This document shows positions 1 to 44,434 of a stretch of 44,434 bases of DNA, in pieces. The translations under genes and the position numbers were made by a program. The stretch covers positions 1 to 44,434 of the forward strand of contig NZ_CAJZCE010000017.1 in the NCBI RefSeq assembly GCF_914768025.1, read 5' to 3'. How positions within the stretch are numbered: the first letter of the stretch is position 1; the number at the start of each line of letters is the position of its first letter. The stretch comes from Snodgrassella gandavensis (GTDB lineage: Bacteria > Pseudomonadota > Gammaproteobacteria > Burkholderiales > Neisseriaceae). The notes under the pieces were generated by a model, which was not told the DNA's origin, ran no database searches, and worked only from the letters and a program-made list of their open reading frames with translations.

Positions 1-82
1 CATCCCGAACAGGACCGTGAAACGACCTAGCGCCGATGATAGTATGGATACCCATGTGAAAGTAGGACACCGCCAGACGCCC
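1..82 (+). rRNA. rrf: 5S ribosomal RNA, 3' part
   Basis: The first ~82 bases match the 3' two thirds of a proteobacterial 5S rRNA, including the conserved CGCCGATGATAGT stretch and the 3' strand ending CGCCAGAC. The 5' end lies outside the window. It is the last gene of an rRNA operon transcribed on the + strand and is followed 8 nt later by a strong terminator. The exact 3' end is estimated to within a few bases. Confidence 0.93.
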
Positions 83-90
83 CATAAGAG

Positions 91-128
91 AAGAACCCGG
101 TTGAGAGATCAACTGGGTTCTTTGCTTT
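91..128 (+). terminator. Intrinsic terminator of the rRNA operon
   Basis: A 14-bp uninterrupted stem (91-104 with 109-122, one G-T wobble) closes a GAGA tetraloop and runs into TTTGCTTTG. It directly follows the 5S 3' end, so it most likely ends the rrn transcript. Confidence 0.9.
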
Positions 129-166
129 GTATGGATACCCATGTGAAAGTAGGACATCGTCAAACA
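129..166 (+). repeat. Truncated second copy of the 5S rRNA 3' tail
   Basis: Bases 129-166 repeat bases 42-79 of the 5S gene with 28 identical bases followed by three transitions in the last ten. The copy starts inside the T-tract of the first terminator, so it lacks the 5' half of a 5S gene and cannot fold as one. It is best read as the scar of an unequal exchange between 5S genes or rrn operons. Confidence 0.85.
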
Positions 167-173
167 ACCATTT

Positions 174-205
174 AGAGCTCCGGACGGTTATGGATCGGAG
201 CTTTT
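174..205 (+). terminator. Second terminator-like hairpin after the 5S tail copy
   Basis: AGCTCCG (176-182) pairs with CGGAGCT (196-202), extendable by an A-T and a G-T pair, and is followed by TTTTAC. It sits after the duplicated 5S tail just as the first terminator sits after the real 5S, so it may have travelled with it from another rrn copy. The 13-nt loop and short T-run make it weaker than the first. Confidence 0.6.
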
Positions 206-698
206 ACTTTGGGTGGCGTGTCTGTTTAGGTCAGATATGTGACACTTATACAAGATTATTTATAGACTCAAATTTCCGAATTTTTGCATTAAATGAAAAG
301 AATCACAGTTGATATTTAAACACTCTGTATTACATGTGTTTTAATTAGAAATTCGGGAATTATCCTTTTTAAATAAAAATATAATTTTAATAGATGGTAA
401 TAATATGTTGTTTTATATCAATAGGCGGAGTTAACAATATTATTAAAATTTTTTAGATGCTAAAAGAGGTTGTTTTTTTAAGTGTTGGCAATTTTTGATT
501 GTGACAGAAATAGAAAAGATAATTGAGCCTGAAATTATTAAGATTGTTTTTTGCTTGTATTCGAGAGTAGTGATATATAATATCACTAGATAAATCAACA
601 TTAATTCAGGTCATTACATCCTTTGAATTGCGGCAATAAACTATAAATATTAATAAATATTTGCATTTATAAACCAAAAAATCAAAAAGGAGATAGCA
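206..698. other. AT-rich intergenic region before the nuclease gene
   Basis: About 490 bases, clearly more AT-rich than the core genes to the right. I see no credible gene. It holds one notable element, the 21-bp palindrome at 568-588 described separately, and the ribosome binding site of the nuclease gene near 686-693. Confidence 0.6.
568..588. promoter_or_regulatory. Perfect palindrome over a -10-like TATAAT, candidate operator
   Basis: TAGTGATAT (568-576), a 3-nt centre ATA, then ATATCACTA (580-588) form a perfect 9+3+9 inverted repeat. A consensus -10 hexamer TATAAT (576-581) lies across its centre, though no good -35 at 17 nt is visible. The site is ~110 nt upstream of the nuclease TTG start. 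A dimeric repressor bound here would block the -10 box. This is inferred from position only; no regulator gene lies next to it. Confidence 0.4.
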
Positions 699-1904
699 TT
701 GAGCATTCAAAAATTATTAGATGATGTTACGTTATGGCGTGAAAGTTATAAAAAGGCTAATGCATTATTTGACCGCCAACTTGCGCCTGCTTTTCGTTTA
801 TTGAATCTATTTTGTATCAATGAAATGGCATTATCCAATTGCTTAGCATTTTTATTGGATAAAAATGAAACACATGGTCAACAAGACTTATTTATTAACA
901 AGTTTTATGAGTTATTTTCTTCACAAAAAAACATACAGCTTGAGTCAAAATATCAGGTTGTTACTGAATATAAAATTCCTACAGGACAGCGGATTGATAT
1001 TCTCCTCACAGATCATATAAATTATATTGCAATTGAAAATAAACCATGGGCATGTGATCAAAAAGATCAATTAAAAGATTATGGCACGTGGCTACATGGA
1101 GAAGCAAAAAATGATAAAAATTGGCTATTGATCTATTTATGTAATAGAGAGATTAACGAATATACTTTGTCTGAAGATACCGATGAGTCTATTTGCGATA
1201 ATGTATTACACATCACTTTTTATGAATTACGCAATTGGTTAATTGATTGTGCTTTATATGTTCAAGCACCTAAAGTAAGATTATTTGTTGAGGATTTAAT
1301 TCAATATATTCAAGAAAACGTAAATGGAGAAATCAATATGAAACAACAAGATGAGTTAGTTAAAATGATTCTTTCAAATTCTAACAACCTTAATTCAGCA
1401 CTTCTTATTGCAAATAATATTGAAGTAGTAAAAAAGGAATTATTTGATAAATTTATTAAAAACTTACGAGACCAAACAGCCAATTTAGGTATGGTAGGTA
1501 TCAAAATTGAAGGAGATACTGAAATTGAAAAACGTTATGCAGGTTTTCAAATAAAGTTTGATCCAAATGATTATTTTGTTTTGCGTTGGGAATCTCAAGG
1601 TACAATGCAAAGAGATATAATTTATGGGATTCGTCGAAAAGATGCTACTGTTCAGCCTAACAAAAAACTATACAAACATATTGCAGAGCAAATGGAAGGT
1701 ATCCTTTCATCACCACAATCAAATGAATTGTGGTGGCCTGCTTGGGATTCACCCGAAAAAAATGCCATGCCAAAATTCATAGAAGACGAAACATGGATAA
1801 GTTTTTCCAATCCTCAGGAGAGTACTTTTACTAAGTCGGTCATTGAAATAATTCGTCAAGTGTATGAAAAACAAACATTGCGGGCATTACTTAAAGAGCG
1901 TTGA
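699..1904 (+). CDS. PD-(D/E)XK nuclease superfamily protein
   Basis: A 401-aa protein with the catalytic core of the PD-(D/E)XK fold. D100 stands in a hydrophobic strand (RIDILL), E113-N-K115 forms the (D/E)xK motif, and Q124-L-K-D-Y128 matches the QxxxY motif seen in many nucleases of this superfamily. It most resembles the PDDEXK_4 group, which includes stand-alone proteins often found in accessory or defence regions. The start is TTG, supported by an AAGGAGA ribosome binding site six bases upstream. No methylase, helicase or restriction partner is adjacent, and its neighbours are an rRNA operon and a dead insertion sequence. The gene is AT-rich compared with core genes, which suggests acquisition. 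DNA cleavage is likely from the motif; the biological target is unknown. Confidence 0.8.
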   Translation: MSIQKLLDDVTLWRESYKKANALFDRQLAPAFRLLNLFCINEMALSNCLAFLLDKNETHGQQDLFINKFYELFSSQKNIQLESKYQVVTEYKIPTGQRIDILLTDHINYIAIENKPWACDQKDQLKDYGTWLHGEAKNDKNWLLIYLCNREINEYTLSEDTDESICDNVLHITFYELRNWLIDCALYVQAPKVRLFVEDLIQYIQENVNGEINMKQQDELVKMILSNSNNLNSALLIANNIEVVKKELFDKFIKNLRDQTANLGMVGIKIEGDTEIEKRYAGFQIKFDPNDYFVLRWESQGTMQRDIIYGIRRKDATVQPNKKLYKHIAEQMEGILSSPQSNELWWPAWDSPEKNAMPKFIEDETWISFSNPQESTFTKSVIEIIRQVYEKQTLRALLKER

Positions 1905-2046
1905 GGCAATTAACATGCATAATAGTATGATTAATACGTATTGTTATTTAATTTAAATCAACAACCATACCGCAATAGAAATCTTTATATTAAAGGTTTC
2001 TATGACGTACTTACTGATACTATTATTGGCAATGACTATATTTTTA

Positions 2047-2904
2047 TGCAGATGTTGGCTAAGCTAAGCTTACAATCCCAGCTTTAGAAGGAAATCATAT
2101 AAAAGCTATAGTGCCTACCAAGGCAGGTAACGTTTGGGCTATGCAACTACGAGAAAGTCATTGTGTGACGATTACCATGAGCTGCGCTATTGTTGGCTTA
2201 AGTCGCTGTGCTGACTATTATCAATCTAAATTACCGGATGATTCGGTGATTGTGTCGGTACTCAGTGCTATCACTGACAGGCATTTACGTTGGGGGCTTT
2301 CCCAAGTGTTTTAATCGCATCAGCATGCTCTGTTATAAATGAAATCATAAACGTGTTTATCGGGTGTATTGTCAATTAAAGCTTAATCTTAGGGTAACGC
2401 GTAAAAAATGCATTCCACCACAAAGCCCAGAAAATTATCAGTACCGAATAAACAAGGTGAATGCTGGTCAATGGATTTTATGGAGGACAGCAGTCGCAAT
2501 CAACGCAGGTTTAGAACTTTTAATGTGATAGATGACTTTAATCGTGAGGTGTTAGGCATTGATATCGCGGTCAGTTTGCCGGCTGGCAGGATTACCCGTT
2601 ATCTGGATAAACTGGCTAAATATCATGGTTATCCACTAAAAATACGAGTGGATAATGAACCGGAATTTACCGGAAATACGTTCACTTACTGGGCAAAATC
2701 ACATGGTATAACTACAGAAGAGTACATCAACCCCAGCAGCTCATATCAAAATGGCTATATTAAACGATTTAATCGTTGGTATCGTACTGAGGTACTGGAT
2801 TTATATCTTTTCAATAATCCGCACAAGCAAGGAACGTAACCGAAGAATGGCTAACCATTTATAACGATAAACGACCCCATGAAACATTGAATAATATAAT
2901 GTAA
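2047..2904 (+). pseudogene. Degraded IS3-family transposase remnant (orfA end plus orfB)
   Basis: Three frames together recover most of an IS3-family transposase. Bases 2047-2105 read like the end of orfA but contain three stops. Bases 2111-2314 give the start of orfB (helix-turn-helix region, residues like VGLSR). Bases 2408-2839 give 143 residues of the rve integrase core, and after another frameshift 2846-2904 gives the usual C-terminal YNDKRPHETL motif. In the core, D23 (WSMDF) and D82 (VDN) are the first two catalytic acids, but the third, expected as Glu in the NGYIxRFN motif, is Lys119. Multiple frameshifts and the lost catalytic Glu show it is inactive. No clear terminal inverted repeats were found. 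Confidence 0.88.
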
Positions 2905-3488
2905 ATTGAATATAAACCTTAAAACAAGCAGTATAATTTTCTACTTGGTTTGTTTACTAAGTCTAGAGTATTTGCAAAGCTATACTACAAAAATCCAGTA
3001 TTGATGCTCCTTTAATTTTGTTATATGGAAACAGTTAAAACCATGACATTTTGTTTCATTTAGTCAGAAATTTCACTGTGTTTGCTATGAACAGTCATAA
3101 ACATGGTTTAAGTGAGAAAACCGGTGTTTATGATTACCATGTAATGTCTGCTAAGACTTATATCCTGATTCAGGCTTTGATGCTTAAGCTTGTAACTATA
3201 TATTGCGTTTAGTGATGGGAGCAGTTGTGCCCTTATTATTGGGTTTGTTTGAGCAGTTTGTGGTAGTAAAAAAATCATTGCTTAATTTGAAATTAAAAAT
3301 CTTTCTGACCCCTGAGTATAGTAGTTATATTATCAATCATGATTTGTTATATTCTGATTTTGTAGCTTGTTTGGCGAAAAATGTAAAGAATCGGCTTTTG
3401 AACTTGTATAGAAATAGCTGCAAAGATATCTTTACTGTCATGTAGTTAAAGCTAATGCTTTATTTTATCCACTATTTTTATAGTAATT
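2905..3488. other. Intergenic region, no convincing gene
   Basis: An AT-rich stretch between the dead insertion sequence and the end of the lipid operon. An 80-codon open frame (3203-3445, +) has a hydrophobic start but no recognisable family and no good ribosome binding site; I do not count it as a gene. An imperfect inverted repeat (TCATAAACA at 3095-3103 with TGTTTATGA at 3125-3133) is present and may be remnant mobile-element DNA. Confidence 0.5.
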
Positions 3489-3896
3489 TTATTTGAAAAG
3501 TAAAGCAATAACCCAGATTAACCATAATATGGCGCAGCTAGCCAAGGCGTATTTGAGTTGCTTTATTGCGCCCTCATACCTTTGCTGCAAGGAAAAGTAT
3601 TGCAGTTTTTCTTTTTGCCAGATAAAAGCAAGAATAATACCCGCCTGCTGATTATTTTTTGGTGTAAGTTCAGAGAAATAATGGTTGTCCAGCCACAGGC
3701 GCCAGCACTGATAGATAACAATGCCAGCGTTTCCTGTAATCAGTACATGTATGAAACCAACAGGCGCGTTGAAGATTACCCATAATAATGGCACTAAAGC
3801 CATCAGCAGCAAAAAGCGCCAGCTGGCTAGTGTTTGTCTGATTAACTGTCTGTTCAGGTAAGGATCAGCGGGTTCTGGGCTATTCTGGTTTGCCAT
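3489..3896 (-). CDS. Small inner-membrane protein at the end of the Ynb-like operon
   Basis: A 135-aa protein of unknown family with three predicted membrane segments (about residues 27-48, 50-68 and 113-134) separated by a charged cytoplasmic stretch. Its start lies inside the 3' end of the upstream phosphatase gene, overlapping it by 43 nt in another frame, so translation is probably coupled. There is no obvious ribosome binding site of its own. Position at the end of a lipid-modifying operon suggests an accessory membrane role, for example subunit or flippase-like partner, but nothing in the sequence proves this. Confidence 0.7.
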   Translation of the reverse strand: MANQNSPEPADPYLNRQLIRQTLASWRFLLLMALVPLLWVIFNAPVGFIHVLITGNAGIVIYQCWRLWLDNHYFSELTPKNNQQAGIILAFIWQKEKLQYFSLQQRYEGAIKQLKYALASCAILWLIWVIALLFK

Positions 3897-5158
3897 TGTC
3901 GAAGTAATTCCATATGTTGGGTGCTAAGCACAATTTGCGGGCGTTGTCGCTGCACAAAGGAATATGCCTGCTCTACGGTTTTGAAATGGTCAAAAGCCAG
4001 TAGCCAGGCAATAACCACAACTGCACTGCGCGATAGTCCCAATGCACAATGTACCAGTACGCTACTGTTTTGTAGGCGTAATTTTTCTAGCTCAATTACT
4101 GCTTGCTGTAATTGAAGCATGGTGGGGCAAACCAAATCAAGCATGGGCATACAGCTGTAGACACAATTGCGGGTTGGATATGCGCGCGAAAATTCGAAAG
4201 TTAAATCAAGCACAGCTCGTTGATATATTGTGCTGCATGGGTAACTACCCAAAAAAATATGTCGTCTGATTGGACTGACAGCAGGAATTTTACGCGTGTA
4301 TAACCAGCGGGAAATGCTCATTATGTAACGCCATGGTAACAGTAAGCAATAGGCTGCGGCGGTATATTTACCCTGCTGTGATTTATATACCAGACCAACA
4401 CCAAAACGATAAGCAAAACTTACGATAAATAAAGCAAGTGTAAGCCATAATAACCAAGATGTTAACCACAGACTAAGACATGCACACAATAAAGCTGCCA
4501 AACCATAGTATCTTGCCAGCTTTATCGATTGTGCAGATTTTCTATGTAAATGTGATAATTTATTGGGTGGTATCAACCAGTCGATAAACATGCCGATAGC
4601 TATACCGGTAATAACATCAATAAAGTGGTGTTGCCATGTAGTTAGTACGGAAATGGCAATTAGCAGAAACCAGCCATGGATCAGCCAATGATAGCGTTTG
4701 GCAGTATGTCGCAGAAAATGTTGCCACAATAGCCAGCTCAGGATGATGTGTAGTGATGGTGATTGGTTATAAGGTAAGTCAAATTGTTCCAGTTGGCTAA
4801 ACCACCATCCGGCAAAACCTTCTACTTTCGGCCGGGTAAAGCTAAAACGGAGTGGAAACAGCAAAAAGCCAATGCAGGCAAAGGTAGATGCTAACAATAG
4901 CCGGCAAGCCAGACGCTTCTGTTCGGATAAGGAGCGGCAAATAAATAATGATATACCGTAGAGAAAATCTAGACTCCAGTAAGGAATAATGGTTAGGGGT
5001 ATAAAAGGAATGTATTGTTCCCAGTTAAAAACGATGCTATTTATATTAATACGTGTGGCAGTAAACTGGTTTATTTGACCATAGGTCAGGAAGAAATAGG
5101 GGCCAAGAAGGCATAACCAACCTACTGCCTGCAAATTTATTTTACTGCGTAGATTCAT
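3854..5158 (-). CDS. ynbD: PAP2-like / dual-specificity phosphatase fusion, YnbD-like
   Basis: A 434-aa membrane protein with two phosphatase modules. Residues 1-200 form a polytopic PAP2-like domain with PSLH (134-137) and a later HH-F-I-D (177-181), matching the second and third PAP2 phosphatase motifs. After a further membrane pair, the C-terminal ~140 residues are a cytoplasmic dual-specificity phosphatase with the P-loop HCALGLSRS (catalytic C371, R377) and a probable general acid D341. Length and architecture match E. coli YnbD (about 430 aa). The start overlaps the ynbC-like stop by 4 nt (ATGA). Family knowledge: some DSP-type enzymes (PTPMT1) dephosphorylate phosphatidylglycerol phosphate, and PAP2 enzymes act on lipid phosphates, so a lipid-phosphate substrate is plausible. 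The real substrate is not known. Confidence 0.87.
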   Translation of the reverse strand: MNLRSKINLQAVGWLCLLGPYFFLTYGQINQFTATRININSIVFNWEQYIPFIPLTIIPYWSLDFLYGISLFICRSLSEQKRLACRLLLASTFACIGFLLFPLRFSFTRPKVEGFAGWWFSQLEQFDLPYNQSPSLHIILSWLLWQHFLRHTAKRYHWLIHGWFLLIAISVLTTWQHHFIDVITGIAIGMFIDWLIPPNKLSHLHRKSAQSIKLARYYGLAALLCACLSLWLTSWLLWLTLALFIVSFAYRFGVGLVYKSQQGKYTAAAYCLLLPWRYIMSISRWLYTRKIPAVSPIRRHIFLGSYPCSTIYQRAVLDLTFEFSRAYPTRNCVYSCMPMLDLVCPTMLQLQQAVIELEKLRLQNSSVLVHCALGLSRSAVVVIAWLLAFDHFKTVEQAYSFVQRQRPQIVLSTQHMELLRQWQTRIAQNPLILT

Positions 5159-6915
5159 GATGCACGGCGTATTGCTATAGAAACGCTAAAGATGCCCCAT
5201 TCATCGATAATTTGTGTGCATTTATCGAAGCCGGCTGCGTTTACTAATGCATCCATTTCACCCTGAGAGCGATTGCGCATAATCCATGGTTGACCTTCAC
5301 GATGGCTGGTGAGTGACCATGCAATGGTTTTCAGTTGTGGATGCCATGGCTGGTTGGTATATATCAAGATACCGCCAACAGGAATAGCGGCGGCTAAACC
5401 GTTCAGTGAGGTGCGTAATAGGCTATTGTCTGGAAAAAGTTCGTATAGGCCGGAAACGATACCCAGTGTTGGTTTGGGCGAGAGTGAAGCCAATTGTTGC
5501 TGATTGAATGCATCGCCGATTTCAAATCGTGCTTTAGCGCTTAAACCGTAGGCAGCTATCATCTGCTGTCCTTTGTTGACATTGATTTCGCTGTAATCGC
5601 GCAACAGGATTTGTTCAACGGTATCAATACTGGATAATGCTTCAATCACGTATCGGCCATGGCCAGCAGCAATGTCAACTACGCGAACAGGCATTTTTTG
5701 TGCTTGTAATTTAGATACCGCCTGCTTAATCATGTATTCCAGATTGATTTTGCGCTGCCGGATACCTCGCCAGCCAATACTGTTCAAATAGGCTTTATCA
5801 AACTGTTTTCCCAGCCAGTTTTTGCCTTGTGGTTGGTTTTGGTAGACATAATCCAATGTGCTGCCAGAATCAAAGCCTGTTTCACAACCCAGCTTAATGC
5901 CATTGGAAAGTGTACCAAGAGTACTCATGCCTTTATGCAAGGCACGATAAGCAAAGGCACTGGGTGAAAATGGCACAGGGCCGCCGCTTAGTTGGCGCCA
6001 GTTATCTGCACTTGGGCTCCAGCGATCTTCATGTTGGTAGTTAAAGTTGGGAGCCGGTTGCTGGTACAGGGTATCGACAAAGTTGTGAATTTTTGTGAAT
6101 GCTTCTTCGCGGTTAAGTTCACCCAATGTGTCGTGATAAAAACCAGGAAGAATGTGCATTTCTTTCAGTGGATTGCGAATACGTTGATAGAAATCCAGTT
6201 GTGGCTGTCGATGCACAACGTAATCCTGACCGGAGATCAGCAATTGGGTAGGTAACGTAATGGCTGCGGCATCTTCAATAATGCGATCAGCTGTACGGTA
6301 CAAATCCAGCAGGATATTGACTGCAATGGCGCGGGTAATCAGTGGGTCGCTATTAAAACTGTTAATGCGTTGCGTATCATGAGTTAGGTACTTGCCTTTG
6401 ACGTATGAATTAACGAAAAACAGACCTTTGAAATGTTGACCAATTGCTAATAGGGGACGGGCAAATGGAACATATAATTTTACTTTGAAAGCCGGAGAGG
6501 CCAGTACCAGCCCGCGAATTTGCGGTGCGTAATCGTGCGCCCAAGTTGCTGCCAGTACTGCACCCACACTCTGAGCAATAACGATAATATTGGCAAGAGG
6601 TGTCTGGCTATCAGCGGCAACAAATTGCACAAAATCATCTACGTCCTGTACTGAGCGTGCCAGTGACGGACTGTAGCCACGACGGCCGGGTGAGCGTCCA
6701 TGGCCACGGGCATCCCACGCATAAAAGTCTGTATCTGGCATGTTCAGCTCATCAACAATGTGTTGTAAGCGGCCAGAATGTTCATGCCCGCGGTGAAACA
6801 GGACAATAACTTTGCGTATTGTGCCGGTGGTGATGGCAGGCCAGTGGCGATAAAATAATTCTTGTTTATCGCTGGTATGAAAAATACTTTCTTTTGCTTG
6901 GCGTTGTTCAGTCAT
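5155..6915 (-). CDS. ynbC: Alpha/beta hydrolase-methyltransferase fusion, YnbC-like
   Basis: A 586-aa two-domain protein. Residues ~15-285 are an alpha/beta hydrolase of the serine aminopeptidase/monoacylglycerol lipase type: an HRGHEHSGR oxyanion region (41-49), nucleophile elbow AQSVG with S116, candidate acid D231 and candidate base H261. Residues ~340-586 carry a SAM-dependent methyltransferase fold with motif I VVDIAAGHGR (412-421). E. coli YnbC has the same length and layout. The elbow begins with Ala rather than the more usual Gly. The gene overlaps the acyltransferase stop by 8 nt and the ynbD-like start by 4 nt. Hydrolysis of an acyl ester and methylation of the product or headgroup are plausible from the domains; neither activity has been assigned. 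Confidence 0.88.
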   Translation of the reverse strand: MTEQRQAKESIFHTSDKQELFYRHWPAITTGTIRKVIVLFHRGHEHSGRLQHIVDELNMPDTDFYAWDARGHGRSPGRRGYSPSLARSVQDVDDFVQFVAADSQTPLANIIVIAQSVGAVLAATWAHDYAPQIRGLVLASPAFKVKLYVPFARPLLAIGQHFKGLFFVNSYVKGKYLTHDTQRINSFNSDPLITRAIAVNILLDLYRTADRIIEDAAAITLPTQLLISGQDYVVHRQPQLDFYQRIRNPLKEMHILPGFYHDTLGELNREEAFTKIHNFVDTLYQQPAPNFNYQHEDRWSPSADNWRQLSGGPVPFSPSAFAYRALHKGMSTLGTLSNGIKLGCETGFDSGSTLDYVYQNQPQGKNWLGKQFDKAYLNSIGWRGIRQRKINLEYMIKQAVSKLQAQKMPVRVVDIAAGHGRYVIEALSSIDTVEQILLRDYSEINVNKGQQMIAAYGLSAKARFEIGDAFNQQQLASLSPKPTLGIVSGLYELFPDNSLLRTSLNGLAAAIPVGGILIYTNQPWHPQLKTIAWSLTSHREGQPWIMRNRSQGEMDALVNAAGFDKCTQIIDEWGIFSVSIAIRRAS

Positions 6916-7552
6916 TGGAGTCTCTTTTTGTATATTGCGGACGCAATGCTAGTAAATTGTTTAATAGTTTAGCCTTGAATTGTTCTTTGTCGGGGTGGTA
7001 ATACATGGGGCAGCCAATGTTGACATCGATAAACAGGGGCAAAGGGATGCGATTGCCTTTGGCCATTATCTGTTCAGTGCCTTGGAGCCACACTGGAATA
7101 ATCGGTACATTGGGCATGGCGGCACTTAGATACCATAAGCCTGATTTTAATGGCTGCATTTTCCCGGGCTCACCACGTGAACCTTCGGGAAAAAGAATAA
7201 GAATTTTATTTTTGCGTAAGGCGTCTTCGCAGCCTTGCAGGGGATTGCCCTGACCACTATTCTGCCGGGTCACTGGAATAATATTCAGGATGTTGAGTGC
7301 AAACCAGGCCATCCATTTATTACTGAGAAAGTAATCAGCCGCCGCCGCAGGATGAATGTGGCGTTGTTGTAAGGGTGAATAGAGTGACATCAACGCAAAA
7401 ACGTCCATATGACTATTGTGGTTGGCAACAATGATGGCAGGACCCCGTTTGGGCAAGTTGTGGTGTTGGTGAATACGTAAACCCATCCATAAACGCATAA
7501 CCGGCCATACTATGCATAAGGCAAAAATTGGTTTGAGTAATGATTTCAGCAT
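6908..7552 (-). CDS. 1-acyl-glycerol-3-phosphate acyltransferase-like protein (PlsC family)
   Basis: A 214-aa LPLAT-superfamily acyltransferase with an N-terminal hydrophobic segment, the catalytic NHNSHMD motif (H45, D50) and the phosphate-binding FPEGSRG motif (121-127). Family members transfer an acyl chain to lysophosphatidic acid or related lysolipids at the inner membrane. It is inserted between the ynbB-like and ynbC-like genes, separated from the first by 3 nt and overlapping the second by 8 nt, so it is part of the same operon. As I recall it, the E. coli ynbABCD operon has no gene here, so this looks like an extension. It may supply or remodel acyl chains for the lipid made by this operon. 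A housekeeping plsC role cannot be excluded. Confidence 0.85.
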   Translation of the reverse strand: MLKSLLKPIFALCIVWPVMRLWMGLRIHQHHNLPKRGPAIIVANHNSHMDVFALMSLYSPLQQRHIHPAAAADYFLSNKWMAWFALNILNIIPVTRQNSGQGNPLQGCEDALRKNKILILFPEGSRGEPGKMQPLKSGLWYLSAAMPNVPIIPVWLQGTEQIMAKGNRIPLPLFIDVNIGCPMYYHPDKEQFKAKLLNNLLALRPQYTKRDSND

Positions 7553-7555
7553 GGT

Positions 7556-8470
7556 TTAGTAATAGAAATAACGAATAAAGTGAAAAAATACGGGGGCGGT
7601 AAAAATCAGCGAATCCAGACGGTCGAGAATGCCTCCATGTCCGGGTAACAGTGTCCCGCTGTCTTTAATCCCGATATCCCGCTTGATTGCAGACATGACG
7701 ATATCGCCACAGAAACCGCTTACGCTGATTAGCAGGCCGGCCAGTAAGGCCATACCCCAGTTGAGCGAGGTGAGTAGCGGGCCTAATAGCATGGCAGCAA
7801 TGGTGGTGCTGCCAATTCCACCGAGTAAGCCGGCCAGTGTTTTATTGGGACTGACTTTGGGGGTGATTTTAATTCTGCCCAGAGATTTGCCCCACAGATA
7901 TTGGGTAATATCGTTGAATTCGGTTAAACCCACCAGAAAAAGTACCAGCAGTGCACCAGTTTGTTGATTATCGTTGGGTAGTACTAAGAGAAAAGCAACA
8001 TGGCTAAAAGTAAATACAGTGGTCATCAGACCCCATTGTAGCTGGGAGACAGTGCGCAGAAAGTGTCTGGTATCTCCGGCAATCACCATGCGTGCTGGTA
8101 AGAACAGGAACATATAGACGGGAATGAATACGATAAACAGCCCATACCAGTCGATTCCGATTAACCAGTAATTAATCGGAATGGTGATAAACATCCATAA
8201 AATGGGCATCCGGTCGGCATGGCGGGCAGGTACCAGTGTTAAATATTCTTTTAAGGCCATGAAGCTGACCAGCGCAAAAAAACTTAATCCGAGCCAGTGT
8301 GGGCTAATCAGTGCCAGAGAAAACAGGATGATAATAATCCACCACGTGCGAATGCGTAATGTTAGTTCGTGCCAGTCTTTATTCGGTTTCAGACACACCA
8401 GCAATCCATTAATAACTGTTGCCAGCAATAACAGGCTGAAGATAACCAGTAAGGACTTTTGCAGCAGCAT
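7556..8470 (-). CDS. ynbB: CDP-diglyceride synthetase paralogue, YnbB-like
   Basis: A 304-aa polytopic membrane protein with the full CdsA signature near its C-terminus (260-286): SAIKRD, then KDSG, LLPGHGG and DRLD. CdsA enzymes make CDP-diacylglycerol from phosphatidic acid and CTP. Length fits E. coli YnbB (about 298 aa), which has been described as a CdsA paralogue. The ATG lies 1 nt after the stop of the ynbA-like gene. In this operon it would provide CDP-activated lipid for the neighbouring CDP-alcohol phosphatidyltransferase. Whether it replaces or supplements the housekeeping cdsA depends on finding another copy elsewhere in the genome. Confidence 0.88.
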   Translation of the reverse strand: MLLQKSLLVIFSLLLLATVINGLLVCLKPNKDWHELTLRIRTWWIIIILFSLALISPHWLGLSFFALVSFMALKEYLTLVPARHADRMPILWMFITIPINYWLIGIDWYGLFIVFIPVYMFLFLPARMVIAGDTRHFLRTVSQLQWGLMTTVFTFSHVAFLLVLPNDNQQTGALLVLFLVGLTEFNDITQYLWGKSLGRIKITPKVSPNKTLAGLLGGIGSTTIAAMLLGPLLTSLNWGMALLAGLLISVSGFCGDIVMSAIKRDIGIKDSGTLLPGHGGILDRLDSLIFTAPVFFHFIRYFYY

Positions 8471-8471
8471 A

Positions 8472-9071
8472 TTAGTGGCCTCCGGTTAAGGCACTACGGC
8501 AGCGGTTAATGCAAGTCCATAGCAGTAAGATGATGGACGCACACCACAACAGATTATTCCATGAGGTTAATTCAGGCCAGATGGCCAGCAGTAATGACCA
8601 TGTGCCAAAAATCAGGGCACGGTCACTTTTACCCATTGGGCCGGCATAGCTGCGAATCCCGTTAATTGTTTGGGCGAGAATGCCGCAAAATTCGGTGAGC
8701 ACAGCGCAAAACAGCATAATCAGTACTACTGTAGTATTGCTGCCCAGTAACAGGATAAAGGGTAAATACAGGGCGACATCAGATAATACGTCGCCCAGCT
8801 CATTTAAAACTGCACCAAGCCGGCTTTGTTGGTTGCATTCGCGTGCCAGCATACCATCCAGCGCATTGAGTGCCATGCGAATAAACAGGGTAATGGGTAA
8901 CAGCCAGAATAGCCCGGGATGGGGGAAAATGGTCAGTATGACACCAATAATAACTGAAAGGGCCATAGCGGCAAGGGTTACGTGATTGGCGGTAATGCCC
9001 CTTTTGTATAGCCAGAACATAAGTGGACGTAGTAGTTTTTGAAAAGCCGGTTTGATTTTGTAGAGAGTCAT
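8472..9071 (-). CDS. ynbA: CDP-alcohol phosphatidyltransferase-like protein, YnbA-like
   Basis: A 199-aa membrane protein, first gene of the operon. It has the CDP-alcohol phosphatidyltransferase motif in variant form: in the usual D-x2-DG-x2-AR-x8-G-x3-D-x3-D, the first Asp is N69 and the third is N90, while D72, G73, A76, R77, G86 and D94 are kept. Normal family members join a CDP-activated lipid to glycerol phosphate, inositol phosphate or similar alcohols. Loss of two acidic metal-binding positions may alter metal use or substrate; a related pattern may be shared by YnbA proteins. Length fits E. coli YnbA (about 201 aa). A start 10 nt further upstream is in another frame and is not supported. 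Confidence 0.86.
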   Translation of the reverse strand: MTLYKIKPAFQKLLRPLMFWLYKRGITANHVTLAAMALSVIIGVILTIFPHPGLFWLLPITLFIRMALNALDGMLARECNQQSRLGAVLNELGDVLSDVALYLPFILLLGSNTTVVLIMLFCAVLTEFCGILAQTINGIRSYAGPMGKSDRALIFGTWSLLLAIWPELTSWNNLLWCASIILLLWTCINRCRSALTGGH

Positions 9072-9101
9072 GCTTATGCAAGTATGTGGTGTAATTTTTC
9101 T

Positions 9102-9107
9102 ATTATA
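9102..9107 (-). promoter_or_regulatory. Candidate -10 box of the Ynb-like operon
   Basis: On the minus strand the hexamer TATAAT lies about 31 nt before the ynbA-like ATG. No good TTGACA-like box is seen 16-18 nt upstream, so an activator or a different -35 would be needed. Confidence 0.3.
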
Positions 9108-9129
9108 AAATGTATTTAATATTGTTGTT

Positions 9130-9288
9130 ATGTTATTTTTATTAAAGATATTTTGCTTTGGAACGATTTGTCTGGTGATGCTGCTAATCGGTGATAATAA
9201 ATTTATATTATTTTGTAGCGGGTATTTATTTTTGGTATCTATCGGGCTGGTAGTTGTGAGGCTGATATGGTCTTTAAGCTTTTACTGA
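9130..9288 (+). CDS. Possible 52-aa membrane protein
   Basis: A clean ATG-to-TGA frame of 52 codons predicting two hydrophobic segments (about residues 1-21 and 25-47) split by GDNK. It is followed 5 nt later by a strong hairpin with a T-run on this strand, as expected for a real gene end. There is no clear ribosome binding site, and I recognise no family. It lies between two minus-strand genes, so it could equally be chance hydrophobic coding in AT-rich DNA. Confidence 0.35.
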   Translation: MLFLLKIFCFGTICLVMLLIGDNKFILFCSGYLFLVSIGLVVVRLIWSLSFY

Positions 9289-9293
9289 TATAT

Positions 9294-9332
9294 AAACTGC
9301 CGGTAATACAAGATAATATTACCGGCAGTTTT
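9294..9332. terminator. 15-bp stem terminator, probably bidirectional
   Basis: AAACTGCCGGTAATA (9294-9308) pairs perfectly with 9317-9331 around an 8-nt loop. On the + strand it ends in TTTT and closes the possible 52-aa gene; on the minus strand it is 27 nt past the metQ-like stop, with a weaker T-run. Confidence 0.8.
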
Positions 9333-9357
9333 CAGCGTAAATGGAGGCTGAAATACT

Positions 9358-10191
9358 TTATTCTCCCTGTGGCATTACCCACATCTGGTTTTGATTGTAT
9401 TGCTGCATAAATTGTTTGAATTCTGGCGACTGATAGGCTGCTTTCAGGTCTTTTGCCCATTGCGTGTCTTTGTTTTTTTCATTGATGGTAACCACCATTT
9501 CCATTTCCGGAACCACTTTTTCGCGTAATACAGCTTTTTTCGGATCCAGTTTCGACTGATAAGCAATGCCGCCGGAGGCAAAACCAAAATCTACTTCATT
9601 CAGTGTGCGCGGAATCATTACGGAATCAATTTCCTTGATTTTTAGCTGTTTGGGATTGCTGGCAATATCTCTGGTGGTAGCCAGTATTGGATTAGTATTG
9701 GGTTTTAGCTGGATTAGATGGTTGTCGGTGAGGATGTGTAGCGCACGGGAAGTATTGGCCGGGTCGCTCGGAATCAGCACGCTGGCGCCATTGGGGGCTT
9801 GCTGGATGGAAGTGTATTTATCTGAATAAATGGCAGCTGGAACTGTAGGAATATGTACCAGCGGATACAGGTGTGTGGCTTTTTCATGGTTAAAAACGTT
9901 AAGGTAAGCGGTGTGCTGATCAAGGTTAAAATCAACTTGCCCATTATTAACTGATTGATTATTCACTTCCAGCGTGGAAAAATTCAGGGTTTTGATTGTA
10001 TAGCCCTGTTTTTCCAGAATGGGTTTGATACCTTGTTCAAAGACAGTGCTATAGGGCATGGCAGAAGCACCAAAAACCAGTTCTTTTTTTGTGGTTGGGG
10101 TAGTGGGTGCTGTGTCCTGCTGGGTTTTGGAGCAGGCAATCAGGCCTGTTGCCACTAAACAGGATAAAACAAGATAGATAATTTTGTTCAT
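9358..10191 (-). CDS. metQ: MetQ/NlpA-family ABC transporter substrate-binding lipoprotein
   Basis: A 277-aa secreted lipoprotein: hydrophobic signal ending in the lipobox L-I-A-C (C20), then a NlpA/MetQ periplasmic-binding fold. Diagnostic stretches include VFGASAMPYSTVFEQ, the QVDFNLDQHTAYL region and IPSDPANTSRAL. Family members bind D/L-methionine (some bind other amino acids or dipeptides) for MetNI import. No ABC ATPase (MetN) or permease (MetI) is adjacent, so it is either an orphan binding protein or serves a transporter encoded elsewhere. It is transcribed divergently from dinG and ends at the 15-bp hairpin. The methionine specificity is inferred from family membership. Confidence 0.88.
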   Translation of the reverse strand: MNKIIYLVLSCLVATGLIACSKTQQDTAPTTPTTKKELVFGASAMPYSTVFEQGIKPILEKQGYTIKTLNFSTLEVNNQSVNNGQVDFNLDQHTAYLNVFNHEKATHLYPLVHIPTVPAAIYSDKYTSIQQAPNGASVLIPSDPANTSRALHILTDNHLIQLKPNTNPILATTRDIASNPKQLKIKEIDSVMIPRTLNEVDFGFASGGIAYQSKLDPKKAVLREKVVPEMEMVVTINEKNKDTQWAKDLKAAYQSPEFKQFMQQYNQNQMWVMPQGE

Positions 10192-10323
10192 AATGTACCT
10201 GCTGAAATTTAATATGGAATTTCAGTATATAATTGGAATGAGTCTGCAAATATACTGATTTTAAATAACTTTACTACTAAATAGAATAAGCATTTATGCC
10301 ATTTGTCCTCTGCTTGAATAGTT

Positions 10324-12456
10324 ATGCTCACTGATTTAGAAAAAAACGCCATACGCGACCATTACCAGAATATCGCTAAAAGCCTGCCTCATTTCCGGCC
10401 ACGTCAGGCTCAGCGGGAAATGATTGCAGCCATTGCCAATGCATTTTCGCGTACTCAGCAACAGCAGGCTGGTGAGGATGCACCAGAGCGCAATGGTGAA
10501 TCCATCGTTATAGTAGAGGGTCCAACGGGTGTCGGGAAAAGTCTGGCGTATTTACTGGCCGGAGGAATTATGGCGCAGACACGTGGCAAGATTCTGGTGG
10601 TTAGCAGTGCCACGGTGGCCTTACAGGAGCAGCTGGTGGGGCGGGATTTACCATTTGTCGTCAGGCACAGTGGCTTGAGTTTGAGCTTTGCGCTGGCAAA
10701 AGGACGTGGACGTTATTTGTGTCCGTATAAACTGTATCAATTAACCCAATTAAACGCGCAGGATAGTTTGCAGGGGTTTGAACCACAACAGGAATTATGG
10801 GACAGAAAGCCAAAGGTGGAGGAATTAGCTGTATTGCGCGAAATGGCGGACCAGTTTGCTGCACGTACTTTTAATGGTGATCGTGATACTTGGCCGGAAC
10901 AGATTGATGATGGTCTGTGGCAAAGGGTAACCAATGACCGCCATGGCTGCCTGAAAGCCGGCTGCCCTAATCGGCCGGAATGTCCGTTTTTTCTGGCACG
11001 GGAAACGCTGGAAACAGTGAACGTGGTTGTGGCCAACCATGATTTGCTGTTAGCTGATATCGGCATGGGCGGGGGCGTGATTCTGCCATCACCGGCTAAC
11101 AGCTTTTATTGCATTGATGAAGCTCATCATTTATCGCACAAGGCCTTACAGCAGTTTGCTGCTGAACACAGCCTGAATCAGGCATTGTGGTTTTTAGACC
11201 GGATGGGTAATGTTGTCGATAAAGTGGCTGGTGTGCTGGATAAAAGTGAGCTGGCTGTACTGGCTGCCGAGGCTGCATCCAGCTTGCAGGAAAGCTTGCA
11301 GGAGTGGCTGATTCATCTGGCTGATGAACCCAGTCTGGCCACACAGGAGGGCATCGAAGAAAGCAGCTGGTTGTGGCCGGATGGTACTATTCCGTCCAGC
11401 TTAAGTATGCTGGTAAATAATACAGCCATAGCCGCACGCATGCTGCTCAAGCACATAAACAGCATGAGTGAGGCACTAGCGGCCGCACGGCGCGATAAAA
11501 ATCAAGATAGCAGCCTGCTCGACCGGCTAAGTGGTGATTTGGGTATGCTGCTGGCGCGAACAGAGCAGGTAGTTGATGTATGGGATTTAATTTCTACTGA
11601 GAATGTAGAAGGTGAAGCACCACTGGCTAAATGGATTACGCGAACTTTTAAAGATAAAGTGGATTACAGTTTTAATGCCTCACCAATTACCAGTGCCAGC
11701 AAATTAGCCAGTGGTTTGTGGCGGCGTGCAGCCGGTGCCCTACTTACCTCAGCAACGCTGCGCTCGCTGGGAACATTCGATTTACTGTTGAAGCAAACCG
11801 GCCTGACCTGGTTGCCGGATACCACCATGCTGGCACTGGATAGCCCGTTTCATTTTGCCGAACAGGGTGAACTATATATACCGGCACTGGCCGCCAGTCC
11901 GAAAGATGCTGCTGCGCATACCAGTGAAATTGTCAAGTGGCTGCCGAAACTGATTAATGAAAATGAAGCCATTGGTACTCTGGTGCTATTTTCTTCGCGC
12001 CGACAAATGCAGGAAGTGGCACTGAAATTACCAGACAGTCATTTGCCGTTATTATTGGTACAGGGGGAAATATCCAAACAGGTATTATTGCAGCGCCATC
12101 AGGAAACCATTGCTGCCGGTAAGCCCAGTATCATTTTTGGGCTGGACAGTTTTGCCGAAGGGCTGGATTTGCCTGGTGAAATGTGTGTGCAAGTAATTAT
12201 TGCCAAGCTGCCATTTGCCATGCCGGATAACCCGATTGAAAAAACCCGTAACCAGTGGATAGAAGCACGCGGCGGCAATCCATTCATGGAAATTACTGTG
12301 CCGGAAGCGAGTATCAAGCTGATACAGGCAGTAGGACGGCTGATTCGTACCGAAACCGATTACGGCCGGATAACCATTTTGGATAATCGTATTTTGACAG
12401 CACGTTATGGCAAGCAATTACTGGCTTGTTTGCCGCCATTCAAACGCATCGGTTAG
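10324..12456 (+). CDS. dinG: ATP-dependent DNA helicase DinG
   Basis: A 710-aa XPD/DinG-type superfamily 2 helicase. Walker A is GPTGVGK (66-72), the DEAH box is at 265-268, and four cysteines (C133, C209, C214, C220) placed between the two match the 4Fe-4S cluster ligands of DinG. The C-terminal motif VI region reads QAVGRLIRTETDYG. DinG unwinds 5'-3', including R-loops and D-loops, and is linked to replication-transcription conflict and DNA repair. The protein is essentially full length. The ATG has only a weak ribosome binding site. It is monocistronic, divergent from metQ, with rplM downstream under its own promoter. Confidence 0.94.
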   Translation: MLTDLEKNAIRDHYQNIAKSLPHFRPRQAQREMIAAIANAFSRTQQQQAGEDAPERNGESIVIVEGPTGVGKSLAYLLAGGIMAQTRGKILVVSSATVALQEQLVGRDLPFVVRHSGLSLSFALAKGRGRYLCPYKLYQLTQLNAQDSLQGFEPQQELWDRKPKVEELAVLREMADQFAARTFNGDRDTWPEQIDDGLWQRVTNDRHGCLKAGCPNRPECPFFLARETLETVNVVVANHDLLLADIGMGGGVILPSPANSFYCIDEAHHLSHKALQQFAAEHSLNQALWFLDRMGNVVDKVAGVLDKSELAVLAAEAASSLQESLQEWLIHLADEPSLATQEGIEESSWLWPDGTIPSSLSMLVNNTAIAARMLLKHINSMSEALAAARRDKNQDSSLLDRLSGDLGMLLARTEQVVDVWDLISTENVEGEAPLAKWITRTFKDKVDYSFNASPITSASKLASGLWRRAAGALLTSATLRSLGTFDLLLKQTGLTWLPDTTMLALDSPFHFAEQGELYIPALAASPKDAAAHTSEIVKWLPKLINENEAIGTLVLFSSRRQMQEVALKLPDSHLPLLLVQGEISKQVLLQRHQETIAAGKPSIIFGLDSFAEGLDLPGEMCVQVIIAKLPFAMPDNPIEKTRNQWIEARGGNPFMEITVPEASIKLIQAVGRLIRTETDYGRITILDNRILTARYGKQLLACLPPFKRIG

Positions 12457-12535
12457 GCATAAATCTGGGGGGAAAAGCATAATCTGTCTACCTTGCTGAG
12501 TACTGGGGGTTTGTCATATCAACCAAGCGTGGCAA

Positions 12536-12564
12536 TTGACAATCACTTGATTAATCTTTAATAT
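12536..12564 (+). promoter_or_regulatory. Sigma-70 promoter of rplM-rpsI
   Basis: A perfect -35 TTGACA (12536-12541), 17-nt spacer and -10 TAATAT (12559-12564) lie 35 nt upstream of the rplM start. Near-consensus strength fits a ribosomal protein operon. Confidence 0.85.
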
Positions 12565-12599
12565 TAGAAGCTTTCGTATATTTATCTGGATTAGCTCCT

Positions 12600-13028
12600 A
12601 TGAAAACCTTTTCAGCTAAGCCGCATGAGGTGAAGCGTGATTGGTATGTAGTTGACGCTCAAGACAAAGTTCTGGGTCGTTTGGCTGCTGAAATCGCTCG
12701 CCGTCTGCGTGGCAAACATAAGCCAGAATACACGCCGCATGTTGATACTGGTGATTACATCATTGTAATCAACGCTGACAAATTGCGCGTGACTGGTCAG
12801 AAACAGACTGACAAAAAATACTATCGCCACTCAGGCTTCCCGGGTGGTATCTATGAGCGTACTTTTGCAGAAATGCAAAACCAATTTCCTGGTCGTGCGC
12901 TGGAAAAAGCCGTTAAAGGTATGTTACCTAAAGGCCCGTTGGGCTATGCCATGATTAAAAAACTGAAAGTATATGCTACTGCAGAACATGGCCATGCTGC
13001 TCAACAACCTAAAGTTTTGGATATCTAA
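12600..13028 (+). CDS. rplM: 50S ribosomal protein L13
   Basis: A 142-aa protein of standard L13 length with typical motifs: an N-terminal [30 protein letters not shown] and the C-terminal MLPKGPLG. L13 is an early-assembling protein of the large subunit, binding 23S rRNA. It is followed 9 nt later by rpsI, the usual pair, and is preceded by a near-consensus promoter. Codon use is even and GC-richer than the accessory region at the window's left end. Confidence 0.98.
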
Positions 13029-13037
13029 GGACACGCA

Positions 13038-13430
13038 ATGAACGGTAAATATTACTACGGCACGGGTCGCCGCAAAAGTTCAGTGGCTCGTGTTTTCCTG
13101 CAAAAAGGTAGCGGTCAGATTATTGTAAATGGTCGTCCGCTGGATGAATTCTTTGGTCGTGAAACCGGCCGTATGATTGTACGTCAGCCATTGGTACTGA
13201 CCGAAAATCTGGAAGCTTTTGACATTAAAGTTAATGTAGTAGGTGGTGGTGAAACTGGCCAGTCTGGTGCGATTCGTCACGGTATTACCCGTGCACTGAT
13301 TGACTACGATGCAGCTCTGAAACCAACTCTGTCTGCTGCTGGTCTGGTGACTCGTGATGCACGTGAAGTTGAACGTAAGAAATTCGGTCTGCGCAAAGCA
13401 CGCCGTGCTAAACAGTTCTCCAAACGTTAA
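13038..13430 (+). CDS. rpsI: 30S ribosomal protein S9
   Basis: A 130-aa protein with the S9 N-terminal [15 protein letters not shown] and the very basic C-terminus ending in K-R, which reaches the P-site tRNA in the ribosome. Downstream is a strong terminator. It forms a two-gene operon with rplM; an AAGGA ribosome binding site overlaps the end of rplM (TAAGGACACGC before the ATG). Confidence 0.98.
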
Positions 13431-13466
13431 TCTGTATTGTTATATTTCAAGCAGTTTACGAATTCA

Positions 13467-13498
13467 ACAAAAAGAGCCTTTATGGCTCTTTTTGTTTT
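13467..13498 (+). terminator. Terminator of rplM-rpsI
   Basis: A 12-bp stem, ACAAAAAGAGCC (13467-13478) with 13484-13495, a TTTAT loop and a T-rich tail. Confidence 0.9.
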
Positions 13499-13531
13499 GT
13501 ATTTAGTTAACGGAAACGAATTATTAATAAT

Positions 13532-13870
13532 TTAAGATTTTAATTCATCTAATAAGCGTAAAGCCAGTAGCCCATGCCCCATTGTTGCTCCTGCTCTGAC
13601 AGCTGCAGCAACAGAAATAAGTTCAGCTAATTCCTGTTTACTTGCTCCTACGCGCATAGCGCCTTTAGTATGAATATCAATACAGTAAGCACATTGTGTA
13701 GTCAGGGCGACGGCTAATGCAATAAATTCTCTGGTTTTGATGGGAATAATGCCATCTTCACGCTTGACTGTTTGGTGATCGAATTCTATAAAAGCCCGTG
13801 CTTCCTGCGGTGCCAGATTCAATAAGGAAGCTACATATTTGATATCATCTGGAGATTGATAATTACTCAT
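13532..13870 (-). CDS. Carboxymuconolactone decarboxylase family (AhpD-like) protein
   Basis: A 112-aa CMD-family protein with the AhpD-type redox motif C60-A-Y-C63-x3-H67 within a helix, flanked by the usual ALTTQCAYCIDIHTKGA context. Such proteins are thiol peroxidase-like antioxidants or unassigned oxidoreductases. The ribosome binding site AAGGAAAA is 4-8 nt before the ATG. It is the last of three minus-strand genes after an ECF sigma factor and a small membrane protein with two CxxC motifs, so it is probably an effector of that regulatory cassette, likely in redox or oxidative stress. The exact reaction is not shown by sequence. Confidence 0.88.
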   Translation of the reverse strand: MSNYQSPDDIKYVASLLNLAPQEARAFIEFDHQTVKREDGIIPIKTREFIALAVALTTQCAYCIDIHTKGAMRVGASKQELAELISVAAAVRAGATMGHGLLALRLLDELKS

Positions 13871-13999
13871 TTAAATTTTCCTTAAGGTTAAATAATTTAT
13901 AATTAGTAAGTGGATTAGTTCGCCAATAATAAAATAAATACAATAAATTCAAATAAATATACTTGTGCAATAAAATAAATTCAACATGTCGTACTATTT

Positions 14000-14266
14000 T
14001 TACTTTAGGTGTGCTGAACGTGATTCATCTTTTTTTGAACATGGAATACATGTTTTACTTGGATTGGTTATTGTTATTATGAACCTGATTAGCCAACAGG
14101 CAGGGCATGCTTTTAATGCAATAAATCCTGAAATGGCTGATGTAAGTCCTAATATAATGCTCCACCCAGTGCCTTGAATAAAAAGATATATTGTTAAAGC
14201 GAGCAAACTAAATCCAGTATATCTACGGAGTAAATGTCTTAATATGGAACTATTTCTAAACATCAC
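14000..14266 (-). CDS. Small membrane protein with two CxxC motifs
   Basis: An 88-aa protein with two hydrophobic segments (about residues 17-32 and 35-50), then C54-P-A-C57 and C73-I-P-C76 in a basic C-terminal tail. I do not recognise the family with certainty; it faintly resembles small DUF2892-type inner-membrane proteins. Because it follows an ECF sigma gene, it occupies the usual place of an anti-sigma factor, but it lacks the HxxxCxxC zinc anti-sigma motif. The paired CxxC motifs could bind metal or act as a thiol switch. It lies 137 nt after the sigma gene and 129 nt before the AhpD-like gene. Confidence 0.7.
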   Translation of the reverse strand: MMFRNSSILRHLLRRYTGFSLLALTIYLFIQGTGWSIILGLTSAISGFIALKACPACWLIRFIITITNPSKTCIPCSKKDESRSAHLK

Positions 14267-14403
14267 GTCCCTTTTTACGTTAAAAGAGTGAAAACTGGAA
14301 AAATAAACTTAAACCAGCATGACTATGCTTAGGCAGCATGTATTGAATTAAAACTTCAACTCATAGAGTTGTGAAAACAGATAAAATTGTTCTTTTTTGT
14401 CTT

Positions 14404-14937
14404 CTATTCATCCAAAAAGATTTGTGAAGTCAGTTTTTCCTTTATCATTGTTCTAGCCCGGTGCAGTCTACTTTTTACAGCTTCAATAGTTATACCTAAT
14501 TTTTTGGCGGCTTCGGGGGCGGTATATTCTTCAATATCCCGTATAATTAATATTTGGCGATAAATCGGTGGTAGGGTCATAATTGCATTGATTAAATCAA
14601 TGCGCAGATTTAAATCAGAATCAGGTGTTGCTATGTTTTCCAGATTAAATTCTGTCTCGGTATTTTTTGATAGTCGGGAACTAAATAACCGATAACATTC
14701 TCTTTCTATAATTCGGAAGAGCCAACTGGTATAAGCTTTTATTGTTTTTAATGTGCCAATCTTTCTGTGAATTTGCCAAAGTGCTATCTGTACCACATCT
14801 TCTATGTCTTCAGATGTGGTACAGGTTTTTCTGGCAAATCTTCTGATATCTTTTTGGGATACAATTAATAGTTGTTCTAAAGCCTGTTTATTACCGGAAC
14901 AGGCGGCTAGAATTAATTTTTCTGAATTCTGTTTCAT
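14404..14937 (-). CDS. ECF-type RNA polymerase sigma factor
   Basis: A 177-aa group IV sigma factor with only the two required domains. Region 2 includes DIEDVVQIALWQIHRKI (about 44-60), and region 4 has LPPIYRQILIIRDIEEYT followed by the helix-turn-helix ITIEAVKSRLHRAR (about 149-162). ECF factors direct polymerase to stress genes and often autoregulate. It leads a minus-strand cluster with a CxxC membrane protein and an AhpD-like CMD protein. CMD genes are known partners of the ECF41 group, but this protein lacks that group's C-terminal SnoaL-like extension. Redox control is therefore an inference from the neighbours. Confidence 0.92.
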   Translation of the reverse strand: MKQNSEKLILAACSGNKQALEQLLIVSQKDIRRFARKTCTTSEDIEDVVQIALWQIHRKIGTLKTIKAYTSWLFRIIERECYRLFSSRLSKNTETEFNLENIATPDSDLNLRIDLINAIMTLPPIYRQILIIRDIEEYTAPEAAKKLGITIEAVKSRLHRARTMIKEKLTSQIFLDE

Positions 14938-14991
14938 GGCAATTTGTCTGTCGCTATCTTTGGGTTTTGCTATATTGGGAACAAATATTGA

Positions 14992-15029
14992 AGTTGGGGA
15001 AAAGATTTAAATTATGTTTTTCACCAACT
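14992..15029. promoter_or_regulatory. Inverted repeat in the divergent ECF control region
   Basis: AGTTGGGGAAAA (14992-15003) and, on the other strand, AGTTGGTGAAAA (15018-15029) form a 12-bp inverted repeat with one mismatch, spaced 14 nt. It lies between the ECF sigma start (minus) and a possible small ORF (plus). It could be two outward-facing promoter elements or an operator; function unproven. Confidence 0.4.
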
Positions 15030-15047
15030 CTATATTTATATAGAGGA
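15028..15047 (+). promoter_or_regulatory. AU-rich hairpin covering a ribosome binding site
   Basis: CTCTATA (15028-15034) pairs perfectly with TATAGAG (15039-15045) across a TTTA loop. The right arm contains most of the Shine-Dalgarno AGAGGA (15042-15047) of the 24-codon ORF at 15053. As RNA this would hide the site, a layout typical of RNA thermometers. Not tested. Confidence 0.35.
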
Positions 15048-15052
15048 TAGAA

Positions 15053-15127
15053 ATGCGTAAAAGGATTCAAAAGATTTTTATTTTTAAAAGATATAGGCAT
15101 TTTGATATTAATTTAACTGATTTGTAA
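15053..15127 (+). CDS. Possible 24-aa basic peptide
   Basis: ATG to TAA encodes 24 residues, starting MRKRIQKIFIF, rich in Lys/Arg and aromatic residues and ending in an acidic NLTDL. An AGAGGA ribosome binding site lies five bases upstream, inside a hairpin. It is divergent from the ECF sigma gene. I recognise no family. It could be a leader peptide, a small toxin or a chance frame. Confidence 0.3.
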   Translation: MRKRIQKIFIFKRYRHFDINLTDL

Positions 15128-15652
15128 TATAAATGCGTTGCTATTCGCTAACGATGGCCTACTGGTCAGTCAATTTTGTATTCTATATGCAGTAAGCCTG
15201 TCCAGTTTCGGCATACATTTCTATTTGAAGAAATAGATTTATTTTTATGTTAATTAATAATAAATTTATGGTCGAAAAGCTTTGCTTTGCAGTGATTGAT
15301 ATTTTTAAGAAATGAGATTGTGCTGGTTATTAAAGTATTTATTAGATTTTAGTGATTAAGTAGTAGAAACGAATATTTTTATTTAAATATATGATATATA
15401 ATAAATTTTTCCAAAAACTGTTTTGGGGTAAAAGTTATATAGAGTAATCTATAATAAAATGCAATTTATGTTCACTGATAAAGTATAAGTGTATTTATGT
15501 GTCTATCAATAATTATTTTAATGTTGATAGACAGTTTCTGCTAATAATATATTTATATTTAAATAACTGTTTTATCAGGATGGCTTTCAGTAATTTGCCT
15601 ATGTCATAGTGATCAGTCTGTTTGTGATGATTGTAAGTATGTACTGCAATTG
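15128..15652. other. AT-rich intergenic region
   Basis: About 520 AT-rich bases with no credible gene. A perfect 10-bp inverted repeat, TGTCTATCAA (15500-15509) with TTGATAGACA (15524-15533), has no strong T-run and could be an operator or a weak hairpin past the lpxL gene's 3' end. Decay of a former gene is possible but not recognisable. Confidence 0.5.
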
Positions 15653-16531
15653 TTATGGGGCAGTTGGTGGTTTAGTATTACGGTGTTTATACCGATTGTA
15701 GCCAAATAGGTACTGGCTGGGAAAGCGTGCTACCCATTGTTCGACATTGTTGTTGATAATCTGGGCATCAAGTTCACGATTGCCATTGAGTGTACCTTCC
15801 AGCGGAGCGATATGCAGGGCAAAGCCGCGGCCGTGGGGCAGACGTTCGCCGCAAAAGAACAGGGCGGTTACTTTAGGCATGACGGCCAGACGTGAGGCCA
15901 GTGTCATGGTGTAGGCTGGTTGGCCAAAAAAAGTTGCCCATACGCCTTCACCTTCACCAGGTACCTGATCGGGTAAAACGATGGTGGCCTCTTTGTTTTT
16001 TAAGGCACGTACGATTTGTTTGACGCCCTGCATATTGGCCGGTGCGGTATAGCCGTTATCGCGGACGCGGCCATTATTCATTACGCTTTCGAGCCAGCTT
16101 ATTTTGGGTGGGCGATACATGGCGGTGAGAGGAAAGGGCAGTTTTTCGCTCAGGTAACGGCCGGCAAGGTCGTAATTGCCCAGATGCGGGGTAATGAGCA
16201 GCAGACCTTCGTTGCGAGCGAGGGCTTCTTCAATGTGTTCCCAGCCGTGCACTTCTTTAAATAGGGAGACAATGTGTTTGCTGGAGCGGGTCCATGCAAT
16301 GGATAGTTCTAGTCCGCTTTTAGCTGTTTCGGCGAAAACGGATTTAACCAGTTTCTCTGCTTGTTGGTCGTTGGCAGCAAGTTTGCTAAAATGTAGATTT
16401 CTAGTTGTGCGTTTACGTTCGTTGGTGGCAAAGTAATAGCCAAAACGCCCCAGTATTGAACCTATGCCTTGTAAAATTGGCAAGGGAATTAATGCCAACA
16501 AGGAAAATACGACATAAACCAGCTTTTGCAT
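15653..16531 (-). CDS. lpxL: Lipid A late acyltransferase (LpxL/HtrB family)
   Basis: A 292-aa inner-membrane acyltransferase with an N-terminal membrane anchor and the catalytic HxxxxD motif H116-LGNY-D121. Later conserved stretches (VLPDQVPGEGEG, WVARFPSQYLFGYNRYK) are typical of the LpxL/HtrB/LpxM family that adds secondary acyl chains to Kdo-lipid A. It is divergent from metK with ~100 nt between them, an arrangement also known in Neisseria. The window holds a second family member at 23710 with Glu in place of the motif's Asp, so the two probably act at different steps. Which acyl position each serves cannot be read from sequence. Confidence 0.9.
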   Translation of the reverse strand: MQKLVYVVFSLLALIPLPILQGIGSILGRFGYYFATNERKRTTRNLHFSKLAANDQQAEKLVKSVFAETAKSGLELSIAWTRSSKHIVSLFKEVHGWEHIEEALARNEGLLLITPHLGNYDLAGRYLSEKLPFPLTAMYRPPKISWLESVMNNGRVRDNGYTAPANMQGVKQIVRALKNKEATIVLPDQVPGEGEGVWATFFGQPAYTMTLASRLAVMPKVTALFFCGERLPHGRGFALHIAPLEGTLNGNRELDAQIINNNVEQWVARFPSQYLFGYNRYKHRNTKPPTAP

Positions 16532-16630
16532 CTGTTCTGTATCTCAAACTTAAAATTTGGGCGACATTGTAACAAAAGCATCTATAACTGCCCATAAAGC
16601 ATTATTAGCATCAGAAAGTATCCGCCAATT

Positions 16631-17800
16631 ATGAGTGAATTTCTGTTTACTTCCGAATCGGTATCTGAGGGTCATCCAGACAAGGTTGCCGACCAGATTT
16701 CCGATTCTATTTTAGACGCTATCCTGGCTCAGGACTCTGCTGCACGCGTGGCAGCTGAAACTTTAGTCAATACCGGTTTGTGTGTGCTGGCCGGCGAGGT
16801 TTCTACGCGTGCGCATATTAATTATATTCAGGTTGCACGCGATACGATTAAGCGTATCGGTTACAACTCATCGGAGCTGGGCTTTGATGCCAGCGGCTGT
16901 GCGGTGATGGTATGTTATGACGAGCAGTCTCCTGATATTGCGCAGGGTGTTAATGAAGGGGAAGGTCTTGACTTGGATATGGGTGCCGGTGATCAGGGGC
17001 TGATGTTTGGTTATGCCTGTGATGAAACGCCTACACTGATGCCGTTTGCCATTTATTATGCACATCGTCTGATGCAGCGCCAGAGTGAAGTGCGTAAAAG
17101 TGGTGAACTGCCATGGTTGCGCCCGGATGCAAAAGCGCAGCTAACCTGTGTGTATGACAGTGAGACTGGTAAGGTGAAGCGCATTGATACGGTAGTGCTG
17201 TCTACGCAGCATGAACCGGATGTCGGGCGTGAGGAACTGGTTGAAGCGGTGAAGGAATATATCATCAAGCCAGTATTGCCTGCTGATATGTTAACTGATG
17301 AAACGCAGTATCTGATTAATCCGACCGGCCGTTTTGTGATTGGCGGGCCGCAGGGTGACTGTGGTCTGACTGGGCGCAAGATTATTGTGGATACTTATGG
17401 CGGTGCGGCGCCGCATGGTGGTGGCGCGTTTTCTGGTAAAGACCCTACCAAAGTTGATCGTTCCGCCGCTTATGCCTGCCGTTATGTGGCGAAGAATATT
17501 GTTGCTGCCGGTTTGGCCAGCCAGTGTCAGATTCAGATTTCCTATGCGATTGGTATTGCACAGCCTACTTCTATTGCAATTGATACTTTCGGTACCGGTA
17601 AAGTTGATGAAAATCGATTGATTGAGATTGTGCAGCAGCATTTTGATTTGCGTCCGAAAGGGATTATTAAAATGCTGGATTTGCAGCGGCCGATTTATGC
17701 GAAAACGGCAGCATATGGTCACTTTGGCCGTGAAGAGCCGGAATTTACGTGGGAACGCACAGATAAAGCGCAATTATTGCGTGAGGCTGCGGGTATTTGA
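16631..17800 (+). CDS. metK: S-adenosylmethionine synthase
   Basis: A 389-aa MetK of normal length. It contains the N-terminal [14 protein letters not shown] (ATP/methionine site), the [12 protein letters not shown] signature and the glycine-rich [16 protein letters not shown] loop. It makes SAM from methionine and ATP, supplying among others the methyltransferase domain of the YnbC-like protein. It is monocistronic, divergent from lpxL and ends at a strong terminator. I found no SAM riboswitch in the short leader. Confidence 0.98.
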
Positions 17801-17813
17801 TTCAGCTTGTATG

Positions 17814-17844
17814 AAAAAAGGCTGCTTTTGAGGCAGCCTTTTTT
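17814..17844 (+). terminator. Terminator of metK
   Basis: A 12-bp stem, AAAAAAGGCTGC (17814-17825) with 17833-17844, a 7-nt loop and a T6 run that forms the right arm's end. Confidence 0.9.
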
Positions 17845-18569
17845 GCTGGTTGTTGTGTCGGCTGCTGATATGGTTTTGACAGTTGCAGAATTTGGTCAGA
17901 ATAGGTGTGTGTTGGGTTTATGGTAGGCTGAAAGCTTGTCTGAAGCCTAAACTAAACTTGCTGTTTTTGTCGTTGTTAGTGGTGTGTTTGCTAAGAAAAT
18001 TGGAGTTTTGTATAGGGGGAAAGGTGCAATTTTGTTCAAGGCTGGTGTGAAAGGTTGTTGAGACAGGCTGGATAAAACAGTTATCTGGTTAATATGGCGT
18101 AAAAATCTTCAAAATAACTAAATATTTAATCTGCTATCAAATATAATTATGCCCTTAACACATAAGGATAGTTGTGGATTTTTGTCTTATGGTTTGTATA
18201 GAAAAATAATTATCAGTATGGAATTTGTGGCTGGTTATTAATAAATTCGGCTGGTTGATTTTTCTGTGATTGGTTCTGGCTGTTTCTTGGTCTAAATGAT
18301 GGCTCAAAGCAGTTTATGATTATGGTGTGGCTCGCCTGTTTTCTGGTATGACATATGGCAGATTATGTCTGTGAGCTGGAAAAGGTACATCGTTCATGAT
18401 ATTTGCTGATAGGACGGTATGCGGGCATATAAGAGTAATTTTCAATAAATTTGATAATGTAGTGACTATTTTGGGGTTGGAATATTTTCAGCCAAACTAT
18501 AAGCTTCATTTATAATAAGTGGTATGGTTATTGTAATGGTTTATTTTTTGGATTTTGAGGTGCTCTAAT
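17845..18569. other. Long intergenic region upstream of the efflux operon
   Basis: About 720 bases with no convincing gene. A TATAAT hexamer at about 18512-18517 (in CATTTATAATAAG) is a candidate -10 for the marR-led operon but has no good -35 at 17 nt, which would fit a regulated promoter. Short open frames (for example 39 codons ending near 18515) lack ribosome binding sites. Confidence 0.5.
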
Positions 18570-19064
18570 ATGGGTTTTTCTCTTCCTGCTACCGAACTGG
18601 AAGCTGCTTTAGGGGTGCTGGCAGTGAAAATGCCAAGCATGAATGTTCAACTGGTGATGCTCAGCCGCTTAATACGTCTGGTGCACACAACCATTCAAAG
18701 TGAGCTGAATGAGCGTTTGCACAAGCACCACCTGTCAGAAAGTCTGTGGCATGCGCTGCTGGCGGTTTATGCGCGGCCGAATCATGAAATTTTACCATCA
18801 GAACTGAGTAGTATTCTGAATCTAACCCGCACCAGTGCAACGCGTCTGTCTGATGATCTGGTGCTTAATGGCTGGGCAACGCGTTCTACTCATCCTTTAG
18901 ACCGGCGTAAAATTACGTTGAAATTAACCAAGGCTGGTGAGAATCTGATTCAACTGGTTAGTCCGGAAACCAATGAGGTGCGCCGGCGGGTATGGTCAGC
19001 CCTGAGTGAACCGGAATATGAACAATTGCAGCAGTTACTAACCAAGTTATTAACTGCTGCTTAA
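18570..19064 (+). CDS. MarR-family transcriptional regulator (EmrR/FarR-like)
   Basis: A 164-aa winged helix-turn-helix protein. The recognition region reads LNLTRTSATRLSDDL and the wing is HPLDRRKITLKLT, with the conserved D-R-R of MarR proteins. The ATG at 18570 is preferred because GAGGTG lies 8 nt upstream; the in-frame TTG at 18555 overlaps that ribosome binding site. It is the first gene of an operon with an outer membrane factor, EmrA and EmrB, as for emrR in E. coli, and its N-terminal extension is like that of EmrR. It probably represses the operon until a lipophilic drug or fatty acid binds. Confidence 0.9.
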   Translation: MGFSLPATELEAALGVLAVKMPSMNVQLVMLSRLIRLVHTTIQSELNERLHKHHLSESLWHALLAVYARPNHEILPSELSSILNLTRTSATRLSDDLVLNGWATRSTHPLDRRKITLKLTKAGENLIQLVSPETNEVRRRVWSALSEPEYEQLQQLLTKLLTAA

Positions 19065-19083
19065 CTTTTTTGCTGAGATTTGC

Positions 19084-20535
19084 ATGAAATTAACTGTGTC
19101 TGTGCCCCGATTCCGATTACGTCAGTTATCCCTTGTTACTCCAGTTGCTTTGCTGCTGTTGTCTGCCTGTGCCAATTTTGGCCAGCAACCAGATTTGCAA
19201 ACACCTCAGGAGGCGACACAACTGCAATTACCTGCCGGTCAGTCTGCCCATGCTAGGCAGAACTGGTGGCTGGGTCTGAATCAGCCGCTGTTGAATAAGC
19301 TGATGGATACTGGTTTGGCTAATGCACCGGATTTGCGTATTGCTGCTGCACGTGTTGCGCAAGCAGAGGCGCAATGGCGTGGTGCCAGAGGTGAGGCTGG
19401 TGTACAGGTAGGAGTACAGGCAAATGGGGTAGCTGCCTATTTGAATCCGAAGCCAGACTCAAATAGGGCTGGTGATGACCCGAATCATGTTTTCCGTAAT
19501 GAAATGGCTGCTGTAGCCGTTAATTATACTTTTGATTTCTGGGGCAAGCAGCGGAATCTGATTAAGGCGGCACTAGGTACGCGTCTTGCTGCTGCCTATC
19601 AGCAGGAACAGGCACGGCTGGTACTAAGCCAGAGCATTGTATCGCAATATACCCAATGGCAGTTGTTGCAGGAACAGGCGCATATTCTGCAACAGCGTAT
19701 TGGTGTGAATCAGCAGTTGCAGAAGCTGGTTGCTAACCGGATTCGTGCTGGTCTGCAACCAGCCAGTGATGAGTATGCGTTTACGCAAACAGTATTGGGT
19801 TTGCAAAGTGCTTTGCGTCAGACGCAGGCGGATATCGAACGTACCCGTCACAGCATGGCGGCACTGGTTGGTCTGTCGCCAAACCAGCTACCGGCAATGG
19901 TACCTCAGCCGCTGGATAAAGTGCCTGAGGTGGCGGTTGATGGTCTGCGTGCGGATATTCTGGGACAACGGCCGGATATTGCTGCACAACGGGCTTTATT
20001 ACAATCGAATTATTTTGGTATTAAGGCGGCAGAGGCGGCATTTTATCCTAATATTGAAATTAAGGGATTGGCCGGTCTGGCGCACGTGGACGCGTTTGAT
20101 CTGATACATTCTTCTTCACGGATGCTGGGTATTGTGCCAGCTATTTCGTTGCCTATCTTTACTTCGGGCAGTTTGCAAGCTGCATTGTCGGGTAAACGTT
20201 CTGCCTATAATGAGCAGGTAGCTCAATATGACAAAACGGTATTGACAGCCTTGCAGCAGGCAGCCGATGCTATAAGTGATTATCAGCACAGTACGGTGGC
20301 GTTGCCATTGCAGCAACAGGCTTTTCAGGTGGCACAGAAGAATGCGCTATCCAGCAGCAAACGTCATGCGGCAGGGCTGGACAATGCTATTACCAAACTG
20401 CAACGCGAAGATACTGCTTTGAGGGCACGTGCTGATTGGGTTAAAACCATTGCATGGCAGCAACAGAGCTGGAATAGTCTGCATGCTGCGCTGGGTGGTG
20501 GTTTCCAGCTTTCAGATACTCAGGCTACTCGTTAA
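19084..20535 (+). CDS. NodT-family outer membrane efflux lipoprotein
   Basis: A 483-aa outer membrane factor of the TolC/OprM/NodT type. The signal peptide ends in the lipobox L-S-A-C (C29). The mature protein has the two repeated coiled-coil/beta units expected of the family; NWWLGLNQPLLNKLMDTGL near the start and LRADILGQRPDIAAQRAL in the middle are hallmarks. It forms the [17 protein letters not shown] exit duct for the EmrAB pump encoded next. Only 19 nt separate it from the marR stop, and 38 nt from emrA, so the genes are co-transcribed. Including the duct in an emr operon is unlike E. coli, which uses a separate tolC. Confidence 0.92.
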   Translation: MKLTVSVPRFRLRQLSLVTPVALLLLSACANFGQQPDLQTPQEATQLQLPAGQSAHARQNWWLGLNQPLLNKLMDTGLANAPDLRIAAARVAQAEAQWRGARGEAGVQVGVQANGVAAYLNPKPDSNRAGDDPNHVFRNEMAAVAVNYTFDFWGKQRNLIKAALGTRLAAAYQQEQARLVLSQSIVSQYTQWQLLQEQAHILQQRIGVNQQLQKLVANRIRAGLQPASDEYAFTQTVLGLQSALRQTQADIERTRHSMAALVGLSPNQLPAMVPQPLDKVPEVAVDGLRADILGQRPDIAAQRALLQSNYFGIKAAEAAFYPNIEIKGLAGLAHVDAFDLIHSSSRMLGIVPAISLPIFTSGSLQAALSGKRSAYNEQVAQYDKTVLTALQQAADAISDYQHSTVALPLQQQAFQVAQKNALSSSKRHAAGLDNAITKLQREDTALRARADWVKTIAWQQQSWNSLHAALGGGFQLSDTQATR

Positions 20536-20573
20536 TTTACTGTTATTTTTCTATTTTATTGAGCTATTTACGT

Positions 20574-21770
20574 ATGAGTGAACAAAAGCAAACTAACGAG
20601 GCAGTAACAACCTCGCAACCGGCGGTTCAGCCGCAGTCTGAACGAGTGCCCGCAGGCCGCAAGCGCAAGCTGGTGGTGCTGACTGCCGTATTTCTGCTGA
20701 TTGCGCTGGGCTTTCTGCTGATGTATCTGCTGGTCTGGCAGCATAAAGAATCCACTGATGATGCATATGTGAATGGCCATCTGGTGCAAATTACACCGCA
20801 GATTACTGGTACGGTGCAGAAGGTGAATGTGGATGACACGCAAACCGTTAAAGCCGGGCAGGTGTTGGTTGAACTGGATAACAGTGATATGCAACTGGCG
20901 TTTGAACGGGCACATGATGAGCTGATTAATGCGATTCGCCAGAATCAGCAGCAGACTGCTCAGTCACGTCAGGCCAGTGCACAGGTGGCCGCACAACAGG
21001 CTCAGTTAAAACGTTTGCAAGCAGACTTGCTGCGTCGCCAGAGTCTGGCCGGTACGGATGCCATTTCTGCTGAAGAGTTAAGCCATGCTCGTGATGCGGT
21101 ATTGGAAGCTCAGGCAAAACTGAAAGCTGTGCAAGGGCAGGAAAGTGCGGCAAAAGCGGTGTTGGGTCATAATGTTCCGCTGCGCCAGCAGCCGGCAGTG
21201 ATGACAGCAGTCAGCCATCTGAAAAGTGCATGGCTGGATTTACAGCGTACCCATATCAAGGCGCCAGTAGATGGACAAGTTGCCAAACGCAATGTTCAGG
21301 TGGGGCAGAAAGTGGCTACGGGCGCGGCACTGATGGCGGTAGTACCATTGAATAATGTCTGGGTAGATGCCAACTTCAAGGAAAGCCAGCTGGCTAAAAT
21401 CCGTATCGGGCAGCCGGTGGAAATCAGAGCAGATGTGTATGGCAGTAAAGTAACCTATCACGGTAAGGTGGCGGGTTTGTCTGCCGGTACGGGTGCAGCG
21501 TTCTCTCTTTTACCGGCACAGAATGCAACCGGTAACTGGATTAAAGTGGTACAGCGCGTGCCGGTGCGTATTGCGCTGGATCCGAAAGAGCTGGCTGCGC
21601 ATCCGTTGCGGGTAGGGTTATCAATGGATGTTGAGGTAAATACGCGTAACCAGAATGGGCAGGATTTAACATCAGTGCATGCGATTCCCACCAATGGCAG
21701 TATGGCTGCAATTGACTGGACACCAATCAATAATATGATTGAGCAGATTTTTGCCCAGTACGCTCCCTGA
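20574..21770 (+). CDS. emrA: EmrA-type membrane fusion (adaptor) protein
   Basis: A 398-aa HlyD/EmrA-family adaptor: a single membrane helix (about residues 31-56), biotinyl-lipoyl-like halves around a periplasmic alpha-hairpin rich in Gln and Ala (about 120-200), and a C-terminal beta domain with NVWVDANFKESQL, strongly typical of EmrA. It links the inner-membrane EmrB to the outer membrane factor. The ATG at 20574 is chosen over the TTG at 20559 because family members begin with a short hydrophilic tail like MSEQKQ; the ribosome binding site is weak for both. Confidence 0.93.
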   Translation: MSEQKQTNEAVTTSQPAVQPQSERVPAGRKRKLVVLTAVFLLIALGFLLMYLLVWQHKESTDDAYVNGHLVQITPQITGTVQKVNVDDTQTVKAGQVLVELDNSDMQLAFERAHDELINAIRQNQQQTAQSRQASAQVAAQQAQLKRLQADLLRRQSLAGTDAISAEELSHARDAVLEAQAKLKAVQGQESAAKAVLGHNVPLRQQPAVMTAVSHLKSAWLDLQRTHIKAPVDGQVAKRNVQVGQKVATGAALMAVVPLNNVWVDANFKESQLAKIRIGQPVEIRADVYGSKVTYHGKVAGLSAGTGAAFSLLPAQNATGNWIKVVQRVPVRIALDPKELAAHPLRVGLSMDVEVNTRNQNGQDLTSVHAIPTNGSMAAIDWTPINNMIEQIFAQYAP

Positions 21771-21801
21771 TTCTGTTAACGCCGAATCTCTTATCTGGAT
21801 A

Positions 21802-21837
21802 CTGCTGGTACAGGAATAATAGTTCTGTCACCAGCAG
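21802..21837 (+). promoter_or_regulatory. Strong hairpin between emrA and emrB
   Basis: CTGCTGGT (21802-21809) pairs with ACCAGCAG (21830-21837), and the stem continues inward ~6 more pairs with one bulged C. It has no U-tract after it, so it looks like an mRNA stability or attenuator element rather than a full terminator. It could lower emrB expression relative to emrA or protect the upstream message. Confidence 0.5.
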
Positions 21838-21976
21838 GCTTTACTCAGGTAGTGATTTAGCCTGATTTTACTGTAATTCCAGAAGCATCATCTTTATGAA
21901 CTGTATTTTTGTGTCTATGGACACAGATTTGGATATGCTGAAAGATGAAGTATGTTTCTGCAATAAGGCCGCTTGA

Positions 21977-23506
21977 ATGACGCATTCTCCTTTAAAAGGT
22001 CCGGCACTGGCTTTGGTTACAGTGGCACTGTCACTGGCCGTTTTTATGCAGGTGCTGGATTCCACCATTGCCAATGTGGCATTGCCAACCATTACTGGTA
22101 ATCTGGGTGCAGCCAATAGTCAGGGTACGTGGGTGATTACTGCGTTTGCGGTAGCGAATGCGATTTCAGTACCGCTTACTGGCTGGCTGGCGCGCCGTTT
22201 TGGTGAAGTGAAAGTTTTTGTTGTGGCAACACTGTCGTTTGTGTTGGCCTCGTTTTTATGTGGTATTGCACCCAGTCTGGCATTGCTGGTGTTTTTCCGC
22301 GTGTTGCAGGGTGCTGTGGCCGGGCCGATGATTCCGCTGTCGCAAAGTTTGCTGATGGCTGCCTATCCGCCGGAAAAACGTCCCATGGCACTGGCTATGT
22401 GGTCGATGGTAATCATTGTGGCGCCGATTTTCGGGCCGATTCTGGGTGGTATTATCAGTGATAACTGGCATTGGGGCTGGATTTTCTTTATTAATGTGCC
22501 AATTGGTTTGCTGGCTGCCGGTATTTCATGGCAGATGATGAAAAAACGCGAAACCGAAACTGTACACGAGCCAATCGACCGCATGGGCTTATCGCTGATG
22601 GTAGTAGGCGTAGGTGCCTTGCAAATGATGCTTGACCGCGGCCATGAGCTGGACTGGTTCTCGTCCAATGAAATTATTGTTTTGGCTGTTATTGCTGTAG
22701 TGTGTCTGGGCTACTTTGTTATCTGGGAATGGTATGCCAAGTACCCGATTGTAGACTTGCGCCTGTTTAAAGACCGTAACTTTACCGTAGGGGTAATTAC
22801 CCTCAGTACAGCCTATATGACCTATATGGGAGCGATCGTACTGCTGCCGATGCTGTTGCAGATGCAGCTTGGTTATACCGCTACCTGGGCGGGGCTGGCA
22901 ACGGCACCTATTGGTATTTTCCCAGTATTGTTGTCGCCGCTGATTGGTAAGTTTGGTAACCGGCTGGATATGCGGGTGCTGGTAACCATCAGCTTTACTG
23001 TATACGCTATCTGTTTCTTCTGGCGTACCAATTTTAATGCTGGCATGGGTTTTATGGATGTATTCTGGCCGCAGTTTGTGCAGGGGATTGGCATGGCGAT
23101 GTTCTTTATGCCGTTAACTCAGATTACCCTGTCTAATATGTCTGGTTCGCAGATTGCCAGTGCGTCGAGTATTTCCAATTTTGTGCGCATTCTGGCTGGT
23201 GGTATTGGTACTTCAATGGTAAATGTATTGTGGGATAAACGTGAAGCTTTGCATCATACGCAATTGGTGGAAAACATCCATCCTTATAATAGCACCATGA
23301 ATGAGTCAATTCAGGGTATGAATCAGCTCGGTTTAAGTGGTGTACAGCCGTTAGGTTCGATTGAGCATACTATTGGTCAGCAGGCGCATATTATGGGTGC
23401 GAATGATTTATTCTGGCTGTATGGTTTGACTTTCTTAATTCTGATTGTGCTGGTATGGTTTGCCAAGCCACCGTTTGGTAGTGGCGGTGGCGGCGGGGCA
23501 CATTGA
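21977..23506 (+). CDS. emrB: EmrB-type multidrug MFS transporter (DHA2 family)
   Basis: A 509-aa drug:H+ antiporter with about 14 membrane helices. It has the DHA2 signature VLDSTIANVALPTITGNLG in helix 1 and the motif-A loop GWLARRFGEVKVF. The C-terminus ends in a glycine stretch and AH. It is the energised subunit of the three-part pump formed with the neighbouring EmrA and outer membrane factor, exporting lipophilic compounds from the inner membrane. AAGG lies 8-10 nt before the ATG. A 206-nt gap with a hairpin separates it from emrA, longer than the other gaps in the operon. A FarB-like fatty-acid exporter is an equally good name. Confidence 0.94.
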   Translation: MTHSPLKGPALALVTVALSLAVFMQVLDSTIANVALPTITGNLGAANSQGTWVITAFAVANAISVPLTGWLARRFGEVKVFVVATLSFVLASFLCGIAPSLALLVFFRVLQGAVAGPMIPLSQSLLMAAYPPEKRPMALAMWSMVIIVAPIFGPILGGIISDNWHWGWIFFINVPIGLLAAGISWQMMKKRETETVHEPIDRMGLSLMVVGVGALQMMLDRGHELDWFSSNEIIVLAVIAVVCLGYFVIWEWYAKYPIVDLRLFKDRNFTVGVITLSTAYMTYMGAIVLLPMLLQMQLGYTATWAGLATAPIGIFPVLLSPLIGKFGNRLDMRVLVTISFTVYAICFFWRTNFNAGMGFMDVFWPQFVQGIGMAMFFMPLTQITLSNMSGSQIASASSISNFVRILAGGIGTSMVNVLWDKREALHHTQLVENIHPYNSTMNESIQGMNQLGLSGVQPLGSIEHTIGQQAHIMGANDLFWLYGLTFLILIVLVWFAKPPFGSGGGGGAH

Positions 23507-23524
23507 AATCCTTTGCTATCTATT

Positions 23525-23565
23525 AACGCGGCCTGTGCATTCTGTGTAGGCCGTGTTATTTTTTA
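23525..23565 (+). terminator. Terminator of the efflux operon
   Basis: AACGCGGCCT (23525-23534) pairs with AGGCCGTGTT (23548-23557, one G-T wobble), followed by ATTTTTTAT. Confidence 0.85.
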
Positions 23566-23709
23566 TCCTTTCCGTATACACAACACTCTTACAATCTGTT
23601 GTAAGGCAAATGTTTATATACAACTGTGAATGTAAAGTGGTGGCAGCTTGTGTACAATAGATAGCGTTTAAGTGCATGGCTGGCGATAAGCAGTTAGGTA
23701 ATATTAGTA

Positions 23710-24600
23710 ATGATGATGAAATTGGCGTTTGCTTTTTTATATGTGCTGCAATTACTGCCGTTGTGTATGATTCATGCACTGGCACGATGTGTGGGCTGGT
23801 TAAGTTATTATGCGGTAGCGCTGCGGCGGCGCATTGGCCTGATTAATTTGCGCCAATGTTTTCCCGAATGGACAGAACGGCAGCGGCGCAAGGTACTGCG
23901 TGAACATTTCTATCATATGTCCATGCTGTTACTGGAATATGGCCTATACTGGTATGGCGATGCCCGACGGTTGAAAAAGCTGGTGCGCTATCAGGACAAG
24001 CATTATCTGGATGATGCACTGGCTGCCGGTGAGAAAGTGATTTTACTCTATCCGCACTTTACTGCTTTTGAGGCGGCGGTGTATGCCCTCAATCAGGATG
24101 TTCCTCTGATTAGCGTCTATTCACACCAGAAAAACAAGCAGATGGATGAGCAAATTCTCAAAGGCCGCCAGCGTTATAACAATGCTTTTCTGATTGGACG
24201 TACGGAAGGGCTGCGTGCCATTATCAAGAAAATCAAAGCCAGCAGTGCGCCGTTTCTTTATCTGCCTGATCAGGATTTTGGCCGGCGTGAATCGATTTTT
24301 GTGAATTTTTTCGCTATTCCCACTGCTACGATTGCCGGTCTTAGCCGTATTGCAGCTTTAACTAAAGCTAAGGTTATTCCGGCAATTCCTACCCGTGAAG
24401 CGGATGGCAGTGTGACCTTGCGTTTTTATCCGCAGTGGGAAAATTTCCCCAGTAAAGACATCGTTGCCGATACCCAGCGCATGAATGATTTTATTGAGGC
24501 ACGGGTGCGCGAACAGCCGTCACAGTATTACTGGCTACATAAACGTTTCAAAACTCGCCCAGAGGGCGAGGCATCGTTTTATCAGAAAATTCACAAATAA
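23710..24600 (+). CDS. Second LpxL/LpxM-family lipid A acyltransferase
   Basis: A 296-aa LPLAT-family protein with an N-terminal membrane anchor and the motif H116-FTAF-E121, the HxxxxE form of the catalytic pair. The downstream LYLPDQDFGRRESIFVNFF and REQPSQYYWLHKRFK stretches are typical of late lipid A acyltransferases. Together with the HxxxxD protein at 15653 the window encodes two such enzymes, as expected for hexa-acylated lipid A in Neisseriaceae. Three ATG codons in a row start the gene; the first is kept for lack of a decisive ribosome binding site. It is monocistronic between the efflux operon and a minus-strand operon. Confidence 0.88.
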   Translation: MMMKLAFAFLYVLQLLPLCMIHALARCVGWLSYYAVALRRRIGLINLRQCFPEWTERQRRKVLREHFYHMSMLLLEYGLYWYGDARRLKKLVRYQDKHYLDDALAAGEKVILLYPHFTAFEAAVYALNQDVPLISVYSHQKNKQMDEQILKGRQRYNNAFLIGRTEGLRAIIKKIKASSAPFLYLPDQDFGRRESIFVNFFAIPTATIAGLSRIAALTKAKVIPAIPTREADGSVTLRFYPQWENFPSKDIVADTQRMNDFIEARVREQPSQYYWLHKRFKTRPEGEASFYQKIHK

Positions 24601-24633
24601 AAACCGGCTATCCGCGCTACAGCAAACAGCCGG

Positions 24634-24675
24634 GCAAAAAATACTGCTGCCATGAGTTGATTCTCTGGCAGCAGT
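24634..24675 (-). terminator. Terminator of the MFS/UDG/SDR operon
   Basis: A perfect 10-bp stem (24643-24652 with 24666-24675). On the minus strand it is followed by AT then six T, eight bases past the SDR gene's stop. Read on the + strand it also follows the acyltransferase gene. Confidence 0.85.
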
Positions 24676-24682
24676 TGTTTAT

Positions 24683-25315
24683 TCAGACACCTGATAACGC
24701 TATAGACTGGCCGATATAAGCATCGTTATGTAGTGCTTTCAGCATAAAATGAGCCACATCCGCACGGGCAATGCGGCCGCTGCCCGTTGGAATGCCCTGT
24801 GCTGCTTCAACATAATGACCAGAAAGGGCATCATGAGTTAAGCCAAGCGGGCGCACAATCGTTGCGTCCAGACCAGCCGCCTGAATCTGCTCAATTGCAA
24901 CACGATGATCGGCCAGCGGATGGCGTAGAAATTCCATTGCTGCCTGACCACGTTCACCTTCCAGCTCATTATCCACACCGGCGGAAGCGCAGTAGACGAT
25001 GCGTTTAATGCCATGTTGCTGCAATTGCGGAGCAATATTGCTGAGCATGCGCTGCAAATCATTACCCGGTTTGACCCCCTGATTGGTGTTCAGGGCTGAG
25101 GCCACTGCATCGTAATGGCTGTTAGCGGCAAACAGTGCCACAACATCAGTAGCCTCAAACGCATCACAGCGGCGAATATGCAAGTTGGGATGCTGTAAGT
25201 TGAGTTTTTCCGGTGTGCGCACTGCCGCAGTAATTTCATCACCATTGGCTAGTGCCTGCTCAACTAAAGACCTGCCAACGCCACCAGTGGCTCCAAAAAC
25301 CAGAATATGCATCAA
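24683..25315 (-). CDS. NAD(P)-binding SDR-like oxidoreductase (NmrA/YwnB type)
   Basis: A 210-aa atypical short-chain dehydrogenase with the N-terminal Rossmann motif GATGGVG (8-14), then a conserved AAVRTPEKL and a YCASAGVDNE segment in place of a strict YxxxK site. Members of this group bind NAD(P)H and serve as reductases or redox sensors, such as the flavin reductase/NmrA-like proteins. It is the last gene of a minus-strand operon, 24 nt after a uracil-DNA glycosylase-like gene. Substrate unknown. Confidence 0.88.
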   Translation of the reverse strand: MMHILVFGATGGVGRSLVEQALANGDEITAAVRTPEKLNLQHPNLHIRRCDAFEATDVVALFAANSHYDAVASALNTNQGVKPGNDLQRMLSNIAPQLQQHGIKRIVYCASAGVDNELEGERGQAAMEFLRHPLADHRVAIEQIQAAGLDATIVRPLGLTHDALSGHYVEAAQGIPTGSGRIARADVAHFMLKALHNDAYIGQSIALSGV

Positions 25316-25339
25316 TGTTCTCCCGCTAAATAGTCAGAA

Positions 25340-25933
25340 TCAGTTTAATAAACCGATGGTATAAAAATAGTCCCGATAAATGGCTGCTTTACGTTCCAGT
25401 GCGAGCGGATAGGCACGCGAAGAAGAGGGCAGTCTAGATAAAGTTAGATGTCGGCCAGCCAGTGTGGTATCACTGGAATGGCCGATAGTTGGTGCAGCTG
25501 TACCGGCTGGCAGAAGCTGTAGTAGTGTGCTGGTGGCCTTGTCACCGGTAGTCATTATGTGCTGACAATCCGGAATCTGTGCCAGTAAGGCCGGTAAATC
25601 TACTGGGGTAACCACTTCGAGAAACTTGTCTGCTGCATTGTTTTGCAGGCGCCTGATCTGATAGGCAGTATCATTAATAGCAATGCCGCGTTCAGACAAA
25701 AAAGCACGGATTAAGGGCTCATTAAATGCTTTATTGTTTTCGGTAAAGAAATAGTGTTTGTCCTGAAAAAACACCAGCCCAAAAATGCGCCACATATCAT
25801 TTTGTAGATTGGGATAGTAAAAGTTCATTTTCCAGCGTGCAGTTGGTGGCGGGAATGAACCCAGCATCAGCAGCCGCGCACTGGCTGGTAGAAACGGTGC
25901 CAGTGGATGTGTTTCAACTATTATTTCAGCCAT
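25340..25933 (-). CDS. Uracil-DNA glycosylase superfamily protein
   Basis: A 197-aa protein whose N-terminal LMLGSFPPPTARWKMNFYYP, followed by a QNDMWRIFG segment, matches the active-site region of the UDG superfamily group that removes mismatched or deaminated bases (Mug/family 6-like, G-S-[MF]-P pattern). A C-terminal LPSSSRAY occupies the place of the minor-groove loop. The ATG at 25933 is chosen because it gives the family N-terminus; longer frames upstream run into the 68-aa gene. Deaminated-base repair is likely; the exact base is not shown. The gene lies in an operon with an MFS transporter and an SDR protein. Confidence 0.78.
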   Translation of the reverse strand: MAEIIVETHPLAPFLPASARLLMLGSFPPPTARWKMNFYYPNLQNDMWRIFGLVFFQDKHYFFTENNKAFNEPLIRAFLSERGIAINDTAYQIRRLQNNAADKFLEVVTPVDLPALLAQIPDCQHIMTTGDKATSTLLQLLPAGTAAPTIGHSSDTTLAGRHLTLSRLPSSSRAYPLALERKAAIYRDYFYTIGLLN

Positions 25934-25959
25934 AAATACCCATAGCGTAATGGTGTTGT

Positions 25960-26166
25960 CTAACAGCGGCCAAACAGGCAGGCAACCATATGTGCCTGTT
26001 CTTCTGTATAACCCGGTTCGCCCAGTCGCGCCGCCATCACCCATTCATTGGAAAAGCCCTGCTGGCCACTGTATTCATGCCACAGGCGCTGCTGTTCGGC
26101 TTTATTGTCATTTTTAATGGCCACTTGCATGCGTTGCTTGATGTTCAGTGGTATAGAATCACTCAT
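25960..26166 (-). CDS. Conserved-looking 68-aa hypothetical protein
   Basis: A 68-aa soluble protein with a strong GGAGG ribosome binding site five bases before the second of two adjacent ATGs, which I choose as start. The sequence has an amphipathic N-terminus (KQRMQVAIKNDNKAEQQRLW) and EWVMAARLGEPGYTEEQAHM. No family recognised. It lies 17 nt after the MFS gene and 26 nt before the glycosylase gene, so it is in their operon. Confidence 0.72.
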   Translation of the reverse strand: MSDSIPLNIKQRMQVAIKNDNKAEQQRLWHEYSGQQGFSNEWVMAARLGEPGYTEEQAHMVACLFGRC

Positions 26167-26183
26167 CATAACCTCCGTAAGTT

Positions 26184-27344
26184 TCAGATAAGTTGCCCCT
26201 GATTTTCATAGCGGCGGTGAAACCATATCAGACAGGCACAACCGCATAATGTCAGTGGTACACCCAGTAATGCCGGATATTGATAGCCCCAGTGCTGGCT
26301 GATGGCCAGCCCACCGCTATATGAACCAATGGCATTCCCCAGATTAAATGCCATCTGTACACTGGCTGCACCAAGCAGTGCACCGCCCGGGGAATGGCGC
26401 AGCAATAATAATTGCTGCGGTGCCGATACCGCAAACAGGCAGAATGTACACATACACATCAGTGTTGCCGACAACCAGCCAGTTGAAGCAAACAGAAAAA
26501 TTAGTAGCAGCGCCACAGCCGCCAGCCCCTGCAAACTGGCGGCTACCTGTCCCGGCGTATAGCGGTCTGACAAACGGCCACCACACCAGTTGCCAGCTAC
26601 CATACCGGCACCAGCCAGTATCATTAACAAACTAACCTGATTGCCACTGAAACCGGATATCTGCGTCAATAACGGGCTGATATAACTGAACCAGCAGAAG
26701 ATTCCGCCATTACCTAAAGTAGTGGCCGCCAGAATCAGCCACGGTGCCGCCGATTTCAGAAAATGGAATTGTCCCAGAATACCGGTATCTGGTAGCCGTT
26801 CTATTGGTGGAATAAAACGCTGCAAAGTAAACACTAGCACAATTGCCACTACGGCGACCAAAGTAAATACCAGCCGCCAGCTTAAATGCAGACTCAGCCA
26901 TGTGCCGACCGGAACACCAAGCAGATTGGCTACTGTCATGCCGGCAATCATCATGGCTACCGCCTGCGCCGAACGTCCGGGAGGCGCCAGTTTGGTAGCG
27001 ACAATCGAGCCGATGCCAAAATAGGCGCCATGTGGCAAGCCGGAAATAAAACGTGCCACCAGCAAAGTTATATAGCCGGGTGCCATGGCCGCCAGTAGAT
27101 TACCAATCGCAATCAGTACCGCCAAGGACAGCAGAATGGTTTTGGGCGGTAAGCGGTAACTTAATACCAGCAGCCATGCTCCACAGCATACACCAAGCGC
27201 ATAAGCAGCAATAAAATGTCCGGCCTGTGCAATATCGATACCAAGTGAAATGGCCACATCTGGCAGAATACCCATCATACTGAATTCTGCCATGCCTAGC
27301 GCAAATGTGCCTAACGACAACGAAAGTAAGCTTTTTAATAACAT
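26184..27344 (-). CDS. MFS transporter, DHA1-type (AraJ/purine-efflux-like)
   Basis: A 386-aa protein with 12 predicted membrane helices. The N-terminal LGTFALGMAEFSMMGILPDVA is characteristic of the DHA1 group that includes AraJ, PbuE and sugar-efflux proteins, and the helix 2-3 loop is followed by GAYFGIGSIVATKLAPPGRSAQA. It heads a four-gene minus-strand operon with a 68-aa protein, a glycosylase and an SDR protein. Substrate unknown; export of a small metabolite or drug is the family norm. Confidence 0.88.
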   Translation of the reverse strand: MLLKSLLSLSLGTFALGMAEFSMMGILPDVAISLGIDIAQAGHFIAAYALGVCCGAWLLVLSYRLPPKTILLSLAVLIAIGNLLAAMAPGYITLLVARFISGLPHGAYFGIGSIVATKLAPPGRSAQAVAMMIAGMTVANLLGVPVGTWLSLHLSWRLVFTLVAVVAIVLVFTLQRFIPPIERLPDTGILGQFHFLKSAAPWLILAATTLGNGGIFCWFSYISPLLTQISGFSGNQVSLLMILAGAGMVAGNWCGGRLSDRYTPGQVAASLQGLAAVALLLIFLFASTGWLSATLMCMCTFCLFAVSAPQQLLLLRHSPGGALLGAASVQMAFNLGNAIGSYSGGLAISQHWGYQYPALLGVPLTLCGCACLIWFHRRYENQGQLI

Positions 27345-27854
27345 GATAATCTACAGCCATAGTTCGTTCAGCTATAAACAGCAAGTTTAGACGCAGCTTG
27401 CCTGCTTGTCACTTTTCGTGCACATAAATGCCACCACAGGCTGTATACACGCGATGGTCAATTGACTTTCCACCAGTGTGAGCAGCTATGCAAATAACAG
27501 TCAAGACAATGTACTTGGCAGCAGCCAGAGTGCAGATTTCTGCAATGGCAGTCAGATAATAGTTAACAAAAGTTGTATAGGTTGCCTGTGAGAGGGTTGG
27601 TTGATTGCGCCAGCCAGAATCATAGCCAGAATCAAAATTGCTCATATCATAACAGTATCGGCACTGCTGTTTCGTATACAGCAGTACTTATGGGAGCTAT
27701 TTGTCAGGGCAATTTGTTGTTTATGGCGTCTTTAAAATTTCTGGGATTAAATCAGGCTGAGGTAAGAAACAGCTAAAAATGTATTAATTTAAGGTGTAAT
27801 ATGGAACATATTAATATGTAAATAATTTAGAATTTACTGCTGGAGTAGACAGAA
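27345..27854. other. Intergenic region between the MFS operon and budA remnant
   Basis: About 510 bases. A 78-codon minus-strand frame (27409-27645) begins with a repeated DSG pattern caused by an 11-nt direct repeat (AGCCAGAATCA) but has no ribosome binding site or known family. A perfect 8-bp inverted repeat (27663-27670 with 27678-27685) is present. I call no gene here. Confidence 0.5.
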
Positions 27855-28555
27855 ATGAAGAAGATAATCGTGCAGTTTTCAACAATTAATGCTTTGATGG
27901 CAGGATTGTTTGATGGGGTATTCGGTGTTAGGGAAGCAAAAAAACATGGTGATTTTGGTTTGGGCTGCTCGCATGCACTTGCCGGTGAGGTAATTATTGA
28001 TAAGGATTTTCTGGAAGCAGACGGTGATAAAGCGGTAAAGGTCATGAGTGACGATGAGCTTTTGCCATTTGTACAGATAACAACGTTTCAGCCGGATAAG
28101 GTAGTGGATATCATCGATGTAAGTAAAAATAATCTGTATACACATCTAGCGCACTATTTGCCACTGGATAATGTATTTGTGGCCGTAAAAATCAGTGGCC
28201 GCTTAATAAGCTGAAAATCCGCCGTCCGTTTGCGCAGCAGAAACCTTATCCGTCTGTAGTCAAGGTATTTGAACAGCAGGTAGTAGATACTGTAGAGGAT
28301 GTAAGCGGTACATTAATTGGTTTCTGGACACCGGAATTTTTCAAGGAGCTATCAGTAGCCGGTTTTCATCTGCATTTTATTGATATCACGCGCAAATTGG
28401 GCGGGCATGTAATTGATTTTATGGCCAGTAAGGCTGAGCTGGCGTTTGAGCGCAAGCAAGCGGTAGAAATTGTGCTGCCTGAGGACGAGGAATATTTGCG
28501 CAAAAACCTGAAAATGAATGATCTAAATAATGTTATTAAACAGGTAGAAAATTAA
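27855..28555 (+). pseudogene. budA: Alpha-acetolactate decarboxylase, disrupted by a one-base deletion
   Basis: Two frames together give a full-length acetolactate decarboxylase. Frame 1 encodes 116 residues from QFSTINALMAGLFDG and KKHGDFGLG to VAVKISGR, then ends at a stop (28212-28214). From 28203 the next frame continues KLKIRRPF, VSGTLIGFWTPEF and the zinc-ligand region HLHF followed by GGH, ending at TAA 28553-28555. The break sits at CGCTTAATAAG, where one missing T (TTT to TT) at 28203-28204 restores a 233-residue protein. The enzyme converts acetolactate to acetoin. No budB/alsS lies nearby. Everything outside the one lesion looks intact, so this is a recent mutation, a phase-type change or a sequencing error. 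Confidence 0.88.
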
Positions 28556-28669
28556 TCTAGGCGTGTTACACTATTTTCCGGTTATCTGGAATAGATTTAA
28601 GGGGTGTACGGTAAAATTTACAGGTACTACTGGATAACTTGCCTGCTATTTGTGCTGAAAGTGTAAACC

Positions 28670-29110
28670 ATGAAAAAAATAATCTGTGGGCTATTCTGCC
28701 TGTGTTTGCTGGCCGGCTGTAACCGGCAATCAGCGGATTCAGCCACCGCTTCATCTGAAACTGCCAGCCAGCCTGCGCATATGCCGCTGGCGATTGACCC
28801 GGCGTTGACAACATCTGTTGATCAGCAGTTGCTGGCGTTACAGAAGAAGCTGCCACAGAAGCATAACCAGATTATGTTTAACGCAGCAGTACGGCATAAC
28901 CAGACAATTTATTATTCGTATACGATGCTTGATAGCAAGCGTACTCAGAATAATTTTAATGTGGCCGCGGCGAAAAAAGATTTACAGCAGAATTGCCGCC
29001 AACCGCTGACTCGGCGTATGTTGCTGGGTGGATTTAATTTTGTGTATGTTTATACGTTTCAGGATCATTCACAGGTGAGTGTGCCGCTGTCTGGCAAAGA
29101 TTGTCGCTAG
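28670..29110 (+). CDS. Hypothetical lipoprotein
   Basis: A 146-aa protein with a classic lipoprotein signal ending in L-A-G-C (C17), followed by a Ser/Ala/Thr-rich linker and a small soluble domain. The domain has two further cysteines (in QQNCRQ and KDCR) that could form a disulfide. I do not recognise the family. It stands alone between the broken budA and tex, and is probably exported and membrane-anchored. Confidence 0.75.
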   Translation: MKKIICGLFCLCLLAGCNRQSADSATASSETASQPAHMPLAIDPALTTSVDQQLLALQKKLPQKHNQIMFNAAVRHNQTIYYSYTMLDSKRTQNNFNVAAAKKDLQQNCRQPLTRRMLLGGFNFVYVYTFQDHSQVSVPLSGKDCR

Positions 29111-29150
29111 AGGTGTCGCTCGGCTTGATGATTGCTTTCTGACTGACATA

Positions 29151-29181
29151 AACAAGGGGGCAGTTAATGCCCCCCTGTTAT
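29151..29181. terminator. Hairpin between the lipoprotein gene and tex
   Basis: AACAAGGGGGCA (29151-29162) pairs with 29168-29179 with one A-C mismatch. It lies between convergent genes and may stop transcription from both; T-runs are short on both sides. Confidence 0.7.
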
Positions 29182-29200
29182 TAAGTGATTGCCTTTACAG

Positions 29201-31480
29201 TTACTGTTTCAAACGGGCAAAGGCCGCAGCCATGGCATTATCTGCACTGCTGGGCTTGTGTGGCGTTTTGCCATTCTGTTTGCGCGGGCGTTCGTTGCGT
29301 TGAGATGCTGCCTGAGCATCGTCATTCAGACGCATGGACAGAGCAATACGTTTGCGCGGTATATCAACTTCGATTACTTTAACCTTAACAACATCACCGG
29401 CTTTAACAATATCGCGCGGGTCGGCAATGTAACGGTCGGCCAGTGCGGAAACATGTACCAGTCCGTCCTGATGGACACCAATATCAACAAAGGCGCCAAA
29501 TGCAGCCACATTACTGACCACGCCTTCAAGTATCATGCCGGGCTGAAGGTCGGTAATGTCTTCCACACCGTCGGCAAAGGTGGCGGTTTGAAATTCACCA
29601 CGTGGGTCGCGGCCGGGTTTTTCCAGTTCGGCCAGAATATCGTTAATGGTAGGCAGCCCCACATTGGCATCAATGTAATCGGCGGGTTTCAGTGCCTTGA
29701 GCACGCTGTGGTTGCCAATAAGCTGGTCGGCACGCAGTTGCGCTGTCTGGAGCATTCTGGCAACGATGGGATAACTTTCGGGATGGACGGCACTGGCATC
29801 CAGTGGCTCATCTCCACCCTGAATGCGCAGAAAGCCGGCTGCCTGCTCAAAAGTTTTGCTACCCAGACGCGGGACCTTAAGCAGATTCTGACGATTGACG
29901 AAAGCGCCGTTCTGGTCGCGGTAGCTGACAATATTCTGTGCCAGTGTGTTGTTTAGGCCGGAAATGCGAGCCAGCAGTGCAACTGAGGCAGTGTTCACAT
30001 CTACGCCCACTGCATTCACGCAGTCTTCGACTACCGCGTCCAGACTTTTGGCTAGCTGGCTCTGGTTGACATCATGCTGATACTGGCCAACGCCAATGGA
30101 TTTGGGATCGATTTTAACCAGTTCTGCCAGTGGGTCTTGCAGACGGCGGGCGATGGAAACCGCTCCGCGCAGGCTAACATCCAGATTGGGAAATTCTTTA
30201 GCGGCCAGTGCCGAAGCAGAATAAATGGATGCACCAGCTTCGGATACAACGATTTTTTGTAGCTGGTAATCAGGTAGGGCGCGAATCAGTTCGCCGGCCA
30301 GTTTGTCAGTTTCGCGGCTGGCAGTGCCGTTGCCGATGGCAATCAATTGGACTTTATGCTGTTTAACCAGATGCATCAGTATAGTTAGTGCGCCTTTCCA
30401 GTCGTTACGCGGTTGATGCGGGTAGATGGTGGCGGTTTCCAGCAGCTTGCCGGTATCATCGACCACGGCTACTTTCACACCAGTACGGATGCCGGGGTCA
30501 AGCCCGATGGTGGTAAGGCGACCGGCCGGTGCGGCCAGCAGTAAATCTTTCAGGTTTTGAGCAAAAACGCTAATGGCAGCCTGATCTGCATTTTCTTTTA
30601 GTCGGTTCAGTGCTTCCAGTTCCAGTGACAGGAAGATTTTGGCACGCCAGCTCAAGCGTACGGTGTCGCGTAACCAGCGGTCGGCGGCACGTCCCATATC
30701 AGCAATGCCAAACTGTTGCGCAATCAGTTGTTCGTAAATACTCTGTTCGCTCAGTGGGGTGTCATCTGGCTGGTATTTCAGACTGAGTGCCAGTATACCT
30801 TCATTGCGGCCGCGCAATATGGCCAGTGCACGGTGACTGGGCATACTGTGAATCGGTTCGCGGTGATTAAAGTAGTCTTTGAATTTCTCGCCGGCACTTT
30901 CCTGACCTTCGAGTATCGTGGCATGGATTTCTCCTTCACGCCACAATTTATCACGTAAGCGCCCAATAAGATTGGCATCTTCGGCAAATTGTTCCATTAG
31001 AATTGCACGCGCGCCATCCAATGCCGCCTTGCTATCGGCTACGTTGTCGTTCAGATAGCTTTGTGCGGCGCTTTCCGGATTCAGGTCTGGCTGCGTGAGT
31101 AGGGCTTCTGCTAGTGGTGCCAGCCCATGCTCACGGGCAATCTGGGCTTTAGTACGGCGTTTGGGTTTGTAGGGAAGGTAAATATCTTCCAGTGCGGTTT
31201 TGTTATCAACTGCTGCTATGGTCTGTCGCAATTCATCAGTGAGTTTGCCCTGTTCTTCGATACTGGATAAGACTGTCTGTTTGCGTTCCTGTAATTCTCG
31301 CAGATATTGTAGTCTTTCGGCGAGGGTACGTAGTTGAGTATCATCCAGGCCTCCTGTGGCTTCCTTGCGGTAACGTGCCACAAACGGTACAGTGGCGCCA
31401 TCATCCAGCAGGTCAATCGCTGCTTGAATCCGTGCAGAAGCAACATTCAGTTCTGAAGCAATTTTCTCAGTGATGTTCAT
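29201..31480 (-). CDS. tex: Tex family RNA-binding transcriptional accessory protein
   Basis: A 759-aa protein with the full Tex/YhgF layout: N-terminal helix-turn-helix region ([17 protein letters not shown]), a YqgF-like RNase-H fold core ([18 protein letters not shown]), tandem helix-hairpin-helix segments ([13 protein letters not shown]) and a C-terminal S1 RNA-binding domain ([31 protein letters not shown]). Tex binds nucleic acids and influences transcription; it affects virulence or stress tolerance in several bacteria. The tail after S1 is short, basic and low-complexity. It is monocistronic; the long + strand frame inside it is an antisense shadow. Confidence 0.95.
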
Positions 31481-31590
31481 AACAATTTAATATGCAATAA
31501 AAAAGGCAAGCATAGCTGGCTATAGTGGCTTTGTCACCTGTTCCTGTTCGTGAATATCGCCATAAGGTATAGTGAGTTGCCTGTATCAGT

Positions 31591-31621
31591 AAAAAAGGCT
31601 ATTTGTCTGAGACAAATAGCC
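31591..31621 (-). terminator. Terminator of lldD
   Basis: GGCTATTTGTC (31597-31607) pairs perfectly with 31611-31621; read on the minus strand the stem is followed by six T. Confidence 0.92.
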
Positions 31622-31647
31622 GTGAATATTGCTTAGATTAGATGGGT

Positions 31648-32817
31648 TTATCTGGCGACCGGATAAGTGCCGGGTATCAGGATATCCGTATTGACGGTTT
31701 TGATATCAGTATGACCGGTAAAGGCCATGGTGGTATCCATCTCATCGTAGATGATTTCCAGTGCGCGTGTTACTCCGTCTTCACCATATGCACCCAGACC
31801 ATACAGGAAGGCGCGGCCAATCAATGTACCTTTGGCACCCATGGCAATGGCTTTAAGAACGTCCTGTCCACTGCGGATTCCACTGTCCAGCCAGACTTCA
31901 ATGTCATTACCTACCGCAGAGATAATATTGGGTAAAGCATGGACAGTAGACGGCGCACCATCAAGCTGGCGGCCGCCGTGGTTAGATACCACAATCGCAT
32001 CTGCACCGGATTTCACCGCCATTTCGGCATCTTCGGCATCCAGAATGCCTTTGATAATCAGTTTGCCACCCCATAAATCCTTGATTTCTTCAATGTCTTT
32101 CCAGCTCAGGCGTGGGTCAAACTGTTCGGATGTCCATGAGGACAGTGAGGTCATGTCAGCTACGCCTTTGGTATGGCCAACGATGTTGCGGAAAGTACGG
32201 CGTTGGGTATTGAGCATGGCCAGACACCATTCTGGTTTGGTAGCCAGATTCAACCAGTTGCGCAGGGTTGGTTTTGGTGGGGTAGATAAGCCGTTTTTGA
32301 TATCTTTGTGGCGTTGTCCCAATACCTGTAAATCGGCAGTAACCACCAATGCTGAACATTGAGCAGCCTGAGCACGACGAATCAGGTCGCGCATGAATTC
32401 ACGGTCACGCATCACATATAGTTGAAACCAGAAAGGGGCGCTGGTATTTTCAGCAACATCTTCGATGGAGCAGACAGACATGGTAGACAGAGTGAATGGT
32501 ACGCCGAATTTTTCTGCCGCCCGCGCCGCCAGAATTTCACCATCAGCGTGTTGCATACCGGTTAGTCCTGTCGGTGCCAGTGCCACAGGCATTTTTACTT
32601 GTTGCCCTACCATCGTGGTTTCTAGTGTACGGCCGGTCATGTCGGTCAGTACGCGCTGACGAAGCTTAATTCCTTGAAAATCATCACTATTGGCATGATA
32701 GGTAGATTCTGTCCACGAACCGGTATCGGCATAATCGTAAAACATTTTCGGTACTTTGCGCTTAGCAACTTTGCGCAAATCTTCGATACAGGTCATCTTG
32801 CTTAATTTGTTTTGCAT
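31648..32817 (-). CDS. lldD: L-lactate dehydrogenase (quinone, FMN-dependent)
   Basis: A 389-aa FMN-dependent alpha-hydroxyacid dehydrogenase. It starts LSKMTCIEDLRKVAKRKVPKMFYDY, close to neisserial lactate dehydrogenases, and carries the family's active-site signature SNHGGRQLD (catalytic His) and GIRSGQDVLKAIAMGAKGTLIGR for FMN phosphate binding. It oxidises L-lactate to pyruvate and feeds electrons to the respiratory chain at the inner membrane. The ATG at 32817 is preferred over the TTG six codons upstream because AGG lies 8 nt before it. It ends at a strong terminator. Confidence 0.94.
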   Translation of the reverse strand: MQNKLSKMTCIEDLRKVAKRKVPKMFYDYADTGSWTESTYHANSDDFQGIKLRQRVLTDMTGRTLETTMVGQQVKMPVALAPTGLTGMQHADGEILAARAAEKFGVPFTLSTMSVCSIEDVAENTSAPFWFQLYVMRDREFMRDLIRRAQAAQCSALVVTADLQVLGQRHKDIKNGLSTPPKPTLRNWLNLATKPEWCLAMLNTQRRTFRNIVGHTKGVADMTSLSSWTSEQFDPRLSWKDIEEIKDLWGGKLIIKGILDAEDAEMAVKSGADAIVVSNHGGRQLDGAPSTVHALPNIISAVGNDIEVWLDSGIRSGQDVLKAIAMGAKGTLIGRAFLYGLGAYGEDGVTRALEIIYDEMDTTMAFTGHTDIKTVNTDILIPGTYPVAR

Positions 32818-32953
32818 GTGGTTACCTATTTTCAAATTTTCTTGATGGGAATAGTTTTAACTGGACAAGATAAAGTTATACATCAATTCTATCTGGTTGT
32901 AATCACTGTCATTGATTTTTGTCGGCATTTAAACTGGTGAGGGCTGCCAATAA

Positions 32954-33121
32954 TCAGACAACACGAGATAGTTTATAAATCATCACCATAATCAGAAGCA
33001 GCAGGCAGCTAATGCCAATCAGCATTGTCCAAGGTCCCCAGCGCTGCGTACGTCCACAAAATCCAGCCGTTAATATGGCACAGCAGATGCCGAGTAGGAT
33101 TAGCAAAATATAAAAGTCCAT
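32954..33121 (-). CDS. 55-aa membrane protein upstream of lldD
   Basis: A complete ATG-to-TGA frame of 55 codons preceded by GGAGCAGAAG, a good ribosome binding site. It predicts two membrane helices (about residues 3-20 and 32-50) joined by a short CGRTQRWGPW loop with a positive charge cluster. I recognise no family. The same strand and 136-nt spacing suggest it could share a transcript with lldD, though not necessarily a function. Confidence 0.65.
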   Translation of the reverse strand: MDFYILLILLGICCAILTAGFCGRTQRWGPWTMLIGISCLLLLIMVMIYKLSRVV

Positions 33122-33398
33122 CTTCTGCTCCAGTAGAATTACTTTGTTGTAAATAATTGATACGATTATTGTAACGGTCAGCCTCCTAACATGTTAGTTT
33201 TTTACAGATACAATTATTGTATATAGTATCAGTCCATATATGATATGTATTCATCTGTGTAAAATACTTGGCAGGCAGCAATACCAAAACTGTGGTTTGA
33301 ACACCAAAAATATCAGGGTGAATGTAATCGTTCTTATCTGCCTGAACAATTGGTCACACAAAATAGGCTTTATCTGTTACAAATTATCCATAAAATAA
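33122..33398. other. Intergenic region
   Basis: About 280 bases between the 55-aa gene and the dnaK terminator. It probably holds the promoter of the minus-strand 55-aa gene and lldD. No further element could be supported. Confidence 0.45.
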
Positions 33399-33420
33399 AA
33401 CCCCACTCGTAAGTGGGGTT
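33391..33420 (-). terminator. Terminator of dnaK
   Basis: AACCCCACT (33399-33407) pairs with AGTGGGGTT (33412-33420). On the minus strand it is followed by TTATTTTA. Confidence 0.88.
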
Positions 33421-33440
33421 GTACATATAAGGAGAAAAAA

Positions 33441-35375
33441 TTAGTCTTTTTTCTCTTTGTCTTTTACTTCTTCAAATTCAGCATCGACGATATCGTCGTT
33501 GCCTTTGTTTTGTGGCTGTTCTGCTTGAGCGCCAGCCTGCTGACCTTCGGCCTGTGCCTGAGCATACATCATTTCGCCCAGTTTCTGGCTGGCTGTACCC
33601 AAAGCCTCAGCTTTAGCATCAATTGCAGCTTTGTCTTCGCCTTTAACAGCTTCTTCAGCTTCCTTGATGGCTGCTTCAATTTTTTCTTTCTCAGCAGCAT
33701 CCAGTTTGTCGCCGTATTCACTTAGAGATTTCTGTACAGAGTGAATCAAGGCTTCAGCCTGATTGCGGCTGCTTACCAGTTCAGCCAACTTGCGGTCTTC
33801 TTCAGCATTGGCCTCTGCATCTTTTACCATGCGTTCGATTTCTTCTTCACTCAAGCCAGAAGAAGCCTGAATAGTAATATTGGCTACTTTGCCAGTGCCT
33901 TTATCTTTAGCAGATACATGCAGGATACCATTGGCGTCAATGTCAAAAGTTACGTCTACCTGTGGAACACCACGCGGAGCTGGCGGAATATCACTCAGGT
34001 TAAACTGTCCCAGACTCTTATTGGCAGAAGCACGTTCACGTTCACCCTGTAATACATGGATAGTTACAGCACTCTGGTTGTCTTCAGCGGTAGAAAATGT
34101 CTGCGTTGCCTTGGTAGGAATGGTGGTATTTTTATTGATGAGTTTAGTCATCACACCGCCCATGGTTTCAATACCCAGAGACAATGGCGTTACGTCCAGC
34201 AACAATACGTCGTTACGGTCACCAGCCAGTACCGCACCCTGAATCGCAGCACCTACAGCAACGGCTTCATCCGGATTAACGTCACGACGTGGTTCCTTGC
34301 CAAAGAAGTCTTTAACCGCTTCCTGTACTTTTGGCATACGGCTCTGACCGCCTACCAGAATCACATCGTTAATTTCGTTTACGCTCAGGCCGGCATCTTT
34401 AATTGCGGTGCGGCATGGTTCGATAGAACGAGTAATCAGGTCTTCTACCAGACTTTCGAATTTGGCACGGGTAATTTTCATGGCCAAATGTTTCGGGCCA
34501 GAAGCATCCATGGTGATGTAAGGCAGGTTGATTTCAGTCTGCTGGCCGCTGGACAGTTCGATTTTGGCTTTTTCCGCAGCTTCTTTCAGACGCTGTAAGG
34601 CCATTACATCATTTTTCAGGTCGATGCCCTGATCTTTTTTGAATTCATCAATGATGTAGTTAATCAGACGCTGGTCAAAATCTTCACCACCGAGGAACGT
34701 ATCACCATTGGTGGCCAATACTTCAAACTGTTTGTCGCCATCAATTTCAGCGATTTCAATAATGGAAATATCAAACGTACCACCACCAAGGTCATAAACG
34801 GCAATCTTGCGGTCGCCTTTTTCACCTTTATCCATACCAAAAGCCAGAGCCGCAGCGGTTGGTTCATTAATAATACGTTTTACGTCCAGACCAGCAATAC
34901 GGCCGGCATCTTTAGTCGCCTGACGCTGGCTATCATTAAAATAGGCCGGTACGGTAATCACAGCTTCAGTTACTGTTTCACCCAGATAATCTTCAGCTGC
35001 TTTTTTCATTTTGCGCAATACTTCAGCAGAAACCTGCGGAGGTGACAGTTTTTCACCATGCGCTTCTACCCATGCGTCGTTGTTGTTGGCCTTAACAATC
35101 TGGAAAGGCATGGATTTGATATCGCGCTGTACTTCAGCATCATCAAATTTACGGCCAATCAGACGTTTTACCGCGTAAACAGTGTTCTTCGGGTTAGTTA
35201 CAGCCTGACGTTTGGCTGGGGCACCCACCAGAATTTCGTTATCGTCCAGATAAGCTACAATGGAAGGTGTAGTACGTGCACCTTCAGCATTTTCTATTAC
35301 CTTAGTCTGGCCACCTTCGGAAATGGCAACACAAGAGTTGGTAGTACCCAGGTCAATACCGATTACTTTTGCCAT
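33441..35375 (-). CDS. dnaK: Chaperone DnaK (Hsp70)
   Basis: A 644-aa Hsp70 of full length. The N-terminal [14 protein letters not shown] and the central [13 protein letters not shown] phosphate loops, the substrate-binding domain's [16 protein letters not shown], and a C-terminal Gln/Ala-rich lid ending in [10 protein letters not shown] are all present. It folds and disaggregates proteins with DnaJ and GrpE, neither of which is adjacent. The ribosome binding site GGAG is ~11 nt before the ATG. Control by heat shock is supported by a sigma-32-type promoter about 105 nt upstream. Confidence 0.98.
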
Positions 35376-35479
35376 AATTTAAAAATCTCCTAATGATTTA
35401 ATTTCGTAATTTGCGCCGTTATCGTACGGCTGCAAATACAGTAGTTCAAAACCACCGCTATACTATTGCTAATGCATCG

Positions 35480-35508
35480 TAAATGGGTATGCCCGGGATG
35501 ATTTCAAG
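35480..35508 (-). promoter_or_regulatory. Sigma-32-type heat-shock promoter of dnaK
   Basis: On the minus strand CTTGAAA (35502-35508) is followed after 13 nt by ACCCATTTA (35480-35488), close to the RpoH consensus CTTGAAA and CCCCATnTA with a 13-nt gap. It is about 105 nt upstream of the dnaK start. Confidence 0.85.
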
Positions 35509-35637
35509 CATAGTTTTGCAAATTTTATCTAAATAATAGCTTGGTAAAAGTCTGCTTTAATATCAATAGCGTTTGCTTACATGGTTATATGTTATATTCA
35601 TTCAGGCTTGAACAGTAAAATCGTTCTATTTTTGCCA

Positions 35638-35679
35638 ATACCGTCTGATAATTTTTTGCGCTATATCAGACGGTATTTT
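35638..35679 (+). repeat. Perfect 13-bp stem hairpin upstream of the DASS transporter
   Basis: ATACCGTCTGATA (35638-35650) pairs perfectly with 35664-35676 around a 13-nt loop, followed by TTTG. It lies in the leader region between divergent dnaK and the transporter. The CCGTCTGA core resembles neisserial DNA-uptake-sequence hairpins, but differs at the last positions. It may be an attenuator of the transporter gene. Confidence 0.6.
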
Positions 35680-35762
35680 GCAATAAGAGTTTACAATCAC
35701 TCTTAATATTAATGATTACTGTCTGGCTGTATCTATATCTTCATGATTTAGGAGTATGTTGT

Positions 35763-37253
35763 ATGCCTGTAAAAATTGGGTTTAAACCCATTCCCGCTGC
35801 CATAGCGCTGTTAATCAGCCTGATTATCTGGTTTGCCATACCGGTACCAGAAGGGGTTTCACCTCAGGCATGGCATTTATTGGCCATGTTTGTTGGCGTG
35901 ATTGCAGCCATCATTGGCAAAGCCATGCCAATTGGCGCGCTATCCATTATTGCCATTATGTTGGTGGCATTAACTGGTGTCACCGCAGAAACCCCCGACA
36001 TGGCCATGAAGGATGCCCTGAGCAGCTTCGGTAATTCGCTGATTTGGCTGATCGGTGTGGCTATCATGATTTCACGTGGTTTGTTAAAAACCGGCTTGGG
36101 TGCACGTGTTGGCTATCTGTTTATTGGTTTGTGGGGTAAACGCACCTTGGGTGTTGCCTATAGTCTGGCCGTAGTGGAATTGTTACTGGCTCCGGTTACA
36201 CCAAGTAATACAGCCCGTGGTGGTGGCATTATTCATCCAATCATGAAATCCATTGCATCCAGCTATGATTCTGACCCAGAAAAAGGTACAGAAAAGCGCA
36301 TGGGTAAATTTCTGGCACTAGTAAATTACCACGCCAATCCCATTAGCTCAATCATGTTTATTACTGCTACTGCGCCTAATCCATTAATTGTGGATCTTGT
36401 AGCCAAGGCAACAAACAATAATATTCATCTATCCTGGGGTACATGGGCACTGGCCATGTTATTGCCCGGTCTGGTAGCCATGTTCCTGATGCCACTGATT
36501 ATATATTGGATGTATCCGCCTGAAATCAAGCAGACTCCGAATGCGGTTGCATTTGCTAAAGAACGCCTGAAAGAACAAGGACCAATGACCCGTGATGAAA
36601 AAATCATGCTGGGTATTTTTGCAGTATTGCTGATTCTGTGGGCAGGTATTCCGGCCATGCTGTTGGGTAAATTCCTTGAGGTTGTCCCACCTGTCTTTAT
36701 GGTTGACCCAACCACTACCGCGTTCATTGGTTTATCACTATTATTGTTAACCGGTGTATTAAGCTGGGACGACATCCTAAAAGAAAAAAGTGCATGGGAT
36801 ACCATTACTTGGTTTGCTGCACTGGTAATGATGGCGACTTTCCTGAATAAACTGGGGCTGATTACTTGGTTCTCCGGTGTACTGGAAAGCAGTATTGGTA
36901 GTCTGGGTATGGGCTGGATGGGTGCATGTGCACTGTTATTACTGGCTTATATGTATGCACACTATATGTTTGCTAGTACCACCGCACATATCACAGCTAT
37001 GTTTGCTGCCTTCTATTCTGCTGGACTGGCACTGGGCGCACCTCCAATGCTGTTTGCACTAATGATGGCTGCCGCTTCCAGTATCATGATGACGCTTACC
37101 CATTACGCTACCGGTACTTCACCAGTGGTATTCGGTTCTGGCTATGTTACCTTGGGTGAATGGTGGAAAGTTGGTTTCATCATGAGCGTAATTGAACTGA
37201 TGATATTTGTTGTTGTCGGTGGTATATGGTGGAAAGTTCTGGGTTACTATTAA
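35763..37253 (+). CDS. DASS-family anion (dicarboxylate/citrate-type) transporter
   Basis: A 496-aa polytopic membrane protein of the divalent anion:Na+ symporter (SLC13) superfamily, closest in look to the plastid-type 2-oxoglutarate/malate translocators and bacterial CitT/YbhI. The substrate motifs VTPSNTARGG and THYATGTSPVVFGSGYV carry the conserved S-N-T and T-G-T-S-P residues at pseudo-symmetric positions. It probably imports or exchanges C4-C6 di/tricarboxylates. The ATG at 35763 is chosen because AGGAG lies ~7 nt before it; an in-frame ATG at 35712 has none. The gene ends in a good terminator. Exact substrate unknown. Confidence 0.9.
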   Translation: MPVKIGFKPIPAAIALLISLIIWFAIPVPEGVSPQAWHLLAMFVGVIAAIIGKAMPIGALSIIAIMLVALTGVTAETPDMAMKDALSSFGNSLIWLIGVAIMISRGLLKTGLGARVGYLFIGLWGKRTLGVAYSLAVVELLLAPVTPSNTARGGGIIHPIMKSIASSYDSDPEKGTEKRMGKFLALVNYHANPISSIMFITATAPNPLIVDLVAKATNNNIHLSWGTWALAMLLPGLVAMFLMPLIIYWMYPPEIKQTPNAVAFAKERLKEQGPMTRDEKIMLGIFAVLLILWAGIPAMLLGKFLEVVPPVFMVDPTTTAFIGLSLLLLTGVLSWDDILKEKSAWDTITWFAALVMMATFLNKLGLITWFSGVLESSIGSLGMGWMGACALLLLAYMYAHYMFASTTAHITAMFAAFYSAGLALGAPPMLFALMMAAASSIMMTLTHYATGTSPVVFGSGYVTLGEWWKVGFIMSVIELMIFVVVGGIWWKVLGYY

Positions 37254-37272
37254 TCTAGGTCTGTTCATCCTC

Positions 37273-37310
37273 ACAGGCTGCCAGAAAATATGGCAGCCTG
37301 TTTTGTTGTT
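37273..37310 (+). terminator. Terminator of the DASS transporter gene
   Basis: An 11-bp stem, ACAGGCTGCCA (37273-37283) with 37291-37301, a 7-nt loop and a TTTTGTTGTT tail. Confidence 0.88.
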
Positions 37311-37383
37311 TAAAATCAAATTCAATGGTTTTAACAGGAATTTCACTTGTTGCTTCTGTCTGGGATCGGTTATGATGCATTGC

Positions 37384-37501
37384 CTTAAGGGAGTAGTTGC
37401 ACAGGTGGTTTTTCCAGTACCTGTGGTTACGGTCAACATATTTGCAGCATTTGCTGTATGGTCGTAACGTCTGACCAAATGGTGGATTAACGAGACTTGA
37501 G
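37384..37501 (+). promoter_or_regulatory. yybP-ykoY-type manganese riboswitch
   Basis: The conserved pieces appear in order: GGGAGTAG in the 5' strand, a variable hairpin (CACAGGT with ACCTGTG), GTTACG and GTCAACATA, then CGTAAC, GTCTGACC and ACGAGAC. P1 forms from CTTAAG (37384-37389) and CTTGAG (37496-37501). These are signature elements of the Mn2+-sensing yybP-ykoY family, which commonly controls Mn exporters such as the UPF0016 gene just downstream. Confidence 0.85.
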
Positions 37502-37512
37502 ACAGGATAAAA

Positions 37513-37558
37513 CCGCTATGGCGGGCGTTTTATCATGTCTTTTGTCTTTAAGCCCGCC
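37513..37558 (+). promoter_or_regulatory. Mutually exclusive hairpins, candidate riboswitch expression platform
   Basis: GGCGGGC (37520-37526) can pair either, in part, with CCGC (37513-37516), giving a hairpin followed after GCG by TTTTATC, or fully with GCCCGCC (37552-37558). The two structures exclude each other and lie between the riboswitch and the gene start at 37574. Confidence 0.5.
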
Positions 37559-37573
37559 AACGGTATTCTAAAA

Positions 37574-38143
37574 ATGATTCATGCTTTTCTGTCTTCTGTT
37601 ATACCAGTCGCTTTGGCTGAAATTGGTGACAAAACTCAATTACTGACTTTATTTCTTGCTACCCGCTTTGCACGAAAATATGCCATTATCGCCGGTATGC
37701 TATGTGCTACCCTGCTTAATCATATTGTTTCTGCTTGGTTTGGGGTTGAAGTAGCGCGTTTTTTTACGCCCCAATTAATGGGCTGGGTAGTTGGGTTCAG
37801 TTTTCTGGTAGTTGGCTTATGGCTGTTAAAACCAGATAAAGATGATGGGGTCGATACCCGTTTTATGCGCTATGGTCCATTTGTGGCTACAGCAGTATTG
37901 TTTTTTCTGGCAGAAGTAGGAGATAAAACCCAAATCGCCACAATATTACTGGCCGCTCAATATCGTGATTTGTACTCAGTAGTGTTGGGCAGTACCGTAG
38001 GCTTATTATTGGCTAATGTTCCAGTGATATTTTTTGGCAACTGGCTGATGCAACGCTTACCTCTCAATCGAATCCGCATAGGTGCCTGTTTCTTGTTTTG
38101 TCTTTTAGGTATCATTACCCTGATACAGACATGGTTAAACTAA
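37574..38143 (+). CDS. UPF0016/GDT1 family manganese exporter
   Basis: A 189-aa membrane protein of the GDT1/TMEM165/MneA family. It has the two repeated cation-binding motifs, LAEIGDKTQ near the N-terminus and LAEVGDKTQ in the second half, each in a three-helix repeat. Family members export Mn2+ (some move Ca2+). The start at 37574 is chosen because family proteins begin about 12 residues before the first motif; an in-frame ATG at 37535 would lie inside the expression platform. A manganese riboswitch directly upstream strongly supports the Mn role. Confidence 0.93.
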   Translation: MIHAFLSSVIPVALAEIGDKTQLLTLFLATRFARKYAIIAGMLCATLLNHIVSAWFGVEVARFFTPQLMGWVVGFSFLVVGLWLLKPDKDDGVDTRFMRYGPFVATAVLFFLAEVGDKTQIATILLAAQYRDLYSVVLGSTVGLLLANVPVIFFGNWLMQRLPLNRIRIGACFLFCLLGIITLIQTWLN

Positions 38144-38198
38144 AATATCAGGCATGACTGAGCAGATTGATTAATATTACCGGACTCATCAAAATACC

Positions 38199-38759
38199 AT
38201 GCAAAAACAGTTAAAACGCTGTGACTGGGTTAAAGCAGATCCTCTCTATCAGCATTATCATGATAATGAATGGGGGCAGGTGCAGAAAGACGGACAAAAG
38301 CTGTTTGAAAAAATCTGTCTGGAAGGCCAGCAGGCCGGCTTATCATGGATTACCGTGTTAAAAAAACGCGATGAATACCGGCGCTGTTTTTACAATTTTG
38401 ATCCACATAAAATTATTACCATCACAGATATCAAACCATTACTACAAAATCCGGGATTGATTCGCCATCCGGCTAAATTGCAGGCCATTATAAATAACGC
38501 CCACGCCTATCTCTCCATGCAGCGGCATGGAGAGGATTTTGCCCGTTTTATCTGGTCGTTTGTCAATCATCAACCAGTTATCAATCACTATAAACTTTTA
38601 TCTGAAGTGCCAGCCCAGACAAAAGTCAGCGCTGCCATGTCCAAAGCGTTAAAAAAACGCGGCTTCAGCTTTGTCGGACCTACTACTTGCTATGCATTCA
38701 TGCAATCAATGGGACTAGTAAATGATCATTTAACTAGCTGTTTTTGTGCTCAGCATTAA
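38199..38759 (+). CDS. tag: DNA-3-methyladenine glycosylase I
   Basis: A 186-aa Tag enzyme of usual length. C8 and H21 near the N-terminus and H177/C181 at the C-terminus match the zinc snap of E. coli Tag in type and spacing. Typical motifs are YHDNEWG, EKICLEGQQAGLSWITVLKKRDEYR and the C-terminal VGPTTCYAFMQSMGLVNDH. It removes 3-methyladenine from alkylated DNA. It stands alone, 55 nt after the exporter gene, with no terminator between, so read-through is possible. Confidence 0.95.
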   Translation: MQKQLKRCDWVKADPLYQHYHDNEWGQVQKDGQKLFEKICLEGQQAGLSWITVLKKRDEYRRCFYNFDPHKIITITDIKPLLQNPGLIRHPAKLQAIINNAHAYLSMQRHGEDFARFIWSFVNHQPVINHYKLLSEVPAQTKVSAAMSKALKKRGFSFVGPTTCYAFMQSMGLVNDHLTSCFCAQH

Positions 38760-39013
38760 AAAAGCCAGTTTGTACACATCATCATATCATCAGAATAAAC
38801 TCAACATTCAACCGCAATAAATACACAAATTAAAAAATCATATGCAAACAATAAAAGCTGCGATAAAAAGCATAAGCACAGTAAATAATTTGTCGTACAA
38901 TCAGATCCCTTGATGGAATATACAGATTTATTAATTAATTAACCTAATCAGGGTAGTTAATCTATTTGTTTTTATTGTTTAATAGTTTAGTTTAGACCCA
39001 ATGAGCCATTGCC

Positions 39014-39655
39014 ATGCAAAACAAGTTCAGACTTGGTCTTTATTTTAGTGTCTGCGTACTGTTATCAGGTTATTTAACCCCAGTTTTGGCTGAAGATAAA
39101 ACAGCAGCATCTGCGGCTAGCGAACCTGCGCCGATAACTTGGTATGCATGCCCGCTGGCAAATAATCATGTCAGCTACACAACTAAACCATTAGATGTTC
39201 AATGCCAGATTGCCAAACATCCGCCCACAGACAGCGATGATTTAAAAAAACATTCTCTGGAAAATCAGAATGCTCCCGGCTTAGAGCAGTTACAACGTCT
39301 CTGGTATAGTGCTGAATTTGGTCGTGACAGCGATTTAATGAAAGTACCGCCAACACCTAAAATGGGTATTTTGCTGCGCCAGCAAACACCCAAACCAGAT
39401 ACCACCACTGCAATTAAAAATAAAAATAACGCGGCTACAGTACCAGCAAAAATAATTGTAGTACCCAAATTAACCCCAAAGCAGCTAGTACAACGTGATA
39501 TTACCAGTGAACAACGTGCGCTAGCGACAGCTCAGCAGCAACTGCGTCGAGCACAAAAACAAGGCATTGTTGCCCAAATTCAGCGCTGGCAGCAAAATGT
39601 CACCGACCGTCAGGCCAATATCCGCGTATTGAAACAAGAGTTAAGCCGATACTAA
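39014..39655 (+). CDS. Exported coiled-coil protein of unknown function
   Basis: A 213-aa secreted protein with a cleavable signal peptide (likely cut after V-L-A, residue 27). The N-terminal mature part has two cysteines (YACPLANN, DVQCQIAKH), which could form a disulfide; the middle is Pro/Thr-rich and the last ~60 residues form a Gln-rich coiled coil (EQRALATAQQQLRRAQKQ). I do not recognise the family. It is monocistronic and lies after a 254-nt AT-rich region that probably contains its promoter. A periplasmic structural or envelope role is plausible. Confidence 0.75.
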   Translation: MQNKFRLGLYFSVCVLLSGYLTPVLAEDKTAASAASEPAPITWYACPLANNHVSYTTKPLDVQCQIAKHPPTDSDDLKKHSLENQNAPGLEQLQRLWYSAEFGRDSDLMKVPPTPKMGILLRQQTPKPDTTTAIKNKNNAATVPAKIIVVPKLTPKQLVQRDITSEQRALATAQQQLRRAQKQGIVAQIQRWQQNVTDRQANIRVLKQELSRY

Positions 39656-39701
39656 AAATAAACCAATAACCATATTTCAAAGTATAGGCAATAACCAGTA
39701 A

Positions 39702-40136
39702 TCAAACTTGTAGCCAGAACGTTACCGGTCCATCATTAACCAAAGAAACCTGCATATTTGCTGCAAAAATTCCAGTTTTAGTAATAAGCTGTTTTTGGCA
39801 CAACTCAACAAAATAATTATACAAACGATTAGCTTCAGCAGGCATTGCACCTTTAGTAAAACTTGGTCTCGTACCTTTTTTGGTATCAGCGGCAAGAGTA
39901 AATTGTGATACAACCAATAGCTGCCCATTCACCTGCTTAACATTCAAATTCATTTTATCATCCTGATCACTAAAAACCCGGTAACCAAGTACCTTGTCAC
40001 AAAGACGTTCAGCTTTTTGTTGATCATCACCCTGTTCAACACCTAACAGAATCAGCAGCCCATGTTCTATCTGGCCGACAATTTCAGCGTTTACACAGAC
40101 ACTGGCTTGTTTAACACGTTGTATTAATGCAATCAT
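39702..40136 (-). CDS. dtd: D-aminoacyl-tRNA deacylase
   Basis: A 144-aa DTD of standard length. It has the N-terminal QRVKQASV, the active-site [17 protein letters not shown] and the C-terminal [10 protein letters not shown] with the Gly-Pro motif that rejects L-amino acids. It hydrolyses D-amino acids from mischarged tRNAs. It is convergent with the exported protein gene and has no partner genes here. Confidence 0.97.
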
Positions 40137-40280
40137 TGAATATCCTGTTTAAAATCTATCTAATTTTTTTAATTTCTTTCCCTTTAGACGATTATTCTAT
40201 CAGTACAGATTAAAAAAACACCATACAGGCAAGTAACCAAACACTATCCATCTGGTACCAATCAGAAAATCCAACCCAAT

Positions 40281-40312
40281 AAAAAACGCCTGCTTAAGTA
40301 CAGGCGTTTTTT
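40281..40312 (-). terminator. Terminator of the min-oxyR operon
   Basis: A 12-bp stem, AAAAAACGCCTG (40281-40292) with 40301-40312, and an 8-nt loop. It follows the oxyR stop by 17 nt on the minus strand, where the stem ends in a T6 run. Confidence 0.92.
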
Positions 40313-40328
40313 ATTATGACAATAAGGC

Positions 40329-41255
40329 TTAATCAAAATCATGAATAAACTGTACTCCGGTTAACCGCGAGGACAGAATAGCTGATTTAATCATGCGTAA
40401 GGCTTTGGGGCGAACAAAATTACGTCGCGAGGCCAATATTACACGTCGTTCTGGTGTCGGATTGGAAAAAGGAATAATACTGAATAACAGATGGTCATTT
40501 TCCGTTAATGCTGTAGCAGGCATCACGCTAATACCCAAACCACTGGCAACCATATGCCGAATAGTATTAATAGAACTTCCTTGAATACTATTCGACAAAC
40601 CCAAAATTTTCTGACGCGAAGCCAGTTCCTGACAGCTATCCAGTACATTATCACGCATACAATTACCCTCTGTAAGCAACAATACACGTTCTTCGCTCAG
40701 TTGTTTTGGCGTAACTTCGTCGAGCTGCTCAAAAGGATGACCTTTTGGAACAATAACAAAAAAAGGTTCATCATAGAGAGGGATGGTTTCCAGTCCCGTT
40801 TCATGAAACGGTTCAGCAGCCACAATTGCATCCAGAGCACCACGCTTGAGTGATTCCGTTAGCACATCAGTGTAATTTTCATCCAGTTGCAACGGCATTT
40901 CTGGTGCTAGCTGCCGCAATGACAAAATCAGTTTCGGTAATAAATAAGGTGCAATTGTAAAAATTAGCCCAAGCTTAAATATCCCTTCCAGCTCGCTTTG
41001 TTCCTGATTTGCCATTAGCTTGATACGATCAGCTTCCTCAAGCACCCGACGTGCCTGTAGCACAATTCGCTGGCCGGCTTCAGTTGTCATGACTTCATTA
41101 CTGCTGCGGTCAAATAATGTCAGTCCTAACTCTTCTTCCAGCTTCTTAATTGCAATAGATAAAGTAGGTTGGCTCACAAAACATCGTTGGGCCGCACGTC
41201 CAAAATGTTTTTCCTGAGCTACAGCCACAATATAGCGCAATTCAGTCAGCGTCAT
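40329..41255 (-). CDS. oxyR: Hydrogen peroxide sensor OxyR
   Basis: A 308-aa LysR-family regulator. The N-terminal helix-turn-helix reads [27 protein letters not shown], and the redox pair falls at C199 (GNCMRD) and C208 (LDSCQE), the same numbering as E. coli OxyR. Peroxide forms a disulfide between them and activates catalase and peroxidase genes. The start overlaps the minE end by 14 nt, so the sensor is translated from the cell-division operon. This minCDE-oxyR order is typical of Neisseria and is a good family marker. Confidence 0.97.
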
Positions 41256-41520
41256 TCACTGGCCTTTTCTTACCTGTTTCCGGTAAGGTAATATTGAGTG
41301 CCAATACATCCATACCATCTTTCTTTTCCTGAGTAATCTGAATATCATTCAAAGACACATGAACATATTTTGACAACACTTCCAATAGCTCTTTTCGCAG
41401 TGTAGGCAAATAATCCGGCGTTTGTGTAGCACGCTCTTGCGCAATAATAATCTGCAAGCGGTCGCGTGCCATCTGAGCGGATTGTTGCTTCTTGCCAAAA
41501 AGAAAATCCATTATAGACAT
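41242..41520 (-). CDS. minE: Cell division topological specificity factor MinE
   Basis: A 92-aa MinE. The N-terminal [21 protein letters not shown] holds the membrane-targeting and anti-MinCD helix, followed by LQIIIAQER and the dimerising C-terminal beta domain. It stimulates the MinD ATPase and confines MinC to the poles. It begins 3 nt after the minD stop and overlaps oxyR. Confidence 0.97.
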
Positions 41521-41523
41521 GGC

Positions 41524-42339
41524 TTAACCTCCAAATAGGCGCTTGAGAAAGCCTTTTTTCTCAGCATCCAGAAAGCGGATTGGACGGTCTTCACCCAACA
41601 GGCGCGCCACCACGTCTTCATACGCGTCAGCAGCCACAGAATTCTCCTGCAAAATAACAGGCGTACCCGAATTAGAAGCCTGTAGCACATTTTGTGATTC
41701 AGGAATCACACCAATCAAAGGAATGCGCAAAATATCCTGAATATCCTGAACCGACAGCATTTCACCTTTTTCTACCCGTTCAGGCGAGTAACGCGTAATC
41801 AGTAAATGTTCTTTTACCGGAGCGCTATTCGTTTCAGCACGACGGGATTTGCTGGATAAAATCCCCAAAATACGATCAGAATCCCGTACACTGGAAATTT
41901 CCGGATTGGTGGTTACAATAGCTTCATCTGCAAAGTACAAAGCCATCAGAGCACCCTGCTCAATACCCGCCGGTGAATCACAGACCACGTAGTCGAAGCC
42001 CATCTTGCCAGTCAGGTCTTTTAAAACCTTTTCCACCCCATCCCGAGTAAGCGCATCCTTATCACGAGTTTGCGAGGCAGGTAAAACATAAAGATTGTCG
42101 CAGTGCTTATCCTTGATTAACGCCTGATTAAGAGTAGCTTCATTCTGGATAACATTAATCAGGTCATAAACCACACGGCGCTCACAACCCATAATCAAAT
42201 CCAGATTACGCAAGCCTACGTCAAAATCAATTACCGCAGTTTTATGGCCGGCTAAAGCCAAACCTGTTGAAATGCTGGCACTGGTCGTGGTTTTACCAAC
42301 CCCACCTTTACCTGACGTCACCACAATAATCTTTGCCAC
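41524..42339 (-). CDS. minD: Septum-site determining ATPase MinD
   Basis: A 271-aa deviant Walker A ATPase with SGKGGVGKTT at residues ~9-18, FDVGLRNLDLIMGCERR and a C-terminal amphipathic membrane anchor (KKGFLKRLFGG). The start is GTG at 42339, giving the standard N-terminus AKIIVVTSGKGG and the usual length; AAAGGAA lies ~8 nt upstream. A longer frame from 42372 adds 11 residues without support. It oscillates with MinE and recruits MinC. Confidence 0.97.
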   Translation of the reverse strand: MAKIIVVTSGKGGVGKTTTSASISTGLALAGHKTAVIDFDVGLRNLDLIMGCERRVVYDLINVIQNEATLNQALIKDKHCDNLYVLPASQTRDKDALTRDGVEKVLKDLTGKMGFDYVVCDSPAGIEQGALMALYFADEAIVTTNPEISSVRDSDRILGILSSKSRRAETNSAPVKEHLLITRYSPERVEKGEMLSVQDIQDILRIPLIGVIPESQNVLQASNSGTPVILQENSVAADAYEDVVARLLGEDRPIRFLDAEKKGFLKRLFGG

Positions 42340-42422
42340 AATTAAATTCCTTTTGTTATATAAATGAATCAATCAATACATTCACAAATCAGCAACACAT
42401 AAAGTTCATGAGTCTGAATAAA

Positions 42423-43166
42423 TTAATTTGCCTGAATCGCACTGAGTACCAGCCGGTCATTTTGCAGAAAAATCTGCACCGCGTGACGATCCAGATGTGC
42501 CGGTAACTGTTGATCAAAAATACGATAAATACCTGCCACAGATACAAGTTCAGCCTGCATAGACTGGGCAAAAATACGAGTATCCTTATTACCCGCTGCG
42601 CCAGCTAAAGCCCGGCCGCGTAAAGGGCCATAAATATGAATATTGCCATCAGCAATGATTTCCGCGCCTTCGCTAACCAGCCCCAGAACAATCAAATCAG
42701 ATTTTTCCGCATAAACCTGCTGCCCGGTACGAATCGTACGGTCAATAACCAGTGTTGGCAGAGCATTTGTGGCAACTGACGAAATAATTTTTTCATTATT
42801 AACATTTGCCGCTTGTGGAGACAGTGCCTCGGCTACAGCTTTAACCCGTGTATTAGCCTGCTCTTCCGGCAAAATACTAAAAGCTATATTTTGTTGTTTA
42901 GCCAAACTGGCCCATACTGCATCAGAATGACGAACAGCTATAATACGCAAATGATATCGTGCAAACAGCGCAATCAACTTTCCCAAATCCACTGTTGCCG
43001 GATTGGCAAGATTTTGCAGATCCAGAGTAAAAGGCATATTACGTAAATTACCAAAACGTTCTGCCCGTTGCTTTAATTCATAGTTAATCAAAGTCAGGTC
43101 ATCAGTCAGTAACTGTACTGATAGTGCATCCAGACGCGCGGATTTCACATTAAAAGCAGCTTTCAT
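42423..43166 (-). CDS. minC: Septum-site determining protein MinC
   Basis: A 247-aa FtsZ inhibitor. The N-terminal domain (1-~105) is followed by a linker and the C-terminal beta-helix with VRSGQQVYAEKSDL-like sequence (here IRTGQQVYAEKSDLIVLG), then GNIHIYGPLRGRALAGAAG. It is the first gene of minC-minD-minE-oxyR, with 83 nt to minD. It blocks FtsZ rings away from mid-cell. Confidence 0.97.
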   Translation of the reverse strand: MKAAFNVKSARLDALSVQLLTDDLTLINYELKQRAERFGNLRNMPFTLDLQNLANPATVDLGKLIALFARYHLRIIAVRHSDAVWASLAKQQNIAFSILPEEQANTRVKAVAEALSPQAANVNNEKIISSVATNALPTLVIDRTIRTGQQVYAEKSDLIVLGLVSEGAEIIADGNIHIYGPLRGRALAGAAGNKDTRIFAQSMQAELVSVAGIYRIFDQQLPAHLDRHAVQIFLQNDRLVLSAIQAN

Positions 43167-43300
43167 TAACGTGTTTGCCCAAGTAAATTATGATTAGAAT
43201 ATAGAGTAAGTACCGAAGTGTACCGTTTTGATTAAGCGGCTTCAATTACAACCCATGACCTTAAACAAAATAATCACTCTTTAGCCGAGAAAAATTGATA

Positions 43301-44212
43301 ATGACTGACACCTTTACCAAATCCACTCAACCAACAAAATCATATATACCACGAATAAATATCATCGGTACCGGTAAAGTTGCTTCAACACTGGCCATCA
43401 TCTGGCATCAAAGTGGGCAAATCAATATACAGGCAGCCTGGAACCGCAGTTTTACAGCAGCACAGCATCTTAAGAACCACATACCGCATATTCAGCTTCA
43501 CCAACAGCTAAATACCTTACCACCCGCAGATATCATAGCCATAGGTGTCAGTGATCAGGCCATAGAAACAATTAGCCAACAAATTAATCAGGCAGATTGG
43601 ATAACAGCCAGCACATTAATACTTCATTTTAGCGGAGCATTAAATAGCAAAGTATTAATGTCAAACAAACAGAAAGCATTAACTGGTTCATTACATCCAG
43701 TATTTGCTTTTGCCTCAATCGAAACAGCAATGAATACATTGGCCGGCCATCTGTGCGCCATAGAAGGTGATAGTGCAGCATTACCTCTATTACAACAGCT
43801 AGCACAGGCGGCAAACCTAAACAGTTTCAGTATTGATTCTGCTCAAAAAAATCGCTATCACGCAGCACTTTCCATCAGTGCTAATTTTTTAGTCACATTA
43901 AATGCTTATGCACGCAATATATTAACTTCCCTATCCTTACCGCAAGATTTAGCAGAAAAACTGGTCAACCAGCTAATGCAGCAAAATCTGAATCAGCTGC
44001 AAATAATGTCACCAACAGAAGCATTAACCGGCCCGATAAAACGAGGCGACAGCAACACAATCGCTCACCATTGGCAAGCATTAAATTCTTCAGAGCAGGC
44101 AGTTTATAAAGCACTGGCAGAACAAACTTTAAACTTAACCACATTAAGCAGCGACAAACACCAACAGATACTGCAAATAATTTCAACAACAGATACTAAG
44201 CCATTAAAGTAA
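43301..44212 (+). CDS. Rossmann-like and DUF2520 domain protein
   Basis: A 303-aa protein with an N-terminal NAD(P)-binding Rossmann domain (INIIGTGKVASTLA, about 22-35) and a helical C-terminal DUF2520 domain with SLHPVFAFAS, YHAALSISANFLVTL and a GPIKRGDSNTI motif. The layout is that of ProC-like or ketopantoate-reductase-like dehydrogenases, but the substrate is not established. The ATG at 43301 is preferred over the TTG two codons upstream. It is divergent from minC and precedes an rRNA operon. Confidence 0.88.
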   Translation: MTDTFTKSTQPTKSYIPRINIIGTGKVASTLAIIWHQSGQINIQAAWNRSFTAAQHLKNHIPHIQLHQQLNTLPPADIIAIGVSDQAIETISQQINQADWITASTLILHFSGALNSKVLMSNKQKALTGSLHPVFAFASIETAMNTLAGHLCAIEGDSAALPLLQQLAQAANLNSFSIDSAQKNRYHAALSISANFLVTLNAYARNILTSLSLPQDLAEKLVNQLMQQNLNQLQIMSPTEALTGPIKRGDSNTIAHHWQALNSSEQAVYKALAEQTLNLTTLSSDKHQQILQIISTTDTKPLK

Positions 44213-44280
44213 AAGAAATATATTAAGGTAGCTGCTTACACCGAAAACAATCTGAAACCAAGTGTCAAAAATAAATTATT

Positions 44281-44358
44281 TTAAAATCAATTTATTATTA
44301 ATTTATACAAAAATAAACGGAGGAAGTAGTTGACAGCGTTTTAGGTGAGGCGTATAGT
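44281..44358 (+). promoter_or_regulatory. rRNA operon promoter with UP-like element
   Basis: TTGACA (44330-44335), a 17-nt spacer and TATAGT (44353-44358) form a near-consensus promoter. The 44281-44316 stretch is almost pure A/T, like an UP element. Confidence 0.85.
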
Positions 44359-44434
44359 TCGCCTTCTTCGCTGATGACGCGACACGAAACGAACTAAACA
44401 GTTTAAAGTAGAACGCAGTCGAAAGCAATGCTCT
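44359..44434 (+). other. Leader of the next rRNA operon (5' part)
   Basis: The transcribed region after the promoter ends at the window edge with AATGCTCT, matching the first bases of the boxA antitermination signal (TGCTCTTTAACA). A 16S rRNA gene is expected just beyond the window. Confidence 0.75.

Follow-up and report, generated by a model that had tools for sequence, protein, structure and literature searches.

A six-gene Arc1/Ynb-type operon in Snodgrassella gandavensis as a probable accessory phospholipid pathway of enterobacterial origin

Six adjacent genes of Snodgrassella gandavensis probably make up an accessory phospholipid pathway of the Arc1/Ynb type, which the ancestor of the genus gained from an enterobacterium near Serratia/Citrobacter and whose lipid most likely protects the envelope. 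We give this reading as a whole a probability of about 0.6. The genes lie in the window, by which we mean the whole 44,434-nt stretch of DNA that was analysed (contig NZ_CAJZCE010000017.1).

Results

Operon layout and gene products

The six open reading frames reported in the earlier note are all in place on the minus strand, in the order A-B-P-C-D-S, and the recomputed gaps of 1, 3, -8, -4 and -43 nt agree with it, as do the Pfam identities of A, B, P, C and D. From overlap and synteny, we infer that they form one operon. The features are as follows.

8472..9071, minus strand: A (YnbA / Arc1A type), 199 aa, PF01066 45 bits
7556..8470, minus strand: B (YnbB type), CdsA paralogue, 304 aa, PF01148 237 bits
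6908..7552, minus strand: P, PlsC-type acyltransferase, 214 aa, PF01553 82 bits; 8-nt overlap with C
5155..6915, minus strand: C (YnbC type), alpha/beta hydrolase (S33)-Methyltransf_20 fusion, 586 aa, PF12146 229 bits and PF12147 465 bits
3854..5158, minus strand: D (YnbD type), PAP2 membrane phosphatase-dual-specificity phosphatase fusion, 434 aa, PF14378 29 bits and PF00782 73 bits
3489..3896, minus strand: S, small helical protein conserved beside D, 135 aa; 43-nt overlap with D
9102..9131, minus strand: promoter-like ATAACA-18-TATAAT, 30 nt upstream of the start codon of A, a consensus match only (10/12 matches)
9294..9330, minus strand: inverted repeat CTGCCGGTAAT...ATTACCGGCAG followed by TTT, found by eye and absent from the scan's list

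The scan counted 11 promoter-like sites where shuffled sequences gave 14.2 on average, a number that is not significant. The inverted repeat is possibly the terminator of the upstream nlpA, which would set that gene apart from the operon.

The motif SxxKRx4KDxGxx[LIFM]xxHGGxxxRxD, which we take to be of the CdsA type, is present in 74/75 B ORFs, and in the translation of P the motifs NHNSHMD and FPEGSRG can be read. The P-loop of D in the window, HCALGLSR, fits the dual-specificity phosphatase pattern HCxxGxxR, which is found in its strict form in 32/89 D ORFs, many having CC or SC for HC. PADLOC returned one match, of the methyltransferase part of C to mad2/mads_2, and at 20.7 bits it was too weak for C to be taken as a defence gene. 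For S, no Pfam family scored above its cut-off (T4SS_pilin 17.2 vs 26.6); its AlphaFold model has a pLDDT of 94, and R66, D70, R106 and G109 are invariant in an alignment of 29 family members. A Foldseek search of the PDB with S gave nothing at E 0.001 or better, and a diacylglycerol-kinase-like S was rejected, as the DgkA chains among the top rows reached at best E 1.5 (TMq 0.38-0.44).

The CDP-alcohol transferase A

Protein A belongs to PF01066 (cut-off 22 bits), but it fails the full CDP-alcohol phosphotransferase signature, D1xxD2GxxAR...GxxxD3xxxD4, as two of the three metal-binding aspartates are asparagines. The window's copy has the motif NxxDGxxAR(x8)GxxxNxxxD, in which D1 and D3 are Asn while D2 and D4 are Asp, and a pattern of fixed spacing finds the same four residues in 91/95 family ORFs; the other four (L059, L067, L117 and L120) are short, cut or misread, and a looser pattern that allows other spacings gives NDND in 80/91. 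The eight signature residues have been called absolutely conserved in this enzyme class (PMC4634129), and A lacks two of them, whereas both of the genome's other PF01066 proteins carry Asp at all four positions. Despite the two asparagines, the A family keeps the residue proposed as catalytic base and the arginines that probably bind phosphate.

The fold of A (AlphaFold pLDDT 90) is like that of PIP synthases (PDB 6h5a, 6wmv, 5d91), except that two of the metal-site aspartates are asparagines in A. The best PDB match is a PIP synthase at TMq 0.80; Foldseek gave 0.71-0.80 against PIP synthase chains and 0.51-0.57 against PGP synthase chains. R155 and R195 of the PIP synthase 6h53_A (own count) align with R151 and R190, both invariant in A. 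The NCBIfam scores follow the same ranking, with archaetidylinositol-P synthase at 70.5, PIP synthase at 57.3 and pgsA at 28.4 bits, all below cut-off (170 for the PIP synthase model NF045883); the archaetidylinositol-P and PIP synthase profiles match 36/36 aligned A members, and pgsA matches 8/36. The asparagines at two metal-binding positions make the product of A uncertain, and judged by its motif the transfer reaction of A on CDP-diacylglycerol is itself not assured.

Gene content across related loci

Loci were picked by similarity to C, and of 80 named loci eight with short flanks were set aside, leaving 72 fully flanked. The order A-B-P-C-D-S occurs in 24 of these, among them L051 and L083, in which ORFs are broken or split, and the order A-C-D-S-P-B in 28 (22 Pseudomonas, five Cupriavidus/Burkholderiaceae and one deltaproteobacterial MAG). 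Two conserved orders at such frequencies argue that the six-gene set is not a matter of chance. One locus, L094, was scored CADSP only through an over-extended C ORF and a B outside the distance rule.

The earlier note had also regarded the acyltransferase and the small membrane protein as additions to a four-gene operon, and this view is contradicted by the loci: P is present in 61/72 and S was detected in 61/72, and both occur in the plasmid-borne copy of Citrobacter sp. TSA-1 (NZ_CP053574.1). That plasmid carries all six genes in the window's order, with C 71% identical and with a recombinase and a transposase of the Tn3 family close by, whereas the window's copy adjoins nlpA on a 44-kb contig. 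The proposed kinship with ynbABCD of E. coli K-12 is borne out, as A, B, C and D are orthologous, stand in the same relative order, and are 71, 60, 70 and 53% identical; the window's C falls in one clade with that of E. coli. P and S are missing from E. coli K-12. On two E. coli plasmids A-B-P-C stand together, with D either truncated or undetected, and a megablast of 20,395 E. coli records with the operon gave no match. The four-gene ynbABCD of E. coli is a reduced version of the six-gene set.

It had been suggested that the genes would not form one pathway if their neighbours varied freely between strains. Content does vary between lineages, but it varies in blocks around a constant A: A-C-D-S alone is found in Proteus, Providencia, Xenorhabdus and Morganella, and P and C have been lost in different lineages.

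Origin and loss within the genus

In a quick tree of C, made without bootstrap from 71/101 rows (25 Pseudomonas rows, L035, L041, L117 and L120 were left out, and one more by a length filter), 17 rows from Enterobacterales and the genus form one set with SH-aLRT 99, and six other Neisseriaceae, which have their own distant C of 50-55% identity, separate at 100. A Neisseriaceae MAG (G036/L065, C 65%) stands beside Enterobacterales on a long branch with SH-aLRT 88, which indicates that the enterobacterial type of C is not limited to the window's genus. The A+B+P tree, of 52 rows from loci with all three genes only (30 named loci excluded: 25 Pseudomonas, L036, L051, L059, L083 and L120), places eight genus rows in one clade at 100/99, joined with Serratia oryzae at 99/96. 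As the window's copies lie inside Enterobacterales in these trees, a transfer into the genus is suggested, and vertical inheritance in Neisseriaceae is disfavoured by both.

Among 14 genomes of the genus, all six genes were found in three, A-B-P only in five, scraps in two and nothing in four. The whole operon or C-D-S is missing in 11/13 sister genomes (two of these 60% and 86% complete), and thus the operon is dispensable there. It might then be a transferred relic on its way out, under weak selection and with no present role, a view to which the three complete copies in 14, the six genomes with scraps or nothing and the insertion-sequence DNA adjoining operon scars in G003, G010 and G011 lend some weight. 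We nevertheless hold it improbable, as all six genes are open in the window's genome (G000), G006 and G009, and dN/dS for the pairs G000-G009 and G000-G006 is 0.03-0.21 for A, B, P, C and D. Between G008 and G013, both without C-D-S, the values are 0.021 for A, 0.028 for B and 0.074 for P, with 0.024 for nlpA; by this measure, A-B-P is under purifying selection even where C-D-S is gone.

Discussion

The enzyme classes encoded here match those of the core pathway, and the operon could have been this genome's housekeeping route to phospholipids. The check for separate cdsA, plsC and pgsA genes rejects that with near certainty: elsewhere in the genome there are two other PF01066 genes, one other PF01148 gene (G000:C6), three other PF01553 genes and one PgpA gene, and several near-complete genomes of the genus have the operon absent or decayed. 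The paralogues point to an extra, dedicated pathway.

A probable counterpart with a published phenotype, which the earlier note does not mention, is arc1A-F (PA2541-36) of Pseudomonas aeruginosa, antagonism resistance cluster 1, described by Ting 2022 (PMC8926400) as aiding survival of type VI attack. According to that paper, five of its six genes are for phospholipid metabolism, four resembling phosphatidylglycerol-synthesis enzymes, and core orthologues stand elsewhere in the genome. The window likewise has six genes with five phospholipid enzymes as one operon, and its genome likewise holds core phospholipid genes elsewhere. The likeness is drawn from the published description of the cluster. 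A primer-derived PA2541-36 pattern was found in 0/298 genomes; several Pseudomonas A proteins start with MIS, which is also the beginning of PA2541 to judge from the published primer, and among the listed B proteins none ends in ETP, the end of PA2536 as read from the primer. In other Pseudomonas species, homologues of the window's genes stand as A-C-D-S-P-B instead of A-B-P-C-D-S. The window's genes are putative orthologues of PA2541-36.

The same paper reports that arc1 is required for surviving the T6SS of B. thailandensis and dispensable under the general stresses tested, and that its loss modestly raises competitor survival, so that the role is not purely defensive. A preprint (PMC11888443) has 'Arc1' once in its text. 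The T6SS sheath gene TssC is present in 12/14 genomes of the genus, and by analogy a role in T6SS defence may be proposed for this host. Regulation seems to differ: Ting 2022 describes arc1 as Gac/Rsm-induced and arc clusters as wider than Gac/Rsm (PMC8926400). The window's genome has no match to CsrA/RsmA (PF02599) and the 286-nt leader of the operon has no GGA, so control of the arc1 type is not expected here, and RsmA control of the window's operon was set aside.

For the enzymatic steps, the headgroup and the function in S. gandavensis, we infer the following. P would acylate lysophosphatidic acid, B would convert the phosphatidic acid to CDP-diacylglycerol, and A would transfer its phosphatidyl moiety to a small alcohol phosphate, after which D would remove the headgroup phosphate; C, with its lysophospholipase-like hydrolase and methyltransferase, and S may modify the product or bring it into position. 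This lipid would be made on top of the housekeeping lipids and would most likely protect the envelope from toxins injected by rival bacteria.

As a special case of this scheme, A could use glycerol-3-phosphate and D dephosphorylate the product, giving ordinary phosphatidylglycerol on demand. We regard this as possible, at somewhat less than even odds. It would fit the resemblance of four arc1 genes to phosphatidylglycerol-synthesis enzymes in the published description (PMC8926400), and the sisters that keep A-B-P without D would be workable if PgpA or another housekeeping phosphatase takes the place of D. It is also favoured by the lack of a match to inositol-1-phosphate synthase (PF01658) in the window's genome (the control rings in 6/14), which makes phosphatidylinositol from the cell's own inositol phosphate unlikely. 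Against it, A scores higher with PIP synthases than with PGP synthase, both in NCBIfam bits and in TMq. More tentatively, A, YnbA and Arc1A may be their own class of CDP-alcohol phosphotransferase, whose product would bear a headgroup other than glycerol or inositol and would be the lipid that protects cells with Arc1/Ynb operons from injected toxins. The operon might also be a lysophospholipid repair unit that deals with the lysolipids which injected phospholipases leave behind: P would reacylate them, C would hydrolyse them, and A, B and D would recycle what remains. Three plasmid records label P a lysophospholipid acyltransferase, and the NCBIfam model that it matches best, though below cut-off, is a phospholipid O-acyltransferase; C has an S33-type hydrolase, though its lysophospholipase L2 score of 22.8 bits is far below cut-off, and in P. 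aeruginosa one arc1 gene is reported to count in a Tle3 screen (PMC8926400). Such a unit is nevertheless unlikely, as A is the constant member and not P or C, and as in P. aeruginosa the phospholipase Tle3 is reported to be countered mainly by Arc3, and no single effector mutation among those tested in B. thailandensis relieved the arc1 defect (PMC8926400).

The reading of the operon as an Arc1/Ynb-type accessory pathway links the poorly understood ynbABCD of E. coli to a type of cluster for which a phenotype has been published, and it shows the six-gene form to be common among related loci and also plasmid-borne. Lineages with A-B-P only, A-C-D-S only and all six genes offer a natural dissection of the system, and if A is indeed a class of its own, the A-B-P of the sister species would be a minimal lipid-making core. 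The replacement of Asp by Asn in this key enzyme raises a clear biochemical question, namely which lipid the Arc1/Ynb operons make.

The operon and its surroundings

The six minus-strand ORFs of the Ynb-like lipid operon described in the earlier note were recovered where it had placed them, and ORF and Pfam analysis agreed with its gene identities, the recomputed spacings from A to S being 1, 3, -8, -4 and -43 nt.

A, 8472-9071, minus: YnbA-type CDP-alcohol transferase (Pfam)
B, 7556-8470, minus: YnbB/CdsA-like cytidylyltransferase (Pfam)
P, 6908-7552, minus: PlsC-type acyltransferase (Pfam)
C, 5155-6915, minus: YnbC-type S33 hydrolase plus Methyltransf_20 (Pfam)
D, 3854-5158, minus: YnbD-type PAP2 plus dual-specificity phosphatase (Pfam)
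S, 3489-3896, minus: small membrane protein, no Pfam family above cut-off
nlpA-type gene, 9358-10191, minus: NlpA/MetQ-type lipoprotein upstream of the operon, anchor of the locus
Promoter-like site adjoining A, 9131-9102, minus: consensus match, of a kind in general no commoner than in shuffled sequence

A terminator-like inverted repeat follows the nlpA-type gene (by eye), which has 4-5 matches in 12 of the 13 genus genomes searched and one in G012 (G000-G013 being the 14 genomes of the genus, G000 that of the window). Downstream of the operon lies an integrase-core fragment (PF00665, 2408-2839, plus) of an IS3-type element, assigned by its short similarity to an IS3 transposase on a Legionella plasmid, and DNA like window 2044-2978 adjoins operon scars in G003, G010 and G011. 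A PD-(D/E)XK nuclease-superfamily protein (699-1904, plus; PF14281, 71.8 bits) sits in low-GC DNA (31-32%), a region also found in G009 and G003 at 93-96% DNA identity. Two LpxL/HtrB-type lipid A acyltransferase lookalikes were seen by eye in the translations of 15653-16531 (minus) and 23710-24600 (plus).

The window's genome (2,507,157 bases, 45 contigs, completeness 100) holds, operon copies included, three PF01066, two PF01148 and four PF01553 proteins and one PgpA. For the separate cdsA, plsC and pgsA genes that the earlier note had proposed to look for, the same genome has extra PF01148, PF01553 and PF01066 copies, and the operon as the housekeeping phospholipid pathway was rejected on account of these further genes and PgpA. 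From their size and sequence, the other two PF01066 proteins may be labelled pgsA-like and pssA-like.

Gene order and content among relatives

A contig scan with an alignment of 15 C proteins gave at least 588 stretches from at least 566 relatives, of which the best 80 loci, biased towards window-like C, were used; gene content was assigned by HMM search, and 72 of the 80 had enough flank. Among these 72, the window's order A-B-P-C-D-S was found in 24, from Serratia, Citrobacter, Superficieibacter, Mixta, Hafnia, Brenneria, Enterobacter, Yersinia, Pantoea and Mangrovibacter together with two Budviciaceae, six Neisseriales and one unclassified MAG. The order A-C-D-S-P-B occurred in 28 (22 Pseudomonas, 5 Cupriavidus/Burkholderiaceae and 1 deltaproteobacterial MAG), A-C-D-P-B in seven (five Pseudomonas, Denitromonas and Cupriavidus) and A-C-D-S in eight (Proteus, three Providencia, two Xenorhabdus, Morganella and one Enterobacter). 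Single loci carried ABC (Escherichia whittamii), ABCD (Rahnella), AC (Xenorhabdus), APCD (L059, with broken ORFs) and CADSP (Variovorax L094, whose B exists beyond the distance rule used).

The earlier note regarded the acyltransferase and the membrane protein as additions to E. coli ynbABCD. It was right that ynbABCD has four of these genes, as K-12 carries A-B-C-D and, unlike the window, lacks P and S. However, within this best-80 sample P was present in 61 of the 72 flanked loci and S was detected in 61 (E 1e-4 and at least 20 bits, the matches in Pseudomonas-type loci being weak, below 50 bits), and therefore P and S are ordinary members of the cluster, of which K-12 has a reduced form. 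The operon is a known kind of cluster, and its 'extra' genes are standard.

Two unusual C genes were also seen. In L041 (167-1899, G029:C2), from one genome of the same family, C is in two overlapping frames and is probably a frameshifted gene. In L042 (628-2343, G041:C21), C is a strongly diverged third paralogue (37-38% identity) whose methyltransferase motifs look degenerate; the same genome has two ordinary copies.

Probable transfer into the genus and modular decay

In the C tree (71 rows, quick method), the three genus copies fell within Enterobacterales (SH-aLRT 99 for a 17-row set and 96 for a 27-row set), and six other Neisseriaceae formed a separate group (SH-aLRT 100); the Neisseriaceae MAG G036/L065 was placed on the Enterobacterales side with SH-aLRT 88 and a long branch (0.68). 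In the A+B+P tree (52 rows, careful method), eight genus copies formed one clade (100/99) that joined Serratia oryzae (99/96) inside Enterobacterales. A single transfer into the ancestor of the eight genus copies would explain both trees. Plasmid copies exist: tblastn with C against 72,556 plasmid records gave 30 at E 1e-30, three of which (4.8-4.9 Mb) look like chromosomes filed as plasmids. All six genes are on a Citrobacter sp. TSA-1 plasmid near a Tn3-family transposase, two E. coli plasmids typed conjugative carry A-B-P-C with D only a fragment or not found, and a Burkholderia ambifaria plasmid has A-C-D-S with P and B divergent.

At the nlpA locus, all six genes were present in three of the 14 genus genomes (G000, G006 and G009) and A-B-P was intact in five (G002, G008, G010, G011 and G013), in which no C-D-S was found in the nlpA-locus stretch covered and no PF12147 genome-wide. 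Two had scraps, G001 a piece of A and a piece of C, and G004 an A interrupted by stops plus the beginning of B. Nothing of the operon was found in four: none of the six genes was at the nlpA locus in G003 and G005, and no A or C match was obtained genome-wide in these, in G007 (60% complete) or in G012 (without a close nlpA). Remnants of C were detectable in G001, G002, G008, G010 and G013 (E 6e-40 to 4e-4; none in the control with reversed sequence), indicating that C was lost there rather than never gained. G002 pairs with the full-operon G009 in the A+B+P tree (99/85), so it lost these genes separately from G008 and G013. Between the latter two, both without C-D-S (dS 0.10-0.13), pairwise Nei-Gojobori dN/dS was 0.021 for A, 0.028 for B, 0.074 for P and 0.024 for nlpA, rough values, since pN implies only about 1, 3 and 4 nonsynonymous differences in A, B and P; these low ratios indicate that A-B-P has been maintained as a functioning unit. 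Judged by gene content, and counting the A-C-D-S of Proteus and its kin, A is the member that stays constant; the separable halves are B+P and C+D+S. On a simple reading, housekeeping PlsC and CdsA can replace P and B, and housekeeping phosphatases D.

Enzyme A and the D and S proteins

The signature of the enzyme class of A is D1xxD2GxxAR...GxxxD3xxxD4, whose eight residues are described as absolutely conserved, with D1-D3 coordinating metal and D4 the likely base, in the part of the source consulted (PMC4634129). Protein A has Asn in place of D1 and D3. Of 95 family ORFs, 91 read N-D-N-D and the four exceptions are short, cut or misread; a 36-member alignment had N69, D72, N90 and D94 invariant, together with E78, E91, R151 and R190. 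The other two PF01066 proteins of the window's genome have four aspartates. A limited literature search turned up no report of the Asn substitution.

The AlphaFold model of A (pLDDT 90) best matched PIP synthase chains (TMq 0.71-0.80), followed by cholinephosphotransferases (0.67-0.70) and PGP synthase chains (0.51-0.57); no inositol-1-phosphate synthase match was found in the window's genome. In the alignment, R151 and R190 correspond to R155 and R195 of chain 6h53_A (residue numbers counted by hand). They are probably equivalent to the Renibacterium arginines R153 and R191, which the part consulted proposes to hold the acceptor's phosphate (PMC4634129). We infer that the acceptor of A carries a phosphate, which fits the phosphatase D in the operon.

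The D loop in the window, HCALGLSR, is intact. The strict HCxxGxxR pattern was found in 32 of 89 D ORFs, a low count due to CC in Pseudomonas loci (CCALGYSR) and some enterobacteria (CCALGLSR). The conserved His before the catalytic Cys, kept in the window and other enterobacteria, is Cys in Pseudomonas loci and several enterobacteria and Ser in some Cupriavidus, the loci concerned being L084-L122 (Pseudomonas), L053, L055-L058, L062 and L064. S is helical with conserved R-x3-D and R-x2-G, and its AlphaFold model (pLDDT 94) had no confident match in the PDB.

Relation to arc1 and type VI conflict

According to the part of the published account consulted (PMC8926400, Ting et al. 2022), antagonism resistance cluster 1 of P. 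aeruginosa (arc1A-F, PA2541-36) comprises six genes, of which five serve phospholipid metabolism and four resemble phosphatidylglycerol-synthesis enzymes; core orthologues lie elsewhere in the genome. It is strongly induced by Gac/Rsm and required for surviving B. thailandensis T6SS attack, and is described there as dispensable under heat, H2O2, salt and detergent stress. No single effector tested explained the defect in that account, one Arc1 gene was above threshold in each of the Tle3 and ColA screens, and B. thailandensis survival was modestly higher on arc1 loss (PMC8926400). From other Pseudomonas loci and existing annotation we infer that PA2541-36 are A, C, D, S, P and B in that order. 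The pattern for the PA genes was found in none of 298 genomes. Compared with the published primers, several Pseudomonas A proteins start with MIS, as expected for PA2541, and the ETP ending (our own reading of the PA2536 primer) was absent among the B proteins listed. No GGA was found in the 286-nt operon leader, and no CsrA/RsmA match in the window's genome.

TssC (PF05943) is present in 12 of the 14 genus genomes, the window's included, and published work, in the parts consulted, describes T6SS conflict in the bee gut (PMC5727410, PMC8125069), which bears on this genus if it is Snodgrassella. We see no conflict with the group-specific genes in the published part consulted, because genes transferred before the species diverged would not appear among them. 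New here are the apparent enterobacterial origin of the operon in this genus, its decay by modules and the Asn replacements in the active site of A.
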